45,482 nucleotides of DNA. Origin: Spirulina sp. CS-785/01 (GTDB lineage Bacteria > Cyanobacteriota > Cyanobacteriia > Cyanobacteriales > Spirulinaceae). The stretch covers positions 1-45,482 of the forward strand of contig NZ_JAQMSD010000055.1 of the NCBI RefSeq assembly GCF_028330525.1. Reading direction: 5' to 3'. Below the pieces are notes generated by a model that saw nothing but the letters and a program-made list of their open reading frames with translations, searched no databases and was not told where the DNA came from. Both the position numbers and the translations under genes were made by a program. This document shows positions 1-45,482 of this stretch, piece after piece; the stretch's first letter is position 1, and each line of letters starts with the position of its first letter.

Positions 1-1
1 C

Positions 2-142
2 GCCCCCTTACAGCTAATCCGGTCTAGAGAAACGACCAGTAGTGTTAATCCGCAATACCCCTGGAGAGCTATTCGCAGCTACGGGAAGGTTATCTCTCCC
101 CACTCCCCCACCTCACGAAGTAGGTGGGGGTCATTGAATTAA
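2..142 (+). CDS. Possible C-terminal tail of an IS200/IS605 TnpB-like protein (partial)
   Basis: One forward frame is open from the window edge to a TAA at 140-142. It gives about 46 residues, Arg/Ser/Pro-rich, including PQYPWRAIRSYGKV. The last codons lie inside and just after a 9-bp perfect hairpin (105-130). A reading frame ending at a strong hairpin resembles the 3' end of cyanobacterial IS200/IS605 tnpB genes, and a clearer tnpB tail occurs at the other edge of the window. No zinc-finger or catalytic residue is visible, so the assignment rests on architecture and a vague resemblance only. It could equally be a chance open frame. Confidence is low. Confidence 0.27.
   Translation, partial: APLQLIRSRETTSSVNPQYPWRAIRSYGKVISPHSPTSRSRWGSLN
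105..130. repeat. Perfect 9-bp hairpin upstream of ccdA
   Basis: CCCCCACCT (105-113) and AGGTGGGGG (122-130) form a 9-bp stem around an 8-nt loop. No T-run follows on either strand, so it is not a standard intrinsic terminator. It may be the end hairpin of an insertion element whose body lies to the left. Confidence 0.5.
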
Positions 143-154
143 TCGTCTCATAGG

Positions 155-1009
155 ATGGCACAGTATCCCTTTTCCTCTCAAAATCGTAATTTTCGCCGTT
201 TCTGGGTGCGTTGTCTTTTGTTGTTTGGGGGTGGGATTATTTTGGCGTTGCTGTTGAGTGGGGTAAACTGGCGATCGCACCTTTCCCCCCTCGAAACGTT
301 CATCTTTTCCCTTGAAGCAACCTATCAGCAATATCTCGGCACAACTCAACCCAATACTACTATTTTACTCCTTCCCTTTGCCTTTGGAGGGGGACTAATT
401 GCGAGTATTTCTCCCTGTGTTTTAGGCTTACTTCCGGTTAATCTCAGTTACATGGGGACTCGTGATATTAACTCCCGTAGAGATGCCTTAAAAAAAGCCA
501 GCTTATTTGTCCTAGGGGTTTGTACAATGTACAGTATTTTAGGACTCTTTTCCTCTAGTTTAGGCTTTTTATTAGTGGGATATCGGGGTTATATTTCTGT
601 TTTTGTAGGTTGCTTTATTCTAATGATGGGATTGATCTTATTAGAGGTCATTCAGCTTCCCCTACCGCAATTTTCGGGAAAAGTCCCCATTGCTGGGACC
701 TATGGAGTAGGTCTCACCTTTGCCTTAGCGACTTCTCCTTGTAGTAGTCCGCTTTTATTTGCCGTTTTAGCCACCGCAGGAGAAACGGGGTCCCCGATTT
801 TAAGTACCTTAACCATGATCAGTTATGCGGTGGGTTATACTATGTTAATTTTCCTCGCTAGTTTATTTACCGGACTGGCCAAACAAACACGACGTTTTCT
901 TCCTTATACTGGTAAAATTACTCAAGTTTCCAGTATTTTCTTAATTGTACTGGGGATTTATTATACTGTGGATGGCCTACGCTGGTTGTTGGCCCTGTGG
1001 CAAGGTTAA
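155..1009 (+). CDS. ccdA: CcdA/DsbD-type thiol-disulfide transporter for cytochrome c biogenesis
   Basis: This 284-residue polytopic membrane protein is a member of the CcdA/DsbD transmembrane family. The family passes reducing equivalents from cytoplasmic thioredoxin across the membrane to keep apocytochrome haem-binding cysteines reduced (system II maturation). Both family signatures are visible: SPCVLGLLP at about residue 87 and SPCSSPLLFAVLATA at about residue 190, each carrying one redox cysteine within a membrane segment. About seven hydrophobic segments can be counted. There is an N-terminal extension with an extra hydrophobic stretch (about residues 20-38), longer than in many cyanobacterial CcdA proteins. 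The ATG has AGGA immediately before it, which is tight for a ribosome binding site, so a downstream start is possible. The partner ccs1/resB gene is not in the window. Confidence 0.88.
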   Translation: MAQYPFSSQNRNFRRFWVRCLLLFGGGIILALLLSGVNWRSHLSPLETFIFSLEATYQQYLGTTQPNTTILLLPFAFGGGLIASISPCVLGLLPVNLSYMGTRDINSRRDALKKASLFVLGVCTMYSILGLFSSSLGFLLVGYRGYISVFVGCFILMMGLILLEVIQLPLPQFSGKVPIAGTYGVGLTFALATSPCSSPLLFAVLATAGETGSPILSTLTMISYAVGYTMLIFLASLFTGLAKQTRRFLPYTGKITQVSSIFLIVLGIYYTVDGLRWLLALWQG

Positions 1010-1020
1010 GGCTTAATGTA

Positions 1021-1053
1021 CCTTGGGTTTTAACCCAAGGCTAATAGCTGAAA
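1021..1053 (+). repeat. Dispersed palindromic element, copy 1
   Basis: The palindrome CCTTGGGTTTTAACCCAAGG (1021-1040) is followed by CTAATAGCTGAAA, the same flank as in the copies near 9.1 kb and 44.56 kb. It sits between the convergent ccdA and the next gene, where the hairpin could end transcription from either side. Confidence 0.75.
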
Positions 1054-1069
1054 ATAGACCCATCAGAAA

Positions 1070-2494
1070 CTATTTAATCATAATAATTTCATAGGGTTTT
1101 TGGGGAATACTATTAAATTTACGTCCCCATAACTCCGCTTTGGGGTAGTCGGGGAGTCCTTGGGTGACTGCACCTTTGGCCGCAGCAATAATCCAAACCG
1201 TATTGGGGTCTTTTTGCTCTAAAGAGTGAGGATAAAAAATAGCGGTATTTTGAGAAAAATGCCAAGCAATGGCATTTTTAGGTAAATTATAATCAAACAC
1301 AAAACGTGCCGCAACATTATCAATTAAATAGGTTTGATTGGGATGTTTGGAGACATAGCTTTTGATCTCAGTATAGTCCTGATGGGTGGGGAAAATATCC
1401 GCAGCGAGTAAACTGACAATGGCGGGGATTTGATAAACACAAAATACCACAATTGTCAAGAATGCTAAGAGGGATTTATTGAGCTTTTGTAAGGGGATTT
1501 CAACCACGGTGATGACAGAAATTAAGGCAACAAAAAAGTTAACATAATATCGTAAACTACTAGGATACAAAAATAAATTTAAAACCAAACCTACACTGGT
1601 TAACAGAAAAAAATATTTTAGATGGGTAGGAATTTTGCGAAGTTTAAAGAGAAGCATAAACAAGCAAGTCAAGTAAAGCAAATAAATTGAACCATAAATA
1701 ATTTCATTGTATCCGTGGGAAAGAATAAAAAACCATAATGGCAATATTTTTTCTGGGGGGACTACCCTTAAACTTGCGTGCCATGTAAAATCATCCCAGA
1801 AGTGAAAGAATTCAAAATTAATTGTCCATAAAAATAAGCTAAAAACACTAATAAATGCAGCAAACCAGCTAATAATCACTTTTCTAAAATATTTAATAAA
1901 TTGTTTCTCTTTTTCTTGAGAATAATTAACCCAAATAATCCCTAATGTAAACGGAATAATATAGGCAATACTAATGGGTGCAGATAACCAAGCTACCCCT
2001 AAAAAACAAAAACCAAAAAAATATTTCCAGCCTCTATTCAAGGTAAGAAACCATAACCCAATTGCCAAATAAGCCATAGCTAAAGCATCTTGACGTAGCC
2101 CCACAATAGACATAGAAGTTGTATAAACAACGGGAATACAGAGGATAGCGACTTTAGAAAACCCATATTTTCGCAAAATTAAAGCTGTAAAAACGCAAAA
2201 AATAATATAACAGCAACATTGAAATAATAAAATACTTTCAGGACTACTTCCGAAACAGGATAACCAACTGGCTAAAGAATAACTATGAATGGGCGGTTGA
2301 ACATAATACCGATCTATGCTTCTTTCCGTCCAATTTGCCAACCAAGGGTTGACAAAATCTCCATTTTTTGCTATATTTATTGCTGCTCCTATGAAAAATA
2401 AATCATCAATCATTGGGGGTGGGAAACCGCAAAACAATAAAATTAGCCAAAACCCAATGATTGGCAAAATAACAGTTAAAACAAAGGATTTCAT
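1070..2494 (-). CDS. Multi-spanning membrane protein resembling a GT39/ArnT-like glycosyltransferase
   Basis: This 474-residue protein has about 10-12 hydrophobic segments. A loop after the first segment is rich in polar and aromatic residues (DDLFFIGAAINIAKNGDFVNPW, positions 30-51 overall), followed by RYYVQPPIHSYSLASWL. A first periplasmic loop with acidic residues and a PPxHSY-type motif is typical of GT-C fold polyprenyl-phosphate-dependent glycosyltransferases such as the GT39/PMT/ArnT group. The substrate cannot be inferred. The ATG at 2494 is chosen. An in-frame TTG at 2524 lies within a tandem duplication of a 15-bp unit (AACTATAACTCAAGA) and would add only a repetitive SYSFLSYSF leader. 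Base composition is AT-rich relative to neighbours. It converges with ccdA and has no operon partner. Confidence 0.6.
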   Translation of the reverse strand: MKSFVLTVILPIIGFWLILLFCGFPPPMIDDLFFIGAAINIAKNGDFVNPWLANWTERSIDRYYVQPPIHSYSLASWLSCFGSSPESILLFQCCCYIIFCVFTALILRKYGFSKVAILCIPVVYTTSMSIVGLRQDALAMAYLAIGLWFLTLNRGWKYFFGFCFLGVAWLSAPISIAYIIPFTLGIIWVNYSQEKEKQFIKYFRKVIISWFAAFISVFSLFLWTINFEFFHFWDDFTWHASLRVVPPEKILPLWFFILSHGYNEIIYGSIYLLYLTCLFMLLFKLRKIPTHLKYFFLLTSVGLVLNLFLYPSSLRYYVNFFVALISVITVVEIPLQKLNKSLLAFLTIVVFCVYQIPAIVSLLAADIFPTHQDYTEIKSYVSKHPNQTYLIDNVAARFVFDYNLPKNAIAWHFSQNTAIFYPHSLEQKDPNTVWIIAAAKGAVTQGLPDYPKAELWGRKFNSIPQKPYEIIMIK

Positions 2495-2675
2495 AAAACT
2501 ATAACTCAAGAAACTATAACTCAAGAAGGTCTATCACTGCTAAAAGAAAAAAGGGGGGGGATTGCGTTTATACAACTACTGAGGTGTAACCTTAATAAAT
2601 GAATAGAAAATAGAGTGAACTTGTGCGGACTGCACGCTTATTTTAAGGGGCTATACATGAGATATTAGCATTCAT

Positions 2676-3638
2676 CTAAGACATAAAAGCAATAATTTTC
2701 TGATGGTACTCATCTTCCGTAATTTGTCCTAACTGTAACTCCCCATTTAACGCATCAATTTGCACTTTAATCCCTTGTTGCTTCTTCATAATTTCCTCCC
2801 GATGTTGGCGATAAACTTGTTCCCCGTGACGTTTGCTTTCTCGGAAGATTTGCTGGAGTTGTCCGACCGTTACCGTAGTATTGTGGGCAAAATAAGCATG
2901 GGCCAATTCTCCGATCGCCCAAGTATTAATAAAAGCATAAGTCGTCCCCAATTGCTGCCCTAACCCCACCAAACGGGTTAAATTGCCAATGGCCAAATGT
3001 AACCCCATCACCCCAAACCCCCCAAAGGCCACCTGATATAACGGGGGAAACTCCCCATCGGGAGGATATCCCCACATCACCCCAATATCTTCAATTAAAT
3101 GGAGTTGATTGAGATACACCAACCAATCGGAGGAAATGGCCACCCCTAAAATAGGGACCGAGGCCGTTACCGCATTCACTATAGACCAGATCATAATCTG
3201 ATGGTGAACCAAGACCTCCCGTTTCGTCTCATCTTCAATCCTCTCTACCTGGGGAGAAATCAACTGACGGCCTGCTTCTTGGAGTCGTCGGGTGAGTAAT
3301 GCTTGGCCACTCCAAAAGAGATATCCCGGTAACGTCTTCTCAATGGTGTGGATAATTTGCTGTTTGGAGGGGGGACAGTCTCCATCGAGATAGGCCAAAG
3401 TATAGGCCGACTGATAGACAATTTCTCGGAGTTTGGTGTCTTGGAGTTGAGAGAGAAGGGATTCTACCGTTAGGGGGTCTTGTAACAGTTGGTCTAAGGA
3501 CACCGTTTCTGTTAACCCTAACTCCTCGATGGCCTCGGTTAAAATCCCTTGTTCTCTGGGTTGTAACGGCCCATCGGCCTTGGCCAGTAGTACCAAAATT
3601 TTCAAACACCGTAACAGATCATCCCTTGCGATCGCCAT
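2676..3638 (-). CDS. TerB-like tellurite-resistance-domain protein with SHOCT-like C-terminus
   Basis: The 320-residue protein starts with a helical region (about 1-110) with the TerB pattern: LLKILVLLAKADG-type helix, an acidic EQGILTEAIEELGL helix and a later AYLDGDCPPSKQQ. TerB-type domains bind metal ions through acidic residues. The middle part has hydrophobic stretches near residues 150-175 and 195-225 that may associate with membranes. The last 35 residues (QIDALNGELQLGQITEDEYHQK) look like a SHOCT short C-terminal domain. The function is unknown. The ATG overlaps a HIP1 octamer. The stop codon is followed by no obvious terminator. Confidence 0.55.
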   Translation of the reverse strand: MAIARDDLLRCLKILVLLAKADGPLQPREQGILTEAIEELGLTETVSLDQLLQDPLTVESLLSQLQDTKLREIVYQSAYTLAYLDGDCPPSKQQIIHTIEKTLPGYLFWSGQALLTRRLQEAGRQLISPQVERIEDETKREVLVHHQIMIWSIVNAVTASVPILGVAISSDWLVYLNQLHLIEDIGVMWGYPPDGEFPPLYQVAFGGFGVMGLHLAIGNLTRLVGLGQQLGTTYAFINTWAIGELAHAYFAHNTTVTVGQLQQIFRESKRHGEQVYRQHREEIMKKQQGIKVQIDALNGELQLGQITEDEYHQKIIAFMS

Positions 3639-3715
3639 AATTCTCAGCCCTTAATACAGCAAGAGACACGAGGGGGGTATCGTGTCTCTCTCTATTATCT
3701 TCTCTCCCAGGAAAC

Positions 3716-5437
3716 TTAAATTTTACAATTCAATCCCCCAGATTTTTGGGTAAAGCGGAGATTTTCCCGATAGTCCACCGGACAATCAATCACTGCGGGG
3801 ACATCTTGTTTTAACGCTTCTTGCAAAGTGGGGACTAACTCCTCAGTTGCTTTCACCCGATATCCCTTTAACCCCATACTCTCCGCAAAGCGGACAAAAT
3901 CCGGGTTGGTGAAGTCAATAAAGGCCGACTCTCCAAAATGGTTCATTTGCTTCCACTCAATGAGGCCATAGCCATTATCGTTAAAGATGAGGGTGACAAA
4001 GGGGGTTTTCACCCGTAAAGCGGTTTCTAACTCCTGACAATTCATCATAAAACCCCCATCTCCGGTGACGGCCACCACCTTGCGGTCCGGATGGACTAAT
4101 TTGGCCGCCAGGGCCCCTGGAATAGCAATACCCATGGCCGCAAACCCATTAGAAATGATACAGGTATTAGGCCGATCGCAATGATAATGCCGGGCCATCC
4201 ACATTTTATGGGCCCCCACATCAGAAATGACAATATCTTCGGGCCCCATCACCTGTCGCAGATCATAGATTAATTTTTGCGGTTTAATGGGAAACTCCTC
4301 ATCATTGGCATATTGTTCATAGTCGGCCCGAATATCGGACCGTAAACTGGCCGCTTTCGGGGTGGGTTGACCTGTGCGATCGGCCCGTTTCATAATCTCA
4401 AATAGAGAATCTGTAATATCCCCCACTACCTCAACGGTGGGAATATAACTACTATCAATTTCGGCAGGATTCGCCCCCACATGGATAATAGGAATCTTAC
4501 TATCAGGATTCCATTTTTTCGGGGAATACTCAATTAAATCGTACCCCACTGCAATCACTAAATCGGTCTGATCAAAGGCGCAAGTAATATGATCCCGTTG
4601 TTGTAACCCAATCGTCCACAGGGAGAGGGGATGGGTATAGGGAATGACTCCTTTACCCATAAAGGTATTCACCACCGGAATATTTAAATAGGTGGCAAAC
4701 TCCGTTAATGCTTCACTGGCCTTGGCCCGAATTGCCCCATTGCCCACTAAAATTAAGGGATTTTTCGCCTTAGAAATAGACTCGGCAGCTTTATTGAAAC
4801 TGCGGAAAGACGCATAAATTTGTTCTTGGCCATCCTTGGCTAAAGTAAACGCTTGGCCCACAGGCATGGCCGCAATATTTTCCGGTAAATCAATGTGAAC
4901 TGAACCGGGTTTTTCCCGTTGGGCAATTTTAAACCCTTTGCGGATAATTTCTGGGGTATTGGAGGGACGCACAATTTGGGTATTCCATTTAGTCACTGGA
5001 TTAAACATTGAGACTAAATCCAGATATTGATGGGACTCAATGTGCATCCGATCTGTTCCCACTTGCCCGGTAATGGCCACCAAGGGGGCCCCGTCTAGGT
5101 TAGCATCGGCCACTCCTGTCATTAGGTTAGTGGCACCTGGGCCAAGGGTTGAGAGACATACCCCCGCTTTCCCGGTTAAGCGGCCATACACATCGGCCAT
5201 AAAGGCGGCCCCTTGTTCATGGCGTGTGGTGATAAACTGAATAGATGACCCTTTTAAGGCTTGTAAAACGTGGAGATTTTCTTCCCCTGGTAAGCCAAAC
5301 ACATATTCAACCCCTTCATTTTCCAAGCAATGAACTAGGGCTTCGGCGGTGTTTAAATCGCCCATTATTTTATTGCCGGAGGGGGTTTTCGGGTTATTTT
5401 TTATGGAGTCGTTTTTTATGGGTTGAGATGTGGTCAT
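3716..5437 (-). CDS. ThDP-dependent 2-oxoglutarate decarboxylase (acetolactate-synthase-like)
   Basis: This 573-residue ThDP enzyme has all three family domains. The N-terminal Pyr domain holds the catalytic Glu74 (TTRHEQGAAFMADVYGR). A central nucleotide-binding-like domain covers about residues 215-350. The C-terminal PP domain carries GDGGF...NDNGYGL (about 455-488), which binds ThDP and Mg. By sequence it would be annotated acetolactate synthase large subunit. However, its neighbour is an SSADH gene, and in Synechococcus sp. PCC 7002 the equivalent adjacent pair (A2770/A2771) was shown to be 2-oxoglutarate decarboxylase plus succinate-semialdehyde dehydrogenase, closing the TCA cycle. I infer the same role here. 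The first 24 residues are low-complexity (Asn/Lys/Ser), and Met25 is an alternative start. A true acetolactate synthase cannot be excluded from sequence alone. Confidence 0.78.
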   Translation of the reverse strand: MTTSQPIKNDSIKNNPKTPSGNKIMGDLNTAEALVHCLENEGVEYVFGLPGEENLHVLQALKGSSIQFITTRHEQGAAFMADVYGRLTGKAGVCLSTLGPGATNLMTGVADANLDGAPLVAITGQVGTDRMHIESHQYLDLVSMFNPVTKWNTQIVRPSNTPEIIRKGFKIAQREKPGSVHIDLPENIAAMPVGQAFTLAKDGQEQIYASFRSFNKAAESISKAKNPLILVGNGAIRAKASEALTEFATYLNIPVVNTFMGKGVIPYTHPLSLWTIGLQQRDHITCAFDQTDLVIAVGYDLIEYSPKKWNPDSKIPIIHVGANPAEIDSSYIPTVEVVGDITDSLFEIMKRADRTGQPTPKAASLRSDIRADYEQYANDEEFPIKPQKLIYDLRQVMGPEDIVISDVGAHKMWMARHYHCDRPNTCIISNGFAAMGIAIPGALAAKLVHPDRKVVAVTGDGGFMMNCQELETALRVKTPFVTLIFNDNGYGLIEWKQMNHFGESAFIDFTNPDFVRFAESMGLKGYRVKATEELVPTLQEALKQDVPAVIDCPVDYRENLRFTQKSGGLNCKI

Positions 5438-5827
5438 GAACCTATGCTACTGTGTGGTGAATCAAGTTATTAATAGAACAATAGAACAGTGTAGATACTG
5501 GGATGTTATGCTAGGGCAATTTGTTCCAGTATTTCCCTCGTAGTTTAAGGGATTAATCACGGAAGTAAATCGACCTAGAGAGTAGTTTCAATGGGCGCAA
5601 ATAACGATAAGATTTAGGATTGGAATGGGCTTTTTTTATCATGGTGTTTGGGCAATTTGTCATTCATTGAGGGTGAGAAACAATAGCTTGGGGTGCAAGA
5701 AACTCGGCATTTGGGGTAGTTTTACGACTGGACTAGAGAGGGGGCATTAACAATATTAATGCCTAGGGACTGATAGCAATTCGGGGCTTTCGTGGCACTC
5801 CGATGTTGCTGTTCTACGGTAGTGGGT
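5438..5827. other. Intergenic region between the SSADH and OGDC genes
   Basis: These 390 bp lie upstream of the decarboxylase gene and downstream of the dehydrogenase, both on the minus strand. No ORF, RNA or repeat of note was recognised. The length suggests that the decarboxylase has its own promoter rather than being tightly coupled to the dehydrogenase. Confidence 0.5.
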
Positions 5828-7192
5828 TTAATCGAGCCAAACTGTCTTAATATTGACAAATTCATGAATTCCTTCCCGACTTAACTCCCGTCCATACCCC
5901 GAACGTTTGATCCCCCCAAAGGGAAGACGGGGATCAGATTTCACCAGGCCGTTAATAAAGACGGCCCCGGCTTCTAGGTCATTAATCAAGCGATCGCGCT
6001 CAGTTTCTATCTTAGTCCAAGCACTGGCCCCCAGTCCCAAGGGGGTATCATTGGCTAAGGCAATGGCCTCGTCGAGGCTATCCACCCGAAACACCGAGGC
6101 CACGGGGCCAAATAATTCTTCTCGGGCCGCGGGGGCATCGGGGGGAATATTGGTCAGCAGGGTGGGGGGATAGAAATTGCCCGGCCCCTCTAGGGGTTGG
6201 CCACCAATGAGGGCTTTTGCCCCCAAAGCGAGGCTTTTTTCTACTTGTTGGGCTAATTCATCCCGAATGGCCGCCGTGGCAAGGGGGCCAATATCCGTAT
6301 CCTCGGCCAGGGGGTCCCCGACTTTCAAACTTTGGAATTTCTCCAGTAAACGCTGTTCAAATTCATCGGCAATGGAAGATTGTAGAATAAAGCGTTTGGC
6401 GGCAATACAGGATTGGCCATTGTTTAACATTCTTGCCGTTACTGCCGCTTTTACGGCTTTATCGAGATCAGCACTCTCTAGGACAATAAAAGGGTCACTG
6501 CCCCCTAATTCTAAGACCGTTTTTTTAATATATTTTCCGGCTGTGGCTGCTAAACTAGCCCCGGCGGGTTCACTTCCGGTGAGGGTAGCCGCCTGGACTC
6601 GTTGATCACTGAGGACGGTTTCCACTTGGGAGGCCCCAATGAGGAGGGTTTGAAAGACATTATCGGGGAAACCCGCTTCTCGAAAAATCTGCTCAATTGC
6701 GATCGCACTTTGCGGCACATTAGAAGCGTGTTTCAACACCGCCACATTCCCGGCCATTAAGGCCGGGGCCGCAAAACGAAACACCTGCCAAAAGGGAAAA
6801 TTCCACGGCATCACCGCTAAAATGACCCCTAACGGTTGATACCGGACAAACGCGGCACTCCCATCACTTTCCCCCGGTTGATCTTGTAGAAATTCGGCGG
6901 CCTTTTCCCCATAATAGCGACAAACCCAAGCGCATTTTTTCGCTTCTGCCACAGCACTTTTGAGAGGTTTCCCCATTTCCGTGGTCATCAGTTGCCCATA
7001 GGTTTGACTGTTGGCCTCTAGGAGAGTCGCGGCTTTTTCTAACCACTGACTCCGTTGGGTTAGGGGGATTTGACGATAGGCTATATAGGCCGACTGAGCT
7101 TGAGTCAGTTTAGTCGCAATTTCGGCTGACGTTAAAGGCGTAAAGGTTTTGAGGGTTTCTCCGTTATAGGGATTAATTGTTGCGATCGCCAT
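5828..7192 (-). CDS. gabD: NAD(P)-dependent succinate-semialdehyde dehydrogenase
   Basis: This 454-residue aldehyde dehydrogenase has the general base Glu228 in LELGGSDPF and the catalytic Cys262 in NNGQSCIAAKRF. The cofactor/oxyanion motif MPWNFPFWQV is at 128-137, and the C-terminal LPFGGIKRSGYGRE is present. The length and the GQSCIAAKR context match cyanobacterial SSADH (Synechocystis slr0370 type), which oxidises succinic semialdehyde to succinate. Together with the decarboxylase gene 390 bp downstream it would convert 2-oxoglutarate to succinate, replacing 2-oxoglutarate dehydrogenase and succinyl-CoA synthetase. The start lies on a HIP1 octamer. The 288-bp region upstream, shared with the divergent chemoreceptor gene, contains a very AT-rich core at about 7245-7310 that probably holds the promoters. 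Confidence 0.85.
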   Translation of the reverse strand: MAIATINPYNGETLKTFTPLTSAEIATKLTQAQSAYIAYRQIPLTQRSQWLEKAATLLEANSQTYGQLMTTEMGKPLKSAVAEAKKCAWVCRYYGEKAAEFLQDQPGESDGSAAFVRYQPLGVILAVMPWNFPFWQVFRFAAPALMAGNVAVLKHASNVPQSAIAIEQIFREAGFPDNVFQTLLIGASQVETVLSDQRVQAATLTGSEPAGASLAATAGKYIKKTVLELGGSDPFIVLESADLDKAVKAAVTARMLNNGQSCIAAKRFILQSSIADEFEQRLLEKFQSLKVGDPLAEDTDIGPLATAAIRDELAQQVEKSLALGAKALIGGQPLEGPGNFYPPTLLTNIPPDAPAAREELFGPVASVFRVDSLDEAIALANDTPLGLGASAWTKIETERDRLINDLEAGAVFINGLVKSDPRLPFGGIKRSGYGRELSREGIHEFVNIKTVWLD

Positions 7193-7480
7193 GAGTTTTT
7201 AACCCAATGATTTTACCTAGCACTGTATCTCTAGTTTATGGGTTTTACCGAATCATTTTTGATAAAATGTATAAAATTTAACTTTTTTATAAAGTTTTAA
7301 AGATTTTTTCCCTAAACTCGGCCTAGGACTCCAGAATAGGAAGCGGTTCAGCGTTCCCATCAAGGAAGTGAACCCCCCAACACCGAGGACATTGAGATCA
7401 ACAAGAGAAAATCAAGGAATTCAGCCCAAAACTCCCATTAAATCAACATTTGAACATAACGACCTCATCCCCTTTCTCTC

Positions 7481-8938
7481 ATGAATTTACAACCCTTTTC
7501 CTCCGGAAGTTTATCCCGCGTACAACTTCTCAGCGTCCCCTTAACCCTCACCGTTGCTCTCCTAGGGGGGACGGGTTGGTATATTGGGAATACTTACCAA
7601 GCCTTCCGGGGAATTTATACTCAAGATATGCGCTTAGTTGAACTAAGCGGGGAAATTGATTATCTCGATGAAGTTTTAACCATGTCCGCCCGCATGGCCG
7701 TCGCCACCGGAGATCAACAATGGGTGAGACGGTATGAAGAATATGACCCCCAAGTCTTTGCCGCCATTGAAGAAACCGCAGAATTACTCCCCTCCGCCTT
7801 TTCCGGCCAAGCAGGGGAAGAACTCAATGATGTGGCCGTCCAATTACAACGCATGGAAAAACGGGCCTTTGCCCTCTTAGAACAAGGACAAAGACAACAA
7901 GCGGAACAGCTTTTATTTAGTGCCAGCTATGAACGGCAAAAAGAGCGTTATACCCAAGTCATGGGGGACATTTTAGAGACCCTTCAACAACACGCCAATC
8001 AGTCGCTCAGAGTGCAAACCCGCAACGCTCAAATTGCTCTCTGGGTGATTGGGGTGTCTGTGGTGTTATTGCTCATCTTGTGGATTGTGATTTTACGAAT
8101 GTTGGTGCATTCCATTCAATCGGTCCGCCAAGCTAGTCATTCGGTGTCCCAAGTCTCTCAACAGATTACCCATACTGTCGCTGAACAGGAAACCCTTGTT
8201 GTTGATCAAGCGGGTGCAGTCAGTCAAACCTCCACCACCATGAATGAATTAGAACAGTCTGCCAAAGCCTCAGCCGAGGGAATGCAAGTCGCCCTTGATG
8301 AAGCCAAGCAAGCGTTAAACTTGGCTGAGAAAGGGACTGAGACGGTGGATAAAACCTTGGCGAGTATGGAACATTTGCAACAGAAGGTTCAAGACATTTC
8401 CCAACAAACCCAACAACTGATCAACCACAGTCAAGAAATTGGGACAGTTTCTCAATTGGTGAGTGAGTTAGCCAACCAAACCAATTTATTAGCCTTAAAT
8501 GCGGCTGTGGAAGCTGTGCGGGCCGGAGAATCGGGCCAAGGGTTTGCGGTGGTGGCCAGTGAAATTCGTAAATTGGCCGATCGCAGTAAAGATTCAGCCC
8601 AAAAAATTTCTAATTTAGTTCTCGATATTCAGTCTTCGGTTCATGGGACTGCGGATGTCACCCAGGAGGGGACAAAAACGGTGAATCAAGGCATTGATTT
8701 GACCCATCAAACGGCGAAAACCTTTGAGCAATTTGTCGCCGCTATTGAACAAATTACCACCAATAGCCAGCAAATTTCCCTGACCGCAAAACAACAGTCT
8801 CAAGCCACTCAAGAGGTGGCTGAGGCTCTAGAATCTTTAGATCAGGGAACGGAACGCACAAAAACAGTGATTAGTGAAACAAAAACGGCTACAGATTATC
8901 TCAAGGAGACGGCGGAAGAGTTGTTAAAGTTGGTTTAA
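7481..8938 (+). CDS. Methyl-accepting chemotaxis-type receptor
   Basis: The 485-residue protein has a first membrane segment (about 14-37) and a periplasmic helical sensor region of about 145 residues resembling a four-helix-bundle (4HB_MCP) domain. A second membrane segment (about 185-210) is followed by a long coiled-coil cytoplasmic domain. The signalling tip [20 protein letters not shown] at about 331-350 is a close match to the MCP consensus that contacts CheW and CheA. No clear HAMP domain is seen between TM2 and the coiled coil. In cyanobacteria such receptors feed type IV-pilus phototaxis or motility pathways. No che gene is nearby, so the partner cluster is elsewhere. No good Shine-Dalgarno is visible. 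Confidence 0.88.
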
Positions 8939-8943
8939 AGTAG

Positions 8944-9030
8944 TGGAGAATTGAGAATTAGTAATTAGGAATTGAGAATTGAGAATTGAGAATTCGGAAT
9001 TGAGAATTGAGAATTGAGAATTGAGAATTG
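8944..9030. repeat. Heptanucleotide tandem repeat (STRR), TTGAGAA units
   Basis: Degenerate then near-perfect tandem copies of the 7-mer TTGAGAA, interrupted once by TTCGGAA. This is the STRR class of 7-bp tandem repeats known from filamentous cyanobacteria. Confidence 0.8.
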
Positions 9031-9061
9031 ATAGGTAGGGGCAATTCCTGAATTGTCCCTA

Positions 9062-9129
9062 TGAATGCTTACCTCTATCAACCCGTTCAAACAGGTTTCA
9101 GCTATTAGCCTTGGGTTTTAACCCAAGGC
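9062..9129 (-). repeat. Dispersed palindromic element, copy 2 (two hairpins)
   Basis: The palindrome at 9109-9128 is preceded by a second imperfect stem (AACCCGTT / AACAGGTT, 9080-9097) and TGAATGCTTACC. The reverse complement aligns along about 68 bp with 44557-44625, so this is a discrete dispersed element rather than a chance palindrome. A separate stem GGGGCAATTC / GAATTGTCCC lies just upstream (about 9037-9060). Confidence 0.78.
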
Positions 9130-9160
9130 AGCTAAAAGTAGCATTACTTACCATTTACCT

Positions 9161-12100
9161 TTAAGCCAAGCCGATCTCAGCTTGCATAATAATGTCATTA
9201 AAATCGCGATCGCCCGCTTGGGGCAAATCTTCAAACCCCCAAACATTCTCACCCAACAACAACACATGATCCAACCCATCCGGATTCGCATTTAAGAACG
9301 CAAAATAAGTATCCACCTCCGAATTCCCCTCTAACACATCCTGAACCGTTCCATCGGCAATAATAAACGGCGCAAAAATCTTGCCCCCGGCAAACACATC
9401 ACTTACCCCTTGCTGCGTCTCCGTAAAAGACATCCCATTCACCTGACTTTGGCGAATAGCAGCCAGGGTGTACTCCCCACTGCCAGGACTCACCACTTGG
9501 CCCGTCACCGGGTCTCGAACCGCCCCCGCTTCATTTTCCACCTGATATAATCCCACCGTATTCTCAAACTTAGCATCACTCTCAATACGGGGGAAACTTA
9601 CCCGCACCTCCTCTTTCGCCAGAAAGCGGAAATCCAGCACCTCCCCTTCATTTTCCGTTTGTAACGCACTCACCAACTGATTAAGAGACGGGGTGCGATT
9701 TTCCAGAGACACATCAATCACCGTATCGTTAAAATCTAAATCCCCACCTCCGGCAAAATCCTCCCAACCGAGAGTAAAATTCCCCTGACTGGGTTCAGTC
9801 ACCTCTACATGGTCGAAGTTATCAAAATTCGCCTCCGTAAAGGAGAAAAACACATTAGAATCACTCCGGCCTTTTAAAACCCCCTCCTTCGTGCCATTTT
9901 CCACCAAATAGAACATCAAGCGATCGCCCGCCGCAACAGACACCCGACGAGACACCGCAATATTATTCATCAACTCATCCGAAGCATCCGTCAGGACATT
10001 ATAAATCTTCTCCCCTGCCGACAACGCCGCCTGAGTAAACCCTTCCTCCCCTGGGGCAACCCCATCCACACGGTTATTCGCATCCACCCGCACAAACCCC
10101 ACCTCAGTGATCCGATCATTATCACTCGGTTGTAAACTAATATTCGCCAACGCCGTCCCACTCGGACCTTGCACCGTGAAAATTTGACTCTCATCAGCCG
10201 TCAGAGTCAGAGACTGGTTAATAGTCCCAATGGCCCCAAAATTAAGAATATTCCCATCGGGACTCCCCCCTTCATCTCCCCGGCCCCCATCTTCTAGCGT
10301 CAACAGCATTCGGTCCGCAAACCCATCATTATCCAAATCAAAAAAGCGGGCCCCCGTCGTCCCATTATCCGTCAAAGCACTCCATTGAGCCGTCGAAGGA
10401 TTCAGTTGCCAGAAGGTATTATAATTTTGCTGCGCCGGGACCTCCGGGAGAATCACATCCAGCGTCGTCCTTGTCCCCGACCCCAACGCCAACGTAAAGT
10501 CCACATAGGCCAAGGGAAACTCTAACCCACTAATACTCGGTTTAAGCGGGGCATTAAACAGAGGTTGGTCTGTCACCTCTAACCGCGTAAACTGGTCATC
10601 TGGTGGGGCCGCAAAAGTGAGATAAGTGTCCGGGTTGCGGTCATCACTCACAAACGGGGCAAAAGAGACCACATTGGCCTGTTGACTATCCTGAATGCCA
10701 TCTTCGTTGCGATCGCCCACCGTATTTTCAAGATCATCCGGGACCGTATCCCCATCACTATCGGGCCCGATATTTTCAAAAAAGAGCAACTCCCCATTCT
10801 GGTTGCCCACAAAAATATCATTATCGTCATCCCCATCTAAATCCGTAAACGTAGGGGTCGTATAATACCCCGCCACGCGACCAAAAAGGGGATTGTCCTC
10901 CGTAAACACCGGGACAAAGGTGGGAGTCGTCGGAGTCCCCGTATTCAGGAATAACAGGTTAGTCCCCTTCTCATTCCCCACCAACGCATCTAAGTCGCCA
11001 TCCCCATTAATATCCCCAAAAGTGATGCGACTATGACTCCCCACATCAATTAACCCAAAGGGGTTGGTTTCGGGGTCAGCAAACTGGGGACTATTTTCCG
11101 TTCCTGTATTCTCAAAAAAGAGAATATTCCCCGCTTCATTCCCCGTAAATACATCCAAATCCCCATCCCGGTCAATATCCACAAAGATGGGACTGGCATA
11201 CCCCCCCACATTGACTAAATTAAACGGGTTACTTTGGGGGGCCGTATATTGGGGATTAGTAATTGTGCCGATATTGTCGGCCAACAGTAAATCCCCGTTG
11301 GCATCCCCCCCTAAAATATCTAAATCCCCATCATTATCAATATCGCCCACCGTGGGGGCTAAATGACCACTCACCGGGGTAAACTCAAAGGGATTCACCT
11401 CCGGAAAGGCAAAGTCCGGGTCCGTGGCCGTCCCTTGGTTTTCAAAAAAGAATAAATTGCCGATTTCCGTCCCCGCAAAGGCATCTAAGTCCCCATCCAG
11501 GTCAAAATCAATAAATGTGGGAACAGCAGCCGCCCCGGCGGTGACTTGGAAAAAGGGATTTTTGCTATTATCCTGTTTGCGGAAGTCGGGCAAGGTTTCG
11601 CTGATGGGGTCATCATCCACAATGCGACCAATGCCCGTTTCTTTTTGCAGGGCCAAGTCTGTCGGAGTCCCTTGAAAATTATCTAACTCCAGCGAAAAAC
11701 TTTTATCCGACTCAAAGGCCGTATCCCCTAAAATGGCCACCTCAATGGTTTGGAAGACATCGGGTGGCGGTGGGGGTTCTTCCGGTTCTGGAGGGTTTTC
11801 GGGGTCTTCCGGTTCTGGGGGGTCTTCCACTTCCGGGGGTTCGATGGTGAAGTCTAAAGTCCCCGTTTCCCCTAAATAATCTTGTCCGGCAATAGCCGTC
11901 CCATCTGCCGTCCGATAGTCAACGGAAAATGTCCCCTCACTCACCCCGACAACCCGGACAGTAAACTCCATAAAGCTAAACTGTCCATTGCCTTCTTTGA
12001 GGGTGGCATCACTGAGATAAATCCCCGGTTGCAGGTCATCTGGGGAAGTTTGATTATTAATCCAATTGGCGAACACCGATGTACGAGTAAAGACGGTGGG

Positions 12101-12856
12101 GGTTTCTCCATCTAACACCTCTGTCCCAAAACTCACTACCCCCCCATGGGCAAAAGTATCCCCATCGGGGACTAGCAACGGCCCACCACTATCTCCTGGG
12201 GCTGGCCCTTGGATGCCTTCTCCCACGGCAGCAATCATATTATTATTAACCGCCCCGCCCCAAAATTCGTTGGCTTGGTCGTTGGAGAGAATAGACAATT
12301 GGGCTTCTTGTAACTCATTGGCCGCCGGGCCACTAGGGGAGAGTAACCCCCATCCTAAGACCGTTCCGGTGGTGTCTGGGGCGGTTAAGGTTTCGGCATT
12401 TTCTCCGGTGACTAGGGCTAAGGGGTCCAAGTCCACTAAGGGTTCAGTTAAGCGGAGTAGGGCTAAGTCTGAATCAAAGGTTTCCGATTGATAATTGGGG
12501 TGACGGAGAATTTGGTCAACGTCGTAGCGAATGCCTCCCTCGGTGAGGGTGTTGCTTCTCAGGAGAAAATCCACTTCTTCGGGATTTTTAGTGGTCCCAT
12601 CCTCGTTGATGATGGAATGGGCCGCAGTGAGGACCCATTGGGGGTGAATGACTGTTCCGCCGCTAAATTGCCCTAAAAACCCGTTGGGTTCATTGGCCTC
12701 TACTAGGGCCCCCATCCAGGGGTAAGCGTTGGGTGAAGCGGGAGTTCCCCCAATAATGAAGGGAATGCGAGTGAGTTCACCGGGCAGGCCAGAACTGGTG
12801 ATGATGTTGCCCTGGGGGGTTTTATAGGTGGTGGGAATGAGAGAGGTTTGGGCCAT
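9161..12856 (-). CDS. Large secreted trypsin-like serine protease with Calx-beta, FG-GAP and DUF4114-like regions
   Basis: The 1,231-residue protein begins with an S1 (trypsin-like) protease domain: the IIGG activation-type sequence at 34-37, His80 (TAAHS), Asp130 (FDSDLALL) and Ser223 (GDSGGPL) form the full triad. A Calx-beta domain (about 275-410) carries a Pro/Glu-rich insertion at about 337-370. Residues 430-720 are FG-GAP/VCBS-like repeats with many DxDGDxD calcium loops. A thrombospondin-type-3-like DSDGDTVPDD stretch comes next. The C-terminal part has two DUF4114-like blocks ending FAGGGDLDFNDTVI and LPQAGDRDFNDIIM. There is no N-terminal signal peptide, which suits type I (RTX-like) secretion of Ca-rich cyanobacterial exoproteins; this is inference. 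An MscS gene lies 26 bp upstream if the ATG at 12856 is used, so the two may be co-transcribed. Confidence 0.82.
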   Translation of the reverse strand: MAQTSLIPTTYKTPQGNIITSSGLPGELTRIPFIIGGTPASPNAYPWMGALVEANEPNGFLGQFSGGTVIHPQWVLTAAHSIINEDGTTKNPEEVDFLLRSNTLTEGGIRYDVDQILRHPNYQSETFDSDLALLRLTEPLVDLDPLALVTGENAETLTAPDTTGTVLGWGLLSPSGPAANELQEAQLSILSNDQANEFWGGAVNNNMIAAVGEGIQGPAPGDSGGPLLVPDGDTFAHGGVVSFGTEVLDGETPTVFTRTSVFANWINNQTSPDDLQPGIYLSDATLKEGNGQFSFMEFTVRVVGVSEGTFSVDYRTADGTAIAGQDYLGETGTLDFTIEPPEVEDPPEPEDPENPPEPEEPPPPPDVFQTIEVAILGDTAFESDKSFSLELDNFQGTPTDLALQKETGIGRIVDDDPISETLPDFRKQDNSKNPFFQVTAGAAAVPTFIDFDLDGDLDAFAGTEIGNLFFFENQGTATDPDFAFPEVNPFEFTPVSGHLAPTVGDIDNDGDLDILGGDANGDLLLADNIGTITNPQYTAPQSNPFNLVNVGGYASPIFVDIDRDGDLDVFTGNEAGNILFFENTGTENSPQFADPETNPFGLIDVGSHSRITFGDINGDGDLDALVGNEKGTNLLFLNTGTPTTPTFVPVFTEDNPLFGRVAGYYTTPTFTDLDGDDDNDIFVGNQNGELLFFENIGPDSDGDTVPDDLENTVGDRNEDGIQDSQQANVVSFAPFVSDDRNPDTYLTFAAPPDDQFTRLEVTDQPLFNAPLKPSISGLEFPLAYVDFTLALGSGTRTTLDVILPEVPAQQNYNTFWQLNPSTAQWSALTDNGTTGARFFDLDNDGFADRMLLTLEDGGRGDEGGSPDGNILNFGAIGTINQSLTLTADESQIFTVQGPSGTALANISLQPSDNDRITEVGFVRVDANNRVDGVAPGEEGFTQAALSAGEKIYNVLTDASDELMNNIAVSRRVSVAAGDRLMFYLVENGTKEGVLKGRSDSNVFFSFTEANFDNFDHVEVTEPSQGNFTLGWEDFAGGGDLDFNDTVIDVSLENRTPSLNQLVSALQTENEGEVLDFRFLAKEEVRVSFPRIESDAKFENTVGLYQVENEAGAVRDPVTGQVVSPGSGEYTLAAIRQSQVNGMSFTETQQGVSDVFAGGKIFAPFIIADGTVQDVLEGNSEVDTYFAFLNANPDGLDHVLLLGENVWGFEDLPQAGDRDFNDIIMQAEIGLA

Positions 12857-12882
12857 GATACGGAGATAGTTGAGAGTTGATA

Positions 12883-14496
12883 TCAGTTTGCATCATGAGG
12901 GGGCGTATCGCCAACGTCTGAATTGCCGAAAACGCGCAGCAAAACGGCTTCTAATTGAGGGGAAAGTCCCGATCGCAGGTGTAAATCCCGTTGCGGGAAG
13001 GGAATTTCTACATCGGACTGTCGCAACAGTTCTTCAATGCGAAAATATAGGTCGCTACTAATATTGATTTGTTCACTGGGTTCGTGACTCCAGACTAACA
13101 GATCGAAGTCTAAGGAACTATCCCCAAAGCCTTTAAAATGTACGGTGGGGTTGGGATAGTCTAGCACTAGGGAATGTTCTTTGGCGGCTTGTAAGAGGAC
13201 ATTACGCACGATTTGAATATTACTCCCATACGCGACTCCGACGGGGATATGTAAGCGGGAGATGGGGTTGTCGTGACTCCAGTTAATTACTTCATCTTCC
13301 AGGAGTCGGGAGTTGGGGACGATGACGGAAATTTGATCTAGGGTTCGCAAGACGATACTTCGGGCCCCGACTCGTTCGACTGTGCCAATGCGATCGTTGA
13401 CTTCGATAAAATCTCCCACTTGCACAGACCGTTCAAACAGTAATACTAAACCACTGGCGAAGTTTTTGGCGATATCTTGAAAGCCGAAGCCAATCCCCAC
13501 CCCCAAGGCACTCCCTAAAATGGCGATGGAACTGAGGTTTAAGCCCCAAATTTGTAGGAGAATGATTGCTCCCAAGGTCATCAGACTATATTTGATGACA
13601 ATAGAGATCGCCTCTTGAATCCCCCGTTCGATGCGGGTTAAACGGAGAATGCGATTTTTAATGACTTGGGTGACACTACTGGTGGCCAGTAATAATCCCC
13701 AAAAGAGTCCTAAGAGGATGAGAAAGTCGAGAATTGAATAGCTATCATTGCCTAGGTTAATTAAGGGGGCCGTAAAGGTGGTTTGTAAGCTCTCTAACAG
13801 CCAATAACTCCACTGTCGGGAGATGGAAAATAAACTGGCAATATACAGCAGCACTGTCACCCACAAGGCGATTCGGCCTAGGAAAATAAAGAGGCGAAAG
13901 AGTAAAAAAAGATTGGGAAAGTTTTGCTGAGAAAACTCCGGATTATTGTCCTCAGAGGAGTTATCTCGCCAGGAATCCCGACGTTGTAAAGACCACTCAA
14001 TGAAATAATGACCGAGGGGGATCATTCCCCAATGGACGACTATGGCTAATCCTAGCAGAATCGCAGCAAGAATCATGCGGTTGCGGATATAAGTGGGTTC
14101 TCGGTCTTTTTGAGCTTGTTGTAAGGCGGTTTCTAGGCGATTTTCCCAAATGTCCGCTTGTTCCCTAGGAGTCCGGTCATTTTCCGTGTCTTCCTCGGTG
14201 ACGGTGAGGAGATAGCGACCATTGACTACCAAGGTGGGGGAATTGTTCCTTTCTTCGAGGGTGACGTTGGCATTTTGTTCAGCTTTAACGGCTTTTTCTA
14301 GTTGCAAATTAATCCATTCAGCCCGTTCATCGGCGGTTAATCGGTCTGAGGGAGTGACTTTAAATATCTCTCGACCACTGACGACAACGGGGGCCGCGGA
14401 GTCTGTTTCTTGGGCTGAGAGGGGGGAGAGGGTGAGGGACATACCCAGTCCCAGGAGAATTAAGAGGAGAAACGCAAATTTTTGCAACCGTTTCAT
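12883..14496 (-). CDS. MscS-family mechanosensitive ion channel
   Basis: This 537-residue protein has an N-terminal signal peptide (MKRLQKFAFLLLILLGLGMS) and a periplasmic region of about 105 residues. Several membrane segments are followed by the MscS pore helix and beta domain: SSIAILGSALGVGIGFGFQDIAKNFASGL at about 330-358, then VQVGDFIEV and GTVERVGARSIVLRT. Members gate on membrane tension to release solutes during hypo-osmotic shock. The long periplasmic N-terminal domain places it among the larger MscS-like cyanobacterial proteins. The ATG at 14496 is preferred over an in-frame TTG at 14502. Upstream is a TTAACAA-type short repeat tract. It may be co-transcribed with the downstream protease gene. 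Confidence 0.88.
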   Translation of the reverse strand: MKRLQKFAFLLLILLGLGMSLTLSPLSAQETDSAAPVVVSGREIFKVTPSDRLTADERAEWINLQLEKAVKAEQNANVTLEERNNSPTLVVNGRYLLTVTEEDTENDRTPREQADIWENRLETALQQAQKDREPTYIRNRMILAAILLGLAIVVHWGMIPLGHYFIEWSLQRRDSWRDNSSEDNNPEFSQQNFPNLFLLFRLFIFLGRIALWVTVLLYIASLFSISRQWSYWLLESLQTTFTAPLINLGNDSYSILDFLILLGLFWGLLLATSSVTQVIKNRILRLTRIERGIQEAISIVIKYSLMTLGAIILLQIWGLNLSSIAILGSALGVGIGFGFQDIAKNFASGLVLLFERSVQVGDFIEVNDRIGTVERVGARSIVLRTLDQISVIVPNSRLLEDEVINWSHDNPISRLHIPVGVAYGSNIQIVRNVLLQAAKEHSLVLDYPNPTVHFKGFGDSSLDFDLLVWSHEPSEQINISSDLYFRIEELLRQSDVEIPFPQRDLHLRSGLSPQLEAVLLRVFGNSDVGDTPPHDAN

Positions 14497-14625
14497 AAAC
14501 AATTAACAATTAACAATTAGTAATAAACCATAAACAATTAACCATTAGTAATTAACCCTTAGCCATTGATTCAGGGAACAGACACACTGAAAATTTCGTT
14601 AGTCGTCAGGGACTCAAAGACCCAT

Positions 14626-14652
14626 GAAAAAAAGAGCGTTGGGTAACGCTCT
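14626..14652 (-). terminator. Rho-independent terminator of the DUF4278 gene
   Basis: On the minus strand AGAGCGTT and AACGCTCT form an 8-bp stem around ACCC, followed directly by seven T residues. It is about 84 bp downstream of the DUF4278 stop codon and correctly oriented. Confidence 0.9.
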
Positions 14653-14735
14653 CATATCTTAATACTTGTTGTCTAGAAACCGATGAGGTTCTCCATGTTC
14701 CCTTGTCTTGTGGGCCGGAGAACTCTATCCTTGAG

Positions 14736-15146
14736 TTACAGGGCTAACTGTTTCGATTCTTCTTCTAACAGACGCACTAACTGTTCATCTCCTCGTTCTT
14801 TGGCCACCTGTAAGCGACGTTCTAAATTTTGACGTAGGTTGTCGAGGTGGGTGGAGGTTGCTGTTGGGACGACGGAAGACCGACTCTTAGATTGTACCTT
14901 GTTGGCAGAAGCCGTAATTGCAGCTAGTTGAGTTTGGAGTGTCGCTTCGGTTTGAATAATGGGACAACTCTTGTAGGCTACTCCTCGATATTTGAGCGTC
15001 GGTTTTTCCTTCAACACAGGGATATGTCTGGGAAACTGACGATGATACTGTTGTCCTCGATATTTCCCGGTCAATAGTTCGCCTTCAGAAACCTCTAAGG
15101 ATAAAGGTTCTCGGTTGTAACGAACACCACGATAAGATAATTCCAT
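14736..15146 (-). CDS. DUF4278-domain small protein
   Basis: The 136-residue protein starts MELSYRGVRYNRE and repeats the motif as GKYRGQQYHRQ and LKYRGVAYKS. These YRG(V/Q)xY units are the hallmark of DUF4278, a family nearly confined to cyanobacteria and of unknown function. The C-terminal third (about 100-136) is a charged helix (RQNLERRLQVAKERGDEQLV). A good Shine-Dalgarno, GGAGG, sits 7 nt upstream of the ATG. The gene is monocistronic, with a strong terminator downstream and a 361-bp divergent spacer upstream. Confidence 0.82.
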   Translation of the reverse strand: MELSYRGVRYNREPLSLEVSEGELLTGKYRGQQYHRQFPRHIPVLKEKPTLKYRGVAYKSCPIIQTEATLQTQLAAITASANKVQSKSRSSVVPTATSTHLDNLRQNLERRLQVAKERGDEQLVRLLEEESKQLAL

Positions 15147-15507
15147 GTTTTTCCCTCCAGATTGCTAACCGGCTTTAAATTGCGGTTTGTGATTCAAATT
15201 TTCTTTTAATGGTGTGACTTCCTCCACCTACTGTCCTGTCAGTTCCTAGATAACCAGAGTCCTGTCGGGCAGTGGCTCAGAGGGGCCACGATTAAAAAGA
15301 GTGTTTTTCAATGGCTCTGTATCCATTGTGACGATTCCCCACTTAAATAGTAACAATTGTTACGTTTTTGTGACAATCAGGAAGGGGTGTGACCAATGGG
15401 GACCCGTTAAAATTCCCCTAGGTGTTCATTGCGGATTCTGATCCACCACTCACAAGAGATTCTAAAATCTATCATAATTAGGCAAAGAGAGAGACTCACA
15501 AAGGACT
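15147..15507. promoter_or_regulatory. Divergent intergenic region with a 14-bp palindrome
   Basis: These 361 bp separate the DUF4278 gene (minus) from the WD40 gene (plus). They contain a perfect palindrome GTAACAATTGTTAC (15350-15363), a plausible operator for a dimeric regulator, and a short stem GTGGC / GCCAC near 15274-15291. CATAAT near 15474 could be a -10 for the WD40 gene. No ORF is convincing. Confidence 0.4.
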
Positions 15508-17379
15508 ATGACCCGACGTTACTGGCTTGAGCTTGCTGAATATGTTGCTTTGGGGGGTTCGGCAGTTGGGATATTTACCACTGCTTTAACCCAACAAGTC
15601 CTCTATACGGCGGTGCCGCTAACCCTGACTTTGGGGTTAAATATGGATAACCGCCAACGGTTGCACCGACTGCAACAACAGCAGGGGAATAATAGTATTA
15701 CTAATTTAAAGCGGTTGGTGGACCCCCTTGAGGACCAATTGGTTCAGTTGGAGGATAGTTTGCAGGAGGTTAAGGCGCGATCGCAAGATAATCTCCACAG
15801 TCAAAAAGAATCCTTCGCCCAACTCTACAAACTGATCAACCCCCTGAAACTCCAAGTTGAGCAGTTTAAAGAACAAGTCACCCACGTCGAAGACAACACC
15901 CAAAAACAACTGCGGGAACTCAAAGAATCTCAACAAGAAAACACTGAAGCCGCCTTCCAAAAAATTGACCAGTTTTTTGCCCGCATTAAAGACCATCTCG
16001 GCCAACTCGAAGCCTTAGCCCATCAGGTAAACCCGGAAACCCAACAGCAACTCCAAGCCGTTCAAACCTCTTTAGTACAACTTAAAGATTTTGTCAACCC
16101 CCTAGAGCAACGAATTCAAGAAATTGAACAAAAAATAAACACCCTCAACCCCGACTCCACCCCGCAACAGGCCAAGATACAAGACCTCCTCAACCAATAT
16201 CGAGACACCCTAAACACCCAGACCCAAGCCTTACTCGACCCCTTACAAGAACAAGTGAACCAACTGCGAGCCACCATTGAAAACGTGACCCCGCAAACGG
16301 AAGCCCAGTTAGCCGAACTCCGAGAAGCGATCGCGCAATTCTCCCAACCCCCAGAAACCGCCGCTTTGACCCCCTCCCCCGCCTTAAACAACGTCCTCGA
16401 AGCCGGAGAAATTATCCCCCTAGAGGTACTTGACATCGAGACCATTGACCCCTCTCGCTGGCATTGCATTCACCTGCTGACCGGTCATAGTAAAGGAGTC
16501 AACTCCCTCTCCGTAGCGCGTTCCGGGGACATCTTCGCCAGTGGTAGCGATGATAATACCATTAAACTCTGGCAACTGGCCACCGGGCAAGAGATTCGCA
16601 CCTTGGGACATAAAAGTTCCGGGGGGTTAGTCAGTGTGAAAACCCTGGCCATCAGTCCCAACGGGCAATTTTTAGCCAGTGGAGGGGACGATAAAACCAT
16701 TAAACTCTGGCAACTCTCCACAGGTCAACCCATCGCCACCCTGAACGGCCATTCCGGATCCGTGAAGTCCCTAGTCTTCAGTCCCGATGGTAAACTATTG
16801 ATGAGTGGGAGTGACGATAAAAGTATTAAACTCTGGGAACTGCAAAGTTCGGTCGTTAAGCGAACCTTAACGGGTCATTCCGACTGGTTTACAGGAGTTA
16901 AATGTGTCGCTATCAGTCCCGATGGTAAACTCTTAGCCAGTGGGAGTGATGATAAAACCATCAAACTCTGGGACCTAGAAACCGGGAACAACATCCACAC
17001 CCTGAGAGGTCATCATGGGACAATAAATGCTTTGGCCTTCAGTCCCGACGGGAAACGCTTGGCCAGTGGCAGTGATGATAATACGATTAGCCTCTGGGAC
17101 ACTACTACTAAGAGAAGCATCACCAGTTTATCAGACCATCATGGCTCGGTTTATGCCATTGCTTTTAGTCCCAACGGTCGGACTCTGGCGAGTGGCAGTT
17201 GGGATAGTACCATTAAACTGTGGGACTCCCAAAGTGGTCATCTCTTAAACACCCTCCATGGCCACTCTGCTGCGGTGGTTTCTGTGGCCTTCAGTCAAGA
17301 CCAACACGGAAGTGAGGCCAATTTAATGTTAGTCAGTGGGAGTAGTGATGATACAGTGCGAGTCTGGTCTTATCAGTAA
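15508..17379 (+). CDS. Membrane-anchored coiled-coil protein with seven WD40 repeats
   Basis: The 623-residue protein has a hydrophobic N-terminus (about 9-45, ALGGSAVGIFTTALTQ), a Gln/Glu-rich coiled coil (about 50-285), and a C-terminal seven-bladed WD40 propeller (about 318-622). Successive blades end SGSDDNTIKLWQL, SGGDDKTIKLWQL, SGSDDKSIKLWEL, SGSDDKTIKLWDL, SGSDDNTISLWDT, SGSWDSTIKLWDS and SGSSDDTVRVWSY. This is a scaffold architecture common in filamentous cyanobacteria; the ligand is unknown. The ATG has AAGGA about 4 nt upstream. The nearly identical blade ends suggest recent internal repeat expansion. The 7-bp repeat tract begins right after the stop. Confidence 0.85.
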   Translation: MTRRYWLELAEYVALGGSAVGIFTTALTQQVLYTAVPLTLTLGLNMDNRQRLHRLQQQQGNNSITNLKRLVDPLEDQLVQLEDSLQEVKARSQDNLHSQKESFAQLYKLINPLKLQVEQFKEQVTHVEDNTQKQLRELKESQQENTEAAFQKIDQFFARIKDHLGQLEALAHQVNPETQQQLQAVQTSLVQLKDFVNPLEQRIQEIEQKINTLNPDSTPQQAKIQDLLNQYRDTLNTQTQALLDPLQEQVNQLRATIENVTPQTEAQLAELREAIAQFSQPPETAALTPSPALNNVLEAGEIIPLEVLDIETIDPSRWHCIHLLTGHSKGVNSLSVARSGDIFASGSDDNTIKLWQLATGQEIRTLGHKSSGGLVSVKTLAISPNGQFLASGGDDKTIKLWQLSTGQPIATLNGHSGSVKSLVFSPDGKLLMSGSDDKSIKLWELQSSVVKRTLTGHSDWFTGVKCVAISPDGKLLASGSDDKTIKLWDLETGNNIHTLRGHHGTINALAFSPDGKRLASGSDDNTISLWDTTTKRSITSLSDHHGSVYAIAFSPNGRTLASGSWDSTIKLWDSQSGHLLNTLHGHSAAVVSVAFSQDQHGSEANLMLVSGSSDDTVRVWSYQ

Positions 17380-17579
17380 TTAGTTGTTAGTTATTAGTTG
17401 TTAGTTGTTAGTTGTTGGTTGCTAATAACCAACTGTTTACTGTTCCCTGTTTACTGTTTACTGTTTACTGTTCCCCGTTCCCTGTTCCCCGTTTACTGTT
17501 CCCTGTTCCCTGTTCCCTGTTTACTGTTCCCTGTTTACTGTTCCCCGTTCCCTGTTTACTGTTTACTGTTTACTGTTTA
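17380..17579. repeat. Heptanucleotide tandem repeats (STRR) abutting the TamB start codon
   Basis: The left part is built of TTAGTTG/GTTGTTA units (17380-17420). From about 17437 a 7-bp array of about 20 units mixes three variants, GTTTACT, GTTCCCT and GTTCCCC, and ends as GTTTA with the last A forming the ATG of tamB. The array leaves no room for a classical ribosome binding site. It keeps a long frame open from a TTG at 17412, but the translated product is only repeats of the tract. Confidence 0.88.
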
Positions 17580-20500
17580 ATGACCCACCCTCCCAACGAA
17601 CCCCAACCCAGACGAAACCGTAAACTGTGGGCCTGGTTAACCGTCATTCTCCTCATCGCAGCAGGGGGGAGTGTTATCATAATCTGGGCCCTCATCCAAC
17701 AATATCTCCGTCCCACCGTCGAACAAAGTCTCGAAACCAACCTCCAACGACCCGTCGAACTAGGAAACCTCCTCAGTTTCTCCCCCACCGGGTTACGGTT
17801 TGGGGAAACCCACCTCCCCCCCACCCAAGACGACCCCGACCAAGCAACCGTAAGTACCGTGGCCGTCCGCTTTAACCCCCTCACCGTCCTCACCCAAAAC
17901 CGGTTAGGGTTGAACGTCTCCCTCGTGGGAACAGAAGTCTATATCGAACAAAGTCTCGACGGGAGTTGGATAACCATCCCCCAACCCCCCGAACAAGACC
18001 CCCTCCCCATTGATATTGAACTAGACTCCCTGCGAGTGTTTGATGGGTCCGTCACCCTCATGGGACGATACGGAGACGAAACCTTTAAACAACCCGTCCA
18101 ACTGAACATCCCCAGCGCAACCGTTACCTTTGCCGATAAACTAGAAACCATCCTCCTAGAAAACCTCAAAGCAAAACTGGTCAAGGGAGGAACAGTCACG
18201 GCCACCGGAGAAGTCACCTTTGCAGAGAAAAAATTAGACAACCTACAGGGAAAAGTCGCAGTCACCGCAGAAAACCTGTCCTTACCCGAACTCAAAAAAC
18301 TGGCCCCCCGTGTCCCCCTAGAATTTATCTCTGGGACAGTGGGGGGAAATGTAACCATTGAACTAGAGGGCAACCCCCTCACCCAAGAAACTTGGCCCCA
18401 AGTCACAGGAGTGGCCCAAGTTCAAAAGGTCGAAGTGGATGTGGATAATGTCCCCAACAACATCCGAGTCCAAGAGGGAACATTTCAACTTGCTGATAAT
18501 GTAGCCACCTTGGATAATATTCGGGGACAGTTAGGGAATATTACCGCAGTTGCAAGGGGAGATATTGGGGTTGAGTCGGGGTTTGCAGTCTCTCTGAATA
18601 TTCTCCCAGTAAATATTGAGACTATTTTGACGACCTTTGAGTTGGACTCCCAAAATATTCCCGTCTCAGGAGAAATTGAAGTTGCAGCAGACATTACAGG
18701 ACAATTAACAAACCCTATCATTCGCGGTCGTCTCAATAAAACTGCGACCACATTTAAATTAGATGAAGTCCCCCTAGACTCTCTGGCCGCAGACTTTAGT
18801 TATCAAGTCCGTCAACAAATTTTAGCGGTTGACCAAGTAACTGCGACTCCTAGTATAGGGGGAACAGTCCGAGGAGAAGGACGTTTAGTTTTAAATGACC
18901 AACAAACGGCCTTGGTGACGGCCACCGCAGAAAATGTCCCCAGTCAAGGGTTAGCGAGTCTCTACGACGTGACATTACCCGTTAACTTAAATACTATCGA
19001 AGCCCAAGCTAAAGCCGTCATTCCCCTACAAAATTGGCAAAATTTACAAGCTACGGTGTCCAGTAATACGGTGTTGGGGGGAGGGAGTCTCACTGCTAGG
19101 GAGATTCAAGTTAATAATGGGATATGGCAGGGAACAGTGCAAGCCTCTGAGGTGAATATCTCTCAGTTTCTGGAGTTACCCGCAGCAGTGAGGGGGGAAG
19201 TGGGGACGGCTACCGCTACTTTAGCATTAAGGGGGTCTTTGGAGAATTTTAGCCCCGATACAGTTACGGTGTCCGGGAATGGGTTTATTAATGTGGCCGG
19301 GGGGATGGTGCGGTTTAATGAGTTACAGTTGGGGGAAGACCGTCAGTTAAGCGTCTCTCTCCGGTCGTCGGGGGTGCAGGTGGGGCGAATTGTCCCCGCA
19401 TTTGCCCCAGAAAATGTCTCTATGCCGCCGTTGGGGGCGTTGAATGGCAATTTTGACCTAACGGGACGTTTGGCGGGGTTTATGCCTGAAATGGTGCAGG
19501 GGTCGGGGTTTCTCTCGGTGGGGGTTGCAGGAGGGACGGTTGCTGCAAGGGAGGTGCAATGGCAGGGAGACCAGTTGACAGCGCGGCTGAGTGCGAATAG
19601 TTTAGGGTTGGGGCAGTTGTCTCAGTTGGTGAGTTTACCCGCCAGTTTACCGATTAATCGGGGGTCTCTGGGGGAAGCGTCGGGAGAGGTGCAGGTGGCC
19701 TTGACTTCGGCGTTATGGGAGCAACCTGGTACGAGTCCTCAAGATTATCTTAACACGCTGCAAGTTAACGGCTCAGGACGGGTGACGAATTTGGCGCGGG
19801 GGACGGCCCAAGGGGATTTTTCTCTCGAAAATGGCAAGTGGCAAGCTAATTTAACGGCCCAAGGGTTACAACCCCATACCCTTACCCCCCAAGTCCCTCC
19901 TCAGTTACAAGGAGTGGCCGGGGGACAGTTTCAGGTGGCAGGCCGGGTGAATAATTTGACAATTGGCGCGATTCGTGCTTCGGGGTCGGGGGATTTACAG
20001 TTAGCGGGGGGAAGGGTGACTGTGACGGGGGTTGAGTTGGCCAATGGCACGCTTTCGGCTAATCTTACTCCCCAGGGGGTACAGTTGGGGCGGTTTTCTT
20101 CCAGGTTGCGGGGGAGTTTAGGGGGAGATGTGCAAGTTGCAGCCAATTTAATTAATTTTAGTCCCCGTGATGTAACGGCGGAGGGGAATGTTACCCTGAG
20201 TGAAGGGGTTTCGGTGATTACTCGTCCGGTGGATGCGGGGTTTGCTTGGGATGGTCAACGGTTGAGTTTATCTCAGGTTGATGGAGGAAACCAGTTGCAA
20301 GCATCGGGGGAGGTGGAGATTGATGTGGAGCGGTTGTTGACGGGGGATGTGGTGGAGGGAATCGCCCTTTTTGATCTCAATCTCGATGTTAATAATATCA
20401 ATTTCGCTACCCTGCAACAAGAACTTGAACAATATGTCTCTCTCCCGGTGGACTTATCTCCTTTAAACCTCAGAGGAGAGGGGAGTTTTCAGGGGACGGT

Positions 20501-23342
20501 TCAAGGAACAATTCCTAATCCCTCGCTTACAGGTCATGTTATTTTAGCCAATGTGGCCGCCAATCAGTTGGTTTTAGACCCCCGATTAACGGGAGAGGTA
20601 CAATTGGATAGTAATGGGGGAATAGTGGCGTTAAGTGGGGATACAGACCGCTTAGAATTAAGGTTAGATGGGGACTATCTGCCGACGGCTTTTGAGGTAA
20701 AATTAGATGAATTTACGGCTACGGGGGACCGAGAGGGGAGGGAACTTGTCGGAACATTTAATAATTTTCCTCTCCCGATTATTAAATCAATTGTCCCGTT
20801 ACAACAACTCCCTCCGGTTATTGCGGCCCAACCCGTACAGGGAATGGTTTCGGGGAATGCAGTATTAAACCTCAATACCTTGGCAACAGAGGGACGTATT
20901 AATATTACTCAACCTGTTTTTGGCCTCTTACAAGGGGACCAATTTAATGGTCATTTTCTCGTCCAAAATGACACCATCACCCTAGACGAAGGGAACTTAC
21001 AACGGGGGGAAACCCAATATCAAATTACGGGTCGTCTGACTAACACCTTCACTGACCCCCGCCTCCAGGGTAAGATTGCCATTAATAATGGGGATATTCA
21101 GGATGTCTTCACTACGTTTAAAATTAAAGACCTCCAAGATATTCAAAGACTGGCCACCACTTGGCAAACGTCTCCCACGGGACAGGCCGCAGACTTGAAC
21201 ACCATTCCCGTGGGACTTTCAGTGGACGCGAGTATTGAAGACCGTTTGCGGCGATTTTCTGAGATTATCACCTTAGTTGCGCGATCGCAAGCCCAACAAC
21301 AAGAAGCCATCCCCCTCCCCTCCCTCCAATACCTCACCGGAGAATTTAACGGCGAAATTGCCATCTCAACTACCTTTAGTGAAGGAGTTGATGGAGTCAA
21401 TGCAGATTTAACTTTCACCGGAAACAACTGGCAATGGGGGAACTTTCAAGCCAGTAATGTGGCCGCCACTGCTAACCTAGAAGAAGGCATCCTCACCCTA
21501 CTCCCCTTAGAATTACAATCAGGAGGTGGGTCTGTAGTGGTTTCTGGGGCCTTTGGGACCGAAAACCTCTCCGGACAACTCAAGGTTACGGAATTCCCCA
21601 TTGCCTCCCTTCAAGACCTCATCCCTCTCCCTCCTGCGGTGGGGTTTGGGGGACGCATCAACGCCACCGCCAGCATTGGGGGGACCCAAACTAACCCCCA
21701 AAGTCGAGGCCGCATCACCATTACTGATGCCAGTGTCAATGATACCCCTATTAATACTGCCGAAAGTAACTTTAGTTATAATAACGCCCGTCTCAGCTTC
21801 TCAGCCAAAAGCATCCTCGCAGAAGAAGGGACCCCCCTCACCCTCACAGGTAGCATTCCCTACCGTCTCCCCCTCCCCAACGCAACCCCCCCCCAAGATA
21901 ATAGTCTGCAACTGCAAGCAAACCTAGAAGATGACGGGTTGGCCTTACTGAACATTCTCACCCGGCAACAGTTAGCCTGGCAACAGGGAGAAGGGGTGGT
22001 GGATGTAGAAGTGTCGGGGACTATCAACCCCTCTACTCAACAACTCACCAGTTTAGTGGCCCAAGGAAATGCGAGTTTTACCGATGGGGTGGTGACATCG
22101 AGAGTTTTACCCAATGCAGTGACGGACTTAAATGGGGAAGTCCAGTTTAATTTTGACCGCATTGAGGTGGAAGAATTAACGGGTCAATATGGGGGAGGAG
22201 ATATTGTGGTTACGGGAGTTTTACCCACTACCATCCCCCAACCCCAAGACACCCCTCTGACGGTGAGTTTAGAAAAATTAGCGTTAAATTTAAAAGGGTT
22301 ACTCAATGGGGAGGTTGAGGGCAATATTATCATTGCTGGGGCTGCCTTAGAACCGGAAATATCGGGGAATGTGGAGGTTAACCAAGGTCGGTTGGAGTTG
22401 GGAGGGACTGCAACGGCTAATAATTTAACATCAGGAGAAGGAGAGGAAGACCTCACCAGTCGGGTGTCGTTTAATAATTTAATTGTCCAGTTGGGGGAAA
22501 AATTCGCTATTTCCCAACGACCTCTGTTAGAATTTCTCGCCAACGGAGAGTTAACGGTGAATGGGACTTTAGATAGTCCCCAAGTGGTGGGGGATATCGC
22601 GTTAAAACGGGGATATGTGGACTTATTTACCACTACCCTCCGTCTTGATAGTAATTATGATAATGTGGCCCGGTTTGTCCCCCGTCGAGACTTGGACCCG
22701 GAGTTAGATATTCGCTTAGTTGGGAATGTGTTGGAGGCCAGTCGGTCTCCGGTGATGACTAATGCGATAAATTCTGAAGTGAGTACCACGGCCATGGATG
22801 TGGGGACGGTGCAAACCATTCGGGTGGAGGCTATTATGGAGGGGACGGCCTCGGAGTTAATTGCTAGTCTCAATAACCCGCAAACGGGCGTACAAGCGCG
22901 ACAGGTGCTACAGTTGGAGAGTACCCCCTCTCGCAGTGAGACGGAGATTATTGCTTTGATGGGGGGTGGGTTTATTAATGCGGTGGCCGGGGGGGATAAT
23001 ACGGCCTTGGTGGGGGGGTTGGCGAATTTGGCGAGTAATGCGTTGTTGAGTGATGTACAATATGCGATTAGTGAGGCGTTTGGGTTGAGTTCTTTTGCTA
23101 TTTTCCCGGCTGAGGTGATTGATGAGGAGGAGGGACGGACGGGGACGTTAGGGGTTGCGATGGAGGTTGGGAAGGATTTTGGCGATCGCGTTTCGGTGTC
23201 TGCGTTACAGTATATTACACCCCCGGAGCAACCTACTCGTTTTAATGTGCGTTATCGTATTAATGATCAGTTTACTGTACGCGGTTCGACGGATTTTCGC
23301 GGGGATAGTCGTGCTGTGTTAGAGTTTGAAACGAGGTTTTGA
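17580..23342 (+). CDS. tamB: TamB-like translocation and assembly module / AsmA-like lipid-transport bridge protein
   Basis: This 1,920-residue protein has one N-terminal membrane anchor (about residues 17-40, WLTVILLIAAGGSVIII) and a very long run of short beta-strand repeats typical of the repeating-beta-groove AsmA/TamB/YhdP family. It ends with a C-terminal TamB (DUF490) domain in VGKDFGDRVSVSALQYITPP...RGDSRAVLEFETRF. It spans the periplasm and works with Omp85-family proteins in outer-membrane assembly and lipid transport. The first ATG is at 17580, and the upstream frame from 17412 is repeat-derived. Cyanobacterial homologues are of this size. The gene is intact with no visible frameshift. 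Codon use turns G-rich between about 19.2 and 20.4 kb relative to the C-rich first kilobase. Confidence 0.88.
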   Translation: MTHPPNEPQPRRNRKLWAWLTVILLIAAGGSVIIIWALIQQYLRPTVEQSLETNLQRPVELGNLLSFSPTGLRFGETHLPPTQDDPDQATVSTVAVRFNPLTVLTQNRLGLNVSLVGTEVYIEQSLDGSWITIPQPPEQDPLPIDIELDSLRVFDGSVTLMGRYGDETFKQPVQLNIPSATVTFADKLETILLENLKAKLVKGGTVTATGEVTFAEKKLDNLQGKVAVTAENLSLPELKKLAPRVPLEFISGTVGGNVTIELEGNPLTQETWPQVTGVAQVQKVEVDVDNVPNNIRVQEGTFQLADNVATLDNIRGQLGNITAVARGDIGVESGFAVSLNILPVNIETILTTFELDSQNIPVSGEIEVAADITGQLTNPIIRGRLNKTATTFKLDEVPLDSLAADFSYQVRQQILAVDQVTATPSIGGTVRGEGRLVLNDQQTALVTATAENVPSQGLASLYDVTLPVNLNTIEAQAKAVIPLQNWQNLQATVSSNTVLGGGSLTAREIQVNNGIWQGTVQASEVNISQFLELPAAVRGEVGTATATLALRGSLENFSPDTVTVSGNGFINVAGGMVRFNELQLGEDRQLSVSLRSSGVQVGRIVPAFAPENVSMPPLGALNGNFDLTGRLAGFMPEMVQGSGFLSVGVAGGTVAAREVQWQGDQLTARLSANSLGLGQLSQLVSLPASLPINRGSLGEASGEVQVALTSALWEQPGTSPQDYLNTLQVNGSGRVTNLARGTAQGDFSLENGKWQANLTAQGLQPHTLTPQVPPQLQGVAGGQFQVAGRVNNLTIGAIRASGSGDLQLAGGRVTVTGVELANGTLSANLTPQGVQLGRFSSRLRGSLGGDVQVAANLINFSPRDVTAEGNVTLSEGVSVITRPVDAGFAWDGQRLSLSQVDGGNQLQASGEVEIDVERLLTGDVVEGIALFDLNLDVNNINFATLQQELEQYVSLPVDLSPLNLRGEGSFQGTVQGTIPNPSLTGHVILANVAANQLVLDPRLTGEVQLDSNGGIVALSGDTDRLELRLDGDYLPTAFEVKLDEFTATGDREGRELVGTFNNFPLPIIKSIVPLQQLPPVIAAQPVQGMVSGNAVLNLNTLATEGRINITQPVFGLLQGDQFNGHFLVQNDTITLDEGNLQRGETQYQITGRLTNTFTDPRLQGKIAINNGDIQDVFTTFKIKDLQDIQRLATTWQTSPTGQAADLNTIPVGLSVDASIEDRLRRFSEIITLVARSQAQQQEAIPLPSLQYLTGEFNGEIAISTTFSEGVDGVNADLTFTGNNWQWGNFQASNVAATANLEEGILTLLPLELQSGGGSVVVSGAFGTENLSGQLKVTEFPIASLQDLIPLPPAVGFGGRINATASIGGTQTNPQSRGRITITDASVNDTPINTAESNFSYNNARLSFSAKSILAEEGTPLTLTGSIPYRLPLPNATPPQDNSLQLQANLEDDGLALLNILTRQQLAWQQGEGVVDVEVSGTINPSTQQLTSLVAQGNASFTDGVVTSRVLPNAVTDLNGEVQFNFDRIEVEELTGQYGGGDIVVTGVLPTTIPQPQDTPLTVSLEKLALNLKGLLNGEVEGNIIIAGAALEPEISGNVEVNQGRLELGGTATANNLTSGEGEEDLTSRVSFNNLIVQLGEKFAISQRPLLEFLANGELTVNGTLDSPQVVGDIALKRGYVDLFTTTLRLDSNYDNVARFVPRRDLDPELDIRLVGNVLEASRSPVMTNAINSEVSTTAMDVGTVQTIRVEAIMEGTASELIASLNNPQTGVQARQVLQLESTPSRSETEIIALMGGGFINAVAGGDNTALVGGLANLASNALLSDVQYAISEAFGLSSFAIFPAEVIDEEEGRTGTLGVAMEVGKDFGDRVSVSALQYITPPEQPTRFNVRYRINDQFTVRGSTDFRGDSRAVLEFETRF

Positions 23343-23506
23343 GGGCGGATGAACCAGTCTAGATACAGAGGACATAGGGAGAGGGGTTCATTGAGTCGCA
23401 ATTCCGGCTTATTGTACAGTATCATTGACTATTCCCCCTGAGCGCAATCAATTAGGCTATTCAGGTTTAGGAAAATTCTGAGTTCATAATTGGTTCTACG
23501 TTGTTT

Positions 23507-25222
23507 ATGAAAACTGTGTTCCCCCAACCTCAAACCTATTCTTCTGAAACTAGAAAAGTTGATCAACCATCCCCCTTAACTTTATCTCCATTAAAGTTTG
23601 TTGATTTATTCTCTGGAATTGGGGGATTTCGCTTAGGACTAGAACAAGCAGGATATCAATGTGTCTATTCTTGTGAAATTAATCCTGCTTGTCAAGAGGT
23701 CTATTATCAAAATTTTGGTGAATATCCCGATGGTGATATCACGAAAATTAATTTACACAACATACCAGATTTTGATGTTTTAACCGCAGGGTTTCCTTGT
23801 CAACCCTTTAGCATTTGTGGAAAGCGTCAAGGGTTTCAAGATACGCGGGGTACATTATTCTTTTATATTTGTGAACTGATTGAATATAAACAACCTAAAG
23901 TTGTTTTATTAGAAAATGTAAAATATTTATTACATCAAGATAAGGGTAGGACATTAGATGTTATTCTGTATTCTCTAGAAGATTTGGGGTATCAGGTTAG
24001 TTATAAACTCGTGAATGCTAAAGATTTTGGAGTTCCCCAAAATCGAGAAAGAGTTGTGATTATTGCGACAAAAGATAAAAAGTTTGATTTTGATAGATTG
24101 AACCCCCGTCACACTTACCACCCCTTGAAAAAATTTCTCTGCCAATCAGGAAATTTTGAATATTTAGACAGTAAAGATTATACTTTAATTGAAAACCCAA
24201 AACAGCAGAAATCTGGTTTAATTTTTGTGGGATATCGCAGTAATAAAAGTATTTGGAAAAAAGGAGTTAGACCGAATACTGAACATTTATCAAGGGTTCA
24301 TCGTCAACCTAACCGTATTTATTCGATTGATGGGTTACATCCCACCATTCCCTCTCAGGAAACATCAGGACGTTTTTTTATTTATATTCCTGAAGAAAAT
24401 GCGGTTCGCAAGTTAACCATTCAAGAATGTTATAAAATTATGGGATTTCCTGAAAATTTTAAAAGACATCCTAATCTAGGAGAATGTTATAAACAAGTAG
24501 GAAATTCTGTATGCGTCCCTATGGTATATGAATTAGGGATACAAATTCAACAACAAATCTTTACTAATAATTTAGAGAACCCTTTAGAAAAGCAACAGCA
24601 AGACTCCTCTCCTGTACAACTTCTCATTCCGGGATTAGTTATGAATCATAAAGAAAAATTGCTACAAATTTACAAGAATTCACAATCTATTGATAATCTT
24701 TCTTCTCAAATTCCTGATCAGTATATCAATTACCTTGAAATAATTGCCAATAATTGTTTTAAAAAAAAGGGAGTATATACCGTTTTAGTTACTCTCTTAG
24801 TTCATAAAACCCTTTATCCTGATCAAGATATCCGTTATCATCAAACACAGATGAAAGGGGGATTTTCTGGACGGACAATAGACACCCAGTATATCACTCC
24901 TACTCTGCGAGACTTAGGACTCCCTGCAATGGCTGAAAGTGGTTGGTTAACTCGCTCTTTAGAACAGCCTTATCCTTACACTTTAGATTATAATGGTAAC
25001 ATTAGTAGTTCCTCTGTTAAAGAAGCCTTTTTACATTTAATTGATTATACTCAAAGCAATGCTAAAAAAGCAGAAGCTATTTTAAAAATATTATTTTATA
25101 AGATTAGGAAAATTAAAGATACAAATATTGTTAAAATTACTAAAATTCAAAATCCCGAAAAATTAGCCATTACAACGATTACTCATTGTTTAGATCAGCA
25201 TTTTAATTTTAAAATGAATTAA
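23507..25222 (+). CDS. DNA cytosine-C5 methyltransferase with an unusual C-terminal extension
   Basis: Residues about 28-350 are a complete C5 methyltransferase. Motif I is VDLFSGIGGFRLGLE, motif IV GFPCQPFSICGKRQGF has catalytic Cys98, motif VI is ENV, motif VIII QNRERV, the target-recognition region lies at about 205-290, motif IX is LTIQECYKIMGFP and motif X QVGNSVCVP. Residues about 375-571 are extra. They contain KKKGVYTVLVTLLVHK and GFSGRTIDTQYITPTLRDLG, then LPAMAESGWLTRSLEQPYPY. That block resembles the N-terminal part of some type II restriction enzymes, but no nuclease motif follows before the stop. ATG 23507 is preferred to TTG 23501. The gene is clearly AT-rich compared with its neighbours, suggesting transfer. 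No separate restriction gene is adjacent. Confidence 0.85.
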   Translation: MKTVFPQPQTYSSETRKVDQPSPLTLSPLKFVDLFSGIGGFRLGLEQAGYQCVYSCEINPACQEVYYQNFGEYPDGDITKINLHNIPDFDVLTAGFPCQPFSICGKRQGFQDTRGTLFFYICELIEYKQPKVVLLENVKYLLHQDKGRTLDVILYSLEDLGYQVSYKLVNAKDFGVPQNRERVVIIATKDKKFDFDRLNPRHTYHPLKKFLCQSGNFEYLDSKDYTLIENPKQQKSGLIFVGYRSNKSIWKKGVRPNTEHLSRVHRQPNRIYSIDGLHPTIPSQETSGRFFIYIPEENAVRKLTIQECYKIMGFPENFKRHPNLGECYKQVGNSVCVPMVYELGIQIQQQIFTNNLENPLEKQQQDSSPVQLLIPGLVMNHKEKLLQIYKNSQSIDNLSSQIPDQYINYLEIIANNCFKKKGVYTVLVTLLVHKTLYPDQDIRYHQTQMKGGFSGRTIDTQYITPTLRDLGLPAMAESGWLTRSLEQPYPYTLDYNGNISSSSVKEAFLHLIDYTQSNAKKAEAILKILFYKIRKIKDTNIVKITKIQNPEKLAITTITHCLDQHFNFKMN

Positions 25223-25298
25223 TTGAGCAAATTGAATTTTCTTAGTTTAAATTAATAGAATAGCGTATTGATTATCTTATTTATTTTCAGAAGGAACA

Positions 25299-26045
25299 AT
25301 GAAAAATGCTTTAATTCTTGGAGGAAATGGGGGAATTGGATTTGCTTTTGTGCAGCATTTACTCCAACGAGACAATATTACGCGGATTTATGCAACGTAT
25401 CGTCGTCCGGAGTCAGCAGAAGACCTAAAAATTCTTGCACAGCAGTCTAATCAGCGTTTACAGTTATTACAGTTAGATATCACGGATGAAGATAATATTG
25501 CTCAAGTTGTGAAGGGAATACAACAAGACATTAAGCAATTACATTTCGTGATTAATTGTGTGGGGTTACTGCATGGGGGAGAGTTACAACCGGAGAAAAG
25601 TTTACGACAATTAAATTCAGATCATTTAATTCAATATTTTCAAGTGAATAGTATTGGAGGGGTTTTATTGGCGAAACATTTACTCCCTTTGTTGCAACAT
25701 AAAGAACGGAATGTTTTTGCTAGTATTTCGGCTAAAATTGGCAGTATTGAGGATAATTATATTGGGGGGTGGTATGGGTATCGGGCCTCGAAAGCAGCGT
25801 TAAATATGTTTATGCGGACTGTGGCCATTGAATACCGTCGCAAGAGTCCCCAGACTATCATTATACAACTGCACCCCGGAACGACCGATACAGCCCTCTC
25901 TCAGCCTTTCCAACGGAATGTCCCCCCAGAGAAGTTGTTTACTTGCGATCGCACCGTCACCCAACTCCTAAATATTATTGATACAGTAACAGAAACGGAG
26001 AGTGGTCAATTTTTCTCTTGGGATGGGTCAAAACTCCCTTGGTAA
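25299..26045 (+). CDS. Short-chain dehydrogenase/reductase (C-factor-like SDR)
   Basis: The 248-residue Rossmann protein has the cofactor motif LILGGNGGIGFAF at 5-17, an NCVG in place of the usual NNAG, a serine in FASISAKIGSI, and the catalytic YxxxK as YRASK in GWYGYRASKAALNMF. It belongs to the classical SDR family. The spacing and the LHPGTTDTALSQPFQ segment resemble the CsgA/C-factor-like subgroup found in cyanobacteria. The substrate is unknown. AAGGA precedes the ATG by about 6 nt. It follows the methyltransferase by 76 bp on the same strand but shows the composition of the genome rather than that of the methyltransferase. Confidence 0.8.
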   Translation: MKNALILGGNGGIGFAFVQHLLQRDNITRIYATYRRPESAEDLKILAQQSNQRLQLLQLDITDEDNIAQVVKGIQQDIKQLHFVINCVGLLHGGELQPEKSLRQLNSDHLIQYFQVNSIGGVLLAKHLLPLLQHKERNVFASISAKIGSIEDNYIGGWYGYRASKAALNMFMRTVAIEYRRKSPQTIIIQLHPGTTDTALSQPFQRNVPPEKLFTCDRTVTQLLNIIDTVTETESGQFFSWDGSKLPW

Positions 26046-26145
26046 ATCCCTCTCGGCAGGATAAAATAGTATATAGTAGTCCTAGTTAATTGCTAATGAC
26101 TCATTCTAATTACTAATTGTTAATTCCTAATTGTTAATTGAATAA

Positions 26146-26550
26146 ATGGAACGTGGTTTAATATGGTTGCCCTTACTAATCGGTTTTGTCTGGTTAGCAT
26201 GGGCTGGATGGAATGAATATCAGAAAGTCGAAAATTATCGAGTTTGGGCCGAATCCTTCGATAATGCGAAATACGATATTTACGCAGTCTTAGGAATTAA
26301 AGGAAAAGAGATCACTTGGGGAAAACCCACCCGCAATGGTCCAAAAGACCTACAAAGTTTTTCCCTAGAAAATGTCACCGAAATTAACCTACGAGTCAAT
26401 GGTGAAACGGTCTCATTAGACAATCCTCCCTCAAAAGGAACCCCTGTTATAGAATTCTGTCGTCCCTCTCAAGGTAGTATAGAAATTCCTTTCACCCAAG
26501 TAGAGTTAGCGGCTAAATGGGTGAATTATTTAAGGAAGGAGGAACATTAA
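26146..26550 (+). CDS. Small membrane-anchored protein of unknown function
   Basis: The 134-residue product has one N-terminal hydrophobic segment (WLPLLIGFVWLAWAGWNEY, about 5-23) and a soluble beta-rich remainder (GKEITWGKPTRNGPKDLQSFSLENVTEINLRVNGE). I do not recognise a family. It may be a cytoplasmic or periplasmic PH-like small domain on a membrane anchor, but that is only an impression. The gene ends 34 bp before the first CRISPR repeat, at the trailer end of the array, and there is no reason to link it to CRISPR function. Short repeats of the TTAATTG type lie just upstream. Confidence 0.5.
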   Translation: MERGLIWLPLLIGFVWLAWAGWNEYQKVENYRVWAESFDNAKYDIYAVLGIKGKEITWGKPTRNGPKDLQSFSLENVTEINLRVNGETVSLDNPPSKGTPVIEFCRPSQGSIEIPFTQVELAAKWVNYLRKEEH

Positions 26551-26584
26551 GGTCGTTTAAGGTCGCTTCCTTGCTTGCTTGCTT

Positions 26585-29540
26585 GCTTCAATGGGGCTGC
26601 TCTCAAGGAGCAGATTTAAACCCCACTGGCAGGGATTATCACATTGGGCATGGCACTGATGCTTCAATGGGGCTGCTCTCAAGGAGCAGATTTAAACCCC
26701 AGCTTATCAATCCCTCCCCCCAGCAGGTCACGCTTCAATGGGGCTGCTCTCAAGGAGCAGATTTAAACAATATTCCGAGTATCCCCCTATCCAAGTGGTG
26801 TGGGCTTCAATGGGGCTGCTCTCAAGGAGCAGATTTAAACTTTTTGGGTTTTACTAAGCGAACGCAGGCCACCTCGCTTCAATGGGGCTGCTCTCAAGGA
26901 GCAGATTTAAACAATTAGCGGCACTACTCCAAGCGAGAAAGCGGTGGCTTCAATGGGGCTGCTCTCAAGGAGCAGATTTAAACGGGAGTACCAATAACTC
27001 TGATTTCCTCCGTGACCCGCTTCAATGGGGCTGCTCTCAAGGAGCAGATTTAAACTCTGCTGTGTTTTGTTGCCCGTCCAAAAGTTCCGATAAAGCTTCA
27101 ATGGGGCTGCTCTCAAGGAGCAGATTTAAACGGGAAAATGCTTTGGCAGGGATTAACGAAGTGGCTTACACGCTTCAATGGGGCTGCTCTCAAGGAGCAG
27201 ATTTAAACGAAGGATTAGAGGGATTTAAAGAAGGCCGAGATAAAGCTTCAATGGGGCTGCTCTCAAGGAGCAGATTTAAACGGTACGTCCCTCCGTTAGG
27301 GTGAACACTTGGGGCTAAGCTTCAATGGGGCTGCTCTCAAGGAGCAGATTTAAACAGCCAGGGAGGAGTGGAGTGGTTGGGGGGAGGCTAGCTTCAATGG
27401 GGCTGCTCTCAAGGAGCAGATTTAAACGTTGGCAACTTCGTGATCTCTCTAGCTATCCTCCCGATGCTTCAATGGGGCTGCTCTCAAGGAGCAGATTTAA
27501 ACGTAATTGATTATAAACATGGAAAACAAATTTGTTCTGCTTCAATGGGGCTGCTCTCAAGGAGCAGATTTAAACCATTCCAAGGTTTGCGTGAGGAGTT
27601 TGCTATCACAGTGCTTCAATGGGGCTGCTCTCAAGGAGCAGATTTAAACGGCATTTTTATGAGGCCGAATCAGGTATAGAGTTGCTTCAATGGGGCTGCT
27701 CTCAAGGAGCAGATTTAAACCTAAATTTTACACCAATTAATTCACATTCCGGTAGCTTCAATGGGGCTGCTCTCAAGGAGCAGATTTAAACCTTAATTTG
27801 TTCATCTGTGTAGGTGGGAGTAGCCGTGCTTCAATGGGGCTGCTCTCAAGGAGCAGATTTAAACCCCAGTCCTCAGAGTCGCCCCCCTCCCTAAGTAGGC
27901 TTCAATGGGGCTGCTCTCAAGGAGCAGATTTAAACAGTCTATCCATAACTGACGCAATAGGGGTAGTAGAGCTTCAATGGGGCTGCTCTCAAGGAGCAGA
28001 TTTAAACTCTGATCCCGATCGGAGAGGTAGTGGAGAAGGCTGCTTCAATGGGGCTGCTCTCAAGGAGCAGATTTAAACTTGCTGGGAAGGCGATCGCGGT
28101 ACTCAGCCCAATTTTTTAGGGGGCTTCAATGGGGCTGCTCTCAAGGAGCAGATTTAAACAAAAATATTATTATTAATGAAGAAATTTATAAATGCTTCAA
28201 TGGGGCTGCTCTCAAGGAGCAGATTTAAACTTGGCTTTTCTTTTTTCGCTCACCCTGATCTTCGCTTCAATGGGGCTGCTCTCAAGGAGCAGATTTAAAC
28301 AATGGATATAAATTCTGATGCCATATCAAAAATTTTCGGCTTCAATGGGGCTGCTCTCAAGGAGCAGATTTAAACTCGACAATATGGATGCCCTGAAATT
28401 GGGATTCTGCGCTTCAATGGGGCTGCTCTCAAGGAGCAGATTTAAACCCTTTAGCAAGGTTTCTTGATACTCAGTAAGTTTGCTTCAATGGGGCTGCTCT
28501 CAAGGAGCAGATTTAAACTATTAAACAGATTAGAAAAAAATCTGGATTTTTAGCTTCAATGGGGCTGCTCTCAAGGAGCAGATTTAAACCGTCTCGCCAG
28601 CTCCTCTCCCGCCCCTTTTCTCCGCTTCAATGGGGCTGCTCTCAAGGAGCAGATTTAAACTTTTTTGGGGATACCAGAGCGATCGCAATATATGCGGCTT
28701 CAATGGGGCTGCTCTCAAGGAGCAGATTTAAACCCCAGAAAAGTTTGGTCTTGGTTTTGTTCGGTGTGCTTCAATGGGGCTGCTCTCAAGGAGCAGATTT
28801 AAACACTCTGGAATAGGCACGGGGGCCCACCTTGATATCAGCTTCAATGGGGCTGCTCTCAAGGAGCAGATTTAAACATAAAAGACGGGCTGGGAGACCC
28901 CCTGACCCAGACCGGCTTCAATGGGGCTGCTCTCAAGGAGCAGATTTAAACTTTTTGTATCCGCAAATTTTCGTCTCCACGTCCCGAATATTCGCTTCAA
29001 TGGGGCTGCTCTCAAGGAGCAGATTTAAACCTTTCGTTGGCGGAACTAAGGCAACGGAGTGGATGGCTTCAATGGGGCTGCTCTCAAGGAGCAGATTTAA
29101 ACTCGGTTCGCGTGGAAGGCCAGTACAGCGTAGAATATTCGGGCTTCAATGGGGCTGCTCTCAAGGAGCAGATTTAAACCGCAGGGGCGGGGGCGATCGC
29201 CGTACCCCGACGTGCTTCAATGGGGCTGCTCTCAAGGAGCAGATTTAAACATTGCCTCATATGAGGCAATGTTAGACCCGGTGTTTCCGCTTCAATGGGG
29301 CTGCTCTCAAGGAGCAGATTTAAACGAAACACCCGACTGGTTCAATCTCCCACTTGAAGGCTTCAATGGGGCTGCTCTCAAGGAGCAGATTTAAACGTTG
29401 TTGCCAATTGATATAACTAGGGTTAAACGCGGCTTCAATGGGGCTGCTCTCAAGGAGCAGATTTAAACTCTACCTTTTGTTTGTTTACATTTTCTGGGTA
29501 TTAGCTTCAATGGGGCTGCTCTCAAGGAGCAGATTTAAAC
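26585..29540 (-). CRISPR. CRISPR array, 41 repeats of 37 nt, 40 spacers
   Basis: I read 41 identical 37-nt repeats, first at 26585-26621 and last at 29504-29540. On the plus strand the repeat begins GCTTCAATGGGG, has a stem CTGCTC / GAGCAG around TCAAG, and ends ATTTAAAC. Spacers are 33-44 nt, mostly 34-36. I infer transcription on the minus strand: that orientation gives the ATTGAAGC 3' end (crRNA 5' handle), matches the cas gene direction, and places a promoter-bearing leader at 29541-29797. The repeat at the trailer end (26585) is not degenerate. Spacers 21, 29 and 36 each contain a GCGATCGC octamer. Short in-frame ORFs through the array are repeat translations and not genes. Confidence 0.98.
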
Positions 29541-29797
29541 AGCGGGACTCCACAACCCTTGTCATATTGAATTTTCAAGGTGCAGTTGCGCGACACTCGA
29601 TCAAAATGCGCTATACCGTTTAATTGTACCAAAATTGACTCCTCAAGAAAACCCCTCAAACTCATAATTTGTAAGGCTTCTAGGGAATGCGCGACACTCC
29701 AATCTTCCCGTAACGCCTCAAATCTAGACCTCATCAGCCTTTCCCCCTAATTTGCACAACTTACTTCCTAAACAGCCACCCCGTCGCGCAAATCGCA
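29541..29797 (-). promoter_or_regulatory. CRISPR leader with candidate promoter
   Basis: These 257 bp lie between the csb2 stop and the first-transcribed repeat. On the minus strand TACAAT (29623-29628) is a good -10, putting the transcript start near 29616 and a 75-nt leader before the first repeat. A 12-bp direct repeat, TGCGCGACACTC on the plus strand, occurs at 29587-29598 and 29688-29699, 101 bp apart, and could bind a leader protein. A 70-codon frame on the minus strand (29522-29734) runs into the repeat and is probably not a gene. Confidence 0.6.
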
Positions 29798-31333
29798 CTA
29801 TTCTGGACGAAACACCCCCAAGCCAAAATGCGCTCCATATCCCAGCGCGATCGGCCCCTTAACTTCCTCCTTAAACACCAGTTTAAACCCATACCCCTGC
29901 ATCGGCCCCCGTGACCCTTTCCCGTGGAGACGGTTTCGCCAAAACTTTGAACCATAAAACTGCTCTTTTACCCCAAACTTGCTCTGTTTAGGCAATAACT
30001 CCACCGACTGACAGTCGGGAAACCCCATCTCCCCTAAAAGCCGTTGTACCTCCTCCTCTCGCTGATAGCGGCCGTTTTTCTTGTGGGGATAGCGGGGAAA
30101 AATCAAGGGAGTGAGCGATCGCCAATAGTAACTTTTCTCCTGATCCTGAGATTTCTTTGCAGGGCAATAGGTTAAAGAAGAAATCGACGGTTGTTCCTCT
30201 AAACGCCCCACCGCTAATAAAACCAACTGATAGCCAGAAATGCCACCTCCGTAGATTTTGCGGACTTTCGCCAGGGCTTGCACCGCATCGGGGTTAAAGC
30301 CCTCTTTCGCCCACACTAAAATATGATCAATCTTGCCATCCCCATCGGCATCTTCGGGTAAGAAAAAGGCGTGTTGATGGCCTTGTAGGCGGTTTCCGTC
30401 TTGATCCTTTCCAGAAAAGACAGGCAATCCGTCGGAAATTTTGTTTAAGGTTTTATGGAGGCGATCGCCAATGGCAATAGCTTGGGTTAAAGGCGGCAAT
30501 ACCGAGGCTTTCACCGTCTCACTCACCAAGCGAAACCGAGCAAAATTAGGCAATAATAAAGCACCTTCAGAGGGTTTTTCGGGCTTCAGGGAAGTCTCCT
30601 GCACCCCATACCGCACCCAACGCCCCCCAGGGATACCATTCCACCCTTGAGCGTGTAAGTCGCCAATATCCAACTCTAACACCTCTACAATGTCCCTCGG
30701 AATCGTCCAAGACTTTTTCCCCCGCTTTTTCTTAGGTTTAGGCAGCATCCCTAAAGTATCCTGTAACTGGGTTAACCTGGCTTCATCAAGAGGGACTAAA
30801 ACATTGAGGGTGTCTAGAATATCTTGGGGGTTGTCTTCTAACTCCTCAGTCATGGGAAAAGCCGTGATCAACTCAGGTTTTTCATCCTTTACGGTGATTT
30901 CTACCCAAGATTCGGCCCTGCCTAAATAGGCGATCGCGCCACAAAGTTCTTCCAATAATCCCCTCTCCGGTTTCGCCAACGTTACATCCGGCCACCACAC
31001 CATCAGAGAGTCATCTTTATGAATCACATAAAAGGTATCTAAAACACGAGTTGTTTTATTCTTCCCTTCCCGACGAATGGGCATATAGTGACGGGTGTGA
31101 GCCTCCGTATAATTGGGTAAAGAATAATGGGGTAAATTGTTGCTTAATTGGCTCAGTAAACTTAATAATACCCTGCGGTCTGGCGTTTCCGGTAAGCGAT
31201 AATAAGCCGATACTAACGCCCGTAAAATGCGCCAAGGTGAGGGCGGCCATTCCACAACCCCTTCATTGACTTGATGAGTCCAAGGGGTAGCATGATAGCG
31301 GCCTGCGAGGAATTTACAGGAAAGAGTAATCAT
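29798..31333 (-). CDS. csb2: Type I-G (I-U) CRISPR-associated protein Csb2 (Cas5/Cas6-like fusion)
   Basis: The 511-residue RAMP protein opens MITLSCKFLAGRYHATPW followed by HQVNEGVVEWPPSPWRILRAL, the characteristic start of Csb2. In type I-G systems Csb2 is a Cas5-Cas6 fusion: it caps the crRNA 5' handle in the effector complex and is thought to process pre-crRNA. The central part has IPGGRWVRYGV, and the C-terminal RAMP half ends with ...GPIALGYGAHFGLGVF, a glycine-rich loop. It is the last gene of the cas operon, next to the leader. No cas6 is present elsewhere in the locus, consistent with the fusion doing that job. It is separated from csb1 by 242 bp that carry a dispersed repeat. Confidence 0.88.
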   Translation of the reverse strand: MITLSCKFLAGRYHATPWTHQVNEGVVEWPPSPWRILRALVSAYYRLPETPDRRVLLSLLSQLSNNLPHYSLPNYTEAHTRHYMPIRREGKNKTTRVLDTFYVIHKDDSLMVWWPDVTLAKPERGLLEELCGAIAYLGRAESWVEITVKDEKPELITAFPMTEELEDNPQDILDTLNVLVPLDEARLTQLQDTLGMLPKPKKKRGKKSWTIPRDIVEVLELDIGDLHAQGWNGIPGGRWVRYGVQETSLKPEKPSEGALLLPNFARFRLVSETVKASVLPPLTQAIAIGDRLHKTLNKISDGLPVFSGKDQDGNRLQGHQHAFFLPEDADGDGKIDHILVWAKEGFNPDAVQALAKVRKIYGGGISGYQLVLLAVGRLEEQPSISSLTYCPAKKSQDQEKSYYWRSLTPLIFPRYPHKKNGRYQREEEVQRLLGEMGFPDCQSVELLPKQSKFGVKEQFYGSKFWRNRLHGKGSRGPMQGYGFKLVFKEEVKGPIALGYGAHFGLGVFRPE

Positions 31334-31487
31334 TGTTTTTGGTGATTGGTTGTTTGTTGGTAAGCATTCAGCTATCAGCCGTCAGTCATCAGCTTAAAAC
31401 TAATATGAAATTCGGATGATTCTGTTTAATAAGAAGTGATAAAGCGAGATATTTCCATTACTTAATTTTATCATCATCTTTTTCTGT

Positions 31488-31546
31488 ATTTTCTCAACCT
31501 GTTTTAACAGGTTTTCCCTTTGAGCCTTGGGTTTTAACCCAAGGTT
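31488..31546 (-). repeat. Dispersed palindromic element, copy 3, inside the cas operon
   Basis: The stem AACCTGTT / AACAGGTT (31496-31513) is followed by CCTTGGGTTTTAACCCAAGG (31525-31544), the same two-hairpin order as copies 2 and 4. It lies in the 242-bp gap between csb1 and csb2. The remaining gap (31334-31487) holds TAAGCATTCAGC, a piece also found next to copy 4, and no gene. Confidence 0.75.
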
Positions 31547-31575
31547 CAATGAGAAACTTCCCTAAACCCTAAAAA

Positions 31576-34753
<3,178 letters not shown>

Positions 34754-34801
34754 TTGGGTAATGGATAATGGATAATTGATAATTAGCGAACCAACAAATA
34801 G

Positions 34802-37216
34802 TTAATATTTTGCTGAGGCTCGCCAGTCGGCGATACGGATGAGGGTTTCGAGGTAGGCTAGTTTGAAGGGGCCGTGGTGATGGAGAAGCGCGATCGCGCG
34901 ATTTCGCCAAGACTCCTTCCCCAATTTGATACACTGTAAAGTAAGCGTATGCTTTTGACTCGTAATGCCCTCCACTCGCTCAATCTCATCCCCATCCCAA
35001 ACCCCCAACGCATAGGGAATATCAGGTGGAGACGGTTTCGTTTCCCTTGGCCTCGCTTGCACCGTCATACGGACTTTTCCGTGATGACAGGCCACTAAAT
35101 AGGCCAATAAAAAGTCCTCTGGATACTCCTCCCAGGCCACCAAAGCACTAGCCCACTCATGGCGAAACCCGCGCCGCCAGTCTTCAGGGGGTTTCATTGC
35201 TTTTCGCTCTTGGCGAGTATGATCAGATTTAGCCCAGAGTCCATTTTCGCGCTCAGGGCGTTTTTGGGTTAATAAATCCTGAAACACCGGATGCGCTTTC
35301 CCCACATCATGGTAAAGTCCAGCTTGGATTAACCGTTGCACTAAGTTTTCATCCCAGTCATAGGCTTCTTGGAGAGAATTAAACTTGAATTCCTTTAACC
35401 CGTCTGGCACATCTTCAAGCAGCGTTTTCACTGCTGCTGCAACATCATTAGAATGCTGATGCAGAGAAACAAAACACCCCACCTGAGTTGTCGAGTTGTC
35501 ATCATCACTATCAGGACTTAAGCTCTCTTGAATTGCCAGATCATTCTTGTTATCTTGTTCAGGATTGGGCGTAATGGCTGCAAACTCTCGATCCTTGGGA
35601 TTCCCGGTAAACCCTAACTCTGAGGAATATCCCCCCGCTTTACAAGGAAACATCACAGCCAACCCCGGATAAAGTTTCTCCACCCTAACCCATTCTCCCT
35701 GACTACGCTCCCACCGATAAGCCGGGTTTCGCACACGCACTTTTTGCCAATATTTCGCCGCTTGGGGGAGGGAAACGCGACAGAATTCTGGAGGTTGTAA
35801 AGCGGTGGTGTCTTCCGGTGGCCCTTTCCCTTGCCACTCTCGCCACGCTATTAAGACATCCGTGTCTTGACTGTCTCGAATAAAGGGAGATACATCAATA
35901 TCATGCCCCATTAAATCCGTAGAAGTGTCGAATAGTTGCAAGATATCCGCTTTCCGAGGAATTAACCCCTCAATAGCCTCTGGCTCAACTGTGATCTTAG
36001 ACAGGGTAGCTGGACTAACATTATCAAGGGATTGTAGCTCTTTTCGCCCTGTCTCCATTGCCTCGACACTATAGTGCCAAGTAATATTTTTCTTATTTAA
36101 ATCGGCGTAATCAATCCAGTACACTTGAGTAATGCTGTCCTGTTCCCCCCGTCGGTTACAGCGTCCAAACCGTTGCACCAGAGACGGCCAAGGAGCTAAC
36201 TCCGTAAACAAAACCGCCGCCGAGATATCCACCCCCGCTTCAACGGCTTGTGTCGCCACTACAATGCCCGTGAAGGTGTCTAAATCCCCTTGTAGGTTAC
36301 TTCTATCCTCGGCGCGAAATCGGGAGTGTATGAGGCGTTTTTCGGTGTCTGAGGGAAGGTGTTGATAAATAGCCTGCGATCGCGCAACCTGATTACAGAT
36401 CACCAAAGTTAACTGCCCCCCTTGATGCGCCGCCAAAATTTCCGGCACAATCTTCTTAGCATAGGCCGTCTCTTTCCCCCCATCCCAAACCGTTGTCGCC
36501 CGTTGTAAAGGCTTATTAGCATAAAACCGTTGTCGAAGCCCCTCCGCCTGTAAATCCGCCTCAGATAAGCCCAGAAACGCCCCTAAATCCGGTTTATAGT
36601 CCACCGTCTCCACCTGCTCACGGTGTAACGTTGCACTCATCCAGAGAGATTTAACGTTCCCATACCCGTTAAACTGTTCTCGAAACCCTTGTAACTGTGC
36701 CGTGGTGCGTAACCCATTCCCCATCAACTGAGTTTCATCCATCACCCAGAGACAATCATTATTCAGCAAAGCAAAATCAATGGGCCACCGATGGCGATTC
36801 ATACTATAGCCCCGATTTAACGCCCGACTCAACAATTGATCCTGCGTCCCCACCACAATGCAAGGATACTCTGGCAAAGACACCCAATCTTTCTCAATCT
36901 TGCCCCCCATCAACTGATAGAGTGTGATAGGTGGGTCAATCTGACTCAGCCAAGTTTGAATATTGTTTGTCGTTTGGTCAACCAGAGAACGCATCGGTAA
37001 ACAATACGCCAATCTTAGGGGAGTCTGCCTCCGGATAGTCTCATCAGGATGATAAAACCGCCGCCACACCCAAGCAAGCACCACTGCCGCAGTTTTCCCG
37101 GCCCCCGTCGCTGCATCGAGAAACAAGGGAAAGTCTGCACTTTCTGCTAACTGCACTTGATAGGGAAAAGGTTGATATCCCGTGACGTGACGAAACCACG
37201 CTGTAAAATTCTCCAT
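34802..37216 (-). CDS. cas3: Type I-G CRISPR-associated helicase-nuclease Cas3 with C-terminal HD domain
   Basis: The 804-residue protein starts ENFTAWFRHVTGYQPFPYQ, then has an SF2 helicase: Walker A AATGAGKTAA (35-44), motif II DETQ (160-163), motif III SAT (194-196), and motif VI QRFGRCNRRGE. The HD nuclease follows at the C-terminus: HD at 636-637 (YHDVGKAHPVF), HE at 686-687, HHG at 711-713 and the last metal-binding Asp near 797 (RIADWRAS). Helicase-then-HD order is typical of type I-G Cas3, whereas most Cas3 proteins have HD first. All catalytic motifs appear intact. It is the first gene of the operon, with 417 bp of non-coding DNA upstream holding the crRNA-like cassette. Confidence 0.9.
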   Translation of the reverse strand: MENFTAWFRHVTGYQPFPYQVQLAESADFPLFLDAATGAGKTAAVVLAWVWRRFYHPDETIRRQTPLRLAYCLPMRSLVDQTTNNIQTWLSQIDPPITLYQLMGGKIEKDWVSLPEYPCIVVGTQDQLLSRALNRGYSMNRHRWPIDFALLNNDCLWVMDETQLMGNGLRTTAQLQGFREQFNGYGNVKSLWMSATLHREQVETVDYKPDLGAFLGLSEADLQAEGLRQRFYANKPLQRATTVWDGGKETAYAKKIVPEILAAHQGGQLTLVICNQVARSQAIYQHLPSDTEKRLIHSRFRAEDRSNLQGDLDTFTGIVVATQAVEAGVDISAAVLFTELAPWPSLVQRFGRCNRRGEQDSITQVYWIDYADLNKKNITWHYSVEAMETGRKELQSLDNVSPATLSKITVEPEAIEGLIPRKADILQLFDTSTDLMGHDIDVSPFIRDSQDTDVLIAWREWQGKGPPEDTTALQPPEFCRVSLPQAAKYWQKVRVRNPAYRWERSQGEWVRVEKLYPGLAVMFPCKAGGYSSELGFTGNPKDREFAAITPNPEQDNKNDLAIQESLSPDSDDDNSTTQVGCFVSLHQHSNDVAAAVKTLLEDVPDGLKEFKFNSLQEAYDWDENLVQRLIQAGLYHDVGKAHPVFQDLLTQKRPERENGLWAKSDHTRQERKAMKPPEDWRRGFRHEWASALVAWEEYPEDFLLAYLVACHHGKVRMTVQARPRETKPSPPDIPYALGVWDGDEIERVEGITSQKHTLTLQCIKLGKESWRNRAIALLHHHGPFKLAYLETLIRIADWRASAKY

Positions 37217-37291
37217 TGGATTAGATTGTGAGATGGACAGAAAACTCGCTTCCCTAGACTAATTTTGTAGACAATTAACGATTAGTTGAAT

Positions 37292-37358
37292 AAAAAAGCT
37301 AAAGGGTTGACTATTTAGCTAATGTTTGCATAATAACACACCTTTTCATAAAATTTAA
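37292..37358 (-). ncRNA. Candidate small RNA (CreT-like?) or cas3 leader with mini-ORF and terminator-like hairpin
   Basis: From the promoter at 37365-37394 transcription would start near 37358. Nine nt later an ATG (37349) opens a 12-codon frame, MKRCVIMQTLAK, ending at TAG (37311). Its third codon is AGG, a rare arginine codon in many bacteria. The stem AGCTAAA (37320-37314) / TTTAGCT (37303-37297) follows with TTTTT, resembling a weak intrinsic terminator. A short RNA with a near-leaderless mini-ORF and a hairpin recalls CreT toxins of CreTA modules. Alternatively this is only the cas3 5' UTR. I see no biochemical clue to decide. Confidence 0.3.
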
Positions 37359-37364
37359 CTTTTT

Positions 37365-37394
37365 CTTATAAACTTTTTTTTAGGCAGACGACAA
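37365..37394 (-). promoter_or_regulatory. Candidate promoter facing cas3, containing the pseudo-spacer target
   Basis: On the minus strand TTGTCG (37394-37389) and TATAAG (37370-37365) are spaced by 18 nt. They match TTGACA at 4/6 and TATAAT at 5/6. The sequence between them, TGCCTAAAAAAAAGTTTA (37386-37369), is the target of the pseudo-spacer upstream. A protein complex bound here would block RNA polymerase. The 3 nt preceding the match are 5'-GTC, the candidate PAM. Confidence 0.5.
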
Positions 37395-37414
37395 GAACGA
37401 GACTCAGCAAAAAT

Positions 37415-37454
37415 AATGGGGCCGCTTGAGATAATATCCCAAGCGGATTAAATT
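37415..37454 (-). repeat. Degenerate CRISPR repeat 2 (pseudo-repeat)
   Basis: On the plus strand AATGGGGC matches the array repeat. It is followed by a stem CCGCTTG / CAAGCGG where the array repeat has CTGCTC / GAGCAG, and then ATTAAAT where the array has ATTTAAAC. The loop is 11 nt rather than 5. The stem is preserved with changed sequence and is followed on the minus strand by a T-rich stretch. Confidence 0.65.
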
Positions 37455-37486
37455 CCGACTACTCCCAGTAAACTCTTTTTGAGGCA

Positions 37487-37529
37487 ACTTCAATGGGGCC
37501 ACGCTAGACAAAGCAGGAATTAAGGGAAC
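37487..37529 (-). repeat. Degenerate CRISPR repeat 1 (pseudo-repeat)
   Basis: On the minus strand it ends GCCCCATTGAAGT; 12 of these nt (GCCCCATTGAAG) are identical to the array repeat's 3' end, which becomes the crRNA 5' handle. The interior differs and is 6 nt longer (43 versus 37), with a weaker stem (TGCT / AGCG). The 5' end keeps GTT. Confidence 0.75.
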
Positions 37530-37555
37530 TATTGAGCTACTGGTAGTCAAGCCCT

Positions 37556-37561
37556 ATTATA
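37556..37561 (-). promoter_or_regulatory. Candidate -10 box of the crRNA-like RNA
   Basis: A perfect TATAAT on the minus strand lies 27 nt before pseudo-repeat 1, predicting a start near 37549. The -35 is weak: nothing close to TTGACA is found 16-18 nt upstream. A TTGACC is present but only 9 nt upstream of the box. Confidence 0.45.
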
Positions 37562-37633
37562 CAATGAAGCGGTCAAACAGGGAAACCTGATTCCCTCCTC
37601 TCTCCGTGTCCTCTGTGGATCAACTATCAACTA

Positions 37634-39115
37634 TCAAGGAATCCACTTAGGATCAAGGCCATTTGTCACTTCCTCTGGGGGGATTAACTCTGCATTCTCC
37701 CGATCGCGCACAAAATCCGGCAACGGCAACAACCAAACCTCCCCTGATGCTTGTTCCTCCTCCGAGGCCCCATCCTCCTCTAACATCACCTGATCAAACA
37801 ATAAATTGCGACCATCTGGGGCCATACTCATGCGCACATCCGGATCATTGGTTAACTCCACCAAAGCAAAATTATTCCCCGTTTGGGTATTAATCAAGGT
37901 CAGAAACGGAGTAGCACTGCGACGATTCTGGTCTAACGCTTCAAGTTGCAAACAATATAATAACTCCCCTTGGCGCGGTTCAAAGGCACAATCAAGAAGA
38001 TCTCCCCCAATGGTTAATAACTCCTTACTCTCCCCCCGTTGATTAATCGCAAACAACGATTTACTAAAATCCTCATTCTCTTTTAACACAATCATCCGTT
38101 GGGAGGGCTGCTCCGATAAGGCGATAATCTGCTCATAGTCGGGGAAAAACTCCCACTGTTGGCCCTGGGGAGTTAAAGGAATAAGCGACACCCCACGGGG
38201 TTGGGTTACGGCTAAATTTTGACTATCGGGGGTAATTTGAAAGGTATTCGCACTGATACCTAAAGAGCGGGGGTTTCCCTCCTTCGGAATCACCCACAAT
38301 CCCCCATCCTCTTGGTTTTGCCGATTGGCCCGTTGCACCACAATTAAATTGCCATCTTGGGACAAATCAAACTGAAAATTGCGGTAATTTTGGGCATCTA
38401 ATACCCGTTTAATGCGGCCTGGGGGTTGGGGATCGGTGTCCGGTTGATAATTTAACCCGGTGGTGACGGTGTAGAGTTTTTGGGTATTGGCCTCCTGATT
38501 GGCCTCGTATGCGGAAAATAAGACCCGATCGCCCTCTGGATAGGGTGCAAATTGGGTGACAATGAGATCGGGCGGTGTAAGGGCAATTTTCTTGGCTTCA
38601 GTGATGTTATACAAGAGGAGACGACCCGCTTCTTCTCCGGTAATGCCTAAATAGGCAAAGGCGCGATCGCGGGTTTCCACGGTCCCCGTAAACTCCTCCA
38701 TTGTCTCCGGCGTTTGTTGCCCAGACAAAGGTTCAGTCTGGGCCTCCTCTAACCTCACCTCATAGTCGGTCCCATAAGCGGGTAAATCCGTCAGCGTATA
38801 AACAAATTTACGCCCTCCCCCACTCAACTTGCCAGAGAGAGGGGGAGAAATCTCTAAATTCTCCGCCACCGTTTCCCCGTCCATCGCTTCATTAAACCGC
38901 AGGGTAAAAGACTCTGCCTCCACCCCAATCGGCTGATTATCCCCACTAAACTCTACCACCTTGGGCCTAGTTTGGTCTCCCACCACCAACACCCCCAGTA
39001 ACGCCAGCGTTAACCCACCTATGGAGGCAATAGCCGCTACATCAAAGGGACTCCTCGACTGAGAGGAGTCCGCAAACCGTCTCCAAGACAGAATCCTATT
39101 GAGCTTGAACTTCAT
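37634..39115 (-). CDS. Membrane-anchored protein with Ig-like domain and beta-propeller-like repeats
   Basis: The 493-residue protein has a short cytoplasmic N-terminus and one membrane segment (about 25-46, VAAIASIGGLTLALLGVLVV). A bacterial Ig-like domain of the Big_5/SbsA kind follows (about 52-150: RPKVVEFSGDNQ...TLRFNEAMDGETVAENLEIS). The remainder (155-490) has repeated short segments such as LSQDGNLIVVQ, ITPDSQNLAVTQ and MAPDGRNLLFDQ, typical of TolB/PD40-type beta-propellers. It would face the periplasm. The role is unknown. It is unrelated to the cas operon but lies upstream of it on the same strand, and a weak stem AGGGAA / TTCCCT (37580-37597 region) may separate them. Confidence 0.62.
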   Translation of the reverse strand: MKFKLNRILSWRRFADSSQSRSPFDVAAIASIGGLTLALLGVLVVGDQTRPKVVEFSGDNQPIGVEAESFTLRFNEAMDGETVAENLEISPPLSGKLSGGGRKFVYTLTDLPAYGTDYEVRLEEAQTEPLSGQQTPETMEEFTGTVETRDRAFAYLGITGEEAGRLLLYNITEAKKIALTPPDLIVTQFAPYPEGDRVLFSAYEANQEANTQKLYTVTTGLNYQPDTDPQPPGRIKRVLDAQNYRNFQFDLSQDGNLIVVQRANRQNQEDGGLWVIPKEGNPRSLGISANTFQITPDSQNLAVTQPRGVSLIPLTPQGQQWEFFPDYEQIIALSEQPSQRMIVLKENEDFSKSLFAINQRGESKELLTIGGDLLDCAFEPRQGELLYCLQLEALDQNRRSATPFLTLINTQTGNNFALVELTNDPDVRMSMAPDGRNLLFDQVMLEEDGASEEEQASGEVWLLPLPDFVRDRENAELIPPEEVTNGLDPKWIP

Positions 39116-39154
39116 TGAAGCCTAACCGATCACAAAAAAATCAATATCTCCAGA

Positions 39155-40783
39155 TTACCCCGCGATCGCCTCAATTGTATTCTGAGGTGTAGTTTCTTCT
39201 TTGGCCCCTTCCTCAGCCAAATATTGCGCCAACTGTTGCTCAATATTATTCTTCACTAGCCCCCGATACTCAATAAAATGCTCCCCATGGGCGCACACTG
39301 TCAAATAACTCAAAATCACCTCTCGGTGGTGAATAAACATCTGTAAGAGATACCACCAGAACGTAAAACGGGTTTTCCGCTTCACTCCTTGTCGCCATAA
39401 AAGAGTCCCAAACGCCCGAACGAGTTGTAAATCAATCGTTTTTCCGGGGTATTTCTTCTCACACTTCGCCTGTTTGGCTTTCTCCTTCCGCTTCTGATAA
39501 CAAGGAGCAGTCCCTAAAATGCGATAATGTTGATAGGTTCGGTCTAAGAAATTTTGCGGATCGTACAATTCCCAAAACCCCTTAATATACTCGCGGGTAA
39601 TTTCCTCAATGGGACGAGTGGGGACAAAGTTCATTAAACTGGTTTGATTAATATTGGCTTCCCCTTTGCGTAAGCGGCCTTCCTTCTCTAACCGATGCCA
39701 TAACCCGGTATCCGGTAACGCTTGCAGCATACTGAAAAAGGCTGTGGGAATAGTGGTTTGCTTGACAAACTCCACAATCCGTTCCCCTGCGCCGGATTTT
39801 TCCCCATCAAAGCCAATAATAAACCCAGCCATCACCCGCAAGCCAGAGCGAGTAATTTTTAACACCGACTCCGAGAGGGGATCACGAGTATTTTGATATT
39901 TCTTCGTCACCGATAAACTGGACTCATCGGGGGTTTCAATGCCCAAAAAGACCGCATTAAAATTACAATCGGTCATTAAGTCCATTAACTCTTGATCGTT
40001 GGCTAAATCCACCGATGCTTCTGTGGAGAAGGTGAAAGGATAGCCTCGTTCTTCTACCCAAGGGGTCAATTCCCGCAGTAAAATCTTCACATTGCGCTTA
40101 TTGCCAATAAAGTTATCATCCACCATAAAGACACTGCTATGCCAGCCTAATTCGTAGAGTCGTTCTAACTCTGCGATGAGTTGTTGCGGAGACTTGGTGC
40201 GGGGTTTGCGACCATAGAGGACGATAATATCGCAAAATTCGCACTGGAAGGGACACCCCCGTGAAAACTGTACCGCCATATCGGAATAAGCGTCCATGTC
40301 CAGTAAGTCAAAGCGGGGGATGGGGGTTTGGGTAACATCGGGTTTTTCTAAAGCGCGGAATTTGCCGGATTTTTCTCCGTTTTCTAGGGCTTCGACGAAC
40401 ATAGGGATCGTAATTTCCCCTTCGTCTAAAATGAGATAATCGGCCCCGGCTGCTTCGACTTCTTGGGGGAAGGCGGTGGCGTAGGGCCCGCCGACTCCTA
40501 CGGGAATTTCCCGTTTTTTGGCTTCTTGGATGAGATAGGCAAAGTCTTCCCGATGGACAATCATCCCGGAAATAATCACTAATTCTGCCCAATTCCAGTC
40601 CTCTTCAGAGATGGTGGTAACATTGCGATCGCGCAATCGAAATTCCCACTCTTGCGGAAATAAGGCCGCCACGGTGATCAACCCTAATGGGGGGAGTAAG
40701 GCTTTGCGGCCCACTAATTCAAGGGTTTTTTCAAAAGACCAGAAACTTTTGGGGAAACGGGGATATAGCAGTAAAGTACGCAT
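39155..40783 (-). CDS. B12-binding-domain radical SAM protein (DUF4070 type), paralogue A
   Basis: The 542-residue protein has an N-terminal B12-binding-like Rossmann domain (about 1-140) in which the usual DxHxxG base-ligand motif is absent (RDRNVTT instead). A radical SAM barrel follows, with CxxxCxxC at Cys177, Cys181 and Cys184 (SRGCPFQCEFCDII). The C-terminal region has the DUF4070 pattern FWELYDPQNFLDRTYQHYRI. Such proteins are common in cyanobacteria, and most have no assigned substrate; HpnP-type hopanoid methylases share the architecture but I cannot claim that function. A close paralogue lies 99 bp upstream on the same strand, a tandem duplication. The ATG is supported by conservation with the paralogue. 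Confidence 0.8.
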   Translation of the reverse strand: MRTLLLYPRFPKSFWSFEKTLELVGRKALLPPLGLITVAALFPQEWEFRLRDRNVTTISEEDWNWAELVIISGMIVHREDFAYLIQEAKKREIPVGVGGPYATAFPQEVEAAGADYLILDEGEITIPMFVEALENGEKSGKFRALEKPDVTQTPIPRFDLLDMDAYSDMAVQFSRGCPFQCEFCDIIVLYGRKPRTKSPQQLIAELERLYELGWHSSVFMVDDNFIGNKRNVKILLRELTPWVEERGYPFTFSTEASVDLANDQELMDLMTDCNFNAVFLGIETPDESSLSVTKKYQNTRDPLSESVLKITRSGLRVMAGFIIGFDGEKSGAGERIVEFVKQTTIPTAFFSMLQALPDTGLWHRLEKEGRLRKGEANINQTSLMNFVPTRPIEEITREYIKGFWELYDPQNFLDRTYQHYRILGTAPCYQKRKEKAKQAKCEKKYPGKTIDLQLVRAFGTLLWRQGVKRKTRFTFWWYLLQMFIHHREVILSYLTVCAHGEHFIEYRGLVKNNIEQQLAQYLAEEGAKEETTPQNTIEAIAG

Positions 40784-40849
40784 GGGATTGAATTAATAAT
40801 GAATAATTTATTATTGAGCGAATTTTAGAACATTTGAAAGTTTGGACTA

Positions 40850-40871
40850 GGGGCAATATTGGGATTGCCCC
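40850..40871. repeat. Hairpin between the radical SAM paralogues
   Basis: GGGGCAAT and ATTGCCCC form an 8-bp perfect stem around ATTGGG. No T-run follows on the minus strand, so it may be a processing or attenuating hairpin. A similar GGGGCAATTC stem occurs near 9.04 kb. Confidence 0.5.
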
Positions 40872-40882
40872 AACCTTGGTGT

Positions 40883-42511
40883 TTAACTCGCTAACGAGTC
40901 CACCAGTTCCGCTTCAGAACTATCTTCTTTTGCCGCTTCTTCGGCTAAATATTGGGCTAACTGCTGCTCAATTTTATTCTTCACTAATTCCCGATATTCT
41001 AGGAAATGTTCCGCTTGGGCGCAAACCCCTAAATAACTAGGAATTCCTCGACGGTTATGGATGAACATTTGCAACAAATACCACCAGAAGCTAAAGCGGG
41101 TTTTCCGCAGGATACCTTGTCGCCAGCAAATAATCCCTAATGCCCGGATCATCCGCCAATCAATGGGTTTCCCCGCCCGTTTTTTCCCATACTTGGCTTG
41201 TTTTGCCTTCTCTTGCCGTTTCTTATGACAAGGGGCAGTCCCTAAAATGCGATAATGGCGATAGGTGCGGTCTAAGAAGTTTTGCGGGTCGTACAATTCC
41301 CAAAAGCTGTTGATATACTCCTGGGTAATTTCTTCAATGGGACGGGTGGGGACAAAGTTCATTAAACTGGTTTGATTAATATTGGCTTCCCCTTTGCGTA
41401 ACCGGCCTTCTTTCTCTAACCGATGCCATAAGGCCGTATCCGGTAACGCTTGTAGCATACTAAAGATGGCGGTAGGAATACTGGTTTTATCCACAAATTC
41501 AACAATCCGTTTTCCAGCGCCGGATTTTTCCCCATCAAAGCCAATAATAAACCCGGCCATCACCCGTATTCCAGAACGAATAATTTTGTTAACAGATTCG
41601 GAGAGGGGATCGCGGGTATTTTGATATTTTTTAGTCACTTCTAAACTGGACTCATCGGGGGTTTCAATGCCCAAGAAAACTGCCCCAAAGTTACAATCGG
41701 TCATTAAGTCCATTAATTCTTGATCATTGGCCAAGTCCACGGATGCTTCTGTGGAGAAGGTGAAGGGATAACCTCGTTCCTCGACCCAAGGGGTCAATTC
41801 CCGCAGTAAAATCTTTACATTGCGCTTATTGCCAATAAAATTATCATCCACCATAAAGATACTGCGTCGCCAGCCTAATTCGTAGAGGCGTTCTAACTCT
41901 GCAATGATTTGTTGCGGGGTTTTGGTGCGGGGTTTGCGGCCATAGAGGACAATAATATCGCAGAATTCACATTGGAACGGACAACCTCTAGAAAATTGGA
42001 TAGCCATTTCCGAGTAAGCCTCCATATCGAGGAGATCGAAGCGGGGGATGGGGGTTTCGGTAACGTCGGGTTTTTCTAAAGCGCGGAATTTCCCAGATTT
42101 TTCCCCGTTTTCTACGGCTTCGACGAACATGGGGATGGTGATTTCTCCTTCGTCTAAAATGAGATAATCGGCCCCGGCTGCTTCGACTTCTTGGGCGAAG
42201 GAGGTGGCGTAGGGGCCGCCGACTCCTACCGGGATACCTCGTTGGTTAGATTCTTTAATAAGATAAGCAAAGTCTTCCCGGTGGACGATCATTCCGGAGA
42301 TAATGACTAACTCGGCCCAATTCCAGTCATCTTCGCTGAGGGTGGTAACATTGCGATCTACGAGGCGAAATTCCCAGTCTTGGGGGAGTAAGGCCGCGAC
42401 GGTGATCAACCCTAGGGGGGGTAACATGGCTTTGCGGCCCACTAATTCGAGGGTTTTTTCAAACGACCAGAAACTTTGGGGAAATCGGGGATAAAGCAGT
42501 AAGGTACGCAT
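40883..42511 (-). CDS. B12-binding-domain radical SAM protein (DUF4070 type), paralogue B
   Basis: This 542-residue protein is the same length as paralogue A and highly similar along its whole length. Both have SRGCPFQCEFCDIIVLYGRK and NQTSLMNFVPTRPIEEIT. Differences cluster in the last 120 residues (for example GIICWRQGILRKTRFS here versus GTLLWRQGVKRKTRFT). The B12 domain again lacks DxHxxG (VDRNVTT). The cluster cysteines are all present, so both copies should be active. The C-terminal divergence may reflect different substrates. It is transcribed before paralogue A, probably in one operon. Confidence 0.8.
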   Translation of the reverse strand: MRTLLLYPRFPQSFWSFEKTLELVGRKAMLPPLGLITVAALLPQDWEFRLVDRNVTTLSEDDWNWAELVIISGMIVHREDFAYLIKESNQRGIPVGVGGPYATSFAQEVEAAGADYLILDEGEITIPMFVEAVENGEKSGKFRALEKPDVTETPIPRFDLLDMEAYSEMAIQFSRGCPFQCEFCDIIVLYGRKPRTKTPQQIIAELERLYELGWRRSIFMVDDNFIGNKRNVKILLRELTPWVEERGYPFTFSTEASVDLANDQELMDLMTDCNFGAVFLGIETPDESSLEVTKKYQNTRDPLSESVNKIIRSGIRVMAGFIIGFDGEKSGAGKRIVEFVDKTSIPTAIFSMLQALPDTALWHRLEKEGRLRKGEANINQTSLMNFVPTRPIEEITQEYINSFWELYDPQNFLDRTYRHYRILGTAPCHKKRQEKAKQAKYGKKRAGKPIDWRMIRALGIICWRQGILRKTRFSFWWYLLQMFIHNRRGIPSYLGVCAQAEHFLEYRELVKNKIEQQLAQYLAEEAAKEDSSEAELVDSLAS

Positions 42512-42595
42512 AGGATGATTGTATCGGGCAATATAAATTGTCGGTATCTTAACTTATTTACACAATAAATGCAGTGAATCAAGAATGATTAAAGT

Positions 42596-43282
42596 ATGGC
42601 ACAGAAATTAGTTGTAATTACAGGGGTGAGTCGTGGATTGGGACGGGCAATGGTTGATGGGTTTATTGAGTCGGGGTGTACGGTGTTAGGATGTGCAAGA
42701 TCGGAGGCTGCGATCGCGCAACTCCAACAAACCTACGGCAATCCCCATCATTTTACTGTTGTTGATGTGACAGATGCGCGATCGGTCCAAGCCTGGGCAG
42801 ATGTGGTTCTTTCCCATGCCCACGCCCCGGATTTAGTGATTAATAATGCCGGATTAATTAACCCAGCAAAACGACTTTGGGAAATGACAGAAGCAGAATT
42901 CAGCCCTGTGATAGATGTCAATATTAAGGGAGTTGTTAATGTGATTCGGGCTTTTGTTCCGCCCATGATTGAACGAGGAAAAGGGATTATTGTTAATTTT
43001 AGTTCCGGTTGGGGCCGGTCCACTTCTCCCTATGTCGCGCCCTATTGTGGCACAAAATGGGCAATTGAGGGGTTAACCCGCGCTTTAGCCCAAGAACTCC
43101 CGTCTGGTTTAGCCGCTATTCCGGTTAATCCGGGAATTATCCACACAGATATGTTAGATTCTTGTTTTGGGTCAAGTGCTGCGAGTTTCCCCCCTCCTGA
43201 ACAATGGAAAAAAAAGGCCATCCCGTTTCTATTAAGTTTAAAGGTAAAAGATAATGGGGTTTCTAAAACAATTGATAGTTGA
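42596..43282 (+). CDS. Short-chain dehydrogenase/reductase
   Basis: The 228-residue classical SDR has VITGVSRGLGRAM for cofactor binding, the structural NNAG motif (VINNAGLINP), the catalytic Ser in VNFSSGWGRS, and YxxxK as YCGTK (APYCGTKWAIEGLTRAL). Residues after 185 are shorter than in many SDRs and end with an alpha-helical tail. The substrate is unknown. It is divergent from the radical SAM operon with an 84-bp spacer, so promoters may overlap. No close relation to the SDR near 25.3 kb is apparent. Confidence 0.8.
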   Translation: MAQKLVVITGVSRGLGRAMVDGFIESGCTVLGCARSEAAIAQLQQTYGNPHHFTVVDVTDARSVQAWADVVLSHAHAPDLVINNAGLINPAKRLWEMTEAEFSPVIDVNIKGVVNVIRAFVPPMIERGKGIIVNFSSGWGRSTSPYVAPYCGTKWAIEGLTRALAQELPSGLAAIPVNPGIIHTDMLDSCFGSSAASFPPPEQWKKKAIPFLLSLKVKDNGVSKTIDS

Positions 43283-43392
43283 TAATTGGGGGAGATGGGG
43301 GAGATGGGGGAGATGGGGGAGTTGGGGGACACCAAGAACCAAGAACCAAGAAAATTGTTAACTGTTAATTGTTAATTGTTAATTGTTAATTA
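43283..43392. repeat. Mixed short tandem repeats between convergent genes
   Basis: GGGGGAGAT 9-mers (about 43287-43325), AAGAACC heptads (about 43333-43350) and GTTAATT heptads (about 43357-43392) follow one another. The GTTAATT units reach the stop codon of the MBL-fold gene. Confidence 0.75.
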
Positions 43393-44143
43393 AAACGCCA
43401 AACCGTTCGCCGGGAGTAGGTTCTATGATGCGGATATGTAGATTTTTGTCTCGGAGTAAACCTCGGAAATCGTCAATTGTTCCTTTTTTTTCTAAGAGGG
43501 AATTAATTAAGCCATCATACTCTATATCGCCTCCTGCTGCGGTAGGAATCATCACTTGGGGAGTTAACCATTCTGCCGCAGGTAAGGCGTTTTCTTGGCC
43601 GCGAATAAAGTCCCCAACGACAGGTAATTGTAAATTCACTAAAGGGGTAATTACGACATCTACCGCAGGGTAGTTTTTGAGTTGCGGAGAGTGATAACCG
43701 TGGGGTTCATAATAGAGACGAGTGTTGTGGGTTTTGTCTTCGAGAATATAGCCATTTTCGGTGAGGAATGGCCCAATGGGGGCCCCCGGAACGGCTACAA
43801 TTTCTAAGTCGTCTAGGGTGAAGCGTTCTCCGTGGGCTAAGGGAGTGATCTGTTGATAGCCTAGCTCCTGTACTACTTTAGCAGCATTGGGAGAGGCGAC
43901 GACAGGAAGATTGCGATCGAGTTGTTTCAGGGTGGGGGGATGAGTGTGATCTTCGAGTCCTTGGGAGAGTAAGATTAAATCGAGGTTTTCGGGAATTTCT
44001 CGATCTTCTGGGCGTTTCCCCTGAAAAAACCACGGTAAGTTAGCAAAGACTAATGGCCCGACGAGCCACGGATCAAGTAAAATACGCTTTGTGCCAAGTT
44101 CGATGAGCCAAGAGTTACTGTCTAGGTAGGTGAGATGGAGCAT
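43379..44143 (-). CDS. MBL-fold (beta-lactamase superfamily, UlaG-like) protein
   Basis: The 254-residue protein has the MBL fold opening LTYLDSNSWLIELGTKRILL followed by DPWLVGP. The usual HxHxDH metal motif is replaced by LSQGLEDHTH, where the first His is Gln. This may alter metal binding, although DHTH keeps an Asp-His pair. Later parts show PVGDFI and IPTAAGGDIEYDGL. This pattern is widespread in cyanobacterial MBL-fold hydrolases and plant-type homologues of unknown function. It converges with the SDR gene, separated by tandem repeats that cover its stop codon. Confidence 0.72.
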   Translation of the reverse strand: MLHLTYLDSNSWLIELGTKRILLDPWLVGPLVFANLPWFFQGKRPEDREIPENLDLILLSQGLEDHTHPPTLKQLDRNLPVVASPNAAKVVQELGYQQITPLAHGERFTLDDLEIVAVPGAPIGPFLTENGYILEDKTHNTRLYYEPHGYHSPQLKNYPAVDVVITPLVNLQLPVVGDFIRGQENALPAAEWLTPQVMIPTAAGGDIEYDGLINSLLEKKGTIDDFRGLLRDKNLHIRIIEPTPGERFGVLINN

Positions 44144-44156
44144 AATTGATAATTGA

Positions 44157-44233
44157 TTATTGTTTACTGTTTACGGGTTACGGGTTACGGGTTACTGATT
44201 ACTGTTTACGGGTTACTGATTACTGATTACTAT
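44157..44233. repeat. Heptanucleotide tandem repeat (STRR), GTTTACT/GGTTACG/GATTACT units
   Basis: About ten 7-bp units of the variants GTTTACT, GTTTACG, GGTTACG, GGTTACT and GATTACT lie between the divergent MBL-fold and Trp-rich genes. One variant, GTTTACT, is identical to a unit in the array before tamB. Confidence 0.8.
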
Positions 44234-44265
44234 AATCTATAAACCGAGCATCAGTTAGCAAGAGA

Positions 44266-44538
44266 ATGGCAAAAAAGCAGAAATTTCCTCATCTTTTAGG
44301 ATCGAAATGGACGGCAAAACAGAAAACTTGGGGATGGCGGCATTTTCAGGTGGTGAATCGGAAAAATGAGGGCAAATGGGTGTTTGCAGAGATGGTGGCT
44401 TCTTGTGATGCTGAGGTGCGTTTTTGGATTAATGCGAAGCAACTCAAGGATAAAAATCTTTGGGATGCGGGGTGGAAGACGTTGGAGGAAATGAATTGTC
44501 CTGAACCTGATGATCATGATTTGATTGTAGTTGAGTGA
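44266..44538 (+). CDS. Small Trp-rich protein, TIGR02450-type
   Basis: The 90-residue protein (KFPHLLGSKWTAKQKTWGWR followed by HFQVVNRK) has seven Trp residues and the WxxGWKTL ending. It matches the Trp-rich TIGR02450 family of cyanobacteria and marine bacteria, function unknown. Its length is as expected. It is preceded by the 7-bp repeat tract and TATAATC at 44230-44236 that may act as a -10. No operon partner. Confidence 0.8.
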   Translation: MAKKQKFPHLLGSKWTAKQKTWGWRHFQVVNRKNEGKWVFAEMVASCDAEVRFWINAKQLKDKNLWDAGWKTLEEMNCPEPDDHDLIVVE

Positions 44539-44951
44539 GTAGTGCTACCTTTATCTGCCTTGGGTTAAAACCCAAGGCTAATAGCTGAAACCCGTGTTTA
44601 ACGGGTTGATAGACATAAGCATTCAGCCGGAGTGCGTGAGCGCGTTTCCCCTGCGGGAATGCGCTCCGCGAACAGCTTTACACCGATGGATGAATCCTTC
44701 GACAGGCTCAGGAACAGGCAAGGGAGGACTTTAGTCCTCTGTGTCTGCTATAGCATTAGTATATGATTTGTGATCAATGAAATGTGTTTTAATCCATTGA
44801 GTTGTTTCGATTGGAAGCCACGGGATTTTAATCCGTGGAGAGTTCAATTTTAATTTTCCACAAGTCTCTAACTTGTTATATAGGATTATGGGGGTACGTT
44901 TGAGCATAGCCAATGCTGTACAACCTGACGATTTAAAGTTTATCTCACTGA
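44539..44951. other. Intergenic region with several repeats
   Basis: These 413 bp hold dispersed-element copy 4 at the left and a GC-rich inverted stretch (about 44630-44680, GCGTGAGCGCG and GGAATGCGCTCC). An AGGACT / AGTCCT stem lies near 44725-44740, and a stem CCACGG (44818-44823) / CCGTGG (44833-44838) follows. No gene is convincing. It lies downstream of the disrupted histidine kinase on the minus strand. Confidence 0.5.
44557..44632 (+). repeat. Dispersed palindromic element, copy 4 (two hairpins)
   Basis: The reverse-orientation palindrome (44558-44577) is followed by CTAATAGCTGAAA, the stem AACCCGT / ACGGGTT (44589-44607) and TAAGCATTCAGC. It aligns over about 68 bp with the reverse complement of copy 2. 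Confidence 0.78.
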
Positions 44952-45342
44952 TTACTGCTTTAGGGGGATGAGGATAGTGAAGGTTGTGCCTTCTCCGGGG
45001 GAGGAGTGACAAGTGAGTTCGCCACCGTGTTTTTCGGTGATAATTTGATAACTGATGGAGAGTCCCATTCCTGTCCCTTGTCCGAGGGATTTGGTGGTGA
45101 AGAAGGGGTTAAAAATTTTGGCTTGGATGGGGTTGGGGATGCCTGGGCCATTGTCGGTGATGGCGATAGAGGCTTGTTGGTCTGGGGTGAGGGTGGTGTG
45201 AATGGTAATCTGGGGGTGAAAGTAGGCGTTTTGGCTACAAACTTGTTCTAGGGCATCGATCGCATTGGATAAAAGGTTCATAAAGACTTGGTTCAGTTGT
45301 CCGGCATAACATTCCACGAGGGGTAAGCTGCTGTAGTCTTTG
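44952..45342 (-). pseudogene. Histidine kinase C-terminal fragment interrupted by an IS200/IS605-type element
   Basis: The fragment encodes a GHKL ATPase domain: N-box MNLLSNAIDAL, G1 DNGPGIP, F-box FNPFFTTK and G2 GTGMGLSIS, ending LIPLKQ. Upstream the frame reads NKDYSSLPLVECYAGQLNQV, the usual lead into this domain in cyanobacterial kinases. It then runs into insertion-sequence DNA at about 45343 and meets a stop farther on (TGA at 45396-45398). The phosphoacceptor and sensor part must lie beyond the element, outside the window, if it survives. The catalytic half on its own has no proper start codon (GTG 45317 only). Loss of function is expected unless transcription and translation start from the element. 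Confidence 0.75.
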
Positions 45343-45482
45343 TTGACATCCTCCCTCGACAGAGCCGAGGGATTCCTAAGAATCAGCGAGGTTCTTCATT
45401 CAACGACTCCGCTTGCTGTGACAAGATTTCTCCAGCCACAGTAGAGGCAGTGTCTCCTGAAGCGTTTCCTATCGTGTAGATA
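45343..45482 (-). mobile_element. End of an IS200/IS605-family (TnpB-carrying) element
   Basis: On the minus strand the sequence shows a tnpB-like 3' end, then CCCTCG / CGAGGG as a 6-bp hairpin (45353-45371), then GGATGTCAA at the boundary (45343-45351). A terminal hairpin close to the cleaved end, with no inverted repeats, is the IS200/IS605 right-end structure. The same region normally yields the TnpB guide RNA. The rest lies outside the window. Confidence 0.62.
45383..45482 (-). CDS. tnpB: TnpB-like protein, C-terminal end (partial)
   Basis: One frame reads IYTIGNASGDTASTV followed by AGEILSQQAESLNEEPR and a TGA at 45383-45385. The GNASGDTAST...SLNEEPR tail resembles C-terminal tails of cyanobacterial TnpB proteins, past the zinc finger. 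The RuvC motifs are outside the window, so activity cannot be judged. The gene continues beyond the right edge. Confidence 0.5.
   Translation of the reverse strand, partial: IYTIGNASGDTASTVAGEILSQQAESLNEEPR

Follow-up and report, generated by a model that had tools for sequence, protein, structure and literature searches.

A candidate CreR-type guide cassette in front of cas3 in a type I-G CRISPR-Cas locus of Spirulina sp. CS-785/01

CreR has been reported for CRISPR-Cas types I-B, I-E, and V-A (PMC13131331). As described in the accessible text of two papers, it is a gene for a crRNA-like RNA that lies beside the cas operon, is partly complementary to the cas promoter, and requires no coupled toxin (PMC13131331, PMC12737573). 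Other crRNA-like RNAs repress toxins, as follows. In the CreTA modules of types I-B and I-F, CreA consists of two degenerate repeats round a pseudo-spacer, which pairs at positions 1–5 and 7–11 with a PAM-flanked target, and the repressed gene is a toxin RNA, CreT, that needs a Shine-Dalgarno sequence, tandem rare codons, and a stem-loop (PMC8501985, accessible text). In CrePA, the repressed toxin is a protein (PMC12737573). Phage RNA anti-CRISPRs, or Racr, are likewise repeat-like RNAs encoded outside an array (PMC10651486, accessible text).

Among the type I subtypes, I-G has been described as the one least understood (PMC9638904). In the accessible part of that paper, the I-G effector is described as having a Cas5-Cas6 fusion and no Cas11; the cut made by Csb2 falls 4 nt beyond the hairpin base on the 3′ side and yields an 8-nt handle; Cas7 flips out bases in a 5+1 pattern, that is, at positions 6 and 12; and PAM recognition is given as an open question. 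A literature search found no CreR or CreTA for type I-G or I-U; the subscription literature was thinly covered in it and CreR was reached through reviews, so that an I-G prediction there is possible. In the accessible text of PMC9458426, “type I-G” occurs once, as a reference title.

The window, that is, the whole stretch of 45,482 nucleotides analysed here, makes up contig 33 of its 5.4-Mb host genome, which shares a family with G006; the G006 locus belongs to the filamentous cyanobacterium ESFC-1. The minus strand of the window carries a type I-G operon in the order cas3-csx17-csb1-csb2, followed by a 41-repeat array, and in a profile search all four cas genes score above the NCBIfam curated cut-offs (Table 1). 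A sequence-only reading of this DNA had proposed a crRNA-like cassette in a Csx17-containing type I-G locus, 7.9 kb from the array and on the opposite side of the cas operon; the family scores of csx17, cas3g, csb1, and csb2 and the position of the array bear out both statements. A search of plasmid sequences for Csx17 gave no match. Elsewhere in the window are two similar tandem B12-binding/radical-SAM genes of 542 aa (39155–42511; the family matches are those of the first one) and an ORF of 573 aa at 23501–25222 that, from its motifs, we take to resemble a cytosine-specific DNA methyltransferase.

Table 1. Coordinates of the type I-G genes, the array, and the elements of the cassette in the window.
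Feature	Position	Strand	Remarks
cas3g	34802–37216	-	TIGR02621, 741 bits, cut-off 400
csx17 / cas8g	32534–34753	-	TIGR04113, 598 bits, cut-off 150
csb1 / cas7g	31576–32556	-	TIGR02570, 95 bits, cut-off 38
csb2 (Cas5-Cas6 fusion)	29798–31333	-	TIGR02165, 184 bits, cut-off 45
CRISPR array, 41 repeats GTTTAAATCTGCTCCTTGAGAGCAGCCCCATTGAAGC	26585–29540	-	
TATAAT, possible -10 box of the guide gene	37556–37561	-	by eye; without a good -35
Degenerate repeat 1	37487–37523	-	13/16 matches to the array repeat 3′ end
Pseudo-spacer TGCCTCAAAAAGAGTTTA, 31 nt	37456–37486	-	
Degenerate repeat 2	37410–37455	-	hairpin, CCCC, decayed handle; RNA fold
Pseudo-spacer target	37369–37389	-	PAM-like GTC 37389–37387 and matching stretch TGCCTAAAAAAAAGTTTA 37386–37369
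Possible promoter under the target	37365–37394	-	TTGTCG 37394–37389, 18 nt, TATAAG 37370–37365; by eye
Rival element	37297–37346	-	SD-like AAAAGGTG 37346–37339, 6-codon ORF 37331–37311; by eye

Upstream of cas3, at 37523–37410 on the minus strand, two degenerate repeats enclose a 31-nt pseudo-spacer. Repeat 1 retains GCCCC followed by ATTGAAG (GCCCCATTGAAG, 37499–37488), has its 8-nt handle, ATTGAAGT, at 37494–37487, and has no clear stem. Repeat 2 forms an 11-bp hairpin of altered sequence, CCGCTTGGGAT(ATT)ATCTCAAGCGG (37446–37422), followed by CCCC (37421–37418) and then by ATT, the start of a decayed handle, ATTATTTT (37417–37410). The array repeat and repeat 2 both fit the Csb2 rule of a hairpin plus 4 nt. 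Of the two repeats of CreA, the first has diverged further (PMC9458426, accessible text), whereas in the window repeat 1 has the better handle and repeat 2 keeps the hairpin. The parts named by the sequence-only reading are all found: a TATAAT box on the minus strand, a degenerate repeat with 12 nt of the array repeat’s 3′ end, a spacer-sized segment between the repeats (from 37486, and 31 nt long by our analysis), and a further degenerate repeat whose stem is altered. A sigma-70 and terminator scan of the window listed nothing on the minus strand.

When the cassette DNA of the window was searched for in 13 genomes from the family of the host, the host genome alone had it. The motif CAGCCCCATTGAAG, with at most 2 mismatches, is matched at 106 places in the genome, of which 41 are array repeats and 65 lie outside the array, versus 39 for the backwards pattern. 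Since such matches are common across the genome, a repeat fragment alone is weak evidence; it is the combination of the fragment with repeat 2 and the target that puts the cassette above chance. An ordinary CRISPR array unit was considered and rejected, as the repeats are degenerate and the spacer matches the region upstream of the locus’s own cas3.

The target of the pseudo-spacer lies in front of cas3, 100 nt downstream of the pseudo-spacer start. Positions 1–5, 7–11, and 13–18 match, so that among the first 18 only 6 and 12 differ, and these two mismatches coincide with the bases flipped out by type I-G Cas7. When positions 6 and 12 are omitted, every one of the 15 positions scored among the first 17 matches, a fit that none of 3000 shuffled spacers equals in the region. 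In the 5.4-Mb genome, GTCTGCCTNAAAAANAGTTTA has a single place without mismatch, the target upstream of cas3; three further places are listed, at 3 mismatches each, among them the guide itself. The TTGTCG/TATAAG pair on which the target sits is a possible promoter; the TATAAG form was missed by the sigma-70 scan because the scan demands T at the last position.

The GTC or GTT that flanks the targets is unlike the TTN given for I-G (PMC9638904, accessible part). No match was obtained for the array spacers of the window and of L026 among phages and plasmids, or for seven spacers (five from the window, two from L022) searched as patterns in viral contigs. It follows that GTC/GTT as a PAM is read from the cassette targets only. 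A comparison of 742 spacers with the collected loci by BLAST was set aside as uninformative, the matches listed including short ones and duplicate copies of the same loci.

The cassette is like CreR in being a degenerate-repeat, crRNA-like gene outside the array and near the cas genes, and its pseudo-spacer is partly complementary to DNA before its own cas operon, with a putative PAM-like flank and a predicted promoter. It differs in that the subtype is I-G, with a Cas5-Cas6 fusion and no Cas11 in the effector, in that pairing comes in three blocks and reaches about position 17, and in that repression is here putative. With CreA it has in common the two degenerate repeats round a pseudo-spacer, the pairing at 1–5 and 7–11, and the PAM-flanked target. 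The Racr are solitary viral repeats, in contrast to the two repeats found here, which flank a guide targeting the host’s own cas operon.

Searches with csx17 and cas3g gave 32 loci including the window. L059 lacks the cas3 N-terminus, and the remaining 31 loci were analysed; among them are three whose cas3 matches fall below the family cut-off (L061, L065, and L066) and three with less than 600 nt of upstream sequence (L050, L055, and L056). L021 is the same locus as L017 and is excluded from all counts. Degenerate cassettes are found upstream of cas3 in 15 of the 31 loci, and 16 have none. Repeat 2 consists of a hairpin, 4 nt, and a decayed handle in 12 of the 15 cassettes by script and in the other three by eye. 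Fourteen of the 31 loci have both a cassette and a GTC/GTT-preceded target, which is 82–137 nt from the guide start: the window, L017, L020, L022, L026, L028, L051, L052, L054, L056, L057, L058, L062, and L063. In L053 a cassette is present and no target was found. No cassette was found in two loci fetched later, L089 and L088, the latter being the sole locus examined from outside the class of the window.

The pseudo-spacers of the 14 loci are mostly unrelated to one another, and each fits its own GTC/GTT-flanked target, two of them weakly. In L051 the fit is 10/15, which shuffles equal in nearly half of the cases (p 0.45; 0.016 among GTC/GTT sites), and a better-scoring, GAA-flanked site lies 236 nt upstream of the guide; in L054 the fit is 11/15 (p 0.11 in shuffles, or 0.005 among GTC/GTT sites). 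L052 and L054, which belong to one genus, have an identical 37-nt repeat 1 and different guides, each with its own target. The guide of L020 is on the opposite strand, and L017 and L020 have two tandem target copies, each preceded by GTC.

Guide and target change together. When 10 guides were paired with 10 regions, from 10 loci with one clade-B representative, with L053 (no target) included and L052 absent, the own-pair sum was 125; permutations had a mean of 95.2 (sd 4.3, maximum 120), and none of 100,000 reached 125. Swapping guides and targets thus destroys the fit. A fixed scan, the limits of which were set only after the first loci had been inspected, was positive in 13 of the 31 loci; among its controls, one reversed region in 31 was positive, that of L051, and there was no hit in the 31 cas3 interiors or in the 310 shuffles. 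The scan finds 13 rather than 14 pairs because L051, with 10/15, falls below the cut-off of 11. The rule of mismatches at 6 and 12, GTC/GTT, and a downstream target was noted before L048–L066 were examined, and 8 of the 18 loci with a readable cas3 start in this set fit it (L051 and L054 weakly).

Counted across all 14 pairs, the matches at positions 1 to 5 are 14, 14, 11, 14, and 14; at 7 to 11 they are 14, 13, 10, 12, and 14; and at 13 to 17 they are 12, 12, 10, 13, and 10. Position 6 has 0 matches, position 12 has 1, and position 18 has 5. Such a profile reproduces the 5+1 pattern described for the I-G effector (PMC9638904, accessible part). The counts outside 6 and 12 are partly selected, because the scoring omitted these two positions after inspection; the scarcity of matches at 6 and 12 is free of that selection. 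Since 1 match in 28 is below the quarter expected under free drift, a mismatch at positions 6 and 12 may be favoured; the counts here are per pair, and five of the loci form one clade.

The sequence-only reading had expected the pseudo-repeats to track the array repeat. An array is known for 13 of the 15 cassette loci; in these, repeat 1 scores 183/208 against its own array, and 1 of 50,000 permutations is as good; in the window’s group of nine, the score is 126/144 and 1504 of 50,000 permutations are as good. Tracking therefore holds over the 13 loci and is only weak within the group of nine. In L062 and L063, repeat 1 does not track the array.

These counts bear on the view that the cassette is a decayed mini-array, or a repeat decoy, without a regulatory target, its match upstream of cas3 being due to chance. 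The lost stem of repeat 1 in the window, the L053 cassette without a target, and the frequency of the handle fragment alone in the genome would all fit such decay. The co-change of guide and target over loci (0/100,000), the register at positions 6 and 12, the GTC/GTT before the targets, and the single exact site in the genome speak against it, and we give this view very little credence.

We propose instead that the cassette encodes a CreR-type, crRNA-like guide, which would direct the I-G effector (Csb1/Csb2/Csx17) to repress its own cas operon, and we think this probable. The CreA/CreR-type character put forward from the sequence alone is strengthened by the partial match that lies upstream of cas3, PAM-flanked and in Cascade register, by the same design in 13 relatives, and by a repeat 2 that keeps the Csb2 cut geometry. 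What is seen directly is the anatomy of the cassette, the match with its register, the fact that the genome has no second exact site, and the way guide and target change together across 14 loci; the cassette is a real feature and most likely the I-G version of CreR.

A guard of the CreTA or CrePA type is the alternative that turns on what lies between the target and cas3. Here the guide would repress a toxin gene in that interval, and loss of the effector would harm the cell. The guide logic is shared with CrePA, and the creTA of H. hubeiense lies directly upstream of its cas operon (PMC8501985, accessible text). In the window, the SD-like AAAAGGTG and the 6-codon ORF, together with a weak AGCTAAA/TTTAGCT stem before a T-run (37320–37297, minus strand, by eye), could be read as such an element. 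However, the toxin RNA of CreTA has tandem rare codons and the mini-ORF of the window has none: its codons CAA, ACA, TTA, GCT, and AAA range in frequency from 8.6 to 53 per 1000 across 11 ORFs of the window, and the AGG of a longer frame is rare but single. Nor does the window have an ORF of at least 30 aa between the target and cas3. Among the relatives, orphan ORFs of at least 51 aa lie in this interval in 8 of the 14 loci (L017, L020, L022, L051, L052, L054, L062, and L063), which again recalls CrePA and favours a guard; seven of them, one per locus with that of L062 omitted, were compared with Pfam and NCBIfam and gave no match. Those of L051, L052, and L062 are one family, the L062 copy being broken by an in-frame stop, and those of L017 and L063 are weakly alike. 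The L052 protein fell into five clusters, its own included, in a database search by a method that reaches close relatives only.

Clade B bears on the order of these readings. In its five guide-bearing loci, the target is 22–47 nt from the cas3 start, and therefore only cas3 follows it, without room for an extra gene and unlike CreTA. For this reason the CreR-type guide is ranked first and the guard gene, which we regard as unlikely, is kept as an alternative. It is tempting to imagine one guide with two jobs in type I-G, which would hold down a promoter driving both cas3 and an exchangeable small head gene, the guard, represented by the mini-ORF in the window and by the orphan ORFs of eight relatives; loss or poisoning of the effector would release both the Cas proteins and the guard gene, and guide, target, and small gene would be swapped between genomes as one cartridge. 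We consider this idea doubtful.

It might also be supposed that the guide acts on the operon otherwise, for instance as an activator sitting ahead of the promoter or through base-pairing with cas mRNA. In L017, L022, and L052 a TTGACA box is seen by eye 41–70 nt downstream of the target start, past the 34–36-nt protospacer. This placement favours such action, and simple promoter blocking fits less well in these three loci because the TTGACA lies beyond the target. On the other side, the site in the window is on a possible promoter and the clade-B site comes after a promoter-like block. By eye, neither this block nor the target is recognisable in the guide-less clade-B relatives L025, L027, and L089. 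As for mRNA, all 14 chosen targets are preceded by GTC/GTT and have a guide-like strand sense, and binding to double-stranded DNA is therefore favoured over it. Taken together, we hold activation or mRNA pairing to be highly improbable.

For the CreR-type guide, the steps may be as follows. The guide would be transcribed from the TATAAT box, and Csb2 would trim the transcript to ATTGAAGT, 31 nt, and a 3′ hairpin. The processed guide would be loaded by Csb1/Csb2/Csx17, and the effector would bind in front of cas3, over the promoter in the window and in the early transcribed region in the five clade-B relatives. A block of transcription would be the simplest effect common to the loci. Pairing that ends near position 17 would probably spare the locus from cleavage by Cas3. 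By analogy with CreR (PMC12737573, accessible text), array crRNAs or anti-CRISPRs may draw the effector away and so lift the repression of cas.

If this is true, RNA-guided self-control extends to a further effector architecture, that of type I-G. The 14 natural guide-target pairs would be an evolutionary footprint of the I-G effector at work in cells, and its features, namely the handle boundary, the 5+1 register, the pairing of about 17 nt, and the GTC/GTT triplet, can each be tested. It also suggests that I-G tools without the cassette may miss a native brake.

A few minor observations concern the flanks of the cassettes. In L017, L020, L022, and L062, strong hairpins (8–12 bp, by eye, without a T-run) lie between the target and the first ORF. 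In the RNA predicted for the window (37548–37408, minus strand), pairing is possible between the 5′ leader and the 3′ half of the pseudo-spacer, with a z of -2.1 for the fold and a p of 0.19 for the pairing. Long-range pairing of this half with the flanks was tested in the 15 cassettes and rejected as a general feature: it is strong in L022 and L054, has p 0.02 in L057, and is unremarkable in the others. In L022 (11 nt) and L054 (14 nt), the 3′ half of the pseudo-spacer is perfectly inverted-complementary to a stretch between repeat 2 and the target, which was found in 0 of 300 shuffles each. Tandem repeat 3′ ends precede the pseudo-spacer in L053 (at -128 and -108 from cas3, 20 nt apart) and in L026 (at -175 and -159, 16 nt apart). 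In L049, the 25-nt repeat-like sequence TGGCCTGATTGAAGCGACGCTGTCA occurs twice in inverted orientation, at about -668 (+) and -499 (-) from cas3, and the pair is perhaps the two ends of a small mobile element.
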